Source of the DNA: Acidobacteriota bacterium
Lineage (GTDB): Bacteria > Acidobacteriota > Terriglobia > Terriglobales > SCQP01
Direction of reading: 5' to 3'
DNA length: 64,000 nucleotides
Assembly: GCA_004299485.1 (NCBI GenBank)
Contig: SCQP01000007.1
Location: 1-64,000 of the forward strand
This document shows positions 1 through 64,000 of this stretch, in pieces; within the stretch, counting starts at the first letter, position 1; every line of letters starts with the position of its first letter. A model generated the notes under the pieces. That model was not told the DNA's origin and made no database searches. It saw nothing but the letters and a program-made list of their open reading frames with translations. A program made the translations under genes and the position numbers.

Positions 1-69
1 CCCCCGGCGTAGCGGTTCACAGGTCCACGGAGAGCGGGCCGCGCGGCGGAGCCGCGCTGGGCGCCCGCG
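1..69. repeat. Two-hairpin palindromic repeat, family B copy 1 (partial at window edge)
   Basis: GC-rich repeat. The unit ends in a hairpin, GCGCGGC, loop GGA, GCCGCGC, enclosed by an outer GCGGGC/GCCCGC stem. The last 39 bases recur almost unchanged at 141..180, and a diverged copy with compensatory stem changes lies at 38605..38698. Its left part is cut by the window start. No coding role is visible. Confidence 0.8.
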
Positions 70-89
70 CACTCTCCGCGCCACCTCGT

Positions 90-180
90 CAGCGCAGCCG
101 GGGCGCAGGGGCCCCCGGCGCAGCGATTCCGAGGTCCTGGGAGAGCGGGCCGCGCGGCGGAGCCGCGCTGGGCGCCCGCG
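90..180. repeat. Two-hairpin palindromic repeat, family B copy 2
   Basis: This is a full-length unit. A first stem (GCCGGGG paired with CCCCGGC) is followed by about 25 variable bases and then a GAGAGCGGG motif leading into the hairpin GCGCGGC-GGA-GCCGCGC. It ends 8 bases before the start codon of the RND gene at 189, so the RND ribosome binding region abuts the repeat. The tandem pair with copy 1 resembles REP/BIME arrangements. Confidence 0.8.
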
Positions 181-188
181 ATTAATCA

Positions 189-3100
189 ATGATTAACAAG
201 ATCGTACAACTGGCGCTGCGCAACCGCTTCCTGGTGCTGTTGCTGATGGTGCTGCTGGTGATCGGTGGCGTGGTGTCGTTCAACAACATGCCCGTCGAGG
301 CGTACCCCAACCTCTCGCCGCCGATGGTGGAGATCATCACCCAGTGGCCGGGCCACAGTACGCTGGAAATCGAACGCCTGATCACCCGGCCGCTCGAGCT
401 GGCGATGAACGGCACGCCCGGCCTGGTCTACATGCGCTCGATCTCGCTCTACGGCCTGAGCGACATTACGCTCACCTTTGAGGATGCGACCGATCCCTAC
501 TTCGCGCGCCAGCTCATCTTCCAGCGCTTCGCCGACGCCACCCTGCCCACCGGCGTGACGCCCACCATGTCGCCCCTGTCGCCGCCCAGCGGCATCATTT
601 ACCGCTACGTGCTCGAAAGCCCCGACCGCAGCGCGCAGGATCTGCACACCATCGAAAACTGGACGCTGGCGCGCGCCTACAAATCCATCCCCGGCGTCGC
701 CGATGACAGCAGCTTCGGCGGCACCACCATGCAGTATCAGGTGCTGCTCGATCCGGTGCGCCTGGCCAACTACCATGTCACCGTGCCGCAGGTGATGGCG
801 TCGCTCGCCGCCAATAACGCCAATACCGGCGGCGGCTTTTACTCCCAGGGCGGGCAGTTCTACTACGTCCGTGCGCTGGGGCTGGTGACCAGCACCCAGG
901 ACATCGGCGATATTGTGGTGGCCAGCAACAACGGCGCGCCCGTCTACATTCACGACGTCGCGCACGTGGACATTGGGCATGCGCCGCGCCTGGGCGAGTT
1001 CGGCTTCAATCACACCGATGACGCCGTCGAAGGTGTCATCATGCTGCGCACCGGCGCGCACACGCAGGATGTGCTCAAGACGGTCGAGGCGAAAACCGCC
1101 GCGCTCAACCGCGAGCTGCCTCCGGACGTCAAGGTCCACGCCTTCTACGACCGCACCGGCCTGGTGAACCTCACCATCAACACCGTCGAGGACAACCTGC
1201 TGCACGGCATCATTCTGGTGCTGATCATCCTCATCCTGCTGCTGGTGAGCGTGCGCGCCGCGATCATCACCGCCCTCACCATCCCGCTGGCGCTGCTGTT
1301 CTCTTTCATTTTCCTGCACGCCTGGGGCATCTCCGCGAACCTGCTCTCCATCGGCGCCATCGACTTCGGCATCATCATCGACGGCACCGTGATCATGATG
1401 GAGAACATCTATCGCGAGCTCGAAGAGCACCACGGCCAGGACTACAAGCTCACCGAACTCATCCTTACCGCCGCCAAGGACGTGGACCGGCCGATCTTCT
1501 TCTCCGTCGCGGTCATGATCGCCGCCTACCTGCCCATCTACGCCCTCACCGGTGAAAGCGGCAAGCTCTTCCGCCCCATGGCCGACACCATGGCCATGGC
1601 GCTGGTGGGCTCGCTCATCATCACCCTCACCCTGGTGCCGGTGCTGTGCTCCTACTGGTTCAAGGGCGGCATCAAAGCCACCGTCAACCGGCCGCTGGAA
1701 TGGATCAAGCGGGGTTACCGCCAGCAGATCGCCTGGTCGGTCGAGCACCCCACGCCGGTGCTGGCAATCGTGGTCCTGCTGTTTATCGGCTCGCTGCTGC
1801 TGGTGCCGCACATCGGCGGCGAGTTCATGCCCCACATGGACGAGGGCGCGCTCTGGGTGCGCGCCACCATGCCCTACTCCATCTCCTTTGAAGAAGCCAG
1901 CCGCATCTCGCCGCAGATCCGCCACATCCTGTTGTCCTATCCCCAGGTCACCGACGTGGGCAGCGAGCTGGGGCGGCCCGACGACGGCACCGATTCTACC
2001 GGCTTTTTCAATGACGAATTCTACGTTGGTCTGAAACCCTACAACGATCCGAGCTGGCAAAAAAGCTCCGCGCACACCAAGCAGGAACTGATCGACAACC
2101 TGGAAAAACGCTTTGCCGCCTTCCCCGGCATCATCTTCAACTACACCCAGCCCGCCGAGGATGCCGTCGATGAAGCCCTCACCGGCCTCAAGAGCGCACT
2201 CGCCGTCAAGGTCTTCGGCCCCGACCTGCACACCTTGCAGGATCTCGCCATCCAGGTGCGCAAAACCCTGTCCACCATCCCCGGTTATACCGACTTGACC
2301 GTGGTGAAAGAGCTGGGCCAACCCAGCATCGCGGTGCAGATCAACCGCGCCGCCATCGCTCGCTACGGCATCAACGTCAACGACGTGGAAGCCGTCGTCG
2401 AGGCCGGCGTGGGTGGCAATGCGGTCTCCCAGGTCGTGCATGGCGAAGAGCTGTTCGATATGGTGGTGCGCATGGAGCCGCAGTACCGCAGCAGTCCGCA
2501 GGCCATCGGCAGCCTGCTGGTAGCCGGCCCCGGCGGCCAGGAGATCCCCCTCCGCGAGCTGGCCGCCATCAGCGAACAGGACAGCCCTTCGTTCGTCTAC
2601 CGCGAAAACAACGAGCGTTACATTGGCGTGCAGTACAGCATCCAGGGACGCGACCTGGAGCATGCCGTGGATGCCGGCAAGGCCGCACTCGCGCAAAACC
2701 TGCACCTGCCCCAGGGCTACCGCTTGGTCTGGGGCGGCGAATACAGTGAGTATGTAGCCGCGCGCCAGCAGATCTCCGTCGTCGCTCCGCTGGTGCTGTT
2801 GCTCATCCTGCTCATTCTGTTTGCCCTCTACGGCAACTTCAAGTTCCCCATCATCATCATGATTTCCGTGCTCCTCACCCTGCCCGAAGGAGCGCTGTTC
2901 GCACTCTGGGCGACGGGCACTGCCTTCAGCGTTTCCTCCGCCCTGGGCCTGCTGGCCGTCACCGGCGTGGCCGCGGAAGAAACCGTCATCCTGGTTTCGT
3001 ACATCAACAAGCTGCGCTTGCAGGGCGAGGAGATTACGCCCGCCTCGGTGAGCGCGGCGGTTTTGCGGCTGCGGCCCATCCTGATCACCGCCCTGGTCGC

Positions 3101-3272
3101 CTGCCTGGGCCTGCTGCCGGCGGCGTTGTCCCACGGCATTGGCAGCGATACCCAGCGGCCTTTCGCGCTGGTGATCGTCTCCGGCATGATCTCCACCCTC
3201 GTGCTGGGGCTGTGCATCAACCCCATCCTCTACAAGCTCGCGGCCCGCAAAGGCGACGCGCTCCAGGTCTGA
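189..3272 (+). CDS. HME-type RND efflux permease (CzcA/CusA-like)
   Basis: The 1027-residue product has the usual RND length. It has a first membrane helix at about residues 10-32, a large periplasmic porter loop, a helix bundle from about 335, a second periplasmic loop from about 540-860, and a final bundle. In TM4 the sequence DFGIIIDGTVIMMEN (D392, D398) closely matches the proton-relay signature of heavy-metal RND pumps of the CzcA branch. By family, it would be the inner-membrane proton-driven component of a tripartite metal cation exporter. The periplasmic adaptor and outer-membrane channel are not in the window and may lie upstream. The ATG at 189 begins a typical N-terminus (MINKIVQLALRNR). 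Substrate metal cannot be told from the sequence. Confidence 0.9.
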   Translation: MINKIVQLALRNRFLVLLLMVLLVIGGVVSFNNMPVEAYPNLSPPMVEIITQWPGHSTLEIERLITRPLELAMNGTPGLVYMRSISLYGLSDITLTFEDATDPYFARQLIFQRFADATLPTGVTPTMSPLSPPSGIIYRYVLESPDRSAQDLHTIENWTLARAYKSIPGVADDSSFGGTTMQYQVLLDPVRLANYHVTVPQVMASLAANNANTGGGFYSQGGQFYYVRALGLVTSTQDIGDIVVASNNGAPVYIHDVAHVDIGHAPRLGEFGFNHTDDAVEGVIMLRTGAHTQDVLKTVEAKTAALNRELPPDVKVHAFYDRTGLVNLTINTVEDNLLHGIILVLIILILLLVSVRAAIITALTIPLALLFSFIFLHAWGISANLLSIGAIDFGIIIDGTVIMMENIYRELEEHHGQDYKLTELILTAAKDVDRPIFFSVAVMIAAYLPIYALTGESGKLFRPMADTMAMALVGSLIITLTLVPVLCSYWFKGGIKATVNRPLEWIKRGYRQQIAWSVEHPTPVLAIVVLLFIGSLLLVPHIGGEFMPHMDEGALWVRATMPYSISFEEASRISPQIRHILLSYPQVTDVGSELGRPDDGTDSTGFFNDEFYVGLKPYNDPSWQKSSAHTKQELIDNLEKRFAAFPGIIFNYTQPAEDAVDEALTGLKSALAVKVFGPDLHTLQDLAIQVRKTLSTIPGYTDLTVVKELGQPSIAVQINRAAIARYGINVNDVEAVVEAGVGGNAVSQVVHGEELFDMVVRMEPQYRSSPQAIGSLLVAGPGGQEIPLRELAAISEQDSPSFVYRENNERYIGVQYSIQGRDLEHAVDAGKAALAQNLHLPQGYRLVWGGEYSEYVAARQQISVVAPLVLLLILLILFALYGNFKFPIIIMISVLLTLPEGALFALWATGTAFSVSSALGLLAVTGVAAEETVILVSYINKLRLQGEEITPASVSAAVLRLRPILITALVACLGLLPAALSHGIGSDTQRPFALVIVSGMISTLVLGLCINPILYKLAARKGDALQV

Positions 3273-3363
3273 CGGCGCGCCCGGCCAGGCTGGGGCTACC
3301 GGGGCCCCAGCCTGGCCGGGCGTAAGCGGGTCGCGTGGCGCAGCCACGCGCGGCCACGCGCCT
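3273..3363. repeat. Two-hairpin palindromic repeat, family A copy 1 (intergenic)
   Basis: A perfect 17-base inverted repeat (3280..3296 with 3304..3320, 7-base loop) is followed by AAGCGGG and a second perfect 8-base hairpin CGCGTGGC-GCA-GCCACGCG (3332..3350). It begins right after the RND stop codon and ends just before the next gene, so it may also act as a transcription end structure, although no T-run follows. Related copies lie inside genes at 4803..4891 and 7133..7220. Confidence 0.85.
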
Positions 3364-3379
3364 GTCGTATGATGGCGGT

Positions 3380-4237
3380 ATGTGGCGCCGCCTGCCTCTC
3401 TTCTGGTTTGTGATTGCGCTTGCCGCCTGGGCACAGACCCCGCAGCCGTTCGCGCCGCTGACACAATGGGAAACGGCAGTGCGCGCCGGCAACCCAGCCG
3501 CCGTAACGGCGATGTACTCGGCGGCGCCGCTGCCTGAACTCATTGTCTCCACCGGCGTCATCAGTGACGTGCCGCGCGAGGCCACTTTCTGGGCCACCTG
3601 GGAGAAACAGGGCCTCACCCGCCTGGCCATCACCCCGATCGTGAGTCGCGCGCTGGGCCCGGACCTGCATGCCGTCGGCTTTGAAGCCGGCATTTACTTC
3701 ACCAGCCGCTCCGGTCCGCACAGCTTTTATCTATTCGTCCAGCAGACCTGGCAGAAGCAGGCCGCGGGCTGGCGCATCATCAGCGGCGGCCGCACCGACC
3801 TGGCGCGGCTCCGCCAGCCGACCTCGCTCACCGGGCCGATCTACTCCAAATCCGCGGATGCGCACCAGCAAATCGCCACCGCCCTGGCGCAAGCCCGCAC
3901 CCAGCACAAACTGGTGCTGCTCGATTTCGGCGGCAACTGGTGCTACGACTGCCACGTCCTCGACTTGGCGTTTCAGCGTTCCGATCTCGCGCCGCTGCTG
4001 ACCTCCGACTACATTCTGGTCAATGTGGATGTGGAGGAGTTCAACTACAATCTTGACATCGTCAAGCAGTACGGCCTTTCGATCATGCAAGGCGTGCCCA
4101 TGCTGGCGATCCTCAGTGCCGGCGGCAAGGTGCTGGCCAGCAGCTCGAACGGCTCGCTCCAGGCCACGCGCGGCCTCGGGCCGCAAGACCTGATCCGCTT
4201 CCTCGCCGACTGGCAGCCACCAGCCCAAAAAGGCTGA
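3380..4237 (+). CDS. Secreted thioredoxin-fold protein
   Basis: The product has 285 residues from the ATG at 3380; the frame is open further upstream, but this start gives a clean signal peptide (MWRRLPLFWFVIALAAWAQ). The middle (about 25-150) looks like an NTF2/SnoaL-like domain: an AVRAGNPAAVTAMY-type helix followed by an SFYLFVQQTW strand region. The C-terminal half is a thioredoxin fold with the redox motif WCYDC (C188, C191) and the cis-proline region GVPML. It probably acts in the cell envelope as a thiol-disulphide reductase or chaperone, like other acidobacterial DUF4440/thioredoxin hybrids; the substrate is unknown. It is not obviously in one operon with the RND gene, because family A repeat 1 separates them. 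Confidence 0.8.
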   Translation: MWRRLPLFWFVIALAAWAQTPQPFAPLTQWETAVRAGNPAAVTAMYSAAPLPELIVSTGVISDVPREATFWATWEKQGLTRLAITPIVSRALGPDLHAVGFEAGIYFTSRSGPHSFYLFVQQTWQKQAAGWRIISGGRTDLARLRQPTSLTGPIYSKSADAHQQIATALAQARTQHKLVLLDFGGNWCYDCHVLDLAFQRSDLAPLLTSDYILVNVDVEEFNYNLDIVKQYGLSIMQGVPMLAILSAGGKVLASSSNGSLQATRGLGPQDLIRFLADWQPPAQKG

Positions 4238-4307
4238 AGGCTTAGCCAAAAGGCGGGATCCCGGCCGGAGTTCCACCCCCACAGAAGTCGCCGCATCTGC
4301 CGCAAGG

Positions 4308-5867
4308 GTGCAATCAGGGTCTCCCGAAAGAAGCAATCTGCTCGCGTACTACGCGGCACTAGGGCTGGTCCTGGCCGCGGCGATTGCTCCCCTGTGGATG
4401 GTCTCCTTCCCTGGGATGATTGACTACCCTTCGCACCTGGTCCGCTGCTACATCCTCGCTCACTTCGGCTCAAACCCCTTCTGGCCGCACTTCTACCGCG
4501 TCGAGTTCGGACCGATCCCGAACCTGGCCATGGACGTTATCGTCACGCCGCTGGCGCACTGGCTGCCGATTGTGGTTAGCGGCCAGATCTTCCTCACCCT
4601 GCTCGCGCTGGTCTACGTCCTGGGCTGCAGCGAGCTGGCACGCGCCGCCTGGGGACGGCCGCAATGGCTGGCGCTGGTGGCGGGCCTGACGCTGTACAAC
4701 GCCACGCTGCTCTGGGGGTTTGTGAACTATCTGTTCGGGCTGGGGCTGTTCTTTCTGGTCTTCGCGGTCTGGCTCCGGCTCCGGCGGCAGATGACTCCAG
4801 ACGCGGGGGCCGGGCTGGGGCTCCCGGGGCCCCTGGCCCGGCCGAGCGTCAAGCGGGTGGCGTGGCGCAGCCACGCCAGGCCCCGCGCCAGTCAATGCCG
4901 GTTCGCGCTGCTGTGCGGCTTGGGAACGCTGGTGTATCTGGCGCATCTTGCCGCCGTAGCCGTCCTGGGCGTGGCGTGCGTCACCGTAGCCCTGATGGAC
5001 TGGTGGCCGCAGCGCGGCCGCGGTCCGGCGTGGCAATCTTTGCTGTGGCAAACCGGCTGGCTTGGTGCTCCGGGGCTGCTGCTGCTGTTTGGCTACTTGC
5101 AACGTAACGGCCGGACCGGACGCATCGGCGGCTACACCCTGTGGCACAAAATTGCGGCCCTGTTCACGCTGGTACGCAGTTACAACGTACGTTCCGACGC
5201 CGCCATCACCCTCGGCCTGGCCGCCTGCGCCGTGGTACTGCTGTGGCATTGCCGTTGGCGCCGGGAGCTGGTCGTGGCAGGACTGGTGCTGCTGGGCTGC
5301 TGCCTGGCGATGCCAAACCGGATCCTGACTTCCCAGAACGCCGATATCCGGCTTTCCGTTCCGGCCTTTGTGCTGCTCATCTTGGCGGTACGGCCGCGCT
5401 GGGGACGCCTGCAGGCAGCCGCGCTGTGCCTCGCTCTCGCGCTCCTGGGCCTGCACATCGGGCTGATTGCACACACCTGGCGTGGCTTCAACGCGCGCGC
5501 CCGGGACGTGCTGGCGCTGGGAGAAAAGCTGCCACCGGGCGCGCGCGTCGATGTACTGGAAGACGTCGTCTTCACCGGCCCGCTCGCCAACAAGTGGGAT
5601 TTCGAAGTGCCCAAAATTCTCGATTACTGGAGCGTGAGCCGCGGCGCCTACGAATCGAATGTATTTGCCCAGGCGGGACAACAGCCCCTGATCAAACGCA
5701 CCCGCTTCCGCAACTGCTGGCCGGGTACGGATCCCGGTTGTCTGAGGAATTTCGACTACCTGGTGACCCTCAACCCTCCGCCAACCCTCCAGCGGCAGGC
5801 GCAAGCGCTGGGCGTGCCGGTGGCGCGCTGGCGGGGCGACACGCTCTGGCGGTTGCGCCTCCCGTAA
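4308..5867 (+). CDS. Polytopic membrane protein of unknown function
   Basis: The product has 519 residues from a GTG start, with about ten hydrophobic helices spread along its length and a soluble C-terminal tail of about 120 residues containing a Cys-rich stretch (RNCWPGTDPGC). The conserved-looking motif MIDYPSHLVRCYIL after the first helix, and the overall plan, recall polytopic GT-C-like or EpsG-like envelope proteins, but I do not recognise a family with certainty. Residues 166-195 (DAGAGLGLPGPL onward, rich in Arg, Ala and Pro) are encoded by a palindromic repeat inserted in frame between two helices. The gene lies upstream of a convergent glycosyltransferase, which fits a role in envelope polysaccharide work, but that is inference. 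Confidence 0.65.
   Translation: MQSGSPERSNLLAYYAALGLVLAAAIAPLWMVSFPGMIDYPSHLVRCYILAHFGSNPFWPHFYRVEFGPIPNLAMDVIVTPLAHWLPIVVSGQIFLTLLALVYVLGCSELARAAWGRPQWLALVAGLTLYNATLLWGFVNYLFGLGLFFLVFAVWLRLRRQMTPDAGAGLGLPGPLARPSVKRVAWRSHARPRASQCRFALLCGLGTLVYLAHLAAVAVLGVACVTVALMDWWPQRGRGPAWQSLLWQTGWLGAPGLLLLFGYLQRNGRTGRIGGYTLWHKIAALFTLVRSYNVRSDAAITLGLAACAVVLLWHCRWRRELVVAGLVLLGCCLAMPNRILTSQNADIRLSVPAFVLLILAVRPRWGRLQAAALCLALALLGLHIGLIAHTWRGFNARARDVLALGEKLPPGARVDVLEDVVFTGPLANKWDFEVPKILDYWSVSRGAYESNVFAQAGQQPLIKRTRFRNCWPGTDPGCLRNFDYLVTLNPPPTLQRQAQALGVPVARWRGDTLWRLRLP
4803..4891. repeat. Two-hairpin palindromic repeat, family A copy 2, inside a gene
   Basis: It aligns base by base with copy 3 (7133..7220), sharing the block CGGCCGAGCGTCAAGCGGG, and more loosely with copy 1. 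The second hairpin is a perfect GGCGTGGC-GCA-GCCACGCC (4859..4877), whose closing pair differs from copy 1 in a compensatory way. It is read through in frame as about 30 residues of a cytoplasmic or periplasmic loop of the membrane protein at 4308..5867. Confidence 0.85.
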
Positions 5868-5870
5868 GGC

Positions 5871-5986
5871 TAGAGCAGTTTTAGCATCGCTGTAGCCCGC
5901 ACCGGGCGTACCGCATGCGGCTTTTCACCAAGAAAAGCCGCACGCACTCGACCAGAGCGGGACACATCCACGCTAAAACTGCTCTA
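5871..5986. mobile_element. MITE-like element with perfect 15-base terminal inverted repeats
   Basis: The 116-base element starts with TAGAGCAGTTTTAGC (5871..5885) and ends with its exact reverse complement (5972..5986). Inside is a hairpin with stem GCGGCTTTT/AAAAGCCGC at about 5927-5950. There is no reading frame long enough for a transposase. Both ends begin with TAG when read inward; on the right side this TAG is the stop codon of the convergent glycosyltransferase. It sits between two convergent genes. No clear target-site duplication is visible. It could instead be a large bidirectional terminator, but the long perfect ends suit a non-autonomous mobile element better. Confidence 0.65.
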
Positions 5987-7111
5987 ATGCAGCAGCGCAC
6001 GGAAGGCGTCGCCCCAGCGCGGCGCCAGCACCTGCCGGTCCCAAAGCGTCACCATGTCGTGCCGGGCTTGCCGTGCGCGCGCCCGGGCTTCGTCGCGGTG
6101 ATCGAACACCTGCCGCATGAGTTGCGCCAGATGCTCGGCGCTGGGTTCGGCCCAGCGCTGCTCGAGATAGATTTCACGGTCGGAGGTGAGCGGCACCTCG
6201 ACGACCCTTTCGATATCGATCAGGTAACTGTTCTGGTCGTTGAGAAAATCCGTCTGCCCGCTCCACCGCGTCGCCAGCACTGGCAATTGCGCAGCGGCAG
6301 CTTCCATGTACGGCCGTCCCCAGCCTTCGCCTCGGCTGGGCAACACGAAGGCATCGGCCGACGCATACAAGCGGGGCATGTCCTTGGCAGGCAGCAGGCC
6401 GCAGAGCAACAGAATCGGCGGAATGTCCTGCAGCCGCAGGCCCATCTGCTCCTCCAGCACCCATACCAGGTGCTCTTCCAGATCGCATCCCGGATCGTCG
6501 AACCTATGCACCTTGAGAATCAGCGCCACATCCTCATCCGGGCGGAACGCCTGGCAATAGGCCCGCAGCAGCACGTCCGGCCCCTTGCGGTCGAGCCAGT
6601 CGAAAACAGACAGAAAGTTGAAACCTCGCCGCTCGGGAATCGGCAGCGGCGCCAGCCCGGGGCGGTAGCGCCGCGTATCAAGCCCCTCGGGCATCACGCG
6701 CAGCCGGCGCTCCGCCACGCCACCGCGGGCAAACGAATCACGGTTGAAGGTCGACGGCACCCAAATCTCATCGAGCGCGTTGCAGCGCTCTGCCCAGCCC
6801 GGCGGCAAGGCGTCAGTCTCAAACGCAGTGCGGCCAATGCGCACCCGCGCTTCCAAGTCCAGCAGGAAATCCCCCGGCGGCGCGCACTGGTACAACACGC
6901 TCTCCGTCAGCGCCAGGTTCCGGCGCTGCAAGCGGGCCAGCTCCCGCCGCCGCTGCGGCGGCAGCAGGCCCTCGCGATCTTCCTGCAAGCCGATGGGCAC
7001 CACCTGCAAGGGCAGCGCCTGCTGTTCCAGTCCGGCCAGCACGTCCTGGTTGCCGTCGGCATACCCGCTGCCTCCGTAAATCGCAGCCCGGAAGACAATG
7101 CCACGGCTCAT
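5984..7111 (-). CDS. GT4-family glycosyltransferase
   Basis: The 375-residue protein has a GT-B fold. The C-terminal half carries PSRGEGWGRPYMEA (258-271) with the E-x7-E pair (E262, E270) of retaining GT4 enzymes, which transfer a sugar from a nucleotide sugar onto a glycan or protein acceptor in the cytoplasm. Its start overlaps the stop of the upstream GHMP kinase by ATGA, so the two are translationally coupled and the enzyme may use the heptose or related sugar made with that kinase. The stop codon is supplied by the terminal repeat of the MITE-like element, so the native C-terminus could have been changed by that insertion. The acceptor is unknown. Confidence 0.85.
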   Translation of the reverse strand: MSRGIVFRAAIYGGSGYADGNQDVLAGLEQQALPLQVVPIGLQEDREGLLPPQRRRELARLQRRNLALTESVLYQCAPPGDFLLDLEARVRIGRTAFETDALPPGWAERCNALDEIWVPSTFNRDSFARGGVAERRLRVMPEGLDTRRYRPGLAPLPIPERRGFNFLSVFDWLDRKGPDVLLRAYCQAFRPDEDVALILKVHRFDDPGCDLEEHLVWVLEEQMGLRLQDIPPILLLCGLLPAKDMPRLYASADAFVLPSRGEGWGRPYMEAAAAQLPVLATRWSGQTDFLNDQNSYLIDIERVVEVPLTSDREIYLEQRWAEPSAEHLAQLMRQVFDHRDEARARARQARHDMVTLWDRQVLAPRWGDAFRALLH

Positions 7112-8274
7112 GCGCGCGCGCTGGCCGCCAAGCGCGGGCCGGGCGGGGGCTCCTGGGGCCCCCAGCCCGGCCGAGCGTCAAGCGGGCCGCGTGACGCAGC
7201 CACGCCCGGCCCCGCGCCAGCCGAAGGCGCCGTGAGGGCGCAAGCCGCTTCGCCCGCGATCCAGGTCTGCAGGCCGCTGTCTTCAAATGTGAACTCACGG
7301 ATGACGCAGCCATGCTCGCGCAGCGCCGCTTCGACTTCCAGCCGCCGCTCGAAGTCACAATAGAACGTCATATAGCCGCCGCCTCCGGCGCCGTTCAGCT
7401 TGCCGCCCAGCGCGCCCGCGCGGCGCGCCGCTGCGTACAGCCCGTCGATGCGCCCATTCGAAATCTGCGGCGACATGCGCTTCTTGCATTCCCAGCACTC
7501 GTGCAGCAGCTTACCGAAGTCGTTGAGCCGCCGGCTCAACAGCAGATTCTTCATCTCCACCGCCAACTGCTTCTGCCGCCGCAAGCTGTCGAGGCTGCGG
7601 TGCTCGCCACGGCGGTAGCGCTCGGTCTGGTCGGCGAGGATGCCGTCGGCCACGCGCGTGTCGCCGGTAAAGCAGAGCACCAGATTGTGCTCCAGCTCGT
7701 TGCGGACGCCAATCGGCAGCCGCAGCGGGTTGACCAGCACCTCGCGGCCGTCGAACTCCATGAAATTCCAGCCCCCATAAGCCGCGGCATACTGATCCTG
7801 AATGCCGCCGGGAATGCCCAGCTCCTGACGCTCCAGTTGCCACGCCAGCGCCGCCACGGTGGCTTCGTCCAGGCTGAGGCGGCGGAATTCGCGCATCAAC
7901 CCCATCACCGCCACCATCAGGCTCGAAGAAGATCCCAGCCCCGAACCCGGCTTGGCATCGGTATGCAGGTAGATATCGAATCCCCCGCAGCCCTCCCCAC
8001 CCAGCTTGCGGATCGCAGCCTTGGCCAGATCGAGTTGCCCGTCATAGGTCAAGGGCGCGCCCGGCGCGTAATCCAGCGCGATCCCGAGATCGGCGGAGCG
8101 CAGATGCACCTCGTCGTCGCTGCGCGGCGACAGCGTGCCAAAGGAAAACATATTGATGGTAGCGCTCAGAACGCATCCACCCTCAAATTCCGGAAACGGC
8201 GGCACATCGGTACCACCTCCGGCAAAACCCAATCGCAACGGCGCTTTCGCTCGGATTAGCACAGGAGTCTCCAC
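7108..8274 (-). CDS. GHMP-family sugar kinase, D-glycero-D-manno-heptose 7-phosphate kinase-like, with repeat-derived tail
   Basis: The 388-residue protein starts RAKAPLRLGFAGGGTDV, the N-terminal signature of HddA-like kinases, followed by the ATP-binding motif PGSGLGSSS (109-117) and the C-terminal glycine motif KLNGAGGGGYM. By family it phosphorylates D-glycero-D-manno-heptose 7-phosphate at C1 in the GDP-heptose route; fucokinase-like relatives share the motifs, so the substrate is not certain. Residues from about 353 to the end (AGAGPGVAASRGPLDARPG and on) are encoded by palindromic repeat family A copy 3, so the normal end is probably near residue 350 and the last 35 residues are an add-on. 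It is coupled to the glycosyltransferase downstream through ATGA. Confidence 0.8.
   Translation of the reverse strand: METPVLIRAKAPLRLGFAGGGTDVPPFPEFEGGCVLSATINMFSFGTLSPRSDDEVHLRSADLGIALDYAPGAPLTYDGQLDLAKAAIRKLGGEGCGGFDIYLHTDAKPGSGLGSSSSLMVAVMGLMREFRRLSLDEATVAALAWQLERQELGIPGGIQDQYAAAYGGWNFMEFDGREVLVNPLRLPIGVRNELEHNLVLCFTGDTRVADGILADQTERYRRGEHRSLDSLRRQKQLAVEMKNLLLSRRLNDFGKLLHECWECKKRMSPQISNGRIDGLYAAARRAGALGGKLNGAGGGGYMTFYCDFERRLEVEAALREHGCVIREFTFEDSGLQTWIAGEAACALTAPSAGAGPGVAASRGPLDARPGWGPQEPPPGPRLAASARA
7133..7220. repeat. Two-hairpin palindromic repeat, family A copy 3, at a gene end
   Basis: It has the same orientation and layout as copy 2: a GC-rich stem (GGGGGCTCCTGGGGCCCCC core), then CGGCCGAGCGTCAAGCGGG, then a smaller GCA-loop hairpin that is imperfect here. 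It encodes the C-terminal tail of the GHMP kinase in the antisense direction, that is, in a different reading frame from the one used by copy 2 in the membrane protein. Confidence 0.85.
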
Positions 8275-8408
8275 GTACGGCGCCGGCTTTCTTAGCGCAT
8301 CCTAATCTGCGCACGGCGCTCCGCCCTTCTCCTTGCAGGAAGCGGGCCAAACTGCCACGCAGCCCAGGGTGGCCCCCGGCGTGCTCATGGAAAGCCGGAG
8401 AATACCCT

Positions 8409-9116
8409 ATGTCCCTGGCCGCTGCAGTTGCTCCAATCCCCGCACCCTATCCGCGTGAGCGCCATGGCTTCCGCCTGCGGTTTATCCGCAGCCTGCCGCC
8501 CGGCGCCCAGGTGCTTGACGCCGGCTGCGGCACCTTCAAGACCCTGTTGCGCCTGCAGGCGGAGCGGCCTGACCTGCGTTTCACGGGCGCCGATGTCACG
8601 GATTATTCGCGGCAGTGTCCGCCGGCCGTGGGCTTCGCCTGCCTGAATTTCGAGCACCAGCCTTTGCCTTGGCCCGACGCGAGTTTCGATGCCATCTTCT
8701 GTTGCCACGTACTCGAGCACGTTGCCGATCGCATGCTCATCCTGCGAGAATTCGCCCGCGTGCTGCGGCCGGGTGGCCGCATCTACCTCGAGGGACCCAG
8801 CGTACGCAGCCTCTTTCTGCCCTCCATGCCCAGCCTCCCCTCGCGCCAGCGGGGCAACGCCATCGGGGATGACCTGAATTTTTTTGACAACTTCACCCAC
8901 GTGCGGCCCCTCTCGCGCCGTGGCCTCCAAATGTTCCTGCAAATGGCCGGATGTATTTGTGATGCCTCCGGCCCGGTCCGCCACCTGCAGAAGACGCTGG
9001 CCGCCCCCGCACTGCTCGTCGCCGGGCTGGTCGCCCGCCGCCGCCGCTGGGTGTGTATGGCGCTCTGGGAGCTGGTGGGCTGGAGCGTGTACGCGATGGG
9101 GACGAAGGCGGGTTAA
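8409..9116 (+). CDS. SAM-dependent methyltransferase (class I)
   Basis: The 235-residue protein has a Rossmann-type methyltransferase domain. Motif I is VLDAGCGTFKTLL (about 35-47), motif II ends GADV, and the post-motif region HVLEHVADRMLILREFARVLRPGG is typical of the Methyltransf_11 family. The C-terminal part has a hydrophobic stretch (AALLVAGLVA, VCMALWELVGWSVYAM) that may lie at the membrane. The target is unknown. The gene is divergent from the heptose kinase/glycosyltransferase pair across a 134-base gap, so a role in modifying a sugar or lipid of the same envelope structure is possible but unproved. Confidence 0.8.
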   Translation: MSLAAAVAPIPAPYPRERHGFRLRFIRSLPPGAQVLDAGCGTFKTLLRLQAERPDLRFTGADVTDYSRQCPPAVGFACLNFEHQPLPWPDASFDAIFCCHVLEHVADRMLILREFARVLRPGGRIYLEGPSVRSLFLPSMPSLPSRQRGNAIGDDLNFFDNFTHVRPLSRRGLQMFLQMAGCICDASGPVRHLQKTLAAPALLVAGLVARRRRWVCMALWELVGWSVYAMGTKAG

Positions 9117-9301
9117 ACCGCGCTGCGGGCGCGCTCAATCGCCGCGCTCAGGCGGTCCAGCGCTTCAATCGCATCGGCCAGAAAGCCCGCCCGCGCGGGG
9201 TCATCGGCGGGTAATTGCTGCACCAATTCCAGGCTGCCGCGCGCCGCCATCAGCGGCTGGCTGAGGTCGTGACAAAATTGCCGCAAACTGGGTTCGCTCA
9301 T
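9113..9301 (-). CDS. Mini histidine-kinase dimerisation/H-box protein
   Basis: The product has only 62 residues. It begins with a HisKA-like H-box, FCHDLSQPLMAARGSLEL, with candidate phosphoacceptor H11 followed by D12, and continues with a second amphipathic helix (FLADAIEALDRLSAAIERA). Together these make a two-helix hairpin of the kind found in dimerisation/phosphotransfer domains. There is no ATP-binding HATPase_c domain. The start overlaps the response regulator stop by ATGA, so the pair is co-translated. It may act as a phosphotransfer or docking partner for the regulator, fed by another kinase, or be a remnant of a lost kinase. It also overlaps the stop region of the convergent methyltransferase. 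Confidence 0.6.
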   Translation of the reverse strand: MSEPSLRQFCHDLSQPLMAARGSLELVQQLPADDPARAGFLADAIEALDRLSAAIERARSAV

Positions 9302-10014
9302 TGTTCGGCAGCCATCGGCGCCGGTTCACCCAATTGATAGCCGACGCCGCGAATCGTGCGGATGAGCTTGCTGTCAAAGCCGCCATCAATCTTGGTCCGC
9401 AGGTAGTTGATGTAGACATCCACGACGTTGGTCGAGCTGTCAAAGCCCAGATTCCAGACGTGCTCGATGATCATCGCCCGCGTCACCCGCCGGGTGTGAT
9501 TCAGCATCAGGTATTCCAGCAGCGCGAACTCTTTCGGCGTCAGCTCAATCGCCTTGCCCGCACGCTGCACGCTGCGCTCGATCCGGTCCAGCTCCAGCGG
9601 CCCAACCTTCAGCCGATTGCCGCTGGTGGCCTGGCCGCGGCGCATCAGCGCCCGGATGCGCGCACACAACTCAGAAAAAGAAAAAGGCTTGACGATGTAG
9701 TCGTCCGCGCCCAAATCCAGCCCCTGCACCCGTTCTTCCACCTTGCCATGCGCGGTCAGCAGCAGCACTGGCAGGCTGGCCTTGCGCTGGCGCAGATGGC
9801 GCAGCACCGCAAAGCCATCGCGCGTCGGCAGGCTCACGTCCAACAGTACGGCATCGAAATCGTAGCGCTCCGCCAGCGCCTCGGCTTCCTCGCCGTCACC
9901 CGTCCACTCCACGGCATAGCCTTGCGTCTCCAGTCCCTTGCGCAGGAACTTGGCGAGTGACACGTCGTCTTCAGCAACGAGAATCCGCATGGCGCTAACT
10001 GGCGCGTGAGACAT
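9298..10014 (-). CDS. OmpR/PhoB-family response regulator
   Basis: A receiver domain begins MRILVAEDD, with the phosphoacceptor in LLDVSLPTRDG and the lysine in VKPFSF, followed by an OmpR-type winged-helix DNA-binding domain ending IRTIRGVGYQL. I use the ATG at 10014 (238 residues) because GAGGG lies 7-8 bases upstream of it. The ATG at 9990, exactly at MRIL, is the usual family start but has no visible Shine-Dalgarno. It would be a transcription factor activated by phosphorylation. Its only neighbour of the kinase type is the 62-residue H-box protein, so the cognate sensor kinase is either elsewhere or lost. Sequence is closest in feel to CusR/TctD-like regulators, but the signal is unknown. 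Confidence 0.9.
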   Translation of the reverse strand: MSHAPVSAMRILVAEDDVSLAKFLRKGLETQGYAVEWTGDGEEAEALAERYDFDAVLLDVSLPTRDGFAVLRHLRQRKASLPVLLLTAHGKVEERVQGLDLGADDYIVKPFSFSELCARIRALMRRGQATSGNRLKVGPLELDRIERSVQRAGKAIELTPKEFALLEYLMLNHTRRVTRAMIIEHVWNLGFDSSTNVVDVYINYLRTKIDGGFDSKLIRTIRGVGYQLGEPAPMAAEQ

Positions 10015-10081
10015 GGGTGTCCCTCGCGCCAACTGTTCCACAGCGTAGCGCATGAATTCGGCATTGCGCAAGCGACGGAAG

Positions 10082-10831
10082 TCACTTCCCGGATACCGGC
10101 GGAGGCCCAGGGCCTCTCGGCTCCCCCACCACGACCAGATCCACCCGCCGGTTTTGCTGCCGCCCGGCCGTGGTGGCGTTGCTGGCAATCGGATGATACT
10201 GCGCGTAGCCCGAGGCCGATAGCCGTGCCGGATCGATGTGGTATTGCATGATGAACAGCCGGACCAGCTCCGTCGCCCGCCCCGTCGAAAGCTGCCAGTT
10301 GGAGGCAAACTGGGCGTTGTGAATGGGAACGTTATCGGTATAGCCCTCGATCCGCAGGTTGTTGGGCAGCCGCGCAACCATAGTGGCAATCTTCGCCAGT
10401 ACGGGCAGGGCATTGGCCCGGATCTGCGCCGACCCACTGTCAAAAAAGCCCAGCTCTTCCAGCCGGATCACCAGGCCCTGCCGCGTCAGGTGCAAGGACA
10501 CCGTCCCGTGCTTAATCTCGGGCTTCAGCTCCGTCTGCAATTGCCGCTGCAGGGCCTCGAGCGGTTGCAGCGTCGCATGCGCCGAAGCCGAAGCGGCTGG
10601 CGACGGCGTAAGGTTCAGCTTCGTGCTGGCGGGCGTGAACACGCCCATCTGTGTAAACGCCGACTGAATCGCCTGCGCCATGGCTACTTCCTTGCTTTGG
10701 TCGGCGCGCGAGGAGGCGTACATCACCACAAAAAAGGCGAACAACAACGTGATGAAATCGCCGTAGGAGATCAGCCAGCGTTCATGGCTGGGTCCACCAT
10801 GATCTGTAACCCGGCGGCGGCGGCGGTTCAC
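10082..10831 (-). CDS. motB: Flagellar motor stator protein MotB
   Basis: The 249-residue protein has a short basic N-terminus and one membrane helix carrying the proton-channel aspartate (SYGDFITLLFAFFVVMYASS, D near residue 25). A plug/linker region follows, and then a C-terminal OmpA-like peptidoglycan-binding domain (EGYTDNVPI, NWQLSTGRATELVRL, ASGYAQYHPI, NRRVDL). It couples ion flow to torque together with MotA, which overlaps its start by ATGA. The C-terminus ends with a short Pro/Gly tail. The pair sits just outside the main flagellar run, on the opposite strand. Confidence 0.92.
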   Translation of the reverse strand: MNRRRRRVTDHGGPSHERWLISYGDFITLLFAFFVVMYASSRADQSKEVAMAQAIQSAFTQMGVFTPASTKLNLTPSPAASASAHATLQPLEALQRQLQTELKPEIKHGTVSLHLTRQGLVIRLEELGFFDSGSAQIRANALPVLAKIATMVARLPNNLRIEGYTDNVPIHNAQFASNWQLSTGRATELVRLFIMQYHIDPARLSASGYAQYHPIASNATTAGRQQNRRVDLVVVGEPRGPGPPPVSGK

Positions 10832-11652
10832 GTCCGTGCCGCTTCTGCGCTGGCGGGCGCGCCCGCGGCCTGCGGCTGCTCCTCCGCGGCTGCCTTTTTC
10901 GGATCCGGCTTTTCCGCCAGATAGCCTTGCAGTTTCGTCTGCAGCATGCGTGGATTCATACCCTCCAGGATGCCGATGACGCCGTCCAGCATGATTTCGT
11001 GCATCAGCTCTTTCTGCCGCTTGCGCACCCGCAGCTTGCCCGCGATAGGCAGGAAGAATAGATTGGCGCTGGCGACGCCGTAGACGGTTGCCACGAAGGC
11101 CACCGCAATGCCGCGTCCGACTTCATTGATGTCGTTCAGGTGCTGCATCACCTGAATCAGGCCGAGGATGGCGCCAATAATGCCAATGGTGGGCGAAAAT
11201 CCTCCCGCGGCATCGAAGATCTCGGCGGAGCGGCCGGCCACTTCGGAGTGATTGCTCATCTCCCGCTCCATATTTCCCCGTAGCTCCGCCGCCTGCGTGC
11301 CATCGACGGCCAGCATCAGTGTCTTGCGCAGGAAGGGCTCCGGAATGGAGTCCAGGTCCTTATCCAAAGAGACGATGCCGTCCTTGCGGGCCTTCTGCGC
11401 GTAGCCCACGATGCGGTCGATGAGGGCGCGCAGGTCGGCATCGGCATAGAAGAAGGCCTTTTTCGCCTCGCGCGCGCCGCGCATCACTTCCTCCAGCGGG
11501 AACTGCAGCATCACCGCACCCAGCGTGCCGCCAAAGACGATCATGGCCGCCGTGGGCTGCAGAATTTGAAAGATATTGCCGCCATCCAGGGTGAGGCCGA
11601 TCAGGATGCCGGCCACGGCAATGAATATGCCCAGAAAGCTACTGCGGTCCAT
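10828..11652 (-). CDS. motA: Flagellar motor stator protein MotA
   Basis: The product has 274 residues from the ATG at 11652 (MDRSSFLGIFIAVAGILIG), a normal MotA/PomA length. There are four membrane helices: two near the N-terminus, and two after the cytoplasmic loop (GFSPTIGIIGAILGLIQVM and AFVATVYGVASANLFFLPIAG, with the functionally important prolines). The cytoplasmic loop contacts FliG in the family. The C-terminus is an Ala/Glu-rich extension of about 30 residues. A longer in-frame start exists upstream, but it only adds basic residues inside flbD. It overlaps flbD by 14 bases and motB by 4, so flbD-motA-motB is one transcription unit. Confidence 0.92.
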   Translation of the reverse strand: MDRSSFLGIFIAVAGILIGLTLDGGNIFQILQPTAAMIVFGGTLGAVMLQFPLEEVMRGAREAKKAFFYADADLRALIDRIVGYAQKARKDGIVSLDKDLDSIPEPFLRKTLMLAVDGTQAAELRGNMEREMSNHSEVAGRSAEIFDAAGGFSPTIGIIGAILGLIQVMQHLNDINEVGRGIAVAFVATVYGVASANLFFLPIAGKLRVRKRQKELMHEIMLDGVIGILEGMNPRMLQTKLQGYLAEKPDPKKAAAEEQPQAAGAPASAEAART

Positions 11653-11881
11653 GGCTTTCCTCCCCCTCCGGCGGCGGCACAATCACGATGGAACCGCGCG
11701 TCTGCCCTTCGGCGTGCCGATAGGCGCTGATGCGCCGCAGAATCTCCGCCGGCGGCTCGATGACCGTCAGTTTTTCGTCCGTGATCAGGGTAATGACCGT
11801 GTCATGCAGTTGCTCAATGGTCTTGATGAGGTCGGCATTCAGGATCAACTCCTGCTGGTTCAGGCGCGTGAGAGAGATCAT
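11639..11881 (-). CDS. flbD: FlbD family flagellar protein
   Basis: The 80-residue protein is of the FlbD family (MISLTRLNQQELILNADLIKTIEQLHDTVITLI): a small beta-rich protein usually encoded just before motA in Firmicutes, spirochaetes and Acidobacteriota. Family members have been linked to flagellar assembly or regulation, but the mechanism is poorly defined; it is unrelated to the Caulobacter activator of the same name. It starts with GAAGG five bases upstream. A sigma-28-like -10 (GCCGATAA) lies immediately before it on this strand. Confidence 0.85.
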   Translation of the reverse strand: MISLTRLNQQELILNADLIKTIEQLHDTVITLITDEKLTVIEPPAEILRRISAYRHAEGQTRGSIVIVPPPEGEESHGPQ

Positions 11882-11898
11882 GGTAGCCTTCGTCTCCC

Positions 11899-11925
11899 TT
11901 ATCGGCAGCCCCGCCCCCGACTTGA
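11899..11925 (-). promoter_or_regulatory. Possible sigma-28 promoter for flbD-motA-motB (weak -35)
   Basis: On the minus strand a perfect GCCGATAA (11906 down to 11899) is preceded 14 bases upstream by TCAAG, one mismatch from the TAAAG -35 element. A start about 7 bases downstream would leave a leader of only about 10 bases that still contains GAAGG. It is weaker than the other two candidates in the window. Confidence 0.4.
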
Positions 11926-11953
11926 GCCAGTTCTTAGAACTTCCTAATCTCCT

Positions 11954-11988
11954 CTGGCCCCTGCCCCCTGGCCCCTGACCCCTGAATT
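11954..11988. repeat. Period-7 tandem array (CTGNCCC type, 5 units)
   Basis: Units are CTGGCCC, CTGCCCC, CTGGCCC, CTGACCC and CTGAATT, with period exactly 7. The array lies in the divergent gap between flbD and the GT2-TPR gene. Arrays of the same unit type encode N-terminal residues of FlgH (19381..19408) and of the PAP2 phosphatase (26111..26159). Confidence 0.85.
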
Positions 11989-12015
11989 GGTCCTCCAGAT
12001 GCTTAGTAACCTGCG

Positions 12016-13446
12016 ATGACGCTAGGGCTTTCCATGATCGTGCGCGACGCCGAGGCCGACCTGCCCGCCTGCCTCGCCAGCGTGCGGGGCTGGGTCGATG
12101 AAATCGTGGTGGCCGATACCGGCTCGCGTGACGGCAGCCGCGAGTGCGCCCAGGCGCTGGGTGCCCAGGTACTCGAAATCCCCTGGGAAGCCGATTTCGC
12201 CCGCGCCCGCAATCGGGCCCTCGCCGCCATGACCACCGACTGGATTCTGGTGCTCGATGCCGATGAGCGCCTCGAACCCGGCCCCAAGCCGCGCTGGCAG
12301 GCGCAGTTCACCCGCGGCGCCGACGCCTTTCAGGTCACCATCCGCAACTATGTGTCCTCGCTGCAGGCCCGTATCTGGGACCGTCCGGCGCAGCGCAACG
12401 ACGGCGCCTGGGAAGAGGCAGCTTCCTACCCCGGCTTCATCGAGCACCAGAACGTCCGCCTCTTCCGCCGCCATCCCGATCTTTACTTTGTCGGCCGCGT
12501 GCATGAAAGCGTGGGCCCGCGCGTGGCGCCGGCCGGGTTGAAGCTGGGCGAGGCTGCGGGCCGCATTCATCACTTCGGCATGGTTTGCACGCCCGCGAAG
12601 ATCGCGGCCAAGAACATCCTGTATCGCGATCTGGGCCGGCGCAAGGTGTCCGAGCAGCCCTCCGATCCGCAGGCGCACTTCGAGCTCGGCCTGGTCGAGC
12701 GCGACAACTTTCATAATGATGCCGAAGCCCTGCGCTGCTTCGAGCGCGCCTTGCGCCTGCAGCCCGGTTTCGCGGAAGCCTGGTTTTTCGCCGGCGCCTG
12801 CCTGGCGCGGCTGGGCCACGCCCAGGAAGCGCTGGGCTTTTTCGAACAGGCCGCGGCGCGCGGTTGCCGGGCGCCGCAATTGCCCGAATTTGTCGCCGAC
12901 GCGCGTTATAACCTCGGCCAGTTCGCGGCCGCCGCCGAGGGCTATCGCGGCGCCGCGCCCGCGCTGACGCCGGCACTCACCGGCAAACTGGGCCTCGCCG
13001 AATTGCGTGCCGGCCGCCGCGCCACCGGGCTGAAGCATCTGCGCGCCGCCGTCGCCGCTGCTCCCGAGCTGGAAGAAAACCACGACCGCCTCGCCACCGC
13101 CCTCGCCTGGATGGAAGACTGGCCCGGCGCCGCCGAAGCCCTGCGCGCCCGCATCGAGTGCTTCCCCGCCGCGCCCCAAGGCTACCTGCGCCTCGCCGCC
13201 TTGCTGGTGCGGCGCGGCGGCCTCGACGAAGCGCAGCTCTGGTTGCGGCGCGGCCTGCGCACCACTCCCGAGGACCCGCAATTGCGCCAGGCCTGGCGTG
13301 AATTGCAGCACACGCTCGCGGGGGTATTAAAGCCCCTTCCCGCCGGGGCCGATAACCTGCCTGTAAGCGGAAAACTTCCGGAGCCGGTTTCGCGGCTAAA
13401 GCCGGGAGTGAATCCGCTCACAAAGGAGCGTTTTTTATGTCGATGA
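12016..13446 (+). CDS. GT2 glycosyltransferase with C-terminal TPR domain
   Basis: The 476-residue protein starts with a GT-A glycosyltransferase domain of the SunS/WaaE-like type: LSMIVRDAEADLPACLASV, the first aspartate region VVADTGSRDGS, and the metal-binding DADE motif in WILVLDADERLEPG (about 75-88). From about residue 220 to 440 there are TPR-like repeats (AHFELGLVERDNFHNDAEALRCFERALRL and similar). It probably transfers sugar onto a protein or peptide acceptor held by the TPRs. Flagellin is an attractive acceptor, because the gene directly precedes and overlaps fliC by 10 bases; that is inference. The last 35 codons double as the fliC promoter and leader, so the C-terminal tail (from about KPLPAGADN) may be selected as DNA rather than as protein. 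Confidence 0.8.
   Translation: MTLGLSMIVRDAEADLPACLASVRGWVDEIVVADTGSRDGSRECAQALGAQVLEIPWEADFARARNRALAAMTTDWILVLDADERLEPGPKPRWQAQFTRGADAFQVTIRNYVSSLQARIWDRPAQRNDGAWEEAASYPGFIEHQNVRLFRRHPDLYFVGRVHESVGPRVAPAGLKLGEAAGRIHHFGMVCTPAKIAAKNILYRDLGRRKVSEQPSDPQAHFELGLVERDNFHNDAEALRCFERALRLQPGFAEAWFFAGACLARLGHAQEALGFFEQAAARGCRAPQLPEFVADARYNLGQFAAAAEGYRGAAPALTPALTGKLGLAELRAGRRATGLKHLRAAVAAAPELEENHDRLATALAWMEDWPGAAEALRARIECFPAAPQGYLRLAALLVRRGGLDEAQLWLRRGLRTTPEDPQLRQAWRELQHTLAGVLKPLPAGADNLPVSGKLPEPVSRLKPGVNPLTKERFLCR
13328..13355 (+). promoter_or_regulatory. Sigma-28 (FliA) promoter of fliC, inside the upstream gene
   Basis: TAAAG at 13328..13332, a 15-base spacer and a perfect GCCGATAA at 13348..13355 match the flagellar sigma-28 consensus. 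The flgM promoter at 21571..21598 has exactly the same spacing. A predicted start near 13362 gives a flagellin leader of about 75 bases with AAAGGAG before the ATG at 13437. Confidence 0.8.
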
Positions 13447-14285
13447 GCATTTTGAACAACATCCCCGCTTTAGCCGCGCAGAACGCCCTCAGCGTGAATC
13501 AGGCCAATTTGCAGAGCACGCTGTTCCAGCTTTCGACCGGCAAGCGTATCAACAGCGGCGCGGACGATGCCGCCGGCCTGGCCATTGCCAATGGTCTGCA
13601 GGCCAACATCACCGCGCTGAACCAGAGTTCGCAGAACGTCAACGACGGTATCGGCCAACTGCAGGTGGTGGATGGCTCTCTCGGCCAGGTCACGAACCTG
13701 CTCAACCGCGCCGTCACGCTGGCGACCGAAGCCAGCAACGGCACTGAGACTTCCACCCAGCGCAGCGCCCTGGACGCCGAATTCACCAGCATCAAAAATG
13801 AGATCACCAATATCGGCGCCAATACCAACTTCAACGGCTCGAACGTGTTCGTGTCCAGCACCACGTCGATCTTCCTCAGCGATGCCAGCAGCAACTACAC
13901 CATCGGGATGACCGTGGGCACGCTCAGCTCCAGCAACATTCAGGGCGGTTCGACCTCCGGTCTGACGGCGGTGAACCTGTCGACCGACAACCTGACCACT
14001 TCCGCCGGCGCCACCACCGCGCTGACCGACATCAATAAGGCCATCACCAACGTCGCCAGCAAGCGCGGCGAGGTGGGCGCCACCGTCAACCAACTGCAGG
14101 CGGCCACCAACGTGATCAGCACGCAGATCCAGAACCTCACGTCGGCGGAAAGCGGCATCATGGATGCCAATATTCCCCAGGTGGTCGGCCAGATGTCGCA
14201 GCAGAGCATTCTGGCGCAGACCGGCGTGGCATCGCTGGCGCAGGCCAACTCGATGCAGAGCTTGGTCCTGAAGCTGATTCCGTAA
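13437..14285 (+). CDS. fliC: Flagellin
   Basis: The product has 282 residues, a short flagellin. The N-terminal D0/D1 part (NNIPALAAQNALSVNQ, STGKRINSGADDAAGLAIAN) and the C-terminal D1/D0 part (ESGIMDANIPQVVGQMSQQ, SILAQTGVASLAQANS) are intact. The central D2-like insert is only about 90 residues (roughly 125-215) and rich in Ser, Thr and Asn, which would be candidate glycosylation positions. It polymerises into the external filament after export. A strong AAAGGAG lies 8 bases before the ATG, and a sigma-28 promoter lies within the preceding gene. Only this one flagellin gene is in the window. Confidence 0.95.
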   Translation: MSMSILNNIPALAAQNALSVNQANLQSTLFQLSTGKRINSGADDAAGLAIANGLQANITALNQSSQNVNDGIGQLQVVDGSLGQVTNLLNRAVTLATEASNGTETSTQRSALDAEFTSIKNEITNIGANTNFNGSNVFVSSTTSIFLSDASSNYTIGMTVGTLSSSNIQGGSTSGLTAVNLSTDNLTTSAGATTALTDINKAITNVASKRGEVGATVNQLQAATNVISTQIQNLTSAESGIMDANIPQVVGQMSQQSILAQTGVASLAQANSMQSLVLKLIP

Positions 14286-14302
14286 CGGGATCGGCGCCAT
14301 AG

Positions 14303-14377
14303 GCTTGCGGTCGAAACTGGCCGCAGCAAGCACGGAGGCCGGCGGCTCGTCTCACCCGATGAGAAGGGCGGCCGGCC
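14303..14377 (+). other. Two stem-loops in the fliC-fliD gap
   Basis: The 119-base gap holds a hairpin GCTTGCGG paired with CCGCAgcAAGC (14303..14331). A second, longer one has outer stem GGCCGGC/GCCGGCC (14337..14343 with 14371..14377) and inner stem CTCGTC/GATGAG around a TCACCC loop. The fliD ribosome binding site follows (AAGGAGG). These could reduce read-through from the abundant fliC message into fliD or stabilise the fliC 3' end. No T-run follows, so a classic terminator is not supported. Confidence 0.45.
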
Positions 14378-14404
14378 ATCCGCAGTTGGAGATAAGGAGG
14401 GGGC

Positions 14405-15748
14405 ATGAGCACATCCAGTTCACCGCTGGGCGGCATCAGTGGGGCGACCAGCACCGGCAACTTCAACGCCCAGGCCTACGTCCAGGCCATCATTCAGGCG
14501 GAGTCGGGACCGGAGCAGTTGATGCAGCAGCAGGTCTCGGTTCTGAGCAGCCAGGCCAGTGCCCTCAGCACCATCAGCAGCCAGCTCAGCGCCCTGCAAA
14601 CTGCGGTGCTGGCCCTCAACGATTTTCAGGGCGCCCTCGCCGCCCAAAAGGCCACCAGCTCCAACACCGGCGTCGCCACTGTAACCGCCGGTGCGGGTGC
14701 TACCTCCGGCACCCATTCCCTCACCGTCTCCACCCTCGCCACCACCAGCTCGGAATACACCAACACCCTGGCCAGCGGCACCACCACCTTCACCACCGGC
14801 AGCTTCAGCGTCGCGGTCGGCTCCAACGCGCCCACGGTCATCAGCGTCACGTCCTCGAACAATACCCTCAATGGCCTGGCCGCTTCCATTAACAGCGCCG
14901 GCGCGGGCGTCACCGCCAGCGTCATCACCGACTCCAGCGGCGCCCGCCTCAGCCTGGTCAGCAACACCACCGGCGCCCCCGGCGATTTGACCATCAGCAG
15001 CAACACCACCGGCTTGACCTTCACCAAGGCCGTGACCGGCACCAACGCCAGCTACACCCTCGATGGCATCGCCCTCAACAGCACCAGCAACAGCATCACC
15101 GGCGCCCTCGCCGGCGTCACCCTCAACCTGGCCGGCACCACGGCTTCGCCCGTAACCATCACCGTCGCGCCCGACACCAGCCAGGCCACCACCGCCATCC
15201 AGAATTTCGTCAGCGCCTATAACACCGTCATCCAGAGCCTGAACCAGCAGTTCACCTACGACCCCACCACCCAGAGCACCGGACCGCTGGGGACCGATCA
15301 GATCGTCATGCAGTTGCAGCAGAGCGTGCTCGGCGACGCTTCCTATTCCATCAGCGGCAATAGCGGCTACACCAACCTCGCCTCCATCGGCATCAACATG
15401 AATGCGGACGGCACCCTGGCGGTCGATAGCGGCCAGCTCAGCGCCGCCATGGCGGCCAACTATTCCGCCGTGCAGAACCTGTTTCAGCAGGTTTCGCCCA
15501 CCGGTTTTGCCCAGAACTTCACCAACGACCTGACCAACCTGACCTCCACGACCGGACCGGTGGCCGAAGACCAACAGGGCATCTCCCAGCAGACCAATGA
15601 TCTGAACCAGCAGATTGCGGATTTCCAGGCCAATCTCAACGCCCAGGAGCAGGAGTTGATGCAGGTCTACAGCCAGGTCGCCGTCACCATTGGCAGTCTG
15701 CCCGGTCTGCTCAGCCAGACACAGAGCGAGCTGGCGAAACTGCCGTAA
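14405..15748 (+). CDS. fliD: Flagellar filament cap protein FliD (hook-associated protein 2)
   Basis: The 447-residue protein is extremely rich in Ser, Thr and Ala. The N-terminal coiled-coil region has the FliD_N look (YVQAIIQAESGPEQLMQQQVSVLSSQ, then ALQTAVLALNDF). The C-terminal FliD_C region carries SAYNTVIQSLNQQFTYDP and a coiled-coil end (QQTNDLNQQIADFQANLNAQEQ). FliD caps the growing filament and folds exported flagellin. AAGGAGG precedes the ATG. The next gene, its chaperone fliS, follows after 11 bases with its own GGAG. Confidence 0.93.
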   Translation: MSTSSSPLGGISGATSTGNFNAQAYVQAIIQAESGPEQLMQQQVSVLSSQASALSTISSQLSALQTAVLALNDFQGALAAQKATSSNTGVATVTAGAGATSGTHSLTVSTLATTSSEYTNTLASGTTTFTTGSFSVAVGSNAPTVISVTSSNNTLNGLAASINSAGAGVTASVITDSSGARLSLVSNTTGAPGDLTISSNTTGLTFTKAVTGTNASYTLDGIALNSTSNSITGALAGVTLNLAGTTASPVTITVAPDTSQATTAIQNFVSAYNTVIQSLNQQFTYDPTTQSTGPLGTDQIVMQLQQSVLGDASYSISGNSGYTNLASIGINMNADGTLAVDSGQLSAAMAANYSAVQNLFQQVSPTGFAQNFTNDLTNLTSTTGPVAEDQQGISQQTNDLNQQIADFQANLNAQEQELMQVYSQVAVTIGSLPGLLSQTQSELAKLP

Positions 15749-15759
15749 CCGGAGAAACT

Positions 15760-16176
15760 ATGAACGCCGCCTCCGCCTATCAACGCCGCGCCATTGAAGG
15801 CGCCACTCCCGTGGGTCTGGTCGTGCTCCTCTATCAGGGCGCGGTGGTGCAACTGCGGCGTGCCATCGCCGCTATGGAGACCCAACCGCAAACCGTCCGG
15901 GATATTGAAATCCGCACCAGCGCCCTCAACCGCGTGCTGGCCATCATCGGCGAGCTGCAGCGCGTGCTCGATTTCCAGCGCGGCGGCGACATCGCCCGCA
16001 ATTTTGACCATTTTTACCGGCTCGCGCAGAGCGCCATCATGCAGGCGGTGGCGAACAACGATGCCCAGCCCCTGCGCGACCTGCTGCCCCAGTTGGAGAA
16101 AATCTTGCAGGCCTGGCGGAGCGTGGAAACACGCCCGCCGGCCCCTTCCGCGGGAGCGGCGGCATGGACGGCGTAG
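15760..16176 (+). CDS. fliS: Flagellin chaperone FliS
   Basis: The 138-residue four-helix protein begins AYQRRAIEGATPVGLVVLLYQGAV, matching the FliS signature (AYQ...A.P..L..MLYDGA). It binds the C-terminal helix of flagellin in the cytoplasm, prevents polymerisation and helps export. The C-terminal 15 residues (PPAPSAGAAAWTA) are a low-complexity tail. The gene lies directly after fliD, the usual order, and its end overlaps the start of the next gene by 13 bases. Confidence 0.92.
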   Translation: MNAASAYQRRAIEGATPVGLVVLLYQGAVVQLRRAIAAMETQPQTVRDIEIRTSALNRVLAIIGELQRVLDFQRGGDIARNFDHFYRLAQSAIMQAVANNDAQPLRDLLPQLEKILQAWRSVETRPPAPSAGAAAWTA

Positions 16177-16568
16177 CCGCAAACCCGCCATCGGCCGCCG
16201 AAGCCGGCTGGGCCGACCTCGACCGCGAGTGGGCCGAATTCTGGGCCGCGCTCGAACGCCACACGCACGACTACGCCATCTGGTTCACCCCCGCCCACGC
16301 CAGCGTGCTGCAGCGCCTGCTCGACCGCAGTCAGCAATGGCGCCAGCAGAGCGAGCCCCAGCGCGACGCCGACGCCCGCAGCCTCTACGCCGCCCATCTG
16401 CGCCGCCTCGCGCCCGTGCTCCGCGACCTCCAGCGCTCCCTGCTGGAAACCACCGAACACCTCCTGCGCCAGCGCGAAAGCATCCGCGCCAAGCGCGAAT
16501 GGGCCCGCCAGCAGGCACGGCCGCCCGCGCGCGTCCCGCCGCACGCGGCCGCCGCGGCTCACAAATGA
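16164..16568 (+). CDS. Hypothetical helical protein in the fliDS unit (possible FliT-like chaperone)
   Basis: The product has 134 residues, predicted mostly helical and charged, with a WADLDREWAEFWAALERH opening and a long amphipathic stretch (LYAAHLRRLAPVLRDLQRSLLETTEHLLRQRESIRAKREW). No family motif is certain. Its place right after fliS, its size, and the LLRQRESIRA helix near the end suggest the slot normally occupied by FliT or another small export chaperone, but I cannot prove homology. The start overlaps fliS by 13 bases, which argues for translational coupling. It ends 7 bases before cheY. Confidence 0.7.
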   Translation: MDGVAANPPSAAEAGWADLDREWAEFWAALERHTHDYAIWFTPAHASVLQRLLDRSQQWRQQSEPQRDADARSLYAAHLRRLAPVLRDLQRSLLETTEHLLRQRESIRAKREWARQQARPPARVPPHAAAAAHK

Positions 16569-16575
16569 GCCGGCC

Positions 16576-16950
16576 ATGAGCAAGGTCGTCCTCATCGTCG
16601 ACGGTTCCTCGACCATGCGCCGCGTCATCGAACGCTCGCTCCATATCGCCGGCCTCGAACCGCAACAGATCCTCGAAGCCTCCGACGGCGTCGAGGCGCA
16701 GCACGTCATCGAGCAGACCCGCCCCGACCTGGTCCTCTGCGATATTATGCTCGACAACGTCGACGGCCTGGCGCTGCTCAAGCACCTGCGCGAGACCGAA
16801 GCCACCCGCACCGTCCCCCTGGTGTTCATCACCAGCCACGCCAGCGAAGCCCAGGTCCACGAAGCCCTCGAACTCGGCGCCCAGGGCTACATCCGCAAGC
16901 CCTTCACCCCCGACCAGATCAAGGAATACATCACTCCCCTGTTCGCGTAG
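16576..16950 (+). CDS. Single-domain CheY-like response regulator with altered acidic pocket
   Basis: The 124-residue lone receiver domain resembles CheY: VDGSSTMRRVIERSLHIAG at the start, phosphoacceptor D56 in LVLCDIMLDNVDG, T86 in FITSH, and K108 in RKPFTP. The usual DD pair that binds magnesium is D9-G10 here, so one acidic residue is missing. It may act as a motor-switch regulator controlled by chemotaxis kinases located elsewhere, or its phosphorylation chemistry may be altered. It is embedded between export-chaperone genes and rod genes rather than next to other che genes. Confidence 0.88.
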   Translation: MSKVVLIVDGSSTMRRVIERSLHIAGLEPQQILEASDGVEAQHVIEQTRPDLVLCDIMLDNVDGLALLKHLRETEATRTVPLVFITSHASEAQVHEALELGAQGYIRKPFTPDQIKEYITPLFA

Positions 16951-16993
16951 CCGCGTTTGGCCCCCGGCGTGCTAATACACGCTCGGAGGAGCC

Positions 16994-17752
16994 ATGGAGA
17001 GCGGTATTTACGCGGCCTGTTCGGCGCTGATTTCGCGCATGCATCAGTTGGACATTCTGGCCAACAATCTGGCCAATGCCAACACCACCGGCTACCTGCA
17101 GGAAAACCAGTTCTATAAAGCCCTGACCACGGCCAGCGGCAATCAACCCCTGGGCCCACTCAACAGCGCCGTCAACGACTTCGGCGTGCTCAGCGGCCAG
17201 CAGTTGAATTTCGCCCCCGGCGCTTATCAGTCCACCGGCAACCCGCTCGATGTGGCCATCGAGGGGCCGGGCTTTCTGACCGTGCAAACCAAGGCAGGTC
17301 TTGCATATACGCGCGCCGGCGATCTCCGCGTGGGCGCCAGGGGCGAGCTCCTCAGCGCCCAGGGCGACCCCATTATGGGCGAGCAGCCCAAGGGTAAACT
17401 GGCGCCCATTTTTCTGCCCAACGGCAAGGTGGCCATCAGCGGCAACGGCACCATCTCCGTCGATGGCGCCCTGGTCGCCAAAATCCATCTGGTCGAGTTC
17501 GCCTCCGGCGCCCAGGTCAAGCCCCTGGGCAACGCCTATTTCACCACCCCGGCCGCCAATGTGCACACCGCGGCCCAGTCCACCCTCAGCGCCGGACAAT
17601 TAGAAAACTCTAATGTGAACCCCATTGCCGCCGAGACCGACCTCATCGGCCTGCAGCGCCACTTCGACCTGCTCGAACGCGCCCTGCAGATTTTCAATAC
17701 CGACTTCAACCAGCCCGCCACCACCGAGCTGCCCTTAGTGACCGGCCTCTAA
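16994..17752 (+). CDS. flgF: Flagellar basal-body rod protein FlgF
   Basis: The 252-residue rod protein has the N-terminal flg_bb_rod motif (YAACSALISRMHQLDILANNLANANTTGYLQ), a central hook-basal body domain (NPLDVAIEGPGFLTVQT, AYTRAGDL) and the C-terminal NSNVNPIAAETDLIGLQRHFDLLERALQ end. The first gene of an flgF-flgG pair and its slightly shorter length favour FlgF over FlgG. AAGGAG-like GGAGG precedes the ATG by 5 bases. The cheY-flgF gap (16951..16993) contains a CCCCCGGCGTGCT motif that is also found before the methyltransferase gene at 8375. Confidence 0.88.
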   Translation: MESGIYAACSALISRMHQLDILANNLANANTTGYLQENQFYKALTTASGNQPLGPLNSAVNDFGVLSGQQLNFAPGAYQSTGNPLDVAIEGPGFLTVQTKAGLAYTRAGDLRVGARGELLSAQGDPIMGEQPKGKLAPIFLPNGKVAISGNGTISVDGALVAKIHLVEFASGAQVKPLGNAYFTTPAANVHTAAQSTLSAGQLENSNVNPIAAETDLIGLQRHFDLLERALQIFNTDFNQPATTELPLVTGL

Positions 17753-17770
17753 CTTCTCAGGAGACTCCCC

Positions 17771-18559
17771 ATGTTTCAAGCGCTTCACACCGCCGCCAGC
17801 GGCATGTTGGCCCAGCAGATGGATCTGGACAACATCGCCAACAACCTCGCCAACGCCTCCACCGCCGGCTTCCGCCGCCGCCGCCTGCAGTTCGAGGATC
17901 TGCTCTACCAGAATCTGGTGGCCTCCGGCTCGGCCTCAACGCAGCAAACCACCGTCTCCAGCGGCCTGGAAGTCGGCATGGGCACGCGGCCGTCGTCCAC
18001 CGAGATGGTCTCCTCGCAAGGCTCGCTCGATACCACCAACAATCCCCTCGATCTCGCGATTGAAGGCGCCGGCTTCTTCCAGATTCAAATGCCCGACGGC
18101 ACCACCGCCTATACGCGCTCGGGTTCGTTTCACCTCGACGCCAACGGCAGCATGGTGACCGCCGACGGCTACCCGCTGCAGCCGCCCGTCGCGGTGCCGC
18201 TGAACGCGACTGCCCTCAGCATCGGCAAGGATGGCACCGTCACCGCCACCGTCCCCGGCTCGGCGCAGGCGCAGCAGGTGGGCACCATTACGCTCGCCAC
18301 CTTCGCCAACGTCGGCGGCCTCGAAAGCAAAGGCGCCAACCTGTTCGCGCCCACCACTGCCTCGGGCGATCCCATCGTGGGCACACCCGGCGGCAACCAG
18401 GGCCTGGGCACGATTCAGCAGGGTGAGCTCGAAGAATCCAACGTCAACGTGGTGGATCAGTTCGTGCAGATGATCGAAGCGCAGCGCTCCTACGAAGCCA
18501 ATTCGCGCGTCGTGCAGGCCGCCGATCAGATGCAGCGGCAACTCAACAATTTACAGTGA
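17771..18559 (+). CDS. flgG: Flagellar distal rod protein FlgG
   Basis: At 262 residues it matches the family length closely. It opens MFQALHTAASGMLAQQMDLDNIANNLANASTAGFRRRRLQFEDLLYQNL and continues with the FlgG-specific VGMGTRPSSTEMVSSQGSLDTTNNPLDLAIEGAGFFQIQMPDG region and GELEESNVNVVDQFVQMIEAQRSYEANSRVVQAADQM near the C-terminus. Those three blocks are diagnostic; each is quoted here only as a location guide. It forms the distal rod that crosses the periplasm and passes through the P and L rings encoded just downstream. The stop overlaps flgA by ATGA. Confidence 0.95.
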   Translation: MFQALHTAASGMLAQQMDLDNIANNLANASTAGFRRRRLQFEDLLYQNLVASGSASTQQTTVSSGLEVGMGTRPSSTEMVSSQGSLDTTNNPLDLAIEGAGFFQIQMPDGTTAYTRSGSFHLDANGSMVTADGYPLQPPVAVPLNATALSIGKDGTVTATVPGSAQAQQVGTITLATFANVGGLESKGANLFAPTTASGDPIVGTPGGNQGLGTIQQGELEESNVNVVDQFVQMIEAQRSYEANSRVVQAADQMQRQLNNLQ

Positions 18560-19380
18560 TGAAAAAGGCTCTCAGGTATCAGTTGTCAGTTTTCAGTGCG
18601 CTGCTGCTCGTCTCCGCAAGCGCGTACGCGGCGCCGGCCAGCCAACCGTGGCGCGTGCGCGCCCACGTCACCGTCCGCACCCCCGTGGTGCGGCTGGGCG
18701 AGCTGGTCGCGCCATCCAGCGCCATGCCGGCGCCGCTCGCCGCATACACTCTCGCCGCAGCGCCGCAGCCGGGCATCGCTTTGCGCTGGAGCCGCGCGCA
18801 GTTTTCCGCGCGCTTGCGCAGCGCCGGCATCGCGACCAGCCAGTTCGAGATTCCCTTACAGATTGAAGTGCAGCGCGCCTCCCAGCCCATTCCAGTCGCG
18901 CTCGTGCTGGAGGCGGTCGGCGTAGCGCTGCATCGCCCGCTCCTGGAAGCCGACATCAACTTTACCGCGCCGCTGACCACCGCCACCGCCCCCGCCGTCC
19001 ACGTCCTGCGGGCCGTACCCGACCGCCTGCATGGGCGCATCGAGGTGTTCTGCCGCGCCGAGCATGATCCCCTCCTGCTGCCCTTTCTGGTTTCCGTCCG
19101 CATGTCCGCGGCCGAGCGCGCCCAGCACGCACAATCCGTCTGGCCGCTGCACGCCCCGCCCGCCAAACCCATCCTGGTAAGGCCGGGCCGCACCGCACAA
19201 CTCACCATTGCCGCACCGGGCTTCGCGCTCACGACGCGGGTGCAGCCCTTACAGCCCGGCCGCCAAGGCGACCACATCCGCGTCCGCAGCCTGGCCACCA
19301 AGGCAATCCTGCAAGTGCGGGTCACCGGACGCGATCAGGTGAGTTCGCTGACGCAAGGAGATCTCCATGCCTGGCACTAG
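18556..19380 (+). CDS. flgA: P-ring assembly chaperone FlgA
   Basis: The 274-residue periplasmic protein has a signal peptide (MMKKALRYQLSVFSALLLVSASAYA) and the C-terminal SAF/ChapFlgA domain (about 200-270), with the pattern of LVRPGRTAQLTIAAPGFALTTRVQPLQPG and IRVRSLATKAILQVRVTG. It assists P-ring formation by FlgI. Bases 18573..18600 form a period-7 array (CAGTTNT type), so residues 7-15 of the signal peptide are encoded by tandem repeat. The end overlaps flgH by 14 bases. Confidence 0.85.
   Translation: MMKKALRYQLSVFSALLLVSASAYAAPASQPWRVRAHVTVRTPVVRLGELVAPSSAMPAPLAAYTLAAAPQPGIALRWSRAQFSARLRSAGIATSQFEIPLQIEVQRASQPIPVALVLEAVGVALHRPLLEADINFTAPLTTATAPAVHVLRAVPDRLHGRIEVFCRAEHDPLLLPFLVSVRMSAAERAQHAQSVWPLHAPPAKPILVRPGRTAQLTIAAPGFALTTRVQPLQPGRQGDHIRVRSLATKAILQVRVTGRDQVSSLTQGDLHAWH
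18573..18600. repeat. Period-7 tandem array (CAGTTNT type, 4 units) in the FlgA signal peptide
   Basis: Units are CAGGTAT, CAGTTGT, CAGTTTT and CAGTGCG. The same unit type occurs between genes at 53655..53689. It encodes the n-region/h-region junction of the FlgA signal peptide (RYQLSVFSA). Confidence 0.8.
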
Positions 19381-20092
19381 CCCCTGGCCCCTGGCCCCTG
19401 GCCGCTGGACCCCGCGCCTGCTCCTCGCCCTCGCCCTACTCCCTCTGGCGCTCTGCGCCCAGAAGAACCGCGGCCAGGCCCTGACCCCTGCCGAGCAGGC
19501 GCTCCAAACCTATCTCGCCCGCGTCCGCCAGGTCGAGGGCGCAACCTCGGCCACCACCGGCAGCCTCTGGACGCCCGAGGGCCGCTTCACCAATCTCTCC
19601 AGCGACTTCAAAGCGCAGCGCGTCAACGACCTGCTGACCATCCATATCGTCGAGGCCACCCAGGCCGCCGGCACCGGCACGGTGCAATCCAAGCGCGCCT
19701 TCACCGGCAACTCCGGCATCAGCATCTTCGGCAGCACCTCCAGCCGCCTGACCACGCTGCTGGCGCCCACCTCAACCACCGATCTTGAGGGCCAGGCTGC
19801 CACCGCCAGCTCCAGCGCCCTCTCCACCAGCCTCACTGGCCGCGTGGTCGACGTGCTGCCCAACGGCTTTCTCGTAGTCGAAGCCGTGCGTACCATTTCC
19901 ATGAACAACCAGCAGCAGACGGTGATCGTGCATGGCGTCGTACGCCCCGCCGACATCGCCCCCGACAACTCCGTCCTCTCCACCCAGGTCGGTGAGTTGG
20001 AAGTCGACCTGCTGGGCAAGGGCGTCATCAGCGACACCACCCGGCCCGTGACCGGCTGGTTGCGCATGCTGCTTAAATTCTTGACCTTCTAG
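19367..20092 (+). CDS. flgH: Flagellar L-ring protein FlgH
   Basis: The product has 241 residues. The core has typical FlgH features: SLWTPEGRFTNLSSDFKAQRVNDLLTI, VEATQAAGTG, and the C-terminal GVVRPADIAPDNSVLSTQVGELEVDLLGKG block. The N-terminus carries a hydrophobic signal segment (LLLALALLPLALCAQ) with C at about residue 26 as a possible lipobox cysteine; most FlgH are lipoproteins. Residues 5-14 (SPWPLAPGRW) are encoded by a four-unit period-7 array. It forms the outer-membrane L ring around the rod. It overlaps flgA by 14 bases and is followed by flgI after 5 bases. Confidence 0.93.
   Translation: MPGTSPWPLAPGRWTPRLLLALALLPLALCAQKNRGQALTPAEQALQTYLARVRQVEGATSATTGSLWTPEGRFTNLSSDFKAQRVNDLLTIHIVEATQAAGTGTVQSKRAFTGNSGISIFGSTSSRLTTLLAPTSTTDLEGQAATASSSALSTSLTGRVVDVLPNGFLVVEAVRTISMNNQQQTVIVHGVVRPADIAPDNSVLSTQVGELEVDLLGKGVISDTTRPVTGWLRMLLKFLTF
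19381..19408. repeat. Period-7 tandem array (CCCCTGG, 4 units) in flgH
   Basis: Three exact CCCCTGG units plus CCGCTGG begin right after the flgA stop codon. They encode residues 6-14 of the FlgH signal peptide n-region. Confidence 0.85.
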
Positions 20093-20097
20093 CCCCC

Positions 20098-21243
20098 ATG
20101 TTCCGCTTCCGCCAATTTCTGATTCCGCTGTTGCTCAGCCTCTCCGGCCTCGCCGCTGCGGCCGCCATCCCCACTGCCAGCAGCCAGCTCAGCGTCCCAA
20201 TTAGCGATATCACCACCGTCGAGGGCGTGCGCGACAACATGCTGGTCGGCTATGGCCTCGTCGTCGGCCTCAACGGCACCGGCGATCAGCGCCAGACGCT
20301 CTTCACTATCCAGACCCTGAGCAACATCCTGCAGCGCATGGGCGTCCAAACCTCGCCCCAGCAGCAGCAGATGATGATGGTCCACAACGTCGCTGCCGTC
20401 TTCGTCACCGCGACGCTGCCGCCCTTCGCGCGGCCCGGCATGCACATTGACGTGACCGTCTCTTCGACCGGCGATGCCCGCAGCCTGCAGGGCGGCCTGC
20501 TGCTGCTCACCGCCCTGCACGGCCCCGACGGCGCCATCTACGCCGAGGCCCAGGGCGCCCTCACCGTCGGCGGCTACAGCGCCGGCAACGGCCAGAGCCA
20601 CATCCGGGTGAATCAGACCAACGTCGGCATCATCCCCAGCGGCGGCATCGTCGAGCGTGACACCGCCGTCACCCTCGCCGGCATGAAGCAGCTCACGCTG
20701 CTGCTGCGCCAGCCCAGCTTCGTCACCGCCCACGCCATCGCCACCGCCATCAATCAATCCGTCGGCGGCGGCAAGGCGCCCCTCGCGCACGCCATCGATA
20801 GCCGGCGCGTCGACATCGCCTGGCCCAAGAACGCGGACAGCATTCCCGCCTTCATGGCGCAAGTTGAAGCCCTGCATGTGGACGTGACCACCCCGGCGCG
20901 CGTCGTCGTGGACGAGCGCACTGGCACCATCGTCATCGGCGGTGACGTGCAGCTCGGCCCGGTTTCGATCCTGCACGGCAATCTTGCCATCCAGGTCACC
21001 ACCACGCTCACCGCCAGTCAGCCCAATCCCTTCACCCAGGGCGGCCAGACCGTCCTCGTGCCCAACACTACCGTCACCGCCAAAGAGTCGCCCGCGGCCA
21101 AGCTCGTCCTGCAGCCCGGCGCCACCGTGCAGGACCTGGTCAACGGCCTGCAGTCCATCGGCGCCAGCGCCCGCGACATCGTCGGCATCCTGCGTGCCAT
21201 CGAGGCCGCCGGCGCGCTTGAAGCCAAACTGGAGGTCATCTGA
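20098..21243 (+). CDS. flgI: Flagellar P-ring protein FlgI
   Basis: At 381 residues it has the family length. A signal peptide (FLIPLLLSLSGLAAAAA) is followed by the hallmark RDNMLVGYGLVVGLNGTGD, then GVQTSPQQQQMMMVHNVAAVFVTATLPPFARPG, GGIVERDT and the C-terminal TVQDLVNGLQSIGASARDIVGILRAIEAAGAL (positions about 350-377). It polymerises into the periplasmic P ring around the distal rod, aided by FlgA encoded two genes upstream. The stop overlaps the next start (TGATG). Confidence 0.95.
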   Translation: MFRFRQFLIPLLLSLSGLAAAAAIPTASSQLSVPISDITTVEGVRDNMLVGYGLVVGLNGTGDQRQTLFTIQTLSNILQRMGVQTSPQQQQMMMVHNVAAVFVTATLPPFARPGMHIDVTVSSTGDARSLQGGLLLLTALHGPDGAIYAEAQGALTVGGYSAGNGQSHIRVNQTNVGIIPSGGIVERDTAVTLAGMKQLTLLLRQPSFVTAHAIATAINQSVGGGKAPLAHAIDSRRVDIAWPKNADSIPAFMAQVEALHVDVTTPARVVVDERTGTIVIGGDVQLGPVSILHGNLAIQVTTTLTASQPNPFTQGGQTVLVPNTTVTAKESPAAKLVLQPGATVQDLVNGLQSIGASARDIVGILRAIEAAGALEAKLEVI

Positions 21244-21650
21244 TGAACCTGGGCGCGCTCGCAAACCCTATCGCCACGGCCATTACCACCCCCACCGCCG
21301 CGGCACGTCATGACAAACTGGACAAGTCATGCAAGGAATTTGCCGGTATCTTGATCGATACCATGTGGAGCGAGTTTCAGAACGACCCGCTGGCGCCCCA
21401 GCCGGGCGAGTTTTCCGACCCCGGCGCCGATAACCTGAAAGGCTTAGGGCTGCAGGCAATGTCGGGCGCCCTGGCCGAACGCGGAGGCATGGGCCTGGCC
21501 AAGCTGATCGAGCATCAGCTCGAACCTCCGTCACCCCTCAAACTGCTGTCACAAAAGGAGTTGTCCTCTCTAAAGTCAAACGCGGCGGCTGCCGATAAAC
21601 TGGTTGTAGCGAAGCCCAGCTTCGCTCTCAAGATGGAGACACCACGGTGA
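21243..21650 (+). CDS. flgJ: Rod-binding protein, FlgJ N-terminal domain only
   Basis: The 135-residue protein matches only the N-terminal rod-binding domain of FlgJ (KLDKSCKEFAGILIDTMW, DNLKGLGLQAMSGALAERGGMGLAKLIEHQL). The muramidase domain found in enteric FlgJ is absent, as in many bacteria where a separate lytic enzyme is used. It scaffolds rod assembly in the periplasm. The last 35 codons overlap a sigma-28 promoter (21571..21598) and an 8-base hairpin AGCGAAGC/GCTTCGCT (21608..21626), so the C-terminal tail is probably unconstrained as protein. Its stop overlaps the GTG of flgM. Confidence 0.85.
   Translation: MNLGALANPIATAITTPTAAARHDKLDKSCKEFAGILIDTMWSEFQNDPLAPQPGEFSDPGADNLKGLGLQAMSGALAERGGMGLAKLIEHQLEPPSPLKLLSQKELSSLKSNAAAADKLVVAKPSFALKMETPR
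21571..21598 (+). promoter_or_regulatory. Sigma-28 promoter of flgM-flgN-flgK-flgL, inside flgJ
   Basis: TAAAG (21571..21575), a 15-base spacer and a perfect GCCGATAA (21591..21598) lie in the 3' end of flgJ. Transcription would begin near 21605, about 42 bases before the flgM GTG and right at an 8-base hairpin (21608..21626). Spacing equals that of the fliC promoter. A sigma-28 promoter driving flgM plus the hook-filament junction genes matches the class 3 logic known in enterics. Confidence 0.75.
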
Positions 21651-21970
21651 GAATCCAAAATCAAAATCTCGACGCTTCCTTGGCCGCGCAAAACCGGCCC
21701 GATAGCGCCGGGCGGATCACCAAGGCCAACTCGTCCCATCTTGCCTCCGGCTCCGGCGCCGCTGTCACCCCAGGCGACCAGGCCACGCTTGGCTCCTCCA
21801 CGGTCGGTTTGACCGCGCAGGTGCTGGCGCAGCCTCCTGTTCGCTCGGATTTGGTACAGCAACTGCGGTCGCAAATCGCCAACGGCTCCTACACGGTGGA
21901 TCCCACCCAGGTGGCCGACGCGATGATGAGCGACCCGCAGACCGGCATGGGGCCGCGAGGCAATGGATAA
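21647..21970 (+). CDS. flgM: Anti-sigma-28 factor FlgM
   Basis: The 107-residue protein starts at GTG, overlapping the flgJ stop (GTGA). The N-terminal two thirds look disordered and polar. The C-terminal third has the FlgM helices (RSDLVQQLRSQIANGSYTVDPTQVADAMM), the part that binds sigma-28 in the family. It holds FliA inactive until the hook is finished, then is exported. The sigma-28 promoter just upstream implies a feedback loop. The end overlaps flgN by 8 bases. Confidence 0.88.
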   Translation: MRIQNQNLDASLAAQNRPDSAGRITKANSSHLASGSGAAVTPGDQATLGSSTVGLTAQVLAQPPVRSDLVQQLRSQIANGSYTVDPTQVADAMMSDPQTGMGPRGNG

Positions 21971-22349
21971 TCCCGCAACCCAACTTGCTCTCAATCTCTG
22001 GCTGAGCGAACGTCAGGCCATCGTGTTGCGTCTGTCCGACGAGCTGCGCGCCGGCTTTCAGGCCGTGGCGGAATTCCACGCCCGCAACTACCTCGACTGC
22101 ATCGAGCGCCAGGAAGTGCTCGCCGCGCGCCTCGCGGCTCACGATGCCCAGATGCCGGAGCTGCCTGCCGCCGTGGAAGACAAACGCCGGCTCGCTGACG
22201 CCGTCCGTGCCATGAATACCTCGCTGCGCCACCTGGCCGATATTCACGCCGCCCTGATCGATCTCGGCAGCCGCTCCGCCCGCTGCTTTCAGCGCGTCTG
22301 GGCCTTGGGCGCCGCCAGCTACACGTCGCCGGTGGAGAAAGGACGCTAG
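21963..22349 (+). CDS. flgN: FlgN-family export chaperone for FlgK/FlgL
   Basis: The 128-residue helical protein has a FlgN-like plan, with long coiled helices (LWLSERQAIVLRLSDELRA, YLDCIERQEVLAARLAAHD) and a short C-terminal motif (ALGAASYTSPVEKGR) like the Tyr-containing tail of many FlgN proteins. It lies directly before flgK and flgL, its clients in the family. It overlaps flgM by 8 bases and is 4 bases from flgK. Confidence 0.8.
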   Translation: MDNPATQLALNLWLSERQAIVLRLSDELRAGFQAVAEFHARNYLDCIERQEVLAARLAAHDAQMPELPAAVEDKRRLADAVRAMNTSLRHLADIHAALIDLGSRSARCFQRVWALGAASYTSPVEKGR

Positions 22350-22353
22350 CCCT

Positions 22354-23724
22354 ATGGGCCTATTCGGCATCATGTCAATTGCGGAGCAGTCGCTGGCGGC
22401 GCAGCAGGAGGGCCTGCAGGTCACCGCCAACAACATCGCCAACGTCAACACCGCCGGCTACACCCGGCGCGTGGCCGATCTGGCCGAGCAGGCGCCGTTT
22501 TCCGCCAACATCGGCGCGGCTGGCGGCGGCGGCGTCACTCTGCAGCAGGTGCAGGCCATCCGCGACAACGTGCTCGAGATTCGTCTGAATCAGGAAACCT
22601 CGAACCAGAATCGCCTGACTTCGCTGCAGCAGCAGCTTGGCCCGGTCGAGTCGCTCTTCAGTGCCCAAACCGGCGCCGGCCTCTCCACCGCCGTCGATAA
22701 TTTCTTCAGCGCGCTGCAACAGCTCTCGACCAATCCCACCAACGGCGCCCAGCGCCAGAGCGTGATCACCGCAGCGCAGACCATGGCGCAGACCTTCAAT
22801 CAGGTCGCCAACGGCATCAGCCAGCAAATTCAGGGTGCCAACCAGTACATCGTGCAGGACCTCAGCCAGGTCAACAACCTCACCACGCAAATCGCCAAGC
22901 TCAACGGTCAGATCGCCAGCCTGCAAGATGTGTCCGGCAACACCGCCGCCCTCGTCGATCAGCGCACCGGTCTGGTCCGAAAATTGTCGCAGCTCATGGA
23001 CTTCAATATTAGCGACGGGGGCAACAACCAGGTCACGCTCACCACCAGCGGCGGCCAGGAACTGGTCTCCGGCATGCAAGCCATCCCGCTGACGCTGCAG
23101 CCCAACGGTAGCGTGCAGGATATCTACAGCGGCGCCACCAATATCACCTCCACCATTGCCGGCGGCAGCCTCGCCGGCCTCATCACCGTCCGCGATACCG
23201 CCCTGCCCAACCTCGCCAGTCAGCTCAACTCCCTCGCCACCACGCTGGCGCAGGGCGTCAATACCCAGAACGCCCTCGGCTTTGACCTCAACAGTAACCC
23301 CGGCGGCAATCTCTTTGTCCCGCCCACGGCCACCAACGCCGCCGCGAACATGGTGCTGGCGACCACCGACCCCGCCAGGATCGCCGCCAGCAGCAGCAGC
23401 ACCAACTCCGGCGACAACTCCAACCTGCTCGCCATGATCAACCTGCAGCAGACGCCGAACGCCTCGGGCCTGACCCCCGACGCCGCCTACGCGGCCATGG
23501 TCTCCACCATCGGCAGTCTGGTGCAGGGCGCCAACACCCAGCAGCAGGCCTCGCAGGCCGTGCTGACGCAGTTGCAGAACCAGCGCGCCTCGGTTTCCGG
23601 CGTTTCCATGGACGAGGAAAGCATCAACCTGCAGCAATTCCAGCAGGCCTATCAGGCCGCCGCGCGCGTGGTGACCGTCATCGACAAGCTCACCACCCTG
23701 GCCATCAATCTGGGACAGGACTAA
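22354..23724 (+). CDS. flgK: Hook-filament junction protein FlgK (HAP1)
   Basis: The 456-residue protein has the N-terminal rod motif (QSLAAQQEGLQVTANNIANVNTAGYTRRVADL), the FlgK-specific helical region (LRLNQETSNQNRLTSLQQQLGPVESLF around 80-105, FFSALQQLSTNPTNGAQRQSV) and the C-terminal SGVSMDEESINLQQFQQAYQAAARVVTVIDKL block. It forms the first junction layer between hook and filament after export. It is shorter than enteric FlgK, mainly in the outer domains. Confidence 0.94.
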   Translation: MGLFGIMSIAEQSLAAQQEGLQVTANNIANVNTAGYTRRVADLAEQAPFSANIGAAGGGGVTLQQVQAIRDNVLEIRLNQETSNQNRLTSLQQQLGPVESLFSAQTGAGLSTAVDNFFSALQQLSTNPTNGAQRQSVITAAQTMAQTFNQVANGISQQIQGANQYIVQDLSQVNNLTTQIAKLNGQIASLQDVSGNTAALVDQRTGLVRKLSQLMDFNISDGGNNQVTLTTSGGQELVSGMQAIPLTLQPNGSVQDIYSGATNITSTIAGGSLAGLITVRDTALPNLASQLNSLATTLAQGVNTQNALGFDLNSNPGGNLFVPPTATNAAANMVLATTDPARIAASSSSTNSGDNSNLLAMINLQQTPNASGLTPDAAYAAMVSTIGSLVQGANTQQQASQAVLTQLQNQRASVSGVSMDEESINLQQFQQAYQAAARVVTVIDKLTTLAINLGQD

Positions 23725-23727
23725 TCC

Positions 23728-24630
23728 ATGTTCACCCGCATCACCAACTCACTGCTCACCGATAACCTGCTGCAGGCGCTCGACCAGACGCAGCAGAGCC
23801 AGAACAACGCCCTCACCGCCGTCGAAACCGGCCGCCGCGTCAATCAGCCCTCCGACGATCCCGTGGCCGCGTCGCTGTCGGCCTCCAACCAGTCCCAGGC
23901 GGCGCAGGTCACCCAGTTCCTGCAGAACATCAATAGCGTCAGCGGCGCAATGCAGGTGGGCGATTCCGCCCTCTCCTCCGCCGTCACCCTGCTCAACCGC
24001 GCCGTCTCCCTCGGCACCGAAGGCGCCAACGGCGCCCTCTCCAACACCCAGCGCGCCAACATCAGCCAGGAAATCACCCAACTGCAGCAGCAGATGATCG
24101 ATATCGGCAACACCAACTTCAACGGCGTCTACATCTTTGCCGGCACGGCCAACGGCAGCCCCGCCTTCACCGCCGATGGCACCCAGCCCGATGGCGTCCG
24201 CTACAACGGCAACACCAGCGTCAATCAGGTGCAGATCGCCGCCGGCGCTAGCGTGGCCGTCAATATTCCCGGCAGCCAGGTCTTCCAGAATGCCGGCGGC
24301 AGCGTTTTTCAGGCGCTGCAGGATCTGCAAAACGCGCTCACCAGCAATAACTCCGCCGCCGCCGGCACCGCGGTCACGAAATTGAATACCAGCCTGACCG
24401 CACTCGGCGAGCAGCGGGTGTTTTACGGTTCCACCATCAACCGGCTGAACACCACCAACAATTTTCTGAAAAACGAGCAGTCCGATCTCACCAAGGAACA
24501 AACCCAGCTTGTCGGCGCCGACCTCGCCGGCGCCATCACCCAGCTTTCGTCAGCCGAAACCGCCCGGCAAGCGATCATGGCCGCCGGCGCCCAAATCAAC
24601 AAGCTCAGCCTGCTCAATTACCTCAATTAG
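23728..24630 (+). CDS. flgL: Hook-filament junction protein FlgL (HAP3)
   Basis: The product has 300 residues. The flagellin-like N-terminus (FTRITNSLLTDNLLQALDQTQQSQNN, GRRVNQPSDDPVAASLSAS) and the C-terminus (ADLAGAITQLSSAETARQAIMAAGAQINKLSLLNYL) define FlgL, and NFNGVYIFAGT is the FlgL/flagellin core motif. It forms the second junction layer under the filament. It follows flgK by 3 bases and is the last gene of the flagellar run; the next gene is a separate outer-membrane-like protein. Confidence 0.94.
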   Translation: MFTRITNSLLTDNLLQALDQTQQSQNNALTAVETGRRVNQPSDDPVAASLSASNQSQAAQVTQFLQNINSVSGAMQVGDSALSSAVTLLNRAVSLGTEGANGALSNTQRANISQEITQLQQQMIDIGNTNFNGVYIFAGTANGSPAFTADGTQPDGVRYNGNTSVNQVQIAAGASVAVNIPGSQVFQNAGGSVFQALQDLQNALTSNNSAAAGTAVTKLNTSLTALGEQRVFYGSTINRLNTTNNFLKNEQSDLTKEQTQLVGADLAGAITQLSSAETARQAIMAAGAQINKLSLLNYLN

Positions 24631-24652
24631 TTCCGGCTACAATTGTCTGACA

Positions 24653-25423
24653 ATGATGCGATGGACTCTGCTGGGTCTGTGTCTTGCTGGGTTCGTGCTG
24701 GCGCCGCTCGCGGCGCGCGCGCAAACCGATGAGATTCAGGTCTACGATGCCGGCATTGCCCCGCTGCATCAGTTCAACCTCACCACCCACACCAACTTCA
24801 CCCCCGATGGCGCCACCACTCCGTTTGCGCCCGGCGTGATACTCTCCAACCATTCCACCAACGGCTCGCTGGAATGGGCCTACGGCGCCGAGCCCTGGAT
24901 GGAGCTGGGCCTCTACATGCCGCTCTACAGCTTTGGCGGCGGCCGCGGCCCCTCGATCGACGGCGCCAAGCTGCGCCTCCTCTTCGTCCGCCCCCACGCC
25001 GAGGACCACACGTTCTTCTACGGCATGAACTTCGAGTTCAGCTACAACGCCCGCCACTGGGACCCACGCCGCTATACGCAGGAGATCCGGCCCATCATCG
25101 GCCTGCACCTGCATCCCTGGGATATCATCTTCAACCCCGTGCTCGACAACAACTGGACGGGGTTTTCCACCCTGCAGTTCAACCCCTGCGCCCGCATCGC
25201 CTACAACCTCAACCCCCACTGGGCGATCGCCGGCGAGGAGTACGCCCAGCGCGGCACGCTCGCCCGCCTGTTACCCGTCAACCAGCAATTCCAGCAGGTC
25301 TGGGCCGTGGTGGATCACTACGGCGCAGCGGTCGACATCGAGGCCGGCGTGGGCATTGGCGTGACCTCAGCCTCTGACAAAATGACCCTCAAGCTGCTCG
25401 TCTCGCGCAACTTCAGTTTTTAG
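24653..25423 (+). CDS. Secreted or outer-membrane beta-barrel-like protein, unknown function
   Basis: The 256-residue protein has a clear signal peptide (MMRWTLLGLCLAGFVLAPLAARAQ). The mature part alternates short polar and hydrophobic strands with many aromatic residues (WAYGAEPWMELGLYMPLYSF, FYGMNFEFSYNARHW, KLLVSRNFSF) and ends in phenylalanine, as in outer-membrane barrels. It resembles the MetA-pathway/transporter-like outer-membrane proteins seen widely in Acidobacteriota and Proteobacteria, but no function can be assigned. There are two adjacent ATG codons (24653, 24656). It is convergent with and overlaps the PAP2 gene end by 11 bases. Confidence 0.7.
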   Translation: MMRWTLLGLCLAGFVLAPLAARAQTDEIQVYDAGIAPLHQFNLTTHTNFTPDGATTPFAPGVILSNHSTNGSLEWAYGAEPWMELGLYMPLYSFGGGRGPSIDGAKLRLLFVRPHAEDHTFFYGMNFEFSYNARHWDPRRYTQEIRPIIGLHLHPWDIIFNPVLDNNWTGFSTLQFNPCARIAYNLNPHWAIAGEEYAQRGTLARLLPVNQQFQQVWAVVDHYGAAVDIEAGVGIGVTSASDKMTLKLLVSRNFSF

Positions 25424-26162
25424 GACACGCAAGCGCGCAGCGGCCGAGCAGTACGCCCAGTGTGCCGCCGACCAGAACATCCGACGGAAAGTGCTCCTTG
25501 CCCGTTACGCGCGCGACGCCAATGCTGCCCGCGAGCAAATAACCGAATCGATTAGCCCAAGTGGCCTGGGGATCATGCTGCGCCAGTAACGCGGCGAGCG
25601 AAAACGCACCGATCGCATGGCCGGAGGGAAACGACGTGCCCCCCTCATTGAAGCCGCCATCGCCGTCTCCTGCCGTAAACGGCCGCTCGCGTCCCGCGCT
25701 GTATTTGAGTACCTGCACCACCGCGGTCGCGTAGCCTTCGGTGGTGATCGCCGTAAGCGCAAACTTGCCGGTAGATGGGCAAAACAGGCAATGATCCTCG
25801 ATCGCCGCCGTGGTCAGCGCAAACGCAGGCTCGATCACCAGCAAGCCCCGGTTCGACCAGTTCCGGCTTGCCCTCTCCAGCCCCGGCGATTGAATCTGAT
25901 CAGATATCCGCGTGTCGCCAAACAGAATCAGCGCTCCCGCCACAGCTACCACCGGCACGGTGACACGCCAATTCCGCACCGCCGCCCCCGGGAACTGCGT
26001 GGTGCCATGCCAAAGCCTCGCAACTGTCCCGCCGATAATGCCCCACGGCGTGCTGGCGCGAGCTGCCGGCGCCAGCAGCAACAGCACTAGGAGAACGGCG
26101 AACGCGCGCTGGCCCCTGGCTCCTGGCCCCAGGCCCCTGACCCCTGGCCCCTGACCCCTCAC
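25413..26162 (-). CDS. PAP2-family membrane phosphatase
   Basis: The product has 249 residues from a GTG that overlaps the stop of the zinc-ribbon gene (GTGA); longer starts lie inside that gene and are rejected. The three PAP2 motifs are present: KYSAGRERP (K-x6-RP), SFPSGHAIG (PSGH) and ARVTGKEHFPSD (R-x5-H-x3-D). An N-terminal signal/anchor (FAVLLVLLLLAP) and several hydrophobic helices place the active site at the periplasmic face. Family members hydrolyse lipid pyrophosphates such as undecaprenyl diphosphate or phosphatidic acid. Residues 2-17 (rich in Gly, Arg, Pro) are encoded by a seven-unit period-7 array. Confidence 0.85.
   Translation of the reverse strand: MRGQGPGVRGLGPGARGQRAFAVLLVLLLLAPAARASTPWGIIGGTVARLWHGTTQFPGAAVRNWRVTVPVVAVAGALILFGDTRISDQIQSPGLERASRNWSNRGLLVIEPAFALTTAAIEDHCLFCPSTGKFALTAITTEGYATAVVQVLKYSAGRERPFTAGDGDGGFNEGGTSFPSGHAIGAFSLAALLAQHDPQATWANRFGYLLAGSIGVARVTGKEHFPSDVLVGGTLGVLLGRCALACPKN
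26111..26159. repeat. Period-7 tandem array (GGCCCCT type, 7 units) in the PAP2 signal region
   Basis: Units are GGCCCCT, GGCTCCT, GGCCCCA, GGCCCCT, GACCCCT, GGCCCCT and GACCCCT. The array ends exactly at the GTG start codon of the PAP2 gene (minus strand), so it encodes residues 2-17. Confidence 0.88.
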
Positions 26163-26350
26163 GTGCCCCCAGTGCTGTACGGCGCCTTGGCGCCGCCCAC
26201 CACCTTGAACACCAGCTCCTTTTCGCAGTAATCGCACTCCATCTCGTACTTGCGCGTGATCAGACAGCGCATGTACTCGTCCGGCCCGGGGTAAATGGTA
26301 TAAATGCGCTCGCACTCCGGGCATTGAACCGAAAGAATCGAACCACTCAT
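26159..26350 (-). CDS. Small zinc-ribbon protein
   Basis: The product has 63 residues from the ATG at 26350 (MSGSILSVQCPECERIY). Two CxxC pairs (CPEC near residue 10 and CDYC near 42) form a zinc-ribbon fold. No catalytic motif is seen. It could be a small nucleic-acid-binding or regulatory protein; the function is unknown. It overlaps the PAP2 start by GTGA and is divergent from the DUF4142 gene. Confidence 0.75.
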   Translation of the reverse strand: MSGSILSVQCPECERIYTIYPGPDEYMRCLITRKYEMECDYCEKELVFKVVGGAKAPYSTGGT

Positions 26351-26409
26351 TGCATCTCTCCCCTCCCAGTCTAACAACCCCACGTCAAAGCTTGAACGTC
26401 CAAATTTGC

Positions 26410-27021
26410 ATGAGGTTGGGTGTCCTCCTCATCCTTGCTGTATGCGGGGTCGCCGTGTGGGCGCAGAACGCGGCAACTTGGAGACGCCCTGAGCGTCAGC
26501 GGGCATCCGTTGCCGGGGAGCGACGCTCGACCACAGCCCGACCAACGGGAGGGCGGCTCCAACAAGAGGGGGCCGTGCCACAGCCGCCCGTGCCCACACC
26601 TACGGTCTCCTCCCGTTTGCTGCGCATGAACGCCAGCAACGAGGCCTTGTTGCAAGTGGCGCAAATCGGCGAAAAACGGGGCGCCACCACCGTCGTGCGC
26701 CGCTACGCCCGGCGCGTCACGCTCGATCATCGCAAGGTGAAAGCCATGCTGCAGGAGGAAGCAGAGAGACTGGGCATCAACTTGCGATCTGCCCCGCAAC
26801 CGGAGTTGCGACAATTAGAGTCCGCTGCGCCAACGGAGTTCGATCACCTCTTCCTGCAGACCATGGCGGCGAAAGATCAAGCCTTCATTCCGGAGCTGAA
26901 CCAAAGCGCCCGCCAGCCCGCCACCCGCTCGCTGCAACTGCTGACGCACAATCTCGTCGCCCTCGTCCGGATTCACTTGACGCTCGCGCAGGAGCTGCTC
27001 AAACCAGGAGCGCCGGTATGA
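26410..27021 (+). CDS. Secreted DUF4142-family protein
   Basis: The product has 203 residues from the ATG at 26410, which begins a signal peptide (MRLGVLLILAVCGVAVWAQ). After a linker (about 20-70), a helical ferritin-like DUF4142 domain follows (ASNEALLQVAQIGEKRGATT, ARRVTLDHRKVKAMLQEEA, FDHLFLQTMAAKDQAFIPEL). Family members are periplasmic or outer-membrane proteins of poorly known role. The linker (residues about 40-58, GGRLQQEGAVPQP region) contains a repeat motif also found between genes at 30461..30486. Its stop overlaps the next start by ATGA. Confidence 0.75.
   Translation: MRLGVLLILAVCGVAVWAQNAATWRRPERQRASVAGERRSTTARPTGGRLQQEGAVPQPPVPTPTVSSRLLRMNASNEALLQVAQIGEKRGATTVVRRYARRVTLDHRKVKAMLQEEAERLGINLRSAPQPELRQLESAAPTEFDHLFLQTMAAKDQAFIPELNQSARQPATRSLQLLTHNLVALVRIHLTLAQELLKPGAPV
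26554..26579. repeat. Dispersed repeat family C, copy 1 (in a coding linker)
   Basis: A 26-base block beginning CGGCTCCAACAAGAGG matches 30461..30486 at 23 of 26 positions on the same strand. It is preceded by CGACCAACGGGAG, which also occurs in the repeat at 32936..32980. Here it encodes part of the linker between signal peptide and DUF4142 domain. Confidence 0.6.
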
Positions 27022-27533
27022 GCACGCGCCCCCAGGGCTTCGGCGCCGTCGCCGGTGGCGGCGCCATTGCCGGTGTGATTTCCGGTGCGGTGATGTTGCT
27101 GGCCGCCCGGAGCTGGACAGCCGCCATCGGCCTGGGCGCCGGCATCGTGCCGCGCGCGACCGCCGCGGCCATCAGCGGTCCCATGGCGCTGCTCGGCGGC
27201 ACCGCGACGCTCTGGCAGGGCTGGCTGATGTTTCTGGCCGTCGCTGCCGTGCTGGGGCTGATCTACACCGCGATCGGCTGGAACGTCCGCAAGTGGCGTA
27301 CCGCGGTCATCTGGGGCATTCTGTACGGCATTGGCGTCTGGATCATCATGACCGCCTGGCTCCTGCCCTGGGGCAACCACGTCATGTCCACCTACATGGC
27401 CTTCATGGTCGGCCCCTGGATTGTCCTGCACATCCTCTTCGGCGCCGTCCTCAGCCTCAGCGCCCCCATCCGCCGCGCCCTCGCCGGCGCCCAACCGCAA
27501 GCCCGCGTCTGGGAAATGCCGAAGGCAAGCTAG
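27018..27533 (+). CDS. Small polytopic membrane protein, unknown
   Basis: The 171-residue protein has about five hydrophobic helices (AGVISGAVMLLAA, GWLMFLAVAAVLGLIYTAIG, AVIWGILYGIGVWIIMTAWLL, AFMVGPWIVLHILFGAVLSL). The Trp- and Gly-rich pattern recalls YagU-like or DUF1440-type membrane proteins, but I do not assign a family. It is coupled to the DUF4142 gene by a 4-base overlap and converges with selB. Confidence 0.65.
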   Translation: MSTRPQGFGAVAGGGAIAGVISGAVMLLAARSWTAAIGLGAGIVPRATAAAISGPMALLGGTATLWQGWLMFLAVAAVLGLIYTAIGWNVRKWRTAVIWGILYGIGVWIIMTAWLLPWGNHVMSTYMAFMVGPWIVLHILFGAVLSLSAPIRRALAGAQPQARVWEMPKAS

Positions 27534-29374
27534 AGGATGATCCGCGCCTCGCCGGCGCGGCGCGTCAGCCGCACCCGGTCGCAATACTCCAGCAGCGGAA
27601 TCGCCAGTTTGCGGCTCAGGCCGGTCCATTGCTTGAAGTCGCCCACGGAAAACTCGGCTTTGCCCGTCTTGTGCTCGCCCAGCAGTGCGCGCAGGCGATC
27701 CAGCGCCGCGGCGTGCAAAAACCATCCCGGCTGACACTCGGTCAGCACATGCTCCCGCGCCAAATCCGCGACCAGGGCGCGTGCGCCGGGCTGCGGAAAT
27801 TTCCGCAGGGTCTCCGCCAGCGGCGGCGCCGACCAGCCCAGTCCGCGGAAGTGCTCCTCAATCGCCGCCCGGAGCCGCAACTGCTCGGCACCGCGGGCGG
27901 GCGCCGCGCTCTGCAAGCGATAGCGGCTGCCGCCGGCGATCTCGAGCTTGCCGCCCTGAACCAGCCGCCCTGCCGCCGCCGCTAGCCAATGGGGTGCATC
28001 GGCCAGCGAAAGTGCATCCAGCGCCGCGCCCGCGCTCATCGGCTCACGGCGGTGAAATGTATCGAGAGCCGCCAGCAGCTCGCGCTCGATGACCGGCAGC
28101 GCGCTCGTCGCCAGCGCTGCCGGTGGGTTCTCGCTAAGCACGCAGTCCGTCGCGGCGAGCGCCGCCCGAACCTGATCCACGCGACGCCCCGATCGGCGAG
28201 CCAGCTCCGCCAAATCGCAACCGCTCCTTCCGGCGCCTTCCAGCCAGAGACGCAGACGCGCACTCAAATCCGGCGCGGCCGCCAGCTCCGCCAGATGCCG
28301 TGCCGCGCCGGCGTAATCCGCGCGGCGATACCGCGGCGGCGCCGGGTCGAGCACGACACCCCCGGCAAGTGTCGCCGCGGGCGAGAGCTGCCGCAGAATC
28401 AAGCGATCGCCGGGCGCCGCTACCACCGGCTCGACCAACCGGAGCTGCGCGTAGCGCGGCGCCTCCAGCCAGATAAGCGTTGCCACCGCTTCGGCGGTGT
28501 GCAAATGCACGCGGCAGTCCGCGCGATGCGGCAACACTGGAGCATCCACCACCCAGCTCAGCTCGATATCGAGCACTTGCGTCACGGCGAAGGTGTCCGC
28601 CGCCATCAGCTCCAGACCGCGATGCAGCTCGCGCGTTTCCACGCCCGCCAGATTCGCCGCCACCCTATTCCCGGCCACAGCCTCCGTTACTGCCTGGCCG
28701 TGTACCTGCAATCCGCGCACCCGCACGCGCCGGCGGCCCGGCAAAAGCTCCGCCTCCTCGCCGGTGTGCAACGTTCCTTGCGCCAGTGTTCCGGTAATGA
28801 CGGCGCCAAAGCCCTTCATGCTGAAGGCGCGATCCACCGGCAGCCGGAACGGCGCCGCCGCATCCCTGCCCGGCGCGCGCCCGCCCCCCGTGAGCAGCGC
28901 CTGACGCAGCTCCTCGATCCCCGCGCCGGTTACCGCGCTCACCGGTATCACCGGCGCACCGGCGAAGGCCGTGCCCTCCAGCAGCGCCGCAATCTGGCTG
29001 CGCACGCGCGCCATCTGCGCTCCATCCGCAAGATCGGTTTTCGTGAGCGCGACCACGCCCTGGGGAATGCCCAGCAGCCGGCAAATGGCGAAGTGCTCGA
29101 CCGTCTGCGGCTGCACGCCGGCATCGGCTGCCACCACCAGCAGCATGACGTCGATGCCGCCGGCGCCGGCCAGCATGGAATGAATGAAACGCTCGTGGCC
29201 GGGAACATCGACCACGCCGATGGTCTGCCCGTTCTGCGACCAATGGCCGAAACCCAGGTCGAGCGTCATGCCCCGCCGGCGTTCTTCCGCCAGCCGGTCG
29301 GGATGCACGCCCGTCAGCGCCTCGACCAGTGCGCTTTTGCCATGGTCGATATGTCCGGCGGTGCCGACGATCAT
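27530..29374 (-). CDS. selB: Selenocysteine-specific elongation factor SelB
   Basis: At 614 residues it has the usual SelB length. The GTPase domain has [14 protein letters not shown] (G1), [10 protein letters not shown] (switch I), [13 protein letters not shown] (G3) and TKTD (G4). Beta-barrel domains follow, and the C-terminal part (about 430-614) is the winged-helix region that binds the SECIS RNA. SelB carries Sec-tRNA to in-frame UGA codons, so the genome should encode selenoproteins plus selA, selC and selD, none of which is in this window. The start overlaps the stop of pyrF by 4 bases. Confidence 0.93.
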
Positions 29375-30075
29375 CGCCCGCCGGCCACGCTGGCGATTTC
29401 CTGCGTCACCGCCTCCAGCGCGGCTTCCGGATCCGCGGCCGCGGTGACCGCACGTCCCAGCACCAGATAATCCGCGCCCGCGCGGATGGCGTCGGCAGGC
29501 GTCGCCACCCGCGCCTGATCACCGGTCGTCGAGCCCGCCGGTCGAATGCCGGGAACTATTAGTTTTACTCCACCGCCGCTAGCCTGCCGCACCACCGCCG
29601 CTTCCTGCGCCGAACAGACGATGCCGCCCAGGCCCTGGCGCTGGCACAACCGCGCCCACGCCACCACCCGCTCCGCCGCCGTGCTCGGCAGATTCAATTC
29701 CTGCAGCGCCGCCGCATCAAGACTGGTCAGCACGGTGACGCCCAGCAGCGTCAGCCCCGGTGGCGCCGCCGCGGCCGCCGCGGCCAGCATCGCCGCTCCG
29801 CCGGCGGCATGCACCGTCAGCATTTGGACATCGCAGCGTGCGGCGGCGCGCACCGCGCCCGCCACCGTGTTCGGGATGTCGTGCAGCTTGAGATCGAGAA
29901 ATACGCCTATGCCGCGTTGCCGCAGCTTGCGCACCAGTGCCGGTCCGGCCGCCACGAACAGCTCCAGGCCGACCTTGACCAGGCCCACGCGCCTGCCCAC
30001 GCGCTCCACCCAGGCCAGCGCCGCCGCCTCGCCGGCAACATCCAGAGCCAGGATGATGCGATCCGAGGGCGTCAT
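29371..30075 (-). CDS. pyrF: Orotidine 5'-phosphate decarboxylase
   Basis: The 234-residue TIM barrel has the catalytic signature DLKLHDIPNT (D61, K63, D66) and phosphate-binding LIVPGIRP and YLVLGRAVT. It converts OMP to UMP in pyrimidine synthesis. It is in a minus-strand unit: zinc-ribbon gene, then pyrF, then selB, each overlapping by 4 bases. The internal Ala-rich stretch (residues about 97-105) is only a loop oddity. Confidence 0.94.
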   Translation of the reverse strand: MTPSDRIILALDVAGEAAALAWVERVGRRVGLVKVGLELFVAAGPALVRKLRQRGIGVFLDLKLHDIPNTVAGAVRAAARCDVQMLTVHAAGGAAMLAAAAAAAPPGLTLLGVTVLTSLDAAALQELNLPSTAAERVVAWARLCQRQGLGGIVCSAQEAAVVRQASGGGVKLIVPGIRPAGSTTGDQARVATPADAIRAGADYLVLGRAVTAAADPEAALEAVTQEIASVAGGR

Positions 30076-30371
30076 TGCTTGAAGAGCTGATCAAACTTCG
30101 CGCGCGCGTCATCGGAAGTGGTTTTGCCCTGCGCGCGCGGACCAGTGGCATTGACGACCGTGGCGGGCGAGAAGTAATCGCAGTAGTTGGCGCGCTCTTT
30201 GAAGCGCACCCATTCCGCCATCACCTCGCGGCACTCGTTATGGGCGGTGGGCTCGAAGTGCCGGCAATTGCGGCAGACATGCAGATCGGCGCCGCACTCG
30301 CACTCGTCGCGCGTATTCACCTTTTGCGCGGTCCGCAACTGGATCGTCCGGCCGCACTTCCAGCACGTCAT
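30072..30371 (-). CDS. Small zinc-finger protein (paired CxxC/CxxxxC)
   Basis: The product has 99 residues from the ATG at 30371 (MTCWKCGRTIQLRTAQKVN); the frame is open further upstream, but there it runs through repeat DNA. Cysteines: CWKC at 3-6, CECG near 25, then CRNCRHFEPTAHNECRE, which is well placed for a second metal site with histidines. It probably binds zinc structurally. It overlaps pyrF by ATGA, so expression is tied to pyrF and selB. The function is unknown; zinc-ribbon proteins of this kind are common in Acidobacteriota. Confidence 0.75.
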   Translation of the reverse strand: MTCWKCGRTIQLRTAQKVNTRDECECGADLHVCRNCRHFEPTAHNECREVMAEWVRFKERANYCDYFSPATVVNATGPRAQGKTTSDDARAKFDQLFKQ

Positions 30372-30420
30372 CCTCTCAAGGCTAGCATCAACGCGCCCAC
30401 AGCGGTATGCGCCACACCGG

Positions 30421-30486
30421 AGTCCTCCAGCCGCACACGGCTTGGGGCGGCAGCGGAGGACGGCTCCAGCAAGAGGTGGCCGCGCC
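30421..30486. repeat. Inverted repeat plus dispersed repeat family C, copy 2
   Basis: GTCCTCC (30422..30428) pairs with GGAGGAC (30455..30461) around an inner AGCCG/CGGCT hairpin. Next to it lies a 26-base block starting CGGCTCCAGCAAGAGG (30461..30486), shared with 26554..26579. The 116-base gap between the zinc-finger gene and the membrane protein gene is almost entirely this element. Confidence 0.6.
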
Positions 30487-30487
30487 C

Positions 30488-31198
30488 CTAGGCCGCCGGC
30501 GGATTGCTCGCCCGCATTGGCCGGCGGAGATTGATGCCCCCACCCCCCATCGCACCGCCCAGCAGCGCACAGCCCAGCCCAATCAGGGCCAGCAGGAAGA
30601 AACTCCACATCATATTGCGCCCCAAATTAACCGTCGTGGCTGCCGCCTCCGGCGCCGTGGCCGTGAGCGCGCCTTGCGCGGACTGGCGCGGAGCCGGCGC
30701 GGCATTGGCATTGGCATTGGGTGCAGCGGCGCCCCGGCCGGTCGCCGTGGCCGCCGTGGTAGCCACTTGCGAGGCAGCACCAATCGTCGTGCCCGCCACC
30801 CAACCCGTAAGCAACAGCGCCGTGACGAGAATCATGCCCCAGAGCGTAACGGCCCGCATCATGCCGTGCTGTCTGGTGGTACGCGGCGTGCGCGCGGCAA
30901 CCCAGGCCCCCAGGAATGTGGCAATCAGCACGACCACCAGGCTCCAACCCAGCACTCCGCCGCCCACCGAGCGCCAGGAGGCGCTGCTGAACGGATCCAG
31001 CGATTGAAAGCCCACGGCCAGCACAAATGACAGCAGGATGATCGCCACCCCTGCAAACGTCATATAACCGGTCCAGATGCCGTTCCATTCCATATGGCGC
31101 GGAACTCCCCCGGTCGCTACCACCGCCTGGGACGCCATGTCGCGGTCCACTTGACGGCGAACGTAAAGCCTGCGTTCGATGCTACGTAACGTACTCAT
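30488..31198 (-). CDS. Membrane protein with repeat-rich linker, unknown
   Basis: The 236-residue protein has a charged N-terminus (MSTLRSIERRLYVRRQVDRD) and four hydrophobic helices: two at about 45-65 and 82-102, one at about 115-135, and one at about 193-212. Between the third and fourth helices is an Ala/Thr/Pro-rich stretch (TTAATATGRGAAAPNANAN and on), likely flexible. The C-terminal end is GGINLRRPMRASNPPAA. It recalls TIGR04086-like or other small acidobacterial membrane proteins, but no function can be stated. Confidence 0.65.
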   Translation of the reverse strand: MSTLRSIERRLYVRRQVDRDMASQAVVATGGVPRHMEWNGIWTGYMTFAGVAIILLSFVLAVGFQSLDPFSSASWRSVGGGVLGWSLVVVLIATFLGAWVAARTPRTTRQHGMMRAVTLWGMILVTALLLTGWVAGTTIGAASQVATTAATATGRGAAAPNANANAAPAPRQSAQGALTATAPEAAATTVNLGRNMMWSFFLLALIGLGCALLGGAMGGGGINLRRPMRASNPPAA

Positions 31199-31286
31199 TC
31201 ACACCCTCCCTCTCCAGCCACGGTTGGCTCTATCGCGTGCGATGCGATGGCGGGCGGGAAGGTGGGTTGCCGCCGGGAGCTAATTT

Positions 31287-32840
31287 TTACTTTGGGCGGG
31301 AGCCTTCGGCGGGAACAAAAACGTACTCCGCATTTTGGCGCTCCACATAGCCCCAGGCCTGCTCCGGATCGTGCGTGAACACCAGCAGCCAATGCTCGCG
31401 TTCGGCCTGGTCCAGAATGCGATGTTTATTGTCAATGGTCTCCAGCGGAAACAAATCAAAGGCCATCACCCAACTCGGCTTCAGGTGCCAATGCGTCGGC
31501 ATCAGATCGGAGATGTAGCAGGCCACCTCGTTTCCCGAGCGCAGCAGAATGGCTTGCATGCCCCGCGTATGGCCGGGAAGCGGCATCACCGACAGCCCCG
31601 GCAGCAGCTCCCGCTCGCCCTCGAGCAACTGCATTTGTCCGGAGGTGACCAGCGGATCGTAGTTCTCCGTCAGGTAGCTGACGCGGTCGCGCTCATGCTG
31701 CTCGCGCGCATGCTCCCACTCCTTCCGCTGCACATAGTAGTGAGCATTCGGAAATACAGGCACGATGCTTCCATCCGGACGGCGTACAGTGTTCCAACCG
31801 CAATGATCGTAGTGCAGATGCGAGTTGACGACCAGCGTGAACTCTTCCGCTGGAAATCCCGCCGCGGCCAGTCGCTCCAAATAGTCCCGCCGCGGATCAA
31901 CCCCGTTGTAGCGCATCTGCTTATCGTTGAGCTTATTCCCGCACCCCGTCTCAACCAGCACCAGCTCGCCACGATGGCGGAAGACCAGCGAGTTCAACCC
32001 GCAGCGCACATAATTCCGCTCATCGCTCGGCGTCGTGCGGCTCCATAACGTCTTCGGCACCACGCCAAACATCGCCCCGCCATCGAGCAGGTAGCTCCGG
32101 TCGGTAATGACCGACAGCTCCGTATCCCCAAGCTTTCTGACAAACGGCCCCGTCCACTCACCGTTCCCCATTTCCCTCTTCCCTTTTCCCTCTTCCCTTT
32201 TCCCTCTTCCCTTTTCCCTCTTCCCTTTTCCCTCTTCCCTTTTCCCTCTTCCCTCATGTTCCCCCCGCAACCGATGCCACGCCACCCAGATCAGCACGAT
32301 GGCGACCACCAGAATAACCAAATCCACGCGGCCCAGAACATGGAGCAGCCGCCGCCACTGACTGCCCAGCAGCGCTCCTAGACTCGCAATCGCGGATACC
32401 CAGAGGATAGCGCCGCAAAAATCAAAAAAAACAAACCTCTGCCAGTGCATGTGGCCGAGACCCGCCAAAATTCCGGCAAAGATGCGCAGACCGGTGACGA
32501 AGCGGGCAAACAGGATGGTGGTGGCGCCGTGATGCTGAAAGTAGATCGAGTAGCGCTGGTAGTGGTGGGATTTGATCGGAAACGTGCGCAGCACCCAGTT
32601 GTGGGCGTAGCGGCCAACGAAGTAGCCGGTCACCTGGCCGAGCGAGCTGCCCGCGACGCCTACGGCAATCAGCGCGAGCAGGCTGAAGCCGCCGTAGACG
32701 CGCAGATGAAAGCCGGCGTAGAGCAGCGAGAGTTCGCCCGGCAGCGGCAGGCCGAAGTTCTCCAGCAACAGCAGCAGAAACACCGCCAGTAGCCCGTAAT
32801 GCTGGAAGAATTCGCGGAAATAGACGAAGGCGGTGTGCAT
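31287..32840 (-). CDS. DedA-type membrane protein fused to a metallo-beta-lactamase-fold hydrolase
   Basis: The product has 517 residues from the ATG at 32840 (MHTAFVYFREFFQHYG). Residues 1-190 are a complete DedA/SNARE-associated-type unit: ENFGLPLPGEL motif, GSSLGQVTGYFVGRY, FARFVTGLRIFAGILAG and a last helix ending near 188. Residues 196-223 are a Lys/Arg/Glu/Gly stretch encoded by a twelve-unit period-7 array. Residues about 230-517 are an MBL-fold hydrolase of the lactonase-like type, with NSHLHYDHCGW (H341, H343, D345, H346), later metal ligands in PLPGHTRG and SDLMPTHWH. DedA proteins act on lipid carriers or proton balance; MBL hydrolases act on lactones or thioesters. Whether the fusion works as one protein, or is processed or separately initiated, cannot be seen. 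Confidence 0.8.
   Translation of the reverse strand: MHTAFVYFREFFQHYGLLAVFLLLLLENFGLPLPGELSLLYAGFHLRVYGGFSLLALIAVGVAGSSLGQVTGYFVGRYAHNWVLRTFPIKSHHYQRYSIYFQHHGATTILFARFVTGLRIFAGILAGLGHMHWQRFVFFDFCGAILWVSAIASLGALLGSQWRRLLHVLGRVDLVILVVAIVLIWVAWHRLRGEHEGRGKREEGKGKREKGRGKREEGKGKREMGNGEWTGPFVRKLGDTELSVITDRSYLLDGGAMFGVVPKTLWSRTTPSDERNYVRCGLNSLVFRHRGELVLVETGCGNKLNDKQMRYNGVDPRRDYLERLAAAGFPAEEFTLVVNSHLHYDHCGWNTVRRPDGSIVPVFPNAHYYVQRKEWEHAREQHERDRVSYLTENYDPLVTSGQMQLLEGERELLPGLSVMPLPGHTRGMQAILLRSGNEVACYISDLMPTHWHLKPSWVMAFDLFPLETIDNKHRILDQAEREHWLLVFTHDPEQAWGYVERQNAEYVFVPAEGSRPK
32171..32254. repeat. Twelve-unit period-7 array joining two coding domains
   Basis: TTTCCCT and CTTCCCT alternate perfectly for 12 units, 84 bases, which is 28 codons, so the reading frame is kept. 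On the minus strand it encodes REEGKGKREKGRGK-like residues 196-223 of the DedA-MBL protein. A change of one or two units would break the frame, so the array is a potential on/off switch for the downstream MBL part. Confidence 0.95.
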
Positions 32841-32842
32841 CG

Positions 32843-33892
32843 CTATCCCATCCGGATACGCCCCAGTGGCGGCAGCTCGGAGGAGCCCGGAGCGCCGGCG
32901 GGCGGACCCTGCCGGGAATCGAAGCCCGCACTCCAAGCGACCAACGGGAGCGACCCGGACAAAAAGTGGCGAGCCACCCGCACAAACGTTTCCGGCTCTT
33001 CGACAAACGGCAGGTGGCCAACTCCGGCCAGAACTTCCAGCTCCACGTGGGGCATGGCCGCCGCCAGCGCCGCCGCCGTGGCCACCGGCACCACCGGATC
33101 GCGGTCGCCCCAGACCAGCAGCGCCGGGGTCTGCATCTGCGGCAGCGCGGCCTCGAGCGCCAGCCGCTGGGCGCGAAAGTGGCGCGCCAGCCCGGCAATC
33201 GCCGCTCCCAGATGCGGCTGCCGCAAGGTGGCGCCATATTCGGCGATGCTCTCCAGCGGCAGGCGCGCCGGATCACCGTAGATGCGCTCCAGCAGCGCCC
33301 GGTGGATCTGCGGCGAGCAGCGGGCGCCCAGCCACGCCCCCACGCGCGCCTGCACGGGGCGCAGCATGAAGCGCTGGGCGCGGCTCGGATTCCAAAGCGG
33401 ATGCGCCGGCGCTGCCAGCACCAGTCGCTCCACGCGCGCCGCCAGTGGCGAGCGCGCGGCAAAATCCAGCGCCACCGCCCCGCCCCAGGACGAGCCCATG
33501 AGCGTAAACCGCTCACCCAGCGGCAGCGCGCCGCAGGCGGCTTCCAGCCATGCGGTCAACCCCTGCAGCGACAGATCGCGGGGCCGCGCCGACGCGCCTA
33601 TGCCCGGCAGCTCCAGCGCCCAACAGCGGTATTCCGGCGCTAGCAGCGAGGCGCATGCGGCCCACTGTGAACTCGTCCCCAGCAGGCCGTGCAGCATGAC
33701 GACATCGCAAATTCTACTGCTCGCCCCTCCGCTTGGCGCCGGAGACGAGGGCGAGCCGACCATCGGGGTGAACGACGCACGTGCGTCGTTCACCGGGGCG
33801 ACGCCCCGGTGAAAGGCGGCGGGAGCCGCGCCCCAGCAGCGATAGCGCAGTGCGCCCCACGGAAGCTGCGTCTCGAGCAGACTGTCCGCCAC
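32843..33892 (-). CDS. Alpha/beta hydrolase with repeat-encoded N-terminal insert and C-terminal tail
   Basis: The 349-residue protein has the alpha/beta-hydrolase core: oxyanion HGLLG (68-72), the nucleophile elbow GSSWG (S135), the acid in VWGDRDPVVP and the histidine in GVGHLPFVEEP. The substrate is unknown. Between an initial strand (LPWGALRYRCWG) and the HGLLG motif, residues about 28-42 (RGVAPVNDARASFTP) are encoded by two adjacent palindromes (33767..33810). The last 40 residues (from about GSLPLVAWSAG) come from repeat DNA shared with 59283..59317. The conserved catalytic parts are uninterrupted. It is in a minus-strand unit with tsaD, DUF2071 and the DedA-MBL gene, 2-6 bases apart. 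Confidence 0.8.
   Translation of the reverse strand: MADSLLETQLPWGALRYRCWGAAPAAFHRGVAPVNDARASFTPMVGSPSSPAPSGGASSRICDVVMLHGLLGTSSQWAACASLLAPEYRCWALELPGIGASARPRDLSLQGLTAWLEAACGALPLGERFTLMGSSWGGAVALDFAARSPLAARVERLVLAAPAHPLWNPSRAQRFMLRPVQARVGAWLGARCSPQIHRALLERIYGDPARLPLESIAEYGATLRQPHLGAAIAGLARHFRAQRLALEAALPQMQTPALLVWGDRDPVVPVATAAALAAAMPHVELEVLAGVGHLPFVEEPETFVRVARHFLSGSLPLVAWSAGFDSRQGPPAGAPGSSELPPLGRIRMG
32936..32980. repeat. Dispersed repeat family D, copy 1 (hydrolase tail)
   Basis: A block of about 34 bases starting CGGGAGCGACCCGGACAAAA and ending GTGGCGAGCCACC matches, in reverse complement, 59284..59317 at 32 of 34 positions. The 5' part CGACCAACGGGAG is shared with family C copy 1. Here it is coding (minus strand). 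Confidence 0.75.
33767..33810. repeat. Two abutting palindromes inside the hydrolase gene
   Basis: A perfect 28-base palindrome with half-site GTGCGTCGTTCACC (33781..33794) is centred at 33780/33781. It overlaps a 19-base hairpin ACCGGGGCG-a-CGCCCCGGT (33792..33810). The unit encodes residues 28-42 of the hydrolase on the minus strand. Confidence 0.9.
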
Positions 33893-33895
33893 GGT

Positions 33896-34606
33896 TTAAC
33901 TACTCGCGGCCAACCGCTCTGGTAGGTTCATGTCAAACTGCGTCTCCGGCTGAATCAGCGCCAGCAGCGGCCGGGCCGCTTCTTCCTTCGTTAGAATTCC
34001 CGTCTCCGTCCATTGATCGGCCGCCGTTACGGACACGCGCGCGGGCAGCGGATCCATCTCCGGATGCAAAACCCGAATCACGGACAGTCCCGACTTGGGA
34101 TGCGCGCCCGCGGCAAAGCCATTCAGGCGATGCGTCAGAAAATGCACCGCCTCTTCCCGCGACGCAAACAGCGGAAATTGCGGGTGGGGATCGGCGTGCG
34201 CTTCCAGCTTGAGTTCATGATCGCCCGATCGCGCCGCGACGGTGTATTTCGCATAGGGTGCGCTGACGTCATCAATCTCCGTCTCGACCGCCGCGTACTC
34301 GGTGGGAATCGCCAGATTCAGCACCGCCGCGGCCGCACGCGCCGACACCCAGGAGCGCACAAACAGCACCCCCGGTTCGGCGTTGTGGCGCACATACACG
34401 CGATAGTTGACCTGGCGGAAACCGCTCAGCAGATACGGAAAAGCCGCGCCCGCCTCCAGCGTCACGGTGGCCAGAAAGGCGCGTGGCCCCTCCGGCGTTT
34501 CGCGCACGTCGGGCTCGACGCCGGCCGGCAGCACCGCAGCCAGCCGCTCCGGCCGCGTGGTGTGGATCACGTACAAGAGATTGCGCAGTTTGAGAGTAAT
34601 GGCCAT
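33896..34606 (-). CDS. DUF2071-family protein
   Basis: The 236-residue protein resembles the DUF2071/YqjF family: RNLLYVIHTTRPERLAAVLP, YLLSGFRQVNYRVYVRH, then a long beta region with FPLFASREEAVHFLTHRLNGFA. This fold is similar to acetoacetate decarboxylase-like proteins, but the catalytic lysine environment is not evident and the activity is unknown. It is followed 3 bases later by the hydrolase and preceded by tsaD, so all are co-transcribed. Confidence 0.7.
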   Translation of the reverse strand: MAITLKLRNLLYVIHTTRPERLAAVLPAGVEPDVRETPEGPRAFLATVTLEAGAAFPYLLSGFRQVNYRVYVRHNAEPGVLFVRSWVSARAAAAVLNLAIPTEYAAVETEIDDVSAPYAKYTVAARSGDHELKLEAHADPHPQFPLFASREEAVHFLTHRLNGFAAGAHPKSGLSVIRVLHPEMDPLPARVSVTAADQWTETGILTKEEAARPLLALIQPETQFDMNLPERLAASS

Positions 34607-34612
34607 GAGCGT

Positions 34613-35758
34613 TCAGGAAGCGAGCGGAAGTTGCGGCGCCGGCGCCAGATCGGCGGCCGCCCACTGCGCCGATTGAAAGTGGGGCCAGGCAGCCGCGGCA
34701 ATCATGGCGGCGTTGTCAGTGCACAACGCCATCGCCGGGGCATAGACGCTCAGGCCCATCTGCCCCGCCGCGGTCTGCATCTCGCGCCGCAGCGCGCGAT
34801 TGGCCGCAACCCCGCCGGTCAGAAACACGCTGGCCACTGGCGTGTCCGCCGCGGCCATTTGTTCCACCGCGGCCAGCGTCCGCCGGACCAGATCACCAAC
34901 CACCGCAGCTTGGAAACTGGCGATAAGATCCAGCGTCGCCCGGTCACACACCGCGCGCCAGTCCTCGAGCGTCGGCTTGCGGCCCAGCGCCGCCAGCGCC
35001 GGCTGGCGGGCCTGGATGCCCGCGGCCAGCTCCGGCGTGGTCTGCACCCGCCGCAGCACCGCCGTCTTGATCCCCGAAAATGAGAAATCGAGCGCATTGC
35101 CCTTCAGCCGGATGCGGCCGAAGGCGACCGCGTGCGCATCGCCGAATTCCGAAAGCCGGTCGATCAACGGCCCGCCCGGATAACCCAGCCCCAATAGCTT
35201 GGCGACTTTGTCGTAAGCTTCGCCCGCCGCATCGTCGCGCGTGCGCCCCAGCGTGCGATAACGGTAGCCCGGACCCGCGCTCGCCGCCTCCACCAGATAG
35301 AGTTGCGTATGCCCGCCCGACACCACCAGCGCCATCGCCGGCAGCGTCGGATCCGGCCGCCCGTTCCGCCGCTCCTCAAGAAAGACCGCCTGCAAATGGC
35401 CTTCCAGATGATTGACGCCAATCAGCGGTTTGCCTAGCGCCCAGGCTAGCGTTTTGGCGTAGCTCAGGCCCACCAGCAACGCCCCGGCCAGCCCCGGACC
35501 CTGCGTCACCGCAATGGCATCCACGTCCGCCAGGGCCAGGCCGCCGGCCTGCTCCAGCGCCTGGCGCACCACCGGCACGATACCCCGCAAATGCTCCCGG
35601 CTGGCCAGTTCCGGAACCACGCCGCCGTAAAGCTGATGCACCGGCACTTGCGACAACACCACATTCGACAGGATCTCGCGCCCTTCGACGACCACCGCGG
35701 CCGCGGTTTCATCGCACGAGGTCTCAATGCCCAGAATTGTCGCTGCCGCCACGTTCAT
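34613..35758 (-). CDS. tsaD: tRNA N6-threonylcarbamoyladenosine transferase TsaD
   Basis: The product has 381 residues from the ATG at 35758 (MNVAAATILGIETSCDETAA); a longer frame exists but starts in non-conserved sequence. The ASKHA fold shows IETSCDET, the metal-binding HLEGH motif (in GVNHLEGHLQAV), VSGGHTQL, LLGLGYPGGPLID and FLTGGVAANRALR. With TsaB and TsaE it transfers threonylcarbamoyl from TC-AMP to A37 of ANN-decoding tRNAs. The TC-AMP supplier gene (Sua5/TsaC type) is at 62078..62707 in this window. It is the first gene of a minus-strand unit and divergent from the UbiA-family gene across 84 bases. Confidence 0.95.
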   Translation of the reverse strand: MNVAAATILGIETSCDETAAAVVVEGREILSNVVLSQVPVHQLYGGVVPELASREHLRGIVPVVRQALEQAGGLALADVDAIAVTQGPGLAGALLVGLSYAKTLAWALGKPLIGVNHLEGHLQAVFLEERRNGRPDPTLPAMALVVSGGHTQLYLVEAASAGPGYRYRTLGRTRDDAAGEAYDKVAKLLGLGYPGGPLIDRLSEFGDAHAVAFGRIRLKGNALDFSFSGIKTAVLRRVQTTPELAAGIQARQPALAALGRKPTLEDWRAVCDRATLDLIASFQAAVVGDLVRRTLAAVEQMAAADTPVASVFLTGGVAANRALRREMQTAAGQMGLSVYAPAMALCTDNAAMIAAAAWPHFQSAQWAAADLAPAPQLPLAS

Positions 35759-35842
35759 ATTGTAAGCCGGTGCGGAACCCGAAGGCGCCCCGCCCCGCTG
35801 ATCCGCTGATTCGCTGCCCGCTCCTCCCGCTATACTCATCTC

Positions 35843-36703
35843 ATGCCCGTACTGACCAGCACCCGGCGCACGCTGGAGATGATCAAGTTCGAGCATTCCA
35901 TCTTCGCGCTGCCCTTTGCCCTGCTGGGCGCCCTACTGGCCGCGCGCGGCTGGCCGCCCTGGAGCGTGCTCGGCTGGATCGTGGTGGCCATGGTCGCGGC
36001 GCGCAGCGCGGCCATGACCTTCAACCGGATTGTCGATCGCCATATGGACGCCGCCAACCCGCGCACCCGCAACCGCGCGCTCGCCGCAGGCACGCTCTCG
36101 CTCGGTTTCGCCTGGAGCTTCCTGATCGTCAGTGTGGCCGTATTCGAGCTGGCCGCCTGGCAGTTGAATCCGCTCTGCCTCAAGCTGTCGCCGTTGGCGC
36201 TGGGTTGGGTGCTGTTTTACTCCTACACCAAGCGCTTCACCTGGCTGTCGCATTGGGTGCTGGGGCTGGGGCTGGGCATTGCGCCCGCCGCCGCCTGGAT
36301 CGCAGTGCGCGGCTCGCTGGCGCCGCGCATCCTGCTGCTCAGCGGCGCCGTCGCGCTCTGGGTCGCCGGCTTCGATTTGCTCTACGCCTGCCAGGACGTG
36401 GAGTTTGACCGCCAGCAGCCGGGCCTGCGCTCTGTGCCCAAATCGGTCGGCGTGGCCGCGAGCCTGCGCCTGGCGCAGCTATGTCACCTCCTGATGCTGG
36501 CGTTGCTGGTCTGGCTGCTGATTTCGAGCGGCTTGGGCGGGCTGGCCTGGCTGGGTCTCGTGGTCGTAACCGCGCTGCTGCTGTGGGAGCATTCGCTGCT
36601 GGCGCCCGATGATCTGTCGCGCATGAACGCTGCGTTTTTCACCGTCAACGGCTACATCGGCATTCTGCTGCTGGTCTTCTGGGGTGCCGCCATTCTGGTC
36701 TGA
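35843..36703 (+). CDS. UbiA-family aromatic prenyltransferase, probably for menaquinone
   Basis: The 286-residue protein has about eight membrane helices. The first Asp-rich motif is NRIVDRHMDAANPRTRNR (N61, D65, D69), the second is DLLYACQDVEFDR. FEHSIFALPFALLGALLAA at the start is typical of the UbiA/MqnP-like group. It would attach an isoprenoid tail to a quinone head group at the membrane. Because ACIII oxidises menaquinol in relatives, a futalosine-pathway (MqnP) role is more likely than ubiquinone synthesis, but the other men/mqn genes are not here. Its stop overlaps the next start (TGATG). Confidence 0.85.
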   Translation: MPVLTSTRRTLEMIKFEHSIFALPFALLGALLAARGWPPWSVLGWIVVAMVAARSAAMTFNRIVDRHMDAANPRTRNRALAAGTLSLGFAWSFLIVSVAVFELAAWQLNPLCLKLSPLALGWVLFYSYTKRFTWLSHWVLGLGLGIAPAAAWIAVRGSLAPRILLLSGAVALWVAGFDLLYACQDVEFDRQQPGLRSVPKSVGVAASLRLAQLCHLLMLALLVWLLISSGLGGLAWLGLVVVTALLLWEHSLLAPDDLSRMNAAFFTVNGYIGILLLVFWGAAILV

Positions 36704-37119
36704 TGCGCTGCCGTCTTCTCCTCATCATTCTCGCCGCCGCTGCCTGCCTGGCCCAGACGGCGCAACGGCCGGGGATGAGTTACGCGGTCGAAAACCCTCC
36801 CAACCCGCAACTTGCAGTCAGGCAAATTCGCGGTGAAGCGGTTGACCCCATCCACATGGGGATTCCGCTGGTCGAGCTGGGCCTTTATACCGGCGCCGCG
36901 CCCCACAAACTGCTCGCCGTGGGCTCGACCGATGAAAACGGCAAGTTCGACTTCGGAAAGAAGGTCGCCCCCGGCAAATATCACCTGATCGCCCTCTATC
37001 CCGGCCTGTGCACCGCCAATATCCCCTTGCTCGTGAACCGGCATGGCTCGGGCAAAAAAATAATTCTCCATATGACCTATCCCGGCCTGGGTGCCTGCAG
37101 TTATGCCTCGCTGAAATAA
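36703..37119 (+). CDS. Secreted carboxypeptidase-regulatory/transthyretin-like protein
   Basis: The 138-residue protein has a signal peptide (MRCRLLLIILAAAACLAQ). A beta-sandwich-like domain (about 38-120) follows, with VDPIHMGIPLVELGLYTG, VGSTDENGKFDFGKKVAPGKYHLIALYPG and KKIILHM strands, the pattern of CarboxypepD_reg/transthyretin-like modules. Two cysteines (CTANIP near 106, GACSY near 133) could form a disulphide. The role is unknown. It overlaps the prenyltransferase stop by one base. Confidence 0.7.
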   Translation: MRCRLLLIILAAAACLAQTAQRPGMSYAVENPPNPQLAVRQIRGEAVDPIHMGIPLVELGLYTGAAPHKLLAVGSTDENGKFDFGKKVAPGKYHLIALYPGLCTANIPLLVNRHGSGKKIILHMTYPGLGACSYASLK

Positions 37120-37234
37120 TGGCGTAGCGGAGCCTGCACGGGCCCAGCACTGAGGCTGATTTCCGGCAGGGACCGAAGTGGTTCGTATCCTTTGAGAGCA
37201 TGGTTCGATTCGGGACTGCCGCATCTCCACGGAA

Positions 37235-37681
37235 ATGCGGGCTTGGTGTGTGCTGGTCGGACTGATACTGGCGCTGGGGTCAGCCTGGGGGCAGGGGCCG
37301 ACAGTCGAAAAAACCGCACCTCCGCGGCTAACCGCGCCGAAGCCGGCGGCCGCGGCACGGGCCATGGTCGCCAAACATCAGAATGCCTGGGTACTATGGC
37401 TGACCGCGGCCAGCGAAGCGACGATTGCGGACATGGCGCTTTCACGACATTGCTTGAGAACCGTGCCGGGCTGCAAGGAAGCCAACCCGCTGCTGCGGGG
37501 AAGCGCCCTGCGCGCCTGGACGATTGATTTATCCCTCACCGCCGCTATGGCACTCTGGTCGCAACGGCTGGAACGACATCATCACCGCTGGTGGCTGCTG
37601 CCGCTCGTGGCGCTGACCGCGGGCCATGTCATCGGTGCAATCATCGCCGGACGCATGTTGAAGAAACAGCGCCGTCCTTGA
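37235..37681 (+). CDS. Small exported/membrane protein, unknown
   Basis: The 148-residue protein has an N-terminal signal segment (MRAWCVLVGLILALGSAWGQ), a variable Ala-rich stretch, then two hydrophobic helices (LSLTAAMALWSQRLE, WLLPLVALTAGHVIGAIIAGRML) with a HHHRWW motif between them. Cys pair CLRTVPGC near 83-90. It resembles small DUF5658-like acidobacterial membrane proteins; no function is assigned. Confidence 0.6.
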   Translation: MRAWCVLVGLILALGSAWGQGPTVEKTAPPRLTAPKPAAAARAMVAKHQNAWVLWLTAASEATIADMALSRHCLRTVPGCKEANPLLRGSALRAWTIDLSLTAAMALWSQRLERHHHRWWLLPLVALTAGHVIGAIIAGRMLKKQRRP

Positions 37682-38071
37682 CGGTAACCACTCGAACATC
37701 ACGCGGTAGCACAGCCCGGTACGCCAGCTCAGGTTGCCGCGAGCCATTTCGGGATTCACTGTGGCTCCTTCCAGCCAACCCAACCAGCCCCTCGCCTCGT
37801 CTAACTAATCGTAACCATCCTCAGCAGCACCGGGCAGCCCGCCGGATACCGCGGGTGCGCATCGCCGATCCAACGCCCGACCCCTACCCCCCGTTCGCCT
37901 CGCCCCCGTGTCTCTCCTCACCACCCATTACTCGCCACCCGCCACCGCGCGCGCCACGCGCGCGCCTGTCCCATTCGCTGTCTCACTGTGCCACTCCAAA
38001 TCGCAAAAAACCCCAGCAAACACGCCACTTTGCACCGCAAAGTGGCACACTTTGCAGAAAAAATGGAACAG
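37682..38071. other. 390-base gap between convergent genes, with one perfect hairpin
   Basis: I see no supported gene. The left two thirds are C-rich and unstructured. Near the right end, a 9-base perfect hairpin GCCACTTTG-CACCG-CAAAGTGGC (38024..38046) is followed by a second ACTTTGCA. Read on the minus strand it is followed, after about 12 bases, by a run of T, so it may end the OsmC message, but the distance makes a standard terminator doubtful. Confidence 0.45.
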
Positions 38072-38548
38072 CTAACGAGACAGTGCATGCACCTCGGCCT
38101 CGTGCCGGAGGGCGCAGTTAACGGAATGAGCGAGGAAGCACTTGAGCCGCGCCATATCGTGCAGCGCGCGTGCCTGGGCGAGGTCGGTGCCGGCGGCCAC
38201 CGTCACCTGGGGATGCAAGGTCACGCTCAAGAAGCGGCCGCCACCGTCTGCCGTCTCCTCCATTTCCCCTTCCGCCTGGTCTTCGTAGGCGACGACGACA
38301 ATGCCTTCATCGGCGCAGAGGTGCAGATACCAGAGCTTGTGACAAGCCGCCAGAGAAGCCACGAAAAGCTCTTCCGGGTTCCAGCGCGCCGCGTCCCCGC
38401 GAAAGGCCGGATCCGAGGAGCCGGGAATGGCGGGCTTGCCCTCCGCGAGAATTTCGTGGTCGCGGCGATAGCCGCCGTAGCTCGAGGTGCCCGAACCGCT
38501 ATTGCCAGTCCAGCGCACTATCACGGCATAGCGGTGCACGCGCGGCAT
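38072..38548 (-). CDS. OsmC-family peroxidase-like protein
   Basis: The 158-residue protein begins HRYAVIVRWTGNSGSGTSSYGGYRRDHEI and carries two cysteines in the OsmC positions (LAACHKLWYLHLC and LKCFLAHSVNC). It is closest to the YhfA-like/OsmC-redox subgroup with the LFVASLAACHKLWYLHL motif. In this group the cysteines reduce organic hydroperoxides. It is monocistronic, with a palindromic repeat upstream of it towards the oxidase operon. Confidence 0.85.
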   Translation of the reverse strand: MPRVHRYAVIVRWTGNSGSGTSSYGGYRRDHEILAEGKPAIPGSSDPAFRGDAARWNPEELFVASLAACHKLWYLHLCADEGIVVVAYEDQAEGEMEETADGGGRFLSVTLHPQVTVAAGTDLAQARALHDMARLKCFLAHSVNCALRHEAEVHALSR

Positions 38549-38604
38549 GCCGCCAGTCTAGAACAAAACCAGCCCCCCTGTACGGCGCTTTCGTATGCTC
38601 GTCC

Positions 38605-38698
38605 GGTAGCGAAGCCGGGGCGTAGGGGCCCCCGGCGCAGCGGTCTCACGGCCTTAGAGAGCGGGCCGCCGGGCGTAGCCCGGCTGGGTACCCGCGAT
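38605..38698. repeat. Two-hairpin palindromic repeat, family B copy 3
   Basis: It has the same plan as 90..180: a GCCGGGG/CCCCGGC stem, GAGAGCGGGC, and then a hairpin. The hairpin stem is CCGGGC-GTA-GCCCGG here and GCGCGGC-GGA-GCCGCGC in copies 1 and 2, so stem pairing is kept although both strands changed. It sits in the gap beyond the 3' end of ctaE (the oxidase operon) and could act as an operon end structure. Confidence 0.85.
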
Positions 38699-39532
38699 CT
38701 AGAAAAGATACAGGGTGAAGAAGAGAAGCACCCAGATGACGTCGACGAAGTGCCAGTAGTACTCGGCGGCTTTGAGCGAGTAATGGTAGTCCTGGTTATA
38801 CTCGTTGCGCTCCAGCCGCCAATAGACCAGCGCCAGCAGGATCAGGCCGACGGTGACGTGGCAGCCGTGAAAGCCGGTCATGAGGTAGTAGACCGAAGTG
38901 TAGGCGCCGGTCTGGTAATGGAAGCCCATCACGCCGTTCAGGTAGCCCCACTCGAAGCCCTGCATGCCCAGGAAGAAAATGCCCATGCCAATGGTGAGCA
39001 GCAGCCAGTTCTTGGCGGCGCTTTTCTTGCCCTTCATGAAGGAGCTGATGCTCCAGTTCAGGGTGAAGCTGGAGCCGACCAGAATCAGGGTGGCGATAGC
39101 CGGCAGCGTCGTCTCCAGGCGCGGCATGCCCGCCGGCGGCCAGACGTGGCCCTTGAAGCGGGTGAAGTAGTAGTACTCGAAGTAGGACTCGAAGATCATC
39201 GCCTCAGAGGCGAGAAAGAAGAAGAAGCCGCGGATCAGGTCTTTGTTGGTGGCGATGGGGTTGTGCTTGCGGCGCTCGGTGGCGATGGTGACGGCCCAGC
39301 CGCCCGCGCAGTAGACGGTATACAGGCCGGCCAGCGCCACCAGCAGCGTGGCCAGCGGCATGCCGGCGTAGACCAGGAAGACGCAGAAGAAAACCCCGCC
39401 CATGCCGGCCGCCAGCAGGATGGGCCAGAAGCTGGGCTGCGGCAGATGATGCGCCAGTTCGGCCGTCAGCGGCGGCGGCTCGGTGCGGACCAGAACCGGA
39501 GACGAGGGAGTGATTGTGGGTTGGCTAGCCAT
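38699..39532 (-). CDS. ctaE: Cytochrome c oxidase subunit III
   Basis: The 277-residue heme-copper oxidase subunit III has seven predicted helices: FWPILLAAGMGGVFFCVFLVY, a pair at about 60-85, RGFFFFLASEAMIFESYFEYYYF with the conserved glutamate, TLPAIATLILVGSSFTLNWSI, LTIGMGIFFLGMQGFEWGYL, GFHGCHVTVGLILLALVYWRL and the C-terminal YYWHFVDVIWVLLFFTLYLF. It supports the oxygen-reducing core. It is the last gene of the minus-strand respiratory operon, with the 60-residue membrane protein immediately upstream. Confidence 0.93.
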   Translation of the reverse strand: MASQPTITPSSPVLVRTEPPPLTAELAHHLPQPSFWPILLAAGMGGVFFCVFLVYAGMPLATLLVALAGLYTVYCAGGWAVTIATERRKHNPIATNKDLIRGFFFFLASEAMIFESYFEYYYFTRFKGHVWPPAGMPRLETTLPAIATLILVGSSFTLNWSISSFMKGKKSAAKNWLLLTIGMGIFFLGMQGFEWGYLNGVMGFHYQTGAYTSVYYLMTGFHGCHVTVGLILLALVYWRLERNEYNQDYHYSLKAAEYYWHFVDVIWVLLFFTLYLF

Positions 39533-39715
39533 CTACTTCTTCATCCATTTGGGAAATGCGTACGTCGTATCGGCCGGGTAAATCCAGCCGTGATGGACCG
39601 GAATGAACGTCAGCACCATGATCGCGATGACGGCGGCGGCGATCGTCCAGCCCAGCCAGGCGTTGCGGCGGCGGGTGTGGCGCGGCGACCGTTTCAGTTC
39701 GGCAATAGTCGGCAT
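39533..39715 (-). CDS. 60-residue single-pass membrane protein in the oxidase operon
   Basis: The product has 60 residues from the ATG at 39715 (MPTIAELKRSPRHTRRRNAW); longer frames lie in cox11. It has a strongly basic N-terminus, one membrane helix (LGWTIAAAVIAIMVLTFIPVHHGW) and a short external tail ending KWMKK. It is too short for a known catalytic subunit. The position between cox11 and ctaE is that of the small accessory or subunit IV-like proteins of bacterial oxidases. Confidence 0.75.
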   Translation of the reverse strand: MPTIAELKRSPRHTRRRNAWLGWTIAAAVIAIMVLTFIPVHHGWIYPADTTYAFPKWMKK

Positions 39716-39719
39716 GAAA

Positions 39720-40328
39720 CTATTCCCCCCCGGGCGCGCCGCCCGACAGAAGCTGCTTGATCGGGCTCGGCTCCTGCGCGGGCGCGTTGGCCGCAAGCGG
39801 CTCCAGCGTGTACATGATGCTCACCCGCGAGATCAGTTGGGTCATGCCGCGATTGACCTGGTAGATCACCGGCAGCGTCTTTTTGGTGTGCGGCGCCATG
39901 GCCTGGTTGGTGAAGCAGAAGCACTGGATCAGCGCCAGGTGGGTGGCTGCCTGGAAGGGGTAGATGTCGTGGATGGCGCGGAAATAAACTGTCTTGTCGC
40001 TGTCGTTCTCAAAAACGAAATGGTTCTCGGCGCGCTGGCCGACATGCACGGTCTGCATGGTGGATTCGGGATGAAAGATGATGCCCATGCCGTCCGCCTG
40101 CACCCCGCTGAAACTCACCGTGACGGTGCGCGGGCTGGCCGGGCCGGTGCTCGCGGCCAGCTTCTGGTCCGCCGGCACATAGATGCCCAGGTGCGTGCAA
40201 AACACGCGGAACAGCGGGACCTGCAGAAAGGCAAAACCCACCATGGCCACCGCGACGATGCCGAGACGGATGATCCACTTCTTGCGGTGCGAGCCGGGTT
40301 GCGGGTTGGGAACGACAGGATCGGACAT
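39720..40328 (-). CDS. ctaG: Cytochrome oxidase copper chaperone CtaG/Cox11
   Basis: The 202-residue protein is anchored by one helix (WIIRLGIVAVAMVGFAFLQVPL) with the conserved FRVFC just after it (VPLFRVFCTHLGI). The Cu-binding CFCF motif is present (QCFCFTNQ), followed by the ...LPVIYQVN region typical of Cox11. It delivers Cu(I) to the CuB site of subunit I in the periplasm. The Pro-rich C-terminal extension (about 185-202) is unusual. It lies directly after ctaD. Confidence 0.92.
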   Translation of the reverse strand: MSDPVVPNPQPGSHRKKWIIRLGIVAVAMVGFAFLQVPLFRVFCTHLGIYVPADQKLAASTGPASPRTVTVSFSGVQADGMGIIFHPESTMQTVHVGQRAENHFVFENDSDKTVYFRAIHDIYPFQAATHLALIQCFCFTNQAMAPHTKKTLPVIYQVNRGMTQLISRVSIMYTLEPLAANAPAQEPSPIKQLLSGGAPGGE

Positions 40329-40354
40329 GGAACTTCTTCTTTCTGGGGGTGCTG

Positions 40355-41953
40355 CTAACGGACCTCCGGGAATTCAGCGAAGTTATAAGCGGGCGGCGGG
40401 CTGGAGGTTTCCCACTCCAGGTGCTGCTCAATGACGTTCGAATTCCATGGATCATCGGGCGCATTGCGCGGACCGCGCAGGTTGCGGACGATATCGATGG
40501 TGAAGATCAGACCGGCCAGCGCCATGAGCGGGAAGCCCATGGAGATGAACTGGTTGAGGGACTTGAATTCGGGACGGTAGCTGGCGACGCGGCGCGACAT
40601 GCCCTCAATACCCAGGAGGTGCATGGGCATGAACACCCAGTTCATCCCGATGAAGAACAGCCAGAACACCCAGTTGCCGGCCTTCTCGCTGAGCATGCGG
40701 CCGCTCATTTTGGGGAACCAGAAATAGGCGCCTGCGAACAGCACCATCACCGTGCCGCCGACCAGCACGTAATGAATGTGGGCGACGACGAAGTAGGTAT
40801 TGTGCACCTGAATGTCAAAGGGCACGACCGCCAGCATCAGGCCGCTCAGCCCGCCCAGCACGAAGGTGAAGATGAAGCCCAGCGAGAACTTCATGGCGGT
40901 CGAGAAGCGGATCACGCCGCCCCAGCACGACGCCAGCCAGGAATAGATCTTGACGCCGGTGGGCACCGAGATACACATGCTGGCCATGGAGAACCACATG
41001 CGCGCCCCGGAGGAGATGCCGCTGGTGAACATGTGGTGCGCCCAGACCATGAAGCCGATAATGCCGATCGCCCACAGCGCCAGCACCATGCCCTTGTAGC
41101 CGAACAACTTCTTGCGGGCCATGCAGGGGATGATGTGGCTGAGCATGCCGAAAGCCGGCAGAATCATGATGTAGACTTCCGGGTGCCCGAAGAACCAGAA
41201 CAAGTGCTGATACAGCAGCGGGTCGCCGCCGAGCGCGGGCCGGAAGAAGCCGGTGTTGAGCCAGCGGTCGCTGAGCAGCATGATCATCGCGCCGGACAGT
41301 ACCGGCAGCGCCAGCAGCAGCATCCAGGCGGTGACCGCCCAGCTCCAGACGAACAGCGGCACCTTGCCCCAACTCATGCTGGGCGCGCGCATGTCGATGA
41401 TGGTCACCAGAAAATTGATGGCGCCCATGATCGAGGCGATACCCAGAATGATGATCGCCAGGCACCAAAGATCCTGACCGTAGCCGGCCGAGAACTGGCG
41501 CGTGCTCAGCGGGGGAAGACTCCACCAGCCGCCCGCCGCCGAGCCGCCGACGACAAAGAAGCTGCCGTAGAGCATGAACGCCGCCGGCAGCATCAACCAG
41601 AACGAGAAGGCGTTCAGGCGCGGGAAGGCCATGTCGCGCGCACCGATCATCAACGGCACCAGATAATTGCCGAAGCCGGCGAGAGACACCATCAGCGTCA
41701 GGAAAATCATGATGGTGGCGTGCATGGTCATCAGCTCGTTGTACAGGTGCGGGCTGACGATCTGCCAGGAGGGATTGTAGAGATTGAGGCGCACCATGCC
41801 CGCCAGCGATCCGCCGATCCAGGCGTTGATGAGCGCGAAGACGAGATACATGATGCCGATCTTTTTATGATCGGTGGTGGTGATCCAACTGAGAACGCCA
41901 TGGTACTGGCGAGGCTGTTGCACCTCGCCGAGGGTGGCAACCTGAGTGCTCAC
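40355..41953 (-). CDS. ctaD: Cytochrome c oxidase subunit I (aa3/caa3-type)
   Basis: The 532-residue heme-copper oxidase core has twelve helices. Low-spin heme ligand region YNELMTMHATIMIFL, the Cu_B/His-Tyr motif in WFFGHPEVYIMILPAF, the HH pair in VWAHHMFTSG, and heme ligand region HNTYFVVAHIHYVLVGG are all present. The glutamate of the D pathway appears in GHPEVY, as in type A1 enzymes. It reduces oxygen to water and pumps protons. The gene follows ctaC with a 4-base overlap. Confidence 0.95.
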   Translation of the reverse strand: MSTQVATLGEVQQPRQYHGVLSWITTTDHKKIGIMYLVFALINAWIGGSLAGMVRLNLYNPSWQIVSPHLYNELMTMHATIMIFLTLMVSLAGFGNYLVPLMIGARDMAFPRLNAFSFWLMLPAAFMLYGSFFVVGGSAAGGWWSLPPLSTRQFSAGYGQDLWCLAIIILGIASIMGAINFLVTIIDMRAPSMSWGKVPLFVWSWAVTAWMLLLALPVLSGAMIMLLSDRWLNTGFFRPALGGDPLLYQHLFWFFGHPEVYIMILPAFGMLSHIIPCMARKKLFGYKGMVLALWAIGIIGFMVWAHHMFTSGISSGARMWFSMASMCISVPTGVKIYSWLASCWGGVIRFSTAMKFSLGFIFTFVLGGLSGLMLAVVPFDIQVHNTYFVVAHIHYVLVGGTVMVLFAGAYFWFPKMSGRMLSEKAGNWVFWLFFIGMNWVFMPMHLLGIEGMSRRVASYRPEFKSLNQFISMGFPLMALAGLIFTIDIVRNLRGPRNAPDDPWNSNVIEQHLEWETSSPPPAYNFAEFPEVR

Positions 41954-42825
41954 TTTGCTCCCCCAAGTCCGTCGCGTCCGGGAGCGGCGGCGGGCAAGGG
42001 ACCCGCCGCCGCGCCTCCGCGACCGGTGGAGCGCAGGCGCTGGGCGCCTGCGCGGTTAATCGAAGCCGCGCTCTTGGCCTTGGCCGCCGGTTTGGGTGCG
42101 GCCGGTCTAGCCTGGTTGCGATGACTCTGCAGCCATTGCTGGAATTGCTGTTCCGGCAAAATCTGGACCTCGATCAGCATGTCGGAGTGGCCGGTGCCGC
42201 AGAGCTGAACGCATTGGCCCTTGTAATAGCCGGCCTGGGCCTTGAACCAGAGATTGGTGATGCGGCCGGGCAGAGCGTCTTCCTGGATGCCCAGGCCAGG
42301 TACGAAAAAGCCGTGAATCACATCCACGCTGGTCAGGTCGAGATCGACCACTTTATCGGCGGGCAGCACCAGCGTGCCGTTGGGAATGTCAATGCCGTAC
42401 TGCGGGTATTTGTACTCCCAGAAAAACTGGTGACCGACGACGTTGATGGTGACGTCGGGTTGGTTGCCGCCGAACTCCATGAAGTGCAGCGGGCCGTAGG
42501 AGTGAAACGCCACGATGACGACGATGGCGAGCGGAATAATGGTCCAGCAGAACTCCAGGAAATTGTGCTCGTGGAAATCGGCTGGCGGGCGCCCATCCTT
42601 CTTGTCGCGGAACTGGACCATCACGTACACCAGGCCAAGATAGGCGATCAGGATGAAGGGAAATACCAGCCAGAACGACCACCAACTATTCTGCGCCGCA
42701 ACCCGCGCCACATTGCTGCCGGGATGCGAGAAGGCCTCGCGCGTCGGCGCTGCCAGGCCCTTGAGCGCCTGCGAGTCCATGATCGACTTGAGCGACTGCC
42801 AGAGGAAAAGGAGGAGGGTGTTCAC
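41950..42825 (-). CDS. ctaC: Cytochrome c oxidase subunit II with C-terminal low-complexity tail
   Basis: The product has 291 residues from a GTG at 42825, chosen because GGGGGC lies just upstream and the GTG overlaps the stop of the diheme cytochrome (GTGA); an ATG at MDSQALKG is possible but has no ribosome site. One main helix pair (SFWLVFPFILIAYLGLVYVMV, FCWTIIPLAIVVIVAFHSYG) precedes a cupredoxin domain. Cu_A ligands: VIHGFFVPGLGIQEDALPGR (His) and CVQLCGTGHSDM (two Cys, His, Met). No fused heme domain is present; that role may belong to the diheme cytochrome upstream. The last 50 residues (Ala/Pro/Arg rich) have no conservation I recognise. Confidence 0.92.
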   Translation of the reverse strand: MNTLLLFLWQSLKSIMDSQALKGLAAPTREAFSHPGSNVARVAAQNSWWSFWLVFPFILIAYLGLVYVMVQFRDKKDGRPPADFHEHNFLEFCWTIIPLAIVVIVAFHSYGPLHFMEFGGNQPDVTINVVGHQFFWEYKYPQYGIDIPNGTLVLPADKVVDLDLTSVDVIHGFFVPGLGIQEDALPGRITNLWFKAQAGYYKGQCVQLCGTGHSDMLIEVQILPEQQFQQWLQSHRNQARPAAPKPAAKAKSAASINRAGAQRLRSTGRGGAAAGPLPAAAPGRDGLGGAK

Positions 42826-43844
42826 TTTTTGCCCCCTGTGGGCGCCGGAGCGCCCTGCTGCGCACGTACCAGTTGCTGCACGTACGCGAACAGCGAATTC
42901 AGTTGTGTGGCCGTGAGCGTGCCCTCGCCGGGCATCATGCGGCCGGGCAGACCATGCAGCACGTACTGATTGAAGGCCGCGCGGTCGTTGGGGCTGCTCA
43001 TCATGACGGGCTGCGAAAACGGGCGTGCGGTAACTTCCACGTAAGGATCCGATCCGATCATCATGGTAGGCAAACCGCCTTGACCCTGGTCGCCATGACA
43101 CGCCAGGCAGCGCGCCTGATACACCGCCCGGCCCAGGGCCACATCGGCGGTTTGTGGCGCCGGCGGCGGACCGGTTTTCTTGGCGGCCAGCGGTTGGGGC
43201 GGCGCCGCCGGTTTCTGGTTCGCGAGGATTTGCATGGCGACATCAATCGGAATGCGCGGCCCCTGCGGCACCGGGTTGAGCGGAGGCAGCCGGGTCGGAC
43301 CCGAGGCGGCCGGCGTCGCCAGCGCCTCGAGCTGCGCCGGGGTGTTGTTCTGGTACGCCGCCTTGGGAATGAAGTCGGTCCGGACGTAATGCACCACCGC
43401 CATGCGCTCCTCCGGCGACAGCGCGACAAAGCTCGGCATGGCCGTGCCCGGCGAACCATTGGTCACGGTGTGATAGAGCGTCAGCACCGAGGTGCCGTAA
43501 CGGAATTTGCCGGAGTGGTAGTTGCGCGGCGGCGGATTGAGGCCCGCGGCGCGCGGCCCGTTGCCGTAGCCGTCTTCGCCATGGCAGGGCACGCAATTGG
43601 ACGCGTAGACCTCTTTGCCTTCTTCCAGCAGCTTGGGCGTCGGCAGCAGCAGCGGCCGCAGATCGACCACCTGAGCCGCGCCCGGAGGCGCGGGTTTGTT
43701 GAAGTCAAACCGGGCCTCGAAGGTCGACTTGCGGTACTCGCCGCCGAAGGCCGAATAGATGAAATACAGCGCCACCAGAACGACCACGAAGAAGCCGAGC
43801 AGCGACTTCAGCGACGGTTTTTGGGGCGCGTGATTGTCGCTCAT
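42822..43844 (-). CDS. Membrane-anchored diheme cytochrome c
   Basis: The 340-residue protein has an N-terminal anchor (LLGFFVVVLVALYFIYSAF) and two class I cytochrome domains. The first is at about 70-165 with CVPCH (C84-H88) and a methionine ligand candidate in GSPGTAMPSF. The second is at about 235-325 with CLACH and PGRMMPGEG. A Pro/Ala-rich linker (about 175-230) joins them. It sits between actF and subunit II, so it very likely carries electrons from ACIII to Cu_A, replacing the fused cytochrome domain of caa3 oxidases. The start overlaps actF by 4 bases. Confidence 0.88.
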   Translation of the reverse strand: MSDNHAPQKPSLKSLLGFFVVVLVALYFIYSAFGGEYRKSTFEARFDFNKPAPPGAAQVVDLRPLLLPTPKLLEEGKEVYASNCVPCHGEDGYGNGPRAAGLNPPPRNYHSGKFRYGTSVLTLYHTVTNGSPGTAMPSFVALSPEERMAVVHYVRTDFIPKAAYQNNTPAQLEALATPAASGPTRLPPLNPVPQGPRIPIDVAMQILANQKPAAPPQPLAAKKTGPPPAPQTADVALGRAVYQARCLACHGDQGQGGLPTMMIGSDPYVEVTARPFSQPVMMSSPNDRAAFNQYVLHGLPGRMMPGEGTLTATQLNSLFAYVQQLVRAQQGAPAPTGGKK

Positions 43845-45058
43845 AGATACTTCCCTGCCACCGAATGGAGATATTTGGGATCGCCCACTGGCGCCATCGC
43901 ATGTTTACTCCAGTAGCGCGTGGCCAGCAATCCGAAGATGCCGAGGAAGCCCAGGAACACGCCAATCTCCACCCAGTTCGGTACGTAGAAGTGAGTGTGG
44001 ATCGGCGGCTGGACCATCCAGTAGCAATCAAACCATTCCGCCACGATGATCAGCACCGACATGGTGATCAGCACCGTCTCGTTGGTGCGGATTTTCTGGA
44101 TCATCAGCACAATGAAGGGAATCACCCACTTGGCGAACAGCAGGAACAGGAACACCCAGCCCCAGCCGCCCACCAGACGCTGATGAAAGTAGGTGGTCTC
44201 ATCGGGGAAGTTGGCGTACCAGATCAGCAGGTACTGAGCAAAGCCGATGTAGACCATGAAGATACAGAAGGCATGAACCATGCGCGCCAGGTCGATGTAA
44301 TGCTGGTCGCGCACGGCGCCATCGAACAGGTTGTGGCGGCGGAAGACAACCGCCAGCAGCAGCGTCAGCGCCAGGCTGGTCTCGAACATGCCGGCAAAGC
44401 CGTACGGCCCCCACATGTTCGTGTACCAGTGCGGTTCGAGCGACATGATCCAGTCCACGAACCACCAGGTGAAGCTATAGGCAAAAAAGACGATGAAGCC
44501 GGCGGCCACGCGGCCCCGCCGGGTGGGCGGCTTGCCGAAGGTCTTGCGCGGCAACAGCGCGCCCGGGTTGTTGTCCTGCTTGGTGGAATCCTTCAGGAAC
44601 CACCAGCCGAAGATGCACCAGCCGCCCAGCGCCAGCACCGTGCGCAGGCTATAGAAGCCGCCGGAGAACCAGAACTTCTTGCTGGGCGCCTCCCAGGCGT
44701 AGCCGGCCTTGGCCCAGGGATAGATGTGAGGAATGCCCAGCAGCATGATCACGCCCAGGATCAGGGCGGCCGGCAGATAGGTGGAGACGGCTTCCGGCAG
44801 ACGGCGGAAAACCACCGTCCAGGTGGCGCTGGTGACGTACTCCAGGGCGACCAGGAACACGCCGCCCACGCCCAGCACCATGAAGAACAAATAGTTGGTC
44901 AGGTAGCTGTACCAGGCGCGTTGCGGATCCACCGCCAGCGCGATCAGGAACACAATCACGCCGATGGCGGTAAACGCCAGCAGAATATTCCGCATCCGCG
45001 GCGGGAAGACCGCCGGCCCGGGATTCGGAATGATGACAGGTTGGGGTTGTGCGCTCAT
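43841..45058 (-). CDS. actF: Alternative complex III subunit ActF
   Basis: The 405-residue membrane protein with about ten helices resembles ActF, which is a paralogue of ActC without the full quinone-site signature. Recognisable stretches: YSYLTNYLFFMVLGVGGVFLVALEYV, FSGGFYSLRTVLALGGW, FVDWIMSLEPHWYTNMWG and QRLVGGWGWVFLFLLFAKWVIPF (one helix each). In the structures of Rhodothermus and Flavobacterium ACIII, ActF helps form the ion path. It overlaps actE and the diheme cytochrome gene by 4 bases on either side. Confidence 0.9.
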   Translation of the reverse strand: MSAQPQPVIIPNPGPAVFPPRMRNILLAFTAIGVIVFLIALAVDPQRAWYSYLTNYLFFMVLGVGGVFLVALEYVTSATWTVVFRRLPEAVSTYLPAALILGVIMLLGIPHIYPWAKAGYAWEAPSKKFWFSGGFYSLRTVLALGGWCIFGWWFLKDSTKQDNNPGALLPRKTFGKPPTRRGRVAAGFIVFFAYSFTWWFVDWIMSLEPHWYTNMWGPYGFAGMFETSLALTLLLAVVFRRHNLFDGAVRDQHYIDLARMVHAFCIFMVYIGFAQYLLIWYANFPDETTYFHQRLVGGWGWVFLFLLFAKWVIPFIVLMIQKIRTNETVLITMSVLIIVAEWFDCYWMVQPPIHTHFYVPNWVEIGVFLGFLGIFGLLATRYWSKHAMAPVGDPKYLHSVAGKYL

Positions 45059-45777
45059 GGTTGTGGTGGCTTCGGGTTATGAGGAATCGCCTCGGAGCCG
45101 GGAAGGATCCCCTTCACGCCCTGCGCCGGCGGCAGGTCTTTGGAGAAGTCCATGCCCTGCTTCTCGGCCAGAGCTGTATCGGCAGCCGTGGGGTTGGCGG
45201 CGCGCTGCAGCACGCGCAGGTAATGAATCACCGTCCAGCGCTCGGCCGGATCCAGCTCGGTGCGATAGGAGGGCATGTTGCCCAGACCTTCGCTGATGAT
45301 GGTGAAAATGCGGCCATCGCTGAACTTCAGCGGCGCGCCGGCTATCAGTGCCGGCGGCTGCGTCATGTAGGGCACGATGTAGCCCAGGCCGGTGGCTTCC
45401 GCGCCATGGCAGACAATGCAGTAGGTGTCAAAAATCTGGCGGCCCTTGGACAGCGTCTGCCAGTTCACTGAAATCGGGTTGGCGAGATTGTCTTCGCCGG
45501 TCACGTCGGAGTTCTGTGGGAACGGCACCCAGTCCACCGGCACGGTTCCGGCCGGCGGCACACGCATGTTGGGGATCTGGCTGTTCACATGGTCGGTGCC
45601 GAACGCCTGCTCGTAAGGCTGGACATACATGTCCGGCTGATACTCGAGCTGGGTCGCGGACTTGCTGCCCGGCGGATGAAACTGACACCCCGTCACGCCC
45701 AGCGCCAGGCCGGTCACCAGGACGATGCCGGCGAGCCACTGATGGCTGATGGCTGATGGCTGATGGCTCTTACGCAA
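45055..45777 (-). CDS. actE: Alternative complex III subunit ActE (monoheme lipoprotein cytochrome c)
   Basis: The product has 240 residues from a TTG at 45777, inside the last codons of actD; this start gives a lipoprotein signal (WLAGIVLVTGLALGVTGCQF with lipobox GVTGC). Longer frames run antisense-like through actD. One heme site, CIVCHG, and a later methionine candidate in GNMPSY. In ACIII, ActE hands electrons onward from the ActA/ActB side. Residues 4-14 (SHQPSAISHQ) are encoded by a period-7 array. It overlaps actF by 4 bases. Confidence 0.85.
   Translation of the reverse strand: MRKSHQPSAISHQWLAGIVLVTGLALGVTGCQFHPPGSKSATQLEYQPDMYVQPYEQAFGTDHVNSQIPNMRVPPAGTVPVDWVPFPQNSDVTGEDNLANPISVNWQTLSKGRQIFDTYCIVCHGAEATGLGYIVPYMTQPPALIAGAPLKFSDGRIFTIISEGLGNMPSYRTELDPAERWTVIHYLRVLQRAANPTAADTALAEKQGMDFSKDLPPAQGVKGILPGSEAIPHNPKPPQP
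45739..45766. repeat. Period-7 tandem array (CTGATGG, 4 perfect units) at the ActE start
   Basis: Four exact CTGATGG units, directly after the actD stop codon on the minus strand. They encode residues 4-14 of the ActE signal peptide. No other array in the window has this unit. Confidence 0.9.
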
Positions 45778-46283
45778 GGTTCTTGACCTCCTCGGCGCCC
45801 AGCTCCCGCAGTATTTCCTGAACGCTGGCGGATTCATAAGGGCGGACCGGAATGTACAAACCGAAGCGGTCATTCGTCAGGCTGGCGTCCAGGCTGGTGA
45901 AGTTGGGCGCCGGAATGAGCCGCGCCGCGATCAGCACCGCGCAGAACGTCGAGATGCCGGCAATCAGAATGCCGCCTTCAAACGTCACCGGCATGTAGGC
46001 CGGTACCGACACAAAGGGCTTGCCCGCGATATTGATCGGCCACGCCCAGGCCATGGTCCACGCCTCGAAGATAAAGGCCAGACAGGCGCCCGTGAAAAAG
46101 CCGCCTTTGGTGACGCGCGGCATCCAGCTTTCCTTCAGGCCCATCGCCTCGGAAAGCCCATGCACGGGATACGGAGTATAGGTATCGAGGCCGCGGTAGC
46201 CTTTTTCGCGGAATTCCTGGATGGCGTGCAGGAGCTGATGCGGATCGGCAAACAGCGCCAGCACCGCCGGTGGACGGTATTTC

Positions 46284-46303
<20 letters not shown>
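45770..46303 (-). CDS. actD: Alternative complex III subunit ActD (DUF3341)
   Basis: The 177-residue protein belongs to the DUF3341/ActD family: ALFADPHQLLHAIQEFREKGYRGLDTYTPYPVHGL at the start, then two helices (FTGACLAFIFEAWTMAWAW, FEGGILIAGISTFCAVLIAARLI). ActD is a structural membrane subunit of ACIII. It overlaps actC by about 20 bases and contains the TTG start of actE. Confidence 0.92.
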
Positions 46304-47722
<1,419 letters not shown>

Positions 47723-47726
<4 letters not shown>

Positions 47727-50700
47727 GCCTGGCTATCCTTTTCGGCGGCCGATTCCCCGCCCGGCTGTAACTGCGCCAGGGCGGGTTCGGCGCCGAGATT
47801 GCGGATTTTCGTCAGGTAGACCGTAGAGGGTTTGTAGTTCATGTCCTCCAGGACCTTGTAGCCGCGCTCATTGCGGGCTTGCATCATCTTGGAATGCGGA
47901 TCGTTCATGTTGCCGAAGTAGATCGCCTGGCTGGGGCAGGTCTGCTGGCAAGCCGTCTGAATGTCGCCGTCACGCACCGGCACGCCCCGCTCTTTGGCGC
48001 GGTAATGGCCCTCGTGAATGCGCTGCACGCAGTAGTTGCACTTCTCCATGACGCCCTTGCTGCGGACGGTGACCATGGGGTTGAGCGCCAGCTCCAGCGG
48101 AGAGGCGCGTACCTTGCCGTAGTTGAAGAAGTTGAACTTGCGCACCTTGTAGATGCAGTTGTTGGAGCAGAACCGGGTGCCGACGCAGCGGTTATAAACC
48201 TGCACGTTGATGCCTTCGGCGTCGGTGATGGTGGCGATGACCGGGCAGACGCTTTCGCAGCCGGCGTTCTCGCACTGCTGGCACATCATGGGCTGGCGGG
48301 TGACATCGGGATTTTCGAAATCCCCGCTGAGGTAGCGGTCAATCCGCAGCCAGGCCATGTCGCGGCCGCGCCAGACCTGATCCTTGCCCACCACGGGCAC
48401 GTTGTTCTCGTTGTAGCAGGCGGCGATGCAGGCGCTGCAGCCGATGCAGGCGTTCATGTCGATGGTCATGCCCCAGTGATAGTCGGGGAACGTGTGCTCG
48501 CTGGGCCCGCCGTTATCCCACAGACTCAGCGCCTTCTCCTGCTCCGGGTTGCCGGCGCGCGGGTTGGCTTGCAACTGCACCAGCGTGGCTTCGCGGACGA
48601 TCATCGGGCCGCGGCCTTCGCCCTCCGGCGTCTGTTTGTCTTCGGTGAAATTGATGTAGTTATTGTCCTGCGGGCTGGCGATCAGATAACTGGGGCCGGT
48701 GACCTTGCGGAACTTCACCCGCGCGCCGGCATAGATCAAGCCGGCATTGTTTTTGGCGATCTGCGCGACGGTGTAGGCGTTGTGGCCGATGTCGGTGCCG
48801 ATTTCGCCGCAGGAAGCGCGGCCATAGCCCAGGGCAATGGTCGTGACCTTCGGGTGCACGCCCACTTGCACAAAAACCGGCGCCTGCAGCTTGTGGCCAT
48901 CAACATCGACTTCGGCAATGACGTATTGCCGCTTGTCGTTGGGTTCCAGGCCCAGGCGCTTGGCCGTGGCCGGCGAGACGGTAAAGAAGTTGTCCCAGCA
49001 GTTCTTGCTGACGATCTCCGGGATCTCCTGCAGGTGCGCGTTGTTGGCCCACCAGCCATCCCCCATCATGCAGTTGACCGAAAGCGCCAGCTCGAGCTCA
49101 TCCGTGCCCAGCGCGGGAGCGCCTGGCGCCGCCGCCTGCTTGCCGAAAGCCAGCGCCGCAGGGTTGAAGGTGCGGGCCGGGCCGGGCTGCAACCGGGCGG
49201 GATCGGGATCGAACACGCCGGCGCGCAGCGCGCCGACCCAGAAATCGTCGAAGCTGGCCGGCAGGTTGCTCTTCGCGTAGACGGCCGTCTGCCAGTACTG
49301 CTTCAGGTACTTATAGAAACTGATCACCGTCTTCGGCGGAGGCGGCGGCGCTGCTGCCGCAGCGGGCGCCGCAGCACCCTTAGCCGCAGGCGCCTGCTTC
49401 GCGGCCATTTTCGGCGCCGCAGTAGCTGCGGCGGCGGCGCCGGCAGCGGTCGCAGTGCCTTCGGCGGCGGTGGGCGCGCCCCCGGCGACGGGCGCCGGCG
49501 GTGGAATCGGCGCCGGCAGGGGCGGCGGCGCCGTAAACTTGGCGCGGCCCGCAGGCGTGGTATAGGCAAAGCCAATCAGGGCGTCTTCCAGGCTGCGGCC
49601 GTCGAGCAGAGGATTGATCGTCGGTTGCTGCAGGCTGAGCAGGCCAACCTGCGGCTCGGCGTCACCCCAGCTCTCCATGCCGTGCAACAGCGGCAGCACG
49701 AGATCGCCGAGCTGCGCGGTCTCGTCGAGCCGGTCGGCGATGACCACCACATGCGGCACCTTCGCCAGGGCGTCGAGGAAGCCCGCCGCTTCCGGCAGAG
49801 TATAGGCAGGATTGGAGCCGCACACCAGCAGGGTGTCCACCTTGCCGGCGTTCATGTCGTCCACCAGCGCCAGCATGGCGGCGTTGCTGCCCTGCGCCTG
49901 CAGGCTGGGACTGCGGGTGCCATCAATCGTGGCGCCTTCGTTGCCCAGAACGGAATTCAGGAAGGCCGCAGCCACGTCCAGATCCTGCTGGTTGGCGGTG
50001 CCACCGGCGATTCCGCCGCCGACGATGATGCTCTTGCCGCGCTGCCGCCACAACTCGGCGGCCAGACGCCCGAGCAGGCCCTGGGGCAGGCCCGCGGCCG
50101 ACTCGACCGCGCCCGGCTCGTAGGCGGCGAGCGCAGCCGCTACGGCCGCGTTGCCGGCAAACGAAGAACGCTTGTCGATCACCACCAACTGATGCGCCAG
50201 CCCCATGGCCACGCTCAGCAACTGCGAGGGGGGCACGAGATAGCGCGAGTCGGCATTGACGCCCACCAGCGACATCGCGGGCTCGAACGAGACCACGCGC
50301 GACATCTGGAAATGGCCCTTGCTGCCGCGGATTTTGCGCTGGCGGCCAAAGCCCACGGAATATTCCTGGCGCGAGATGCCCGCACCGATGGGGTCATCGC
50401 CGAAGGTGACGACCATCTCCGCCTTGTCGTAGAAATAGCGCGGTACCACCGGCTTGCCATACGCCGCCTGCTGGGCGCCCACCAGGGCATCCGGGTTGAG
50501 CGAGTCATACACCACATGGCGCAGCGGAAAGACGGTCAGAAAATCCGCCAGCAGCGCCGTGCGTGCCCGCCCGTGGATGGTGCCGGTCAGCAGCACGCCG
50601 CGCGTGCCCGCCCGCTGCAACAGCCGGCCCACTTGCTGGTTGGCCTGTTCCCAGGTGACCTTCTTCAGCGTGCGCTGGATGGGATGAATATTCTTGCGCA

Positions 50701-51250
50701 GGTTCCAACCCTCGTGCCAGAGGGCGGTCGGAAACACCAGGTTGTAATCGACCTGCGGTGCGCTGCCCACCAGCCCCTTGAGGCTGTGGACACGCTCCAG
50801 GGCGACCGGGGACTTCAGGCGGTCGGGATCGTAGAGATTGAACAGCGAAGCCTGCCCGCGCGCGCAGGCGGTGCCTTTGTTCAATGGATGCAGCGGATTG
50901 CCCTCAACCTTGGTCGGCCGGCCTTCGTGCGTAGTGAGCACGAGACCACAAGCGGCCGAGCACTCACGGCAGGTCGTAGCGTAATAGTCGGGATTGCCCG
51001 GCATCACCTCGGGCGGCTGGTTGACGTAGGGAATGATTTGCTGCGTGGGTTTGCGGCTGCAGGCGGTCGAGGCCAGCGCCAGCGCGCCCGTCGACCACTT
51101 CATGAAGTCGCGGCGGCCAAATTGGAGGCCGCCCTTGGCCTCCGCCTCAAAATACTCCTGCGGCTTGGAGGCAAACTCTTCGTTCCGCCGCTTGTCGACG
51201 GTGGGATCGTCCTTCCAATCCCACAAGGTTGTCCAGTAGCGTTTACTCAT
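47723..51250 (-). CDS. actB: Alternative complex III subunit ActB (molybdopterin-like plus ferredoxin fusion)
   Basis: The product has 1175 residues. A twin-arginine-like signal (GRRDFMKWSTGALALASTACS; RR at 46-47) ends in a lipobox-type C64. A MopB-like half then carries TTCRECSAACGL and CARGQAS cysteines but lacks known molybdenum use in ACIII. Residues about 570-643 form an Ala/Pro linker (PPPLPAPIPPPAP and a long Ala tract), longer than I would expect. The C-terminal half is a four-cluster ferredoxin domain with CIGCSACIAAC, CQQCENAGCESVCP, CSNNC and CNYC...CQQTCP. It carries electrons from ActC to the hemes of ActA and ActE. Confidence 0.93.
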
Positions 51251-51252
51251 GG

Positions 51253-51828
51253 CTAGTTATGGCACACGTCACAGTCTTGTTGTGCGTTGGCCTTGCGGTT
51301 ATGGAACGTGGCCGGATCGCGGTGGAAGCCGGAATCGCCCACTTCATGCAGCAGGTTGTCGTTGCGATGGCAGTTCAGACACTCGCCCATCGTCCACTGA
51401 TACTCCTGCTTGACCTGATCCATCTGCTGCACCGGGCCATGGCAGGTCTGGCAGGAAATGCCGGCGGCGATGTGCCAGCGGTGCTGGAAATAGACAAATT
51501 CGGGCAAGTTGTAGACGCGGACCCACTGGATCGGCTTGTTGGCCTCGTAGGCGGCCTTCAGCTTCTGGATGGGCGCGGTATTGGAGGCCACTACCGCGTG
51601 GCAACCCATGCAGACGTTCAGCGGCGGCATGATCGACAACCGCGAACGGTCGACGCCGGCGTGGCAGTACTGGCAGGGAATATGGTTGATGCCGGCGTGG
51701 AGCTTATGGCTGAAAGGGAGAGGCTGTTCGGGCGAATAGCCCACGTTGTAGCCTACGTCCAGCAGCTTCCAGCAGCCGAACAGGATCAACACGACTACAA
51801 TGGTCGTGATCCGCCAATGTTGTCTCAT
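51253..51828 (-). CDS. actA: Alternative complex III subunit ActA (pentaheme cytochrome c)
   Basis: The 191-residue protein has an N-terminal anchor (ITTIVVVLILFGCWKLLDVGY) and five CxxCH heme sites: CQYCH, CMGCH, CQTCH, CLNCH and CDVCH. This matches the multiheme ActA of ACIII, which sits on the periplasmic side and distributes electrons to ActE or soluble cytochrome. It is the first gene of the operon, and actB starts 2 bases after its stop. Confidence 0.93.
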   Translation of the reverse strand: MRQHWRITTIVVVLILFGCWKLLDVGYNVGYSPEQPLPFSHKLHAGINHIPCQYCHAGVDRSRLSIMPPLNVCMGCHAVVASNTAPIQKLKAAYEANKPIQWVRVYNLPEFVYFQHRWHIAAGISCQTCHGPVQQMDQVKQEYQWTMGECLNCHRNDNLLHEVGDSGFHRDPATFHNRKANAQQDCDVCHN

Positions 51829-52186
51829 GGTGCGAGCCTAAAGTAAGCTGTGCGCGGTCAGCGGTCAGCAGTCAGCGGCGAGCCGCTGGCCGACAGCCAG
51901 TCGCGTAACGCAAGGGTGCATAAAGAGCACCCGAGCTGGCGCATTGGGTGGAGGGGCGTCCGCGAGCCAAGGCAGCGGAGCGAGCGGATGGGAATGAATT
52001 TAGGAATGAAGAGCCAAAAACTACACCAGCGAATGAAACCGCGAATGATGGCTTGGCGCCGTTCCCCTCAGACTCATCCAGTGCTTGCCAGCAACATTCG
52101 AGACTAAAAGTTTTTGCCCGCCAAGTCAAGAAAGTTTTGGTGGCCTTCGGGCATCCCCGTGTATCTCCTGAGGTGCCGGGCGAGGG
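51829..52186. other. 358-base gap upstream of the ACIII operon, with a period-7 array
   Basis: Next to actA lie three period-7 units (GGTCAGC, GGTCAGC, AGTCAGC; 51856..51876). The middle is visibly lower in GC than the rest of the window, with AT-rich stretches around 52000-52140, fitting promoter and regulatory DNA for the minus-strand act operon. Frames on both strands there do not look like protein-coding genes. I cannot point to a specific promoter. Confidence 0.5.
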
Positions 52187-52552
52187 TTACCAGCGGGGCT
52201 CGCGTGGCTGGCGCACGTGGCCGCGGTAGTCATCGGTCCCGCCGCCTCCGCCGCGAGGGGAGCGCGGACCGCTGGGTCCGCGGCCGGAGCCGCCGGCAGG
52301 ACGCTCGCCGCGGGGGCGGGCTTCATTGACGTTGAGCGAGCGGCCGCCGAGCGAACTGCCATTCACGCCGGAGATGGCGGATTCAGCCTCTTCGTCATTG
52401 GTCATTTCAATAAAGGCAAAGCCGCGGGAGCGCCCGGTTTCCCGGTCCATCATGATACTTACGCGTGCCACGGCTCCATAAGGGCTGAACAGCTCGCGCA
52501 GCTCATCTTCCGTGGCACTGAACGGCAGATTGCCGACAAAAATACTTTTCAA
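52187..52552 (-). CDS. RRM-type RNA-binding protein
   Basis: The 121-residue protein starts at TTG (52552..52550), supported by AGGAG seven bases upstream. The RRM fold shows RNP2 (SIFVGNLPF) and RNP1 (RSRGFAFIEM). A Gly/Arg/Pro-rich tail (about 82-121, GGSGRGPSGPRSPRGGGGG) follows, as in cold-induced cyanobacterial and acidobacterial RRM proteins. It probably binds single-stranded RNA in the cytoplasm as a chaperone; regulation by cold is possible but not shown here. Confidence 0.88.
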   Translation of the reverse strand: MKSIFVGNLPFSATEDELRELFSPYGAVARVSIMMDRETGRSRGFAFIEMTNDEEAESAISGVNGSSLGGRSLNVNEARPRGERPAGGSGRGPSGPRSPRGGGGGTDDYRGHVRQPREPRW

Positions 52553-52620
52553 ACGTTTTCTCCTGCGCCGCCTGCAAAAAGTCCGGCGCGAATTTAGCTT
52601 ACACGAAAAAAGGGGCCAGA

Positions 52621-52641
52621 GGTCAGCGGTCAGGGATCAGG
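52621..52641. repeat. Period-7 tandem array (GGTCAGN type, 3 units)
   Basis: Units are GGTCAGC, GGTCAGG and GATCAGG, at the stop-codon end of the deaminase gene (minus strand), so the final residues of that protein overlap the array edge. The unit is related to the one at 51856. Confidence 0.65.
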
Positions 52642-53650
52642 GAAGATCAAGCTGGCGGCAGACGACGCCGGCCTCGGCGAGGATGCGGCGGGCGGCTTCG
52701 CCGAGCGGATACTGGGCGTTGTAGACGACCTCCCGGATGCCGGCGTTGATGATCATTTTGGTGCATTGCAGGCAGGGCGACAGGGTCGTGTAGAGCACCG
52801 CATCCTTGATGGCGATGCCGTGGTAGGCGGCCTGGACGATGGCGTTTTCCTCGCCGTGGCTGCAGACGCACTCATCCAGCCGGGTGCCGCTCGGGGCCAG
52901 GGAGTTGCAGCGTGGGCAGCCGCCCTGATTGCAGTTGCGCACGCCGCGCGGGGTGCCGTTATAGCCGGTGGAGATAATGCGGCGGTCGCGCACAATGATG
53001 GAGGCCACCTTGCGTTTCACGCAGTTACTGCGCAGCGCCACGATGCGGGCGATGCGCATGAAGTACTCGTCCCAGCCGGGCCGGGGATCGCTCGCCGCCT
53101 GCGCCTCCAGCCAGCCGCGAATGACGGCTTCGGCGCGCTGGCGGAACGCTTCGAGCGAGCCGTCATTGACGATCACCGCGTCGGCGAGAGCGGCGCAGGC
53201 ACGTAGATTTTGCGCCTCGGGGTCGACGCCGGCAAGCTCTTGCTGCTCCAGCGCGACAAACTGCTCGAAACTGGCGGGCACGCGCGCATCGCCGCGATCC
53301 CGGGCACGCTGATAGCGCAGCTCCAGCGGCGCCTCGACGGCGATGAGGTGGAAGTCGGGCAGGGCGCGCAGGGCGCGGACTTCGTCCGGGTGGCGGATGG
53401 AGTCAATAATATAGTTGCGCTCCGGACTCACACGGGCGCGGGTGCGCACCGCCAACACGTCGCGGCCAAACTCGCGGCGCAAGCGGTTGCCGCAGGCAAT
53501 CAGATTTTCGCGCGTCGGAGGCAGGCTCGCGCGTTCGAGTTCGGCGCGGATTTCATCCGACAGCGAAAGGTAGTAGAAGCCGGCGGATTTGAGCAAGTCC
53601 GCCAGTGTGGTTTTGCCGCTGCCGTTGGTACCGGTAAGTCCGAGGATCAT
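52637..53650 (-). CDS. P-loop kinase-like domain fused to a dCMP deaminase domain
   Basis: The product has 337 residues. Residues 1-180 are a nucleotide/dephospho-CoA-kinase-like P-loop domain with Walker A GTNGSGKT (7-14) and a DSIRHPDEVRAL region. Residues about 195-335 form a deoxycytidylate deaminase with HGEENA (H265, E267), SPCLQC (C293, C296), and an extra cysteine set (CNQGGCPRC, CVC) likely binding structural zinc. It would deaminate dCMP (or dCTP) to dUMP (dUTP). The same domain order is known in yeast Dcd1 and, in longer form, in anti-phage dCTP deaminases. It lies after an RRM gene and before a NUDIX-like gene. Whether it serves nucleotide metabolism or defence is open. Confidence 0.85.
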   Translation of the reverse strand: MILGLTGTNGSGKTTLADLLKSAGFYYLSLSDEIRAELERASLPPTRENLIACGNRLRREFGRDVLAVRTRARVSPERNYIIDSIRHPDEVRALRALPDFHLIAVEAPLELRYQRARDRGDARVPASFEQFVALEQQELAGVDPEAQNLRACAALADAVIVNDGSLEAFRQRAEAVIRGWLEAQAASDPRPGWDEYFMRIARIVALRSNCVKRKVASIIVRDRRIISTGYNGTPRGVRNCNQGGCPRCNSLAPSGTRLDECVCSHGEENAIVQAAYHGIAIKDAVLYTTLSPCLQCTKMIINAGIREVVYNAQYPLGEAARRILAEAGVVCRQLDLP

Positions 53651-53654
53651 AAAG

Positions 53655-53689
53655 CAGTCTTCAGTTGTCAGTTTTCAGTTGTCAGTGTA
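53655..53689. repeat. Period-7 tandem array (CAGTTNT type, 5 units)
   Basis: Units are CAGTCTT, CAGTTGT, CAGTTTT, CAGTTGT and CAGTGTA, in the 55-base gap between the divergent deaminase and NUDIX-like genes. It occupies the space where both promoters or ribosome sites would lie. Confidence 0.85.
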
Positions 53690-53705
53690 GCGTAGTAGGC
53701 CGTAG

Positions 53706-54347
53706 ATGATGGATGAACTGGTAATGGCCGTGCCCGCAGCGGGGCTCTGGGAGCGCGGCCGGTTTCAGGGATTGCAGGTGGGGGGCAAGGCATGGCTGGA
53801 ATATGTTTTTGAGCCCAGGCACAGCCGCTTCCTGCCGCGCGCGCAGGCAGAATCCGACCCCGGCTGGAAGCAGGTAATCCCCTACGTCATCCTCTCCTGC
53901 GGCGAGGCGGTCTTCTGTTACCGCCGAGGACAGCGGTCGACCGAGGCGCGGCTGCGCGCGCTGCATTCGGTTGGCCTGGGCGGGCATATCCGCCATAGCG
54001 ATGACAGTCTGTTCGCGGCGCCCGGTTGGGCCGCCTACCGGGAGGCGCTGCGGCGCGAATTGCGGGAAGAGGTGGAGTTGGGCGCAGCCGTCGCGAGCGA
54101 GCGGCTGGTGGGCCTGATCAATGACGACGCGACCGAGGTGGGGCGGGTGCACATCGGCCTGGTGCATCTGCTCGAGCTCGCGGCACCGGCAGTGCGCGCG
54201 CGGGAGAGCAAGATCGCCGCCGGGCGGTTTGCACCCGTGGCCGAACTGCGCGGAGAACGGGCGCCGGCGATGGAGAGCTGGTCGGCGTTCTGCCTCAAGG
54301 GCTGGGAACAGATGCAGAGCCAGTCCGGTTGGACGCCGGAGGCTTAG
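53706..54347 (+). CDS. NUDIX-like hydrolase
   Basis: The 213-residue protein has a NUDIX-type core: a strand region KQVIPYVILSCGEAVFCYRRG, then GLGGHI followed 20 residues later by YREALRRELREEVELG, the helix with the REL-x-EE metal-binding pattern. The spacing between the glycine and the helix is longer than in a standard NUDIX box, so it is a divergent member. The substrate could be a nucleotide or CoA derivative; unknown. The N-terminus starts with ATGATG; the second is equally possible. It is convergent with the VapC gene, overlapping by 4 bases. Confidence 0.7.
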   Translation: MMDELVMAVPAAGLWERGRFQGLQVGGKAWLEYVFEPRHSRFLPRAQAESDPGWKQVIPYVILSCGEAVFCYRRGQRSTEARLRALHSVGLGGHIRHSDDSLFAAPGWAAYREALRRELREEVELGAAVASERLVGLINDDATEVGRVHIGLVHLLELAAPAVRARESKIAAGRFAPVAELRGERAPAMESWSAFCLKGWEQMQSQSGWTPEA

Positions 54348-54727
54348 CGGATGACCTGTATCTCGATGCCGAGATCGAGAGCCGCCCAGGCGCGATCGGC
54401 CGTGAGCACCGGAAGGCCACGCTCCTGGGCCAGCGCCAGACAGGCACGATCTCCGAACGATGCTCCCGCAGACCGGGTTAACGGAAACAAATCTGCCGCC
54501 AGGCGAGCCTGCTCGGTTCCGAAAGGGACCAACATGAGCTCGAGGCGAGCGACCCTCGCCCAGGCGTCTTGTGTGTTCAGCCCGCGCGCCCGCAGGCGGG
54601 CGAGGGACTCGGAAAGATTCACCGTGCTCATCGCTGCGCCGGGAAGCTGGCGCGAGACTTCCGCGGCCCCCGGCTCGTTCTGAATCAAAGCGAGAAGCGC
54701 CGAGGCATCCAGCACGTAAGAGTTCAT
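54344..54727 (-). CDS. vapC: VapC-family PIN-domain ribonuclease toxin
   Basis: The 127-residue PIN domain has conserved acidic residues in YVLDASALLAL (D near 7), NEPGAAEVS (E near 19), FGDRACLALA (D near 93) and LTADRAW (D near 111). VapC toxins cleave tRNA or rRNA until bound by their antitoxin. The start overlaps the stop of the AbrB-type antitoxin gene by ATGA. PIN-AbrB pairing is a common VapBC layout. Confidence 0.88.
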   Translation of the reverse strand: MNSYVLDASALLALIQNEPGAAEVSRQLPGAAMSTVNLSESLARLRARGLNTQDAWARVARLELMLVPFGTEQARLAADLFPLTRSAGASFGDRACLALAQERGLPVLTADRAWAALDLGIEIQVIR

Positions 54728-55035
54728 CCGGCGCGGCCCGCCACGTGCGCTTTACGGTGGGCCTTGATCTGCTGGATTTCGCGCCGCGCTTCGCGCCGGC
54801 GCTCGCGAATCAACTCGTCCACCATACTTCCCTTGCCCTTCGCATAGGGTCGGACCAGCTCCTGGACTTGGCGAACCGCGTTGGCCATGGTGTAGACACA
54901 AATCTCTCCATCCTCAACCCGCAGCAGAACCTCATCGCCGGGCTTGACACCGATGGCTTTCCGCATGGCTGCCGGCAGCACGATGCGACCGTTGGCGTTG
55001 ATCCTGGCTTTGCTTTGCAGCGGCTCTAGTGTCAT
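54724..55035 (-). CDS. vapB: VapB antitoxin with AbrB/SpoVT DNA-binding domain
   Basis: The product has 103 residues from the ATG at 55035 (MTLEPLQSKARINANGRIVL); a longer frame into the thioesterase gene is rejected. The SpoVT-AbrB swapped-hairpin domain (NGRIVLPAAMRKAIGVKPGDEVLLRVEDGEI) binds DNA. The charged C-terminal helix region (DELIRERRREARREIQQIKAHRKA) should wrap the toxin. A perfect 10-base inverted repeat surrounds its start codon, the expected place for autorepression by the VapBC complex. Confidence 0.88.
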   Translation of the reverse strand: MTLEPLQSKARINANGRIVLPAAMRKAIGVKPGDEVLLRVEDGEICVYTMANAVRQVQELVRPYAKGKGSMVDELIRERRREARREIQQIKAHRKAHVAGRAG

Positions 55036-55055
55036 AACGACTAAATTATGACACT
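55028..55055. promoter_or_regulatory. Operator-like inverted repeat over the vapB start
   Basis: AGTGTCATAA (55028..55037) and its exact reverse complement TTATGACACT (55046..55055) are separated by 8 bases. The left arm covers the ATG codon of vapB. Size, symmetry and place fit a binding site for the AbrB-type antitoxin. Confidence 0.75.
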
Positions 55056-55057
55056 TT

Positions 55058-55459
55058 TTAGCGGCCGAGACGCATGTAGGTGACCTGGGCAACGGCAATG
55101 TGCTTGCGGCCGGCATCGTAGAGGTTTACTTCGACCGGGCACAGCGTGCGGCCGAGCTTGATGACGCGGGCTTCGGCGGTGGCGTCGGAATTGCAGGCGG
55201 CCAGGAAGCGGATGTTCATGTCGGTGGTGGTGAGACGCTCGTCCGCTCCGGTGCGCGTGAGGATGGCGATACAGGCGACGGTGTCGGCGAGAGTCATCAG
55301 CAGACCGCCGTGAAAGGATTCAAAGATGCCGTCGTAGGCGCGCTCGTAGGGGGCTAGCAGGCGGGCGGTGCCGTCGCCGGTTTCGAGCAGCCGCAATTTC
55401 AGGAGCTTGAAAATTGGGATGGCGTCAAGGCGCGCATGCAAATCCGCAGCGGAAGTCAT
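55058..55459 (-). CDS. PaaI-family hotdog thioesterase
   Basis: The 133-residue hotdog-fold protein contains the PaaI-type core YDGIFESFHGGLLMTLADTVACIAI, with the HGG and the acidic residue in ADT placed as in acyl-CoA thioesterases, then LTTTDMNIRFLAA and DAGRKHIAVAQVTYM. The substrate is unknown. It is directly upstream of the VapBC operon on the same strand; the operator lies right after its stop. Confidence 0.85.
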   Translation of the reverse strand: MTSAADLHARLDAIPIFKLLKLRLLETGDGTARLLAPYERAYDGIFESFHGGLLMTLADTVACIAILTRTGADERLTTTDMNIRFLAACNSDATAEARVIKLGRTLCPVEVNLYDAGRKHIAVAQVTYMRLGR

Positions 55460-55470
55460 AGGCCTCTATT

Positions 55471-56910
55471 CTACCGAGCGGAGAACTGACAGAGCTTCCA
55501 GGGCGCGGAGGGCGCCGTGGTGGTGAGGCGGAACAACCGCCAGCGGCCGGAAGGCAGCGGGACGGTGACGGAGGTGGCTGTTGCCGGCGCAGCGAGTGGT
55601 TTCCAGGTACGGCCGTCGGCGGAGGCTTCGAGGCGGAACGCAGGCAGACCGCGGGCGGCAATCGTTAACTTGTGGACGGCTTCGGGGGCGCCGCCCAGGT
55701 CCAACGTGTAACTGGCGCCCGGCCGCGATGCCGCCGGCGCCGTCGAGCAGGAGTTGGGATTGGCGTCGTTGACCTCGGGAACCAGCACGGGCGCTGACTC
55801 GACCGCAGTGGGCGGCGCACGGTAGTAAATGGTGTCGAACGCGGGAGGAGGAGTTCCCGCCAATTTTTCCATGCGCTGGCGCATGACCCAGGCCAGCCCC
55901 GGGCTGGCCGGCGCAGCGTGCTTGCGATGTCCCGAAGCCATGATCAGGTTCATCAGATAAATGCGCGCGCGCACATCCTGGAAGTGCTGCAACAGCGGCA
56001 GGGTCGATTGCGAAACCCAGCCGTCGCCCAAGCGATAACTGACCAACGCATGGCAGGACGGATAGCCCCGGCCCCGTGGAATGATCTGGTAGCCGTTCCA
56101 GTGATAAAGGGCGATGGTGGTGTCGTGGCTGAAGTCGAATTTAAGGGGTGGGTGCAGCAGCGCGCGGAGGCCATCGCCCGTGGCGAGGCCATTCGTCAGG
56201 GGCGGGGCGAAAGCATCATCACCACAGGCGCCGGGCGAGGGCGCCACCAGCGGCGGCGCCAGCGGCCAGTATGGAACCGCGGCAGGCAGCGGCGGCTGGA
56301 GCAGCAAGGCCTTGGCGCCGCTGGCCACCTGCTGCCACAGCCAACCGTACTGCGCCGCGAGATGGGAGCCTGCCGGCTGACCGACGAGCAGCAGACGCGA
56401 GGCCGGAGGCATGGGATGCGAAAGATCGGCGTGCGTGAGGACAAAGCCGTGCTGACGGAGGTAGTTCATGACGCCCGGCGCCAGACCCAGCGCGGTAACG
56501 GGCAGGACGCCGCCGAGATCGACGGCGGCTTCCGGCACGGCATGCAGGGTAATCGTCTGCACCGCGGCGTGCGCCTCATGGGACGCTTGCGCGCGCAACA
56601 GAAAGCTGCCGGTGTGGGGTAAGGCCATGGGATCGGCATCGACCGAAGCGGCGGAAGCGAGCGCAACCTGCGCGGTGGCCAGCCGTTTGCCGGCACTGCT
56701 CCAGAGCGTGAGGGTGACGGAGTCGGTAGCCGCGCCCGCGTCCGCAGCCAGGCTCACCAGGCGCGGCTGGAATTGTTGCCCAACGCTAAGATAGGTGGCA
56801 GGCACCTGCAAGACATAGGGATTCGGTCCCGGAGCCGGGCGGCGCCAAAACACCACCCCGGCCGCGAGCAAGACCACCGCTACCGTGACCATCGAGAGGC
56901 GGAGCCGCAT
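55471..56910 (-). CDS. Secreted or anchored hypothetical protein with a C-terminal beta-sandwich
   Basis: The 479-residue protein has an N-terminal signal/anchor (MVTVAVVLLAAGVVFW). The middle has a Rossmann-like or GATase-like feel (SRLLLVGQPAGSHLAAQYGWLWQQVASGAKALLL). The last 90 residues look like an F5/8- or CBM32-type sandwich (YTLDLGGAPEAVHKLTIAA, FRLEASADGRTWKPL, GRWRLFRLTTT). The GATase-like piece without a catalytic cysteine and the carbohydrate-binding-like end suggest a sugar-binding surface protein, but I do not recognise the family. Confidence 0.6.
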   Translation of the reverse strand: MRLRLSMVTVAVVLLAAGVVFWRRPAPGPNPYVLQVPATYLSVGQQFQPRLVSLAADAGAATDSVTLTLWSSAGKRLATAQVALASAASVDADPMALPHTGSFLLRAQASHEAHAAVQTITLHAVPEAAVDLGGVLPVTALGLAPGVMNYLRQHGFVLTHADLSHPMPPASRLLLVGQPAGSHLAAQYGWLWQQVASGAKALLLQPPLPAAVPYWPLAPPLVAPSPGACGDDAFAPPLTNGLATGDGLRALLHPPLKFDFSHDTTIALYHWNGYQIIPRGRGYPSCHALVSYRLGDGWVSQSTLPLLQHFQDVRARIYLMNLIMASGHRKHAAPASPGLAWVMRQRMEKLAGTPPPAFDTIYYRAPPTAVESAPVLVPEVNDANPNSCSTAPAASRPGASYTLDLGGAPEAVHKLTIAARGLPAFRLEASADGRTWKPLAAPATATSVTVPLPSGRWRLFRLTTTAPSAPWKLCQFSAR

Positions 56911-57027
56911 ACGTAAATCTCAGTATTCCACACTGCAACCGACGCCCGCTGGCGCTCAGGCGTTTCCAAGTTGCCGCGCAGGACATCGCCGGTTATAGCT
57001 GTCCGGCTGTGCCTTGATCCCGGTTCT

Positions 57028-57744
57028 CTATTTTTTCAGGCTTGCGAGCTGTTGCTGCGCCAGTTGTGCAGTCGAGGTGTTCGGATACTGCGTCTGGAGC
57101 TGCTGGTAGTAGGTGGCCGCTTCTTTAGGGTTATACGTCCGGTCGAGATCGGCAAGCTCGAGCAGCGCCACCGCCCGGGGCATGGTGGCAGAATCCTGCT
57201 GGGTGAGGGCAAGCAGCAAAGCGTGCGCCTTGGCCAGATCTCCATTCTCAATCGCCAGGTTGGCCAAGGCGTGCTTGGCTGCCGCGGCGACCGTGGCATC
57301 ACTCGATCGGGATGCGACTTCCAGGTCGGCTTCGGCCTTCTTGTTGGCCTCGGGAGTCTTTTCGTCGAGCTCGGCCAGCCCTAGATAGTAATGAGCAAGC
57401 CTTCCGGCATCTGTAGAACCATAGTTGTCCACCACGGCTTGAAACTGCGTCACCGCAGCCGCGCCACGAGACTTGGCATCAGGAAAGGAGACGGTTGCCG
57501 GCGCCGGGGCCGCGGCGGTCAGCGGCGCATGCAAGGTGTTGAGCGCCTGCGCCAGCAGGGCATTCGCCTTCTGGTTGCGGGACTGCCGCCAGGCAAACAA
57601 GCCATACCCAAGGAAGGCCACCACGACGACAACAACGATGGTGGTGAGAATGGCTTTTTGATGCTGGAGATAAAACTCGTAGGCGGCATCCATGCCGCTG
57701 ACGAACTCATCACTTTTAAGCTCGCGACGACTGATTTGGGCCAA
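57028..57744 (-). CDS. YfgM-like membrane-anchored TPR protein
   Basis: The 238-residue protein has a short cytoplasmic N-terminus, one helix (LTTIVVVVVVAFLGYGLFAW) and a periplasmic TPR region with repeats around 100-230 (GRLAHYYLGLAELDEK, AAAKHALANLAIENGDLAKAHALLLAL, AATYYQQLQTQYPN). It matches the tetratricopeptide/YfgM layout, linked in other bacteria to outer-membrane or translocon assembly. It is alone on the minus strand. Confidence 0.75.
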   Translation of the reverse strand: MAQISRRELKSDEFVSGMDAAYEFYLQHQKAILTTIVVVVVVAFLGYGLFAWRQSRNQKANALLAQALNTLHAPLTAAAPAPATVSFPDAKSRGAAAVTQFQAVVDNYGSTDAGRLAHYYLGLAELDEKTPEANKKAEADLEVASRSSDATVAAAAKHALANLAIENGDLAKAHALLLALTQQDSATMPRAVALLELADLDRTYNPKEAATYYQQLQTQYPNTSTAQLAQQQLASLKK

Positions 57745-57980
57745 GGGAACCTCGAGAGCGTCTGCGGCGACGCGGCAGCAGAGTAAACCTTAATGCTAGC
57801 GGCGCTCGCGCACACTGTCAAACCGGCAGCGGAGAAACTTGTACCCTGCAGGCGCCAAACCGCATCCAAGCCTCAGATCCGGGTAGTAGAGGAGGCAGGC
57901 GATTGACAGAACGCGCTAAGGCCGGTATGGTTAATCATTTTGAAGCGGCGGATATCTTCAGACGCCGCGGGAGGGTGAGC

Positions 57981-58337
57981 ATGGATCGCAGAAAGCTCGA
58001 ACAGTTCCAGAAAAAGCTGCTGCAAAAGCAGCAAGAGCTTACGCAAGCGGTGGCCCGCAATGAGCAGGATGGCCGCGCTGCCGATGAAGAGGCGACTCAG
58101 GACATCGCCGACAAGGCCACCAACTCCTATACCAAGGAATTTCTCTTCCATCAAAGCAACGCCGACCGCACCCAACTGCAGCTCGTGAACGACGCGCTCG
58201 CGCGGATTCGGGAAGGCAGCTTTGGCGAATGCATCGCCTGCGGCGAGGAGCTCAACCTGAAGCGGCTGGAAGCGGTTCCCTGGGCCGGTCTGTGCATTGC
58301 CTGTCAGGAGAAGATGGAACAAGGCGTAGTGGCGTAA
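57981..58337 (+). CDS. DksA/TraR-type zinc-finger regulator
   Basis: The product has 118 residues from the ATG at 57981, chosen because GGGAGGG lies just upstream; longer frames lack a better site. A coiled N-terminal half (LEQFQKKLLQKQQELTQAVARNEQDG) is followed by the DksA-type zinc finger CIACGEELNLKRL...CIACQ. DksA-like proteins bind RNA polymerase in the secondary channel. The residues at the coiled-coil tip differ from those of E. coli DksA, so a full ppGpp-DksA role is not certain. Confidence 0.85.
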   Translation: MDRRKLEQFQKKLLQKQQELTQAVARNEQDGRAADEEATQDIADKATNSYTKEFLFHQSNADRTQLQLVNDALARIREGSFGECIACGEELNLKRLEAVPWAGLCIACQEKMEQGVVA

Positions 58338-58549
58338 CCCCGGACCATCGGCCGGCCGGGGGCGGCGGGGTGTCGTGGCTGGGCAGCGTGTTATGATGAG
58401 AACGCTTCCAGACAGGGCATTTTGGGAGGGAAATCTTCAGCCGCCGCCATGCCATCGCAGTCCGCGGCCCAGCCAGCGCGGCTCCGCCGCTCCAAGCGCA
58501 ATCGCTCATCGGTGCGCTCGTTTGCCTGCTGTTCCCATCACCCTGTAAG

Positions 58550-59251
58550 TTGTGTGGTCGCGATCTGCGGCATGCCGGCCGCTTGCCGGTCTGCGCAACC
58601 TGCCTGAACGAAATCCGCCCGCCGGCGAGCGAGGCGTGTGGGCGGTGCGGTCACGCGCTGGCGGCGCCGCTGGACGAAGGCTCGCGCATCTGCCTGCATT
58701 GCCTGGCGCATCCGGCGGAGTATGACGGGGCGGTGTGCGCGGCGGCCTATGAGGGACGCGGGCGGGAGCTGATCCATCTACTGAAATTCCGTGGCGTGCG
58801 AACCGCGGCCGAATACTGGGCGCAACGCCTGGCGGCGCTGACGAGCGAATTACCGGAAACGCCCGAGCTCGTGACACCCGTTCCGCTGGGCAAAAAGCGG
58901 CAACGGGAGCGGGGTTTCAATCAAAGCAGCGAGATCGCGCGGCGGTTGGCGAAAAAAATTGACTGCCGGTATGAGCCTCATGCTCTGGAGCGGCAGCGCG
59001 AAACCCGGCCGCAATCAGAGCTGCCCCTCGCCGACCGGCAACGCAATTTGCAGCATGCCTTCGCGGCGGATCGGCAGCGGGTAGCAGGCCGAAGCGTGCT
59101 GCTGGTAGACGACGTGCTGACGACGGGGGCAACGGCGCGCGCCGCGGCGCAGGCGCTGTGCGCGGCGGGCGCACGCCGGGTCATGCTGGCCACGGCGGCG
59201 CGCGCCGACCTGCATCAGGCCGCGCCGCGGGTGAAGGAGGCCGTAGCGTGA
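58550..59251 (+). CDS. ComF-family phosphoribosyltransferase (start uncertain)
   Basis: The 233-residue product counts from a TTG at 58550. Zinc-finger cysteines lie at the start (CGRDL, CATC, CGRCG, CLHC), then a type I phosphoribosyltransferase core with PRPP-binding [13 protein letters not shown]. ComF proteins are linked to DNA uptake and to replication-fork helicase function. The ComF-like reading continues upstream of the TTG ([15 protein letters not shown]), which would restore the first zinc-finger cysteine, but that frame has no ATG, GTG or TTG until a stop at 58397. A strong GGGAGGG lies at 58424..58430, so a rare start codon or a frameshift is possible. Confidence 0.75.
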
Positions 59252-59271
59252 CCGCGCTAGCCCTGTCACGA

Positions 59272-59321
59272 GCGGGAGCGGAGGTGGCTCGCCACTTTTT
59301 GCCCTGGTCGCTCCCGCCGGA
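59272..59321. repeat. Dispersed repeat family D, copy 2, with inverted ends
   Basis: GCGGGAGCG (59272..59280) pairs with CGCTCCCGC (59309..59317), enclosing the family D block (reverse complement of 32945..32978, 32 of 34 positions the same). It lies in the gap between comF and the HNH gene, near the comF stop codon. Confidence 0.75.
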
Positions 59322-59384
59322 CCCCAGCCCGGCGAGCGCTCCTGCCGAGGCCGGCACCGGCGGCCAGCCGGCGCGGTGGAAGCG

Positions 59385-59933
59385 ATGAGTGCAGCAGTCG
59401 CAACTCCGCTGCAGTCGGCGCCGCTGCTGCGGCCCGTGCTGGTGCTGAACGCCAGCTATGAACCCATCAACGTGTGCGCGGCGCGGCGCGCGCTGGTGCT
59501 GGTGCTCAAAGGCGCGGCGCGGACCGAGGAGGTGCACAGCAGCTACTTTCACAGCAGCCGCACGCGCTATCCGGTGCCATCGGTGATCCGGCTGCTGGAT
59601 TACCGGCGCATTCCACACCGCTCGCGGGCCCTGTCGCGCAAGAACATTCTGCTGCGCGACCGCAATACCTGCCAGTACTGCGGCGCCGCGTGCGCCGCGC
59701 CGGCGCTGACGCTCGACCACGTCCTCCCACGCTCGCGCGGCGGCAAAAGCACCTGGGAAAACCTCGTGGCCTGCTGCCACAGTTGCAATCACCGCAAAGG
59801 CGACAGCCTGCCCCTCGAAGCCGGCATGAAACTGCTGCGCGAGCCGCAGCCGTTCAGCCTGCACACCAGCCGGCACCTGATCCGGATGATGGGCCGGAGC
59901 GACGAACAGTGGCGGAAGTACCTGTTTTTCTGA
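59385..59933 (+). CDS. HNH endonuclease-like protein
   Basis: The product has 182 residues from the ATG at 59385. A C-terminal HNH domain has [32 protein letters not shown] and the four zinc-binding cysteines. The N-terminal half ([27 protein letters not shown] and [14 protein letters not shown]) matches the widespread single-domain HNH proteins of actinobacteria and Acidobacteriota, whose role is unknown; nicking or DNA repair is suspected. It follows comF on the same strand, so DNA-processing links are possible. Confidence 0.85.
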
Positions 59934-59966
59934 GTTTACAGTTCACAGTTTACAGTTCACAGTTTG
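59932..59966. repeat. Period-7 tandem array (CAGTTNA type, 5 units)
   Basis: Units are GAGTTTA, CAGTTCA, CAGTTTA, CAGTTCA and CAGTTTG, starting at the HNH stop codon. A second period-7 array (ACTGANA type) follows at 60009. Confidence 0.88.
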
Positions 59967-60008
59967 AGCGGGGCGGCGGAGGGGGCGCGCGGGGGCGTGA
60001 CCGCCGGA

Positions 60009-60043
60009 ACTGAAAACTGACGACTGAGAACTGATAACTTGTA
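60009..60043. repeat. Period-7 tandem array (ACTGANA type, 5 units)
   Basis: Units are ACTGAAA, ACTGACG, ACTGAGA, ACTGATA and ACTTGTA, ending 3 bases before the ATG of the HIT gene. Together with the array at 59932 it makes up most of the 113-base gap. Confidence 0.85.
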
Positions 60044-60046
60044 GCT

Positions 60047-60547
60047 ATGGATTTCCTGTTTTCGCCTTGGAGGTATCAGTACATCCGGGAGGCACGCAGC
60101 GACGGGCAGCAATGCGTATTGTGCCGGGAGCTGACGAGCGGGGACGATGCGGCCAGCCTGGTCGTGCTGCGCGGCGCGCAGTGCGCTATCGTGCTGAACC
60201 GGTATCCCTATACCAGCGGACATATGATGATCCTGCCGTACGCCCACTGCGCCACGCTGACGGCATGCGGAGCGGCGGCGCGCGGAGAAATGATCGAGCT
60301 GGCGGCGCGGGCCGAGCGCGTGCTGGAGCAGGAATACAAGGCGCAGGGGCTGAACGTAGGACTGAACCTGGGTGAAGCGGCGGGGGCAGGCATTGCCGGG
60401 CATTTGCACCTGCATGTCGTTCCGCGCTGGCGCGGGGACGCCAATTTTATGACCGTGGTGGGGGAAACGCGGGTGCTGCCCGAGGATCTGAGCGAAACCT
60501 ATCGGCGCTTACGCGCCGCGTTCGCTGCTACTCCTCCCAGCGCTTGA
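60047..60547 (+). CDS. HIT-family nucleotide hydrolase/transferase
   Basis: The 166-residue protein has the histidine triad HLHLHVVPR, a leading RYPYTSGHMMILPYAH segment and a CVLC zinc pair (residues about 23-26). HIT enzymes hydrolyse dinucleoside polyphosphates or AMP derivatives. The C-terminal 30 residues (VGETRVLPEDLSETYRRLRAAF) match the longer HIT subfamily close to Ap4A phosphorylases of actinobacteria and Acidobacteriota. Its end overlaps the convergent fabF by 20 bases. Confidence 0.88.
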   Translation: MDFLFSPWRYQYIREARSDGQQCVLCRELTSGDDAASLVVLRGAQCAIVLNRYPYTSGHMMILPYAHCATLTACGAAARGEMIELAARAERVLEQEYKAQGLNVGLNLGEAAGAGIAGHLHLHVVPRWRGDANFMTVVGETRVLPEDLSETYRRLRAAFAATPPSA

Positions 60548-61757
60548 ACAACAGCGCCGCGTTGGTGCCACCGAAGCCGAAGGAGTTCGACAGGACGTAG
60601 CGGATGGCGCGCGGCTTGGCGTGGTTGGGGGTGTAGTCGAGGTCGCAGTCGGGGTCAGGGGTTTGGTAGTTGGCCGTGGGTGGCACGGTCTGGTGCTGGA
60701 GCGCGAGCACGCTGATGCCGGCTTCAAGGCCGCCGGCGCCGCCGAGCAGATGGCCGGTCATCGACTTGGTCGAGCTGACGGCGGCCTTGTAGGCGTGCTC
60801 GCCGAAGAGGCGCTTGATCGCCATGGTTTCGAACTTGTCGTTGTAGGATGTCGAGGTGCCGTGGGCGTTGATGTAGTCGACCTGCCCGGGCGCGACGCCG
60901 GCATCGGCGAGTGTCTGCTGCATGGCGCGGAAGGCGCCATCGCCGGAGTCCTCGGGCATGGTGATGTGAAAGGCATCGGCCGACATGCCATAGCCGACGG
61001 CTTCGGCCAGAATTTTGGCGCCGCGGCGGCGCGCGAATTCGAGTTCCTCGAGCACCAGGATGCCACTGCCCTCCCCAATCACAAAACCGTCGCGGGTGAG
61101 ATCAAAGGGACGGCTGGCGTGCTCGGGGTCGTCGTTGCGAGTGGAGAGCGCCTTCATGGAGGCAAAGCCGGCGACGCTCAGCGGTGTGATGGCTGCCTCC
61201 GTGCCACCGGCGATCATAGCGTCGGCATAGCCGTGCTGAATGAGCCGGATGGCGTCGCCGAGGGAGTGACTGCCCGAGGCACAGGCGGTGCAGGCGGCGG
61301 AATTGGGACCTTTGGCGTTGTAGCGGATGGAGACGTGTCCCGCCGCCAAGTTGACGATGGTGGCGGGAATAAAAAACGGCGAGACACGGCGGGGGCCGAA
61401 CTGAAGCAGGTTGGCATGTTCGCGTTCGATGACATCGAATCCCCCGATGCCGCTGCCGATGTGCACGCCTACGCGGGGCGCCAGCGCATCATCGACTTTC
61501 AACCCGGAGCCGGCCATCGCCTCGGCAGCCGCGGCCAGCGCAAATTGGATAAAGAGCCCCATCTTCTTGAGCTCTTTTTTCTCGATGAACTGGAAGGGAT
61601 CAAACGCCTTCACCTCGGCGGCGAAGCGGCAGCTATAGGCGGACGCGTCGAAATGGGTAATGGGCGCAACGCCACTCCGCGCCGCCAGCAAGCCTTCCCA
61701 GGTTTGGGCTGAGGTCAGGCCCACCGCCGACACGAGGCCGACGCCGGTAACGACCAC
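60528..61757 (-). CDS. fabF: 3-oxoacyl-[acyl-carrier-protein] synthase II
   Basis: The 409-residue condensing enzyme has the catalytic cysteine in [17 protein letters not shown], and the histidines in [11 protein letters not shown] and [15 protein letters not shown]. It elongates acyl-ACP with malonyl-ACP. The first standard codon is the GTG at 61757, but the conserved start of FabF (NRVVVTGVG) begins earlier; a CTG at 61775 overlaps the acpP stop as CTGA and would give [13 protein letters not shown]. The acyl carrier gene is immediately upstream, the usual acpP-fabF order. Confidence 0.93.
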
Positions 61758-61771
61758 ACGATTTCTAGAGT

Positions 61772-62020
61772 TCAGGATTTATCCCCTACTTTGCCTTTGA
61801 TGTAATCAATGGCGTCCTGGACGCGGCGGATCTTTTCTGTGTCCTCATCGGGGATTTGTACTTCGAACGCGGTCTCAAACTCCATCACCAGCTCGACCAG
61901 GTCGAGTGAGTCGGCGCCCAGGTCCTCGACGAAGGAGGCATTGGGAGTGACTTCGGCGGGTTCGACCCCGAGTTTTTCCACCACGATTTGACGGACTTTT
62001 TCTTCGATCTCACCAGCCAT
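61772..62020 (-). CDS. acpP: Acyl carrier protein
   Basis: The product has 82 residues from the ATG at 62020, 9 bases after GGAGG; an upstream ATG is too close to that site. The phosphopantetheine serine is in [14 protein letters not shown]. The long acidic second helix ([17 protein letters not shown]) is typical. It carries acyl intermediates in fatty-acid synthesis. Confidence 0.95.
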
Positions 62021-62077
62021 GGGCATCGTCCTCCGGCCCCGCACGGCAGACAGCCGGCACGGGGGCGCGAAAACCAA

Positions 62078-62707
62078 TCATACACGGAATTCGAGATAGG
62101 CTGCCAGACGTTCCGTCGCGATGGCGCCGGCGCGGATGAGGCGCGGTGCGGGGCCGCAGAGATCGACGATGGTAGAGGGAAGAGCGGAAGGCGACGGGCC
62201 CGCATCAATCACGAGAGGGCAGTCTTCGCCGAGTTGGGCGATCACTTCGGCGGCGGTGCGGCAGGAGGGTGCGCCGCTGCGATTGGCGCTGGTGGCGGTC
62301 AGCGGGAAACCGGTGGCGGCGAGCAGCGCCATCAGAAAGGGGAGGCCGGGCTGCCGGATGGCAATGGTTCCCGTCCCGGCGGTAAGCGCGGCGGGCACGT
62401 GGGGAGCAGCTGGAAGCACCAGGGTCAGCGGACCGGGCCAGAAGGCGGCGGTAAGCTCGAGGAAGCGGGGCGGAAGCTGCGTGGCGAGCGTGGCGGCCTG
62501 CGCCGCGTCGCGCACGACGACGGGAAGGGGTTTGTGGAAGTCGCGGCCCTTGAGCGCGAAGACGCGGCCGATGGCAACGGCGTCAAGCGCGTTGGCGGCA
62601 AGACCGTAGAGGGTGTCGGTGGGAACGGCGGCGATGCCGCCGGCAGCGAGAAGCCGAAGCAGCTCGGGAATGGCGGCGGGATCGTCGGTGGCAAGAACGC
62701 GAGGCAT
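62078..62707 (-). CDS. L-threonylcarbamoyladenylate synthase (Sua5/YciO/YrdC family)
   Basis: The product has 209 residues from the ATG at 62707; a TTG 18 bases upstream is possible. The family core is clear: IAAVPTDTLYGLAANA at the start, KGRDFHKPLPVVV (the KxR/KP motif), FWPGPLTLVLP and ATSANRSGAPSC. It makes threonylcarbamoyl-AMP from threonine, bicarbonate and ATP for tRNA t6A; tsaD is at the other end of the window. It is short (no Sua5 C-terminal domain), so it is TsaC-like. Confidence 0.92.
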   Translation of the reverse strand: MPRVLATDDPAAIPELLRLLAAGGIAAVPTDTLYGLAANALDAVAIGRVFALKGRDFHKPLPVVVRDAAQAATLATQLPPRFLELTAAFWPGPLTLVLPAAPHVPAALTAGTGTIAIRQPGLPFLMALLAATGFPLTATSANRSGAPSCRTAAEVIAQLGEDCPLVIDAGPSPSALPSTIVDLCGPAPRLIRAGAIATERLAAYLEFRV

Positions 62708-62740
62708 ATGAGGACGGGTAATCAACTTGGCGCGGCCCTG

Positions 62741-62781
62741 AAAAACAACGAAGGGGAGCGATCGCTCGCCCCCCTTCGCCC
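62741..62781 (-). terminator. Rho-independent terminator for the lysine-rich peptide gene
   Basis: On the minus strand a GC-rich hairpin (CGAAGGGG paired with CCCCTTCG, with an inner AGCGATCGCT) is followed by TTGTTTTT (62748 down to 62741). It lies 17 bases after the stop of the 25-residue gene and before the Sua5-type gene. Confidence 0.8.
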
Positions 62782-62797
62782 AATTCCCGAAGAAATG

Positions 62798-62875
62798 CTA
62801 CTTCTTTTTCTTCGAGGTCTTCTTTTTCGCCGCCGGCTTCTTTGCAGCCTTCTTGGCGGGTTTCTTCGTAGGCAT
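62798..62875 (-). CDS. 25-residue lysine/alanine-rich basic peptide (histone H1-like tail)
   Basis: An ORF of 26 codons, too short for routine calling: ATG at 62875, stop TAG at 62798, with GGAG eight bases before the start. The translation is MPTKKPAKKAAKKPAAKKKT followed by SKKKK. It has repeated KKPA and KKAA units, as in the C-terminal arms of histone H1 and AlgP-like proteins. It has its own terminator. It could bind nucleic acid; at this length a protein role is plausible but not proved. Confidence 0.7.
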   Translation of the reverse strand: MPTKKPAKKAAKKPAAKKKTSKKKK

Positions 62876-63019
62876 GAACTATTCTCCAATCGAACAAGAT
62901 CTGCGCGAGTAGATCCACGCAGGTTTAGTGAATGTATAGAATTTTGCGGAAGCGAGTGTCAAGGAAAAAATGAAGCGAGGAACTCCGGATCGCAACCGGA
63001 AGGCGTGCGCTCTCGTCTG

Positions 63020-64000
63020 ATGAAAGAAGTGATGAAGACAATTCCGGTCGTCGCCGTGATGTTGCTGCTGCTCGCGCCGCTGACGCGGGCGCAGCTCTTG
63101 CCGCAGTCGCAGATCGCGCCGGTGCGGGCGCCGCAGGCGGCGAAAAAAGCGAAGCTGCCGCAAGTGCCGACGCTGGTGGCGAACGTAAATCTGGTGAACA
63201 TGGTTTTCAGCGTCGAGGATTTGCACGGCGGCTTTGTGCCTGGTTTGACGAAAGAAGATTTCCGCGTGCAGGAAGACGGCAAGCCGCAGGTGATCGAATT
63301 TTTCTCGGCAGAAAATGCATTGCCGCTCACGCTGGGACTGCTGCTCGACACCAGCCCCAGCCAGAGCGGCGTACTGACGGAAGAGCAGCGCATCAGCGAT
63401 CAGTTTTTCCACCAGGTGATCCGGCCGAAGGACCTCGCCTACGTGATCGGCTTCGATATCCAGGTGCAGTTGCTGCAGGACTTGACGGCGCAGAGCGACC
63501 GCCTCGCCGCCGCCGTCAACCACGCCCACATCGGAGGCGCGGACGCCTCGAGCGTGGGCGTGAACCCGGGAGATTTTCCCAGCCAGGGGCCAGTGGGCGC
63601 AACGCATCTGTGGGATGCGATCGTGCTCGCCTGCCGCGACGAGATGGCGCAGCAGGTGGGGCGCAAAGCCATCATCGTGGTCACCGACGGCGGCGAGCAG
63701 GGCAGCAGCTACACGAACCAGGACGCCTTGCGGGCTGCGCTCGACAGCAATACCACCGTCTTCGCCGTCATGACCGTCGACCGTCACTTTGGCGTTTATG
63801 GCTACGACCGCGGCCCGGGCCCGGGCGAGTTGAAAAAGATTTCTGAGCAGACCGGCGGCCGCACCATCAACGCCGGCAACAACCTCGCCAAGGCCTTTGC
63901 GCAGCTCGAGGCGGAGTTGCGCAGCCAGTACTCGCTCGGCTACCACAGCAACCTGCCGCCCTCGCCGGGGGCGTTCCGCACGGTGCACATCGAACTGCAG
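63020..64000 (+). CDS. VWFA-related acidobacterial secreted protein (C-terminus beyond window)
   Basis: The gene starts at the ATG at 63020 (a second ATG is at 63032) and runs past the window end, so 327 codons are seen. A signal peptide (VVAVMLLLLAPLTRAQ) is followed by an N-terminal beta region (VNLVNMVFSVEDLHGGFVPGLTKEDFRVQEDGKPQ), then a VWA domain with MIDAS motif DTSPS and the later VVTDGGEQG aspartate. This layout is the VWFA-related domain that is expanded in Acidobacteriota. It is likely a periplasmic or surface adhesion/binding protein. This gene supports the assignment of the host phylum. Confidence 0.85.
   Translation, partial: MKEVMKTIPVVAVMLLLLAPLTRAQLLPQSQIAPVRAPQAAKKAKLPQVPTLVANVNLVNMVFSVEDLHGGFVPGLTKEDFRVQEDGKPQVIEFFSAENALPLTLGLLLDTSPSQSGVLTEEQRISDQFFHQVIRPKDLAYVIGFDIQVQLLQDLTAQSDRLAAAVNHAHIGGADASSVGVNPGDFPSQGPVGATHLWDAIVLACRDEMAQQVGRKAIIVVTDGGEQGSSYTNQDALRAALDSNTTVFAVMTVDRHFGVYGYDRGPGPGELKKISEQTGGRTINAGNNLAKAFAQLEAELRSQYSLGYHSNLPPSPGAFRTVHIELQ

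Follow-up and report, generated by a model that had tools for sequence, protein, structure and literature searches.

Within the 64,000-nt stretch of soil acidobacterial DNA analysed here (the window), one minus-strand reading frame of 517 codons, from an ATG at 32840 to a stop at 31287, encodes a DedA/VTT domain, a heptamer array and a metallo-beta-lactamase (MBL)-fold hydrolase. The open reading frame as listed spans 31287-32936 on the minus strand, and we took the ATG at 32840 as its likely start. The frame has three parts:

32256..32840, minus strand: dedA half (VTT domain, UptA-like DedA family; PF09335), which enters the array without a stop
32172..32255, minus strand: GGGAARA heptamer array of 12 units, arranged as six GGGAAGAGGGAAAA dimers with 12 G-tracts
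31287..32171, minus strand: MBL-fold hydrolase, YtnP/lactonase-like, with HLHYDH, PGHT, SDL and THD motifs (PF00753, YtnP and 3esh matches)

The original prediction held that complete DedA and MBL-fold halves are joined by a 12-unit heptamer array. This was confirmed, with the array placed at 32172-32255 and the minus strand now specified. The dedA half matched PF09335 (VTT) with an E-value of 5e-14 and 53.2 bits, above the gathering cut-off of 33.9, and the MBL half matched PF00753 (Lactamase_B) with an E-value of 3e-12 and 47.5 bits, above the cut-off of 22.7. Its PF00753 gathering score and HxHxDH motif place the MBL half in the metallo-beta-lactamase superfamily. The half is complete, its metal motifs are present, its HLHYDH motif is invariant in an alignment with family relatives, and it matched PDB entry 3esh (E 2e-36). 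The dedA half is 43-52% identical to relatives, and the MBL half is 69-73% identical to family relatives.

Narrower functional assignments were not supported. YtnP lactonases are the closest family to the MBL half, but its score against the NCBIfam YtnP model NF047919 (194.5 bits) falls far below the equivalog cut-off of 425, so we do not call it a YtnP quorum-quenching lactonase. The dedA half resembles UptA/DedA transporters, but its scores against the NCBIfam UptA equivalog models (66 bits against a cut-off of 300, and 65 against 250) are likewise far too low for it to be called an undecaprenyl phosphate transporter.

To place the frame in context, we compared the arrangement of the two genes in relatives. 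Eight of 13 family relatives, all four same-genus genomes among them, have dedA and the MBL gene side by side as separate genes in different frames, as the original prediction anticipated. The two genes overlap by exactly ATGA in G001, G003, G006 and G013, by 8 bases in G004, by 11 in G009 and by 37 in G002, and they are separated by a gap of 10 bases in G007. In G005, G008, G010 and G012 the MBL gene has no adjoining dedA match. Among 247 phylum genomes (140 with a query match), the only match spanning DedA and MBL was the window's own. Distant homologues fused through a non-repetitive linker, which would have spoken against a fusion made by the array, were likewise absent from these 247 genomes. 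Family relatives and the 247 phylum genomes thus do not provide the fusion in several genomes that would mark an established DedA-MBL family, and a literature search for a described DedA-MBL fusion returned nothing relevant. Because relatives keep separate genes and the phylum genomes contain no fusion, these comparisons indicate that the fused frame is a derived condition associated with the array, as the original prediction proposed. Its intergenic gap is not borne out: before the array, the two genes mostly overlapped by a few bases.

The coding-strand sequence of the junction is CGGTTGCGGGGGGAACATGAGGGAAGAGGG. Four elements within it or close by bear on how the boundary was lost and where the MBL gene begins:

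32261..32266, minus strand: G6 run just 5' of the out-of-frame ATGA, read from the sequence
32254..32257, minus strand: what remains of an ATGA, at the edge of the array, counterpart of the 4-bp overlap of start and stop in relatives, with its TGA one base off the dedA frame
32169..32171, minus strand: ATG that is probably the MBL gene's own start, immediately 3' of the array, with a purine-rich SD-like sequence upstream and supported by alignment with relatives
32158..32160, minus strand: TGA that would end dedA in the +1-unit phase, 14 nt into the MBL gene

The ATGA remnant argues against removal of the stop by array growth alone, since a TGA persists at the ancestral position, one base out of frame. 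Adding one base to the G6 run puts this TGA in the dedA frame at the position found in relatives. The dedA stop was thus lost through a small frame change beside the array, unless that change is itself an error in the sequence.

We next considered the array itself. It was measured as 12.0 copies of 7 bp or 6.3 copies of 14 bp (98% match, score 169). The expanded unit is a 14-bp dimer, GGGAAGAGGGAAAA, in six copies; 14, like 7, is no multiple of three, so the earlier statement about unit length holds for the refined unit. All 12 units are stop-free in every frame of the minus strand. Shuffled sequence yielded no period-7 arrays, and the GGGAARA repeat has 44 overlapping matches genome-wide while the same repeat read backwards has zero; these two controls reject chance as the origin of the array. 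The 12 G-tracts are potential G-quadruplexes, and switching on quadruplex energies stabilises the predicted fold by about 22-25 kcal/mol. By this prediction the tracts could also form RNA quadruplexes and so slow ribosomes.

The repeat is not confined to this junction. The 3.3-Mb genome has GGGAARA arrays at ~18 sites, whereas 30 relatives have none, and it carries further scattered heptamers (CAGTTNN, CAGGGGN, AGCYATC and AGTGGYT). CAGTTNN arrays are present in 10 of 31 genomes. We observed many CAGTTCT heptamer arrays in the same-order genome G020 (C23:368520-368626), which suggests that different relatives expanded different heptamers. Arrays were found with Tandem Repeats Finder, as exact-match period counts proved too strict and showed little. 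Array location statistics come from 464 kb of sampled sequence, supplemented by stretches chosen for their GGGAARA sites, with genes called by a simple codon-score script that leaves start-side distances soft. In the 464-kb sample, 4 of 22 arrays lay wholly within predicted ORFs, against 84% coding DNA (P 2e-11). Of 27 co-directional junctions, about 19 had an array that started no more than 6 bp from the upstream stop, in either orientation. The hallmarks of a multi-locus heptamer array – a 7-bp unit at many sites, a bias towards non-coding junctions and proximity to stop codons – were thus found here.

Genes with a heptamer array inside or next to them are of all kinds (NuoG, DnaX, LpxI, FabA-like and BshC), and arrays inside proteins occupy linkers or loops (DnaX, NuoG, PP2C and BioBF), filling variable linkers in BioBF and NuoG and a loop in PP2C. 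A GGGAAGA array in antisense orientation at L070 (3263-3314) encodes a Phe/Pro/Ser/Leu insert in a loop of a PP2C domain; the corresponding loop of L128, the only relative found, is shorter and non-repetitive. L060 (2566-5335) has a DHDPS-family gene, bshC and a DUF7405 gene with GGGAARA arrays of about 28, 13 and 7 units at consecutive junctions around them; the array of 13 units forms the C-terminal tail of the DHDPS-family protein. Elsewhere in the window, a GCCCCTG array (19380-19412) overlaps both the flgH N-terminus and the end of a gene for a FlgA-like chaperone, and a seven-unit CTGGCCC array (26109-26159) lies just 5' of the start predicted for a gene that was assigned by eye as PAP2-like. 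In L072 (1911-4055, minus strand) BioB and BioF form a single fused ORF with a short heptamer array in the linker. We considered this as a second array-made fusion and rejected it: the four same-genus genomes all have BioB-BioF fused, as do two further family members, and because the same-genus fusions have an ordinary linker, the fusion is older than the array.

We then asked what a change in unit number would do at the dedA/MBL junction. Starting at the ATG at 32171 gives M-GNG-EWTGP, which aligns with M-x(2-8)-EWTGP of relatives. Its anti-SD duplex is modest (-6.3 kcal/mol) and the spacing of 12 nt is long. As this ATG lies 3' of the array, it keeps the MBL frame whatever the unit number. 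The MBL gene is probably also translated from it. Frame computation gave three outcomes: the present length yields the 517-residue fusion; one more unit yields a dedA product of 229 residues that stops 14 nt inside the MBL gene; and one unit fewer yields an out-of-frame product of 279 residues that stops 178 nt inside it. By the anatomy of this start, gain or loss of a unit would alter the DedA C-terminus and would not turn MBL on or off. The original prediction of a phase-variable switch for the MBL half is thus not upheld.

Comparison with known systems places the repeat. G-rich heptamers of Xanthomonas and Nostoc (GGGNATC and GGGGA(C/T)T) form arrays of 2-26 units at many loci with a G-tract in each unit, lie between aligned ORFs near or overlapping stop codons, and are rarer in coding sequence (PMC4692102). 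GGGAARA arrays share this location pattern and the G-tract 7-bp unit, but the unit differs, was found in 1 of 31 genomes searched, and in one case reads into the following gene; PMC4692102 uses neither "fusion" nor "in-frame". The G-rich subtype of heptamers has four or more G-tracts and forms G-quadruplexes in vitro (PMC4692102), and the present array fits the tract number by sequence and is a candidate quadruplex former by fold prediction. TAACTGA heptamers of Beggiatoaceae, Cyanobacteria and others are also multi-locus, near gene starts and overlapping upstream stops (PMC4679880), and their reverse complement resembles the CAGTTNN arrays of this genome. TAACTGA carries stops in all forward frames and so is unable to fuse genes in forward orientation, whereas GGGAARA carries none. 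In Cj0031 of Campylobacter jejuni a repeat tract lies within one gene and its switching was measured (PMC4889913). Repeat length sets the reading frame in both cases, but the present junction involves two genes and a downstream start, and its frame effects are computed from sequence.

We consider it reasonably likely that the array belongs to a genome-wide repeat, sits at the dedA/MBL junction with neutral or mildly regulatory effect, and creates a formal fusion frame while MBL is made mainly from its own start. The GGGAARA array lies at the two-gene junction, beginning at the dedA stop as such arrays usually do. With that stop now one base out of frame and the units free of stops in any frame, dedA reads on, and the present length brings it into the MBL frame. 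MBL would be made mainly from the ATG at 32171, with purine-rich array sequence serving as ribosome-binding site, and some read-through would give a DedA-array-MBL fusion with a charged linker. Changes in unit number would then alter the DedA end alone, giving the fusion, termination 14 nt inside the MBL gene, or an out-of-frame tail that runs 178 nt into it.

Other readings share parts of this evidence. The fusion might be real and the working form, its array encoding a linker of Lys, Arg, Glu and Gly by which DedA holds the hydrolase at the membrane. A single open 517-codon frame with both domains complete and the fact that other proteins encoded here tolerate arrays as part of their linkers are consistent with such a protein, but its absence from family relatives and the 247 phylum genomes, the aligned start retained by MBL, and the one-in-three chance that a stop-free array gives an in-frame joint make it unlikely. 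The 12-unit length with its in-frame joint could nonetheless have been selected rather than reflect that chance. A sequence error might also give two normal genes the appearance of a fusion, through a base missing from the G6 run or a wrong unit count. In its favour, an extra G at 32261-32266 puts a TGA in the dedA frame at the relatives' ATGA position, and assemblies easily miscount repeats. Against it, no frameshift was found in the 44 kb of genome covered by relatives' proteins, and we regard such an error as improbable.

A phase-variable switch, with unit slippage toggling the MBL half or the fusion, draws on unit lengths of 7 and 14 that are no multiples of three, near-perfect dimers that suggest recent expansion, and the three computed frame outcomes. 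Against it stand the ATG at 32171, which stays in frame 3' of the array, the occurrence of heptamer arrays in and beside genes of all kinds, and the judgement of the authors of PMC4692102 that comparable arrays are unlikely to phase-vary. We hold such a switch to be very doubtful; phase variation of the array in general appears unlikely, and a neutral or mildly regulatory role is the most likely one, in preference to that of a switch under selection. Equally doubtful is a three-state junction at which unit number sets DedA as fused, ended in a coupled overlap or array-tailed, so that the enzyme's membrane tethering, and not its presence, would vary between cells.

The repeat at this locus is an ordinary member of a known heptamer class; what is unusual is the read-through into the next gene. 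A non-triplet repeat in an open frame is not automatically a phase-variable switch: where the second gene has its own start codon downstream of the repeat, the number of units may have no bearing on that gene. Heptamer arrays that contain no stops and settle at stop codons can dissolve the border between two genes while supplying a ready-made linker, and sequence data alone suffice to test this path to gene fusion.
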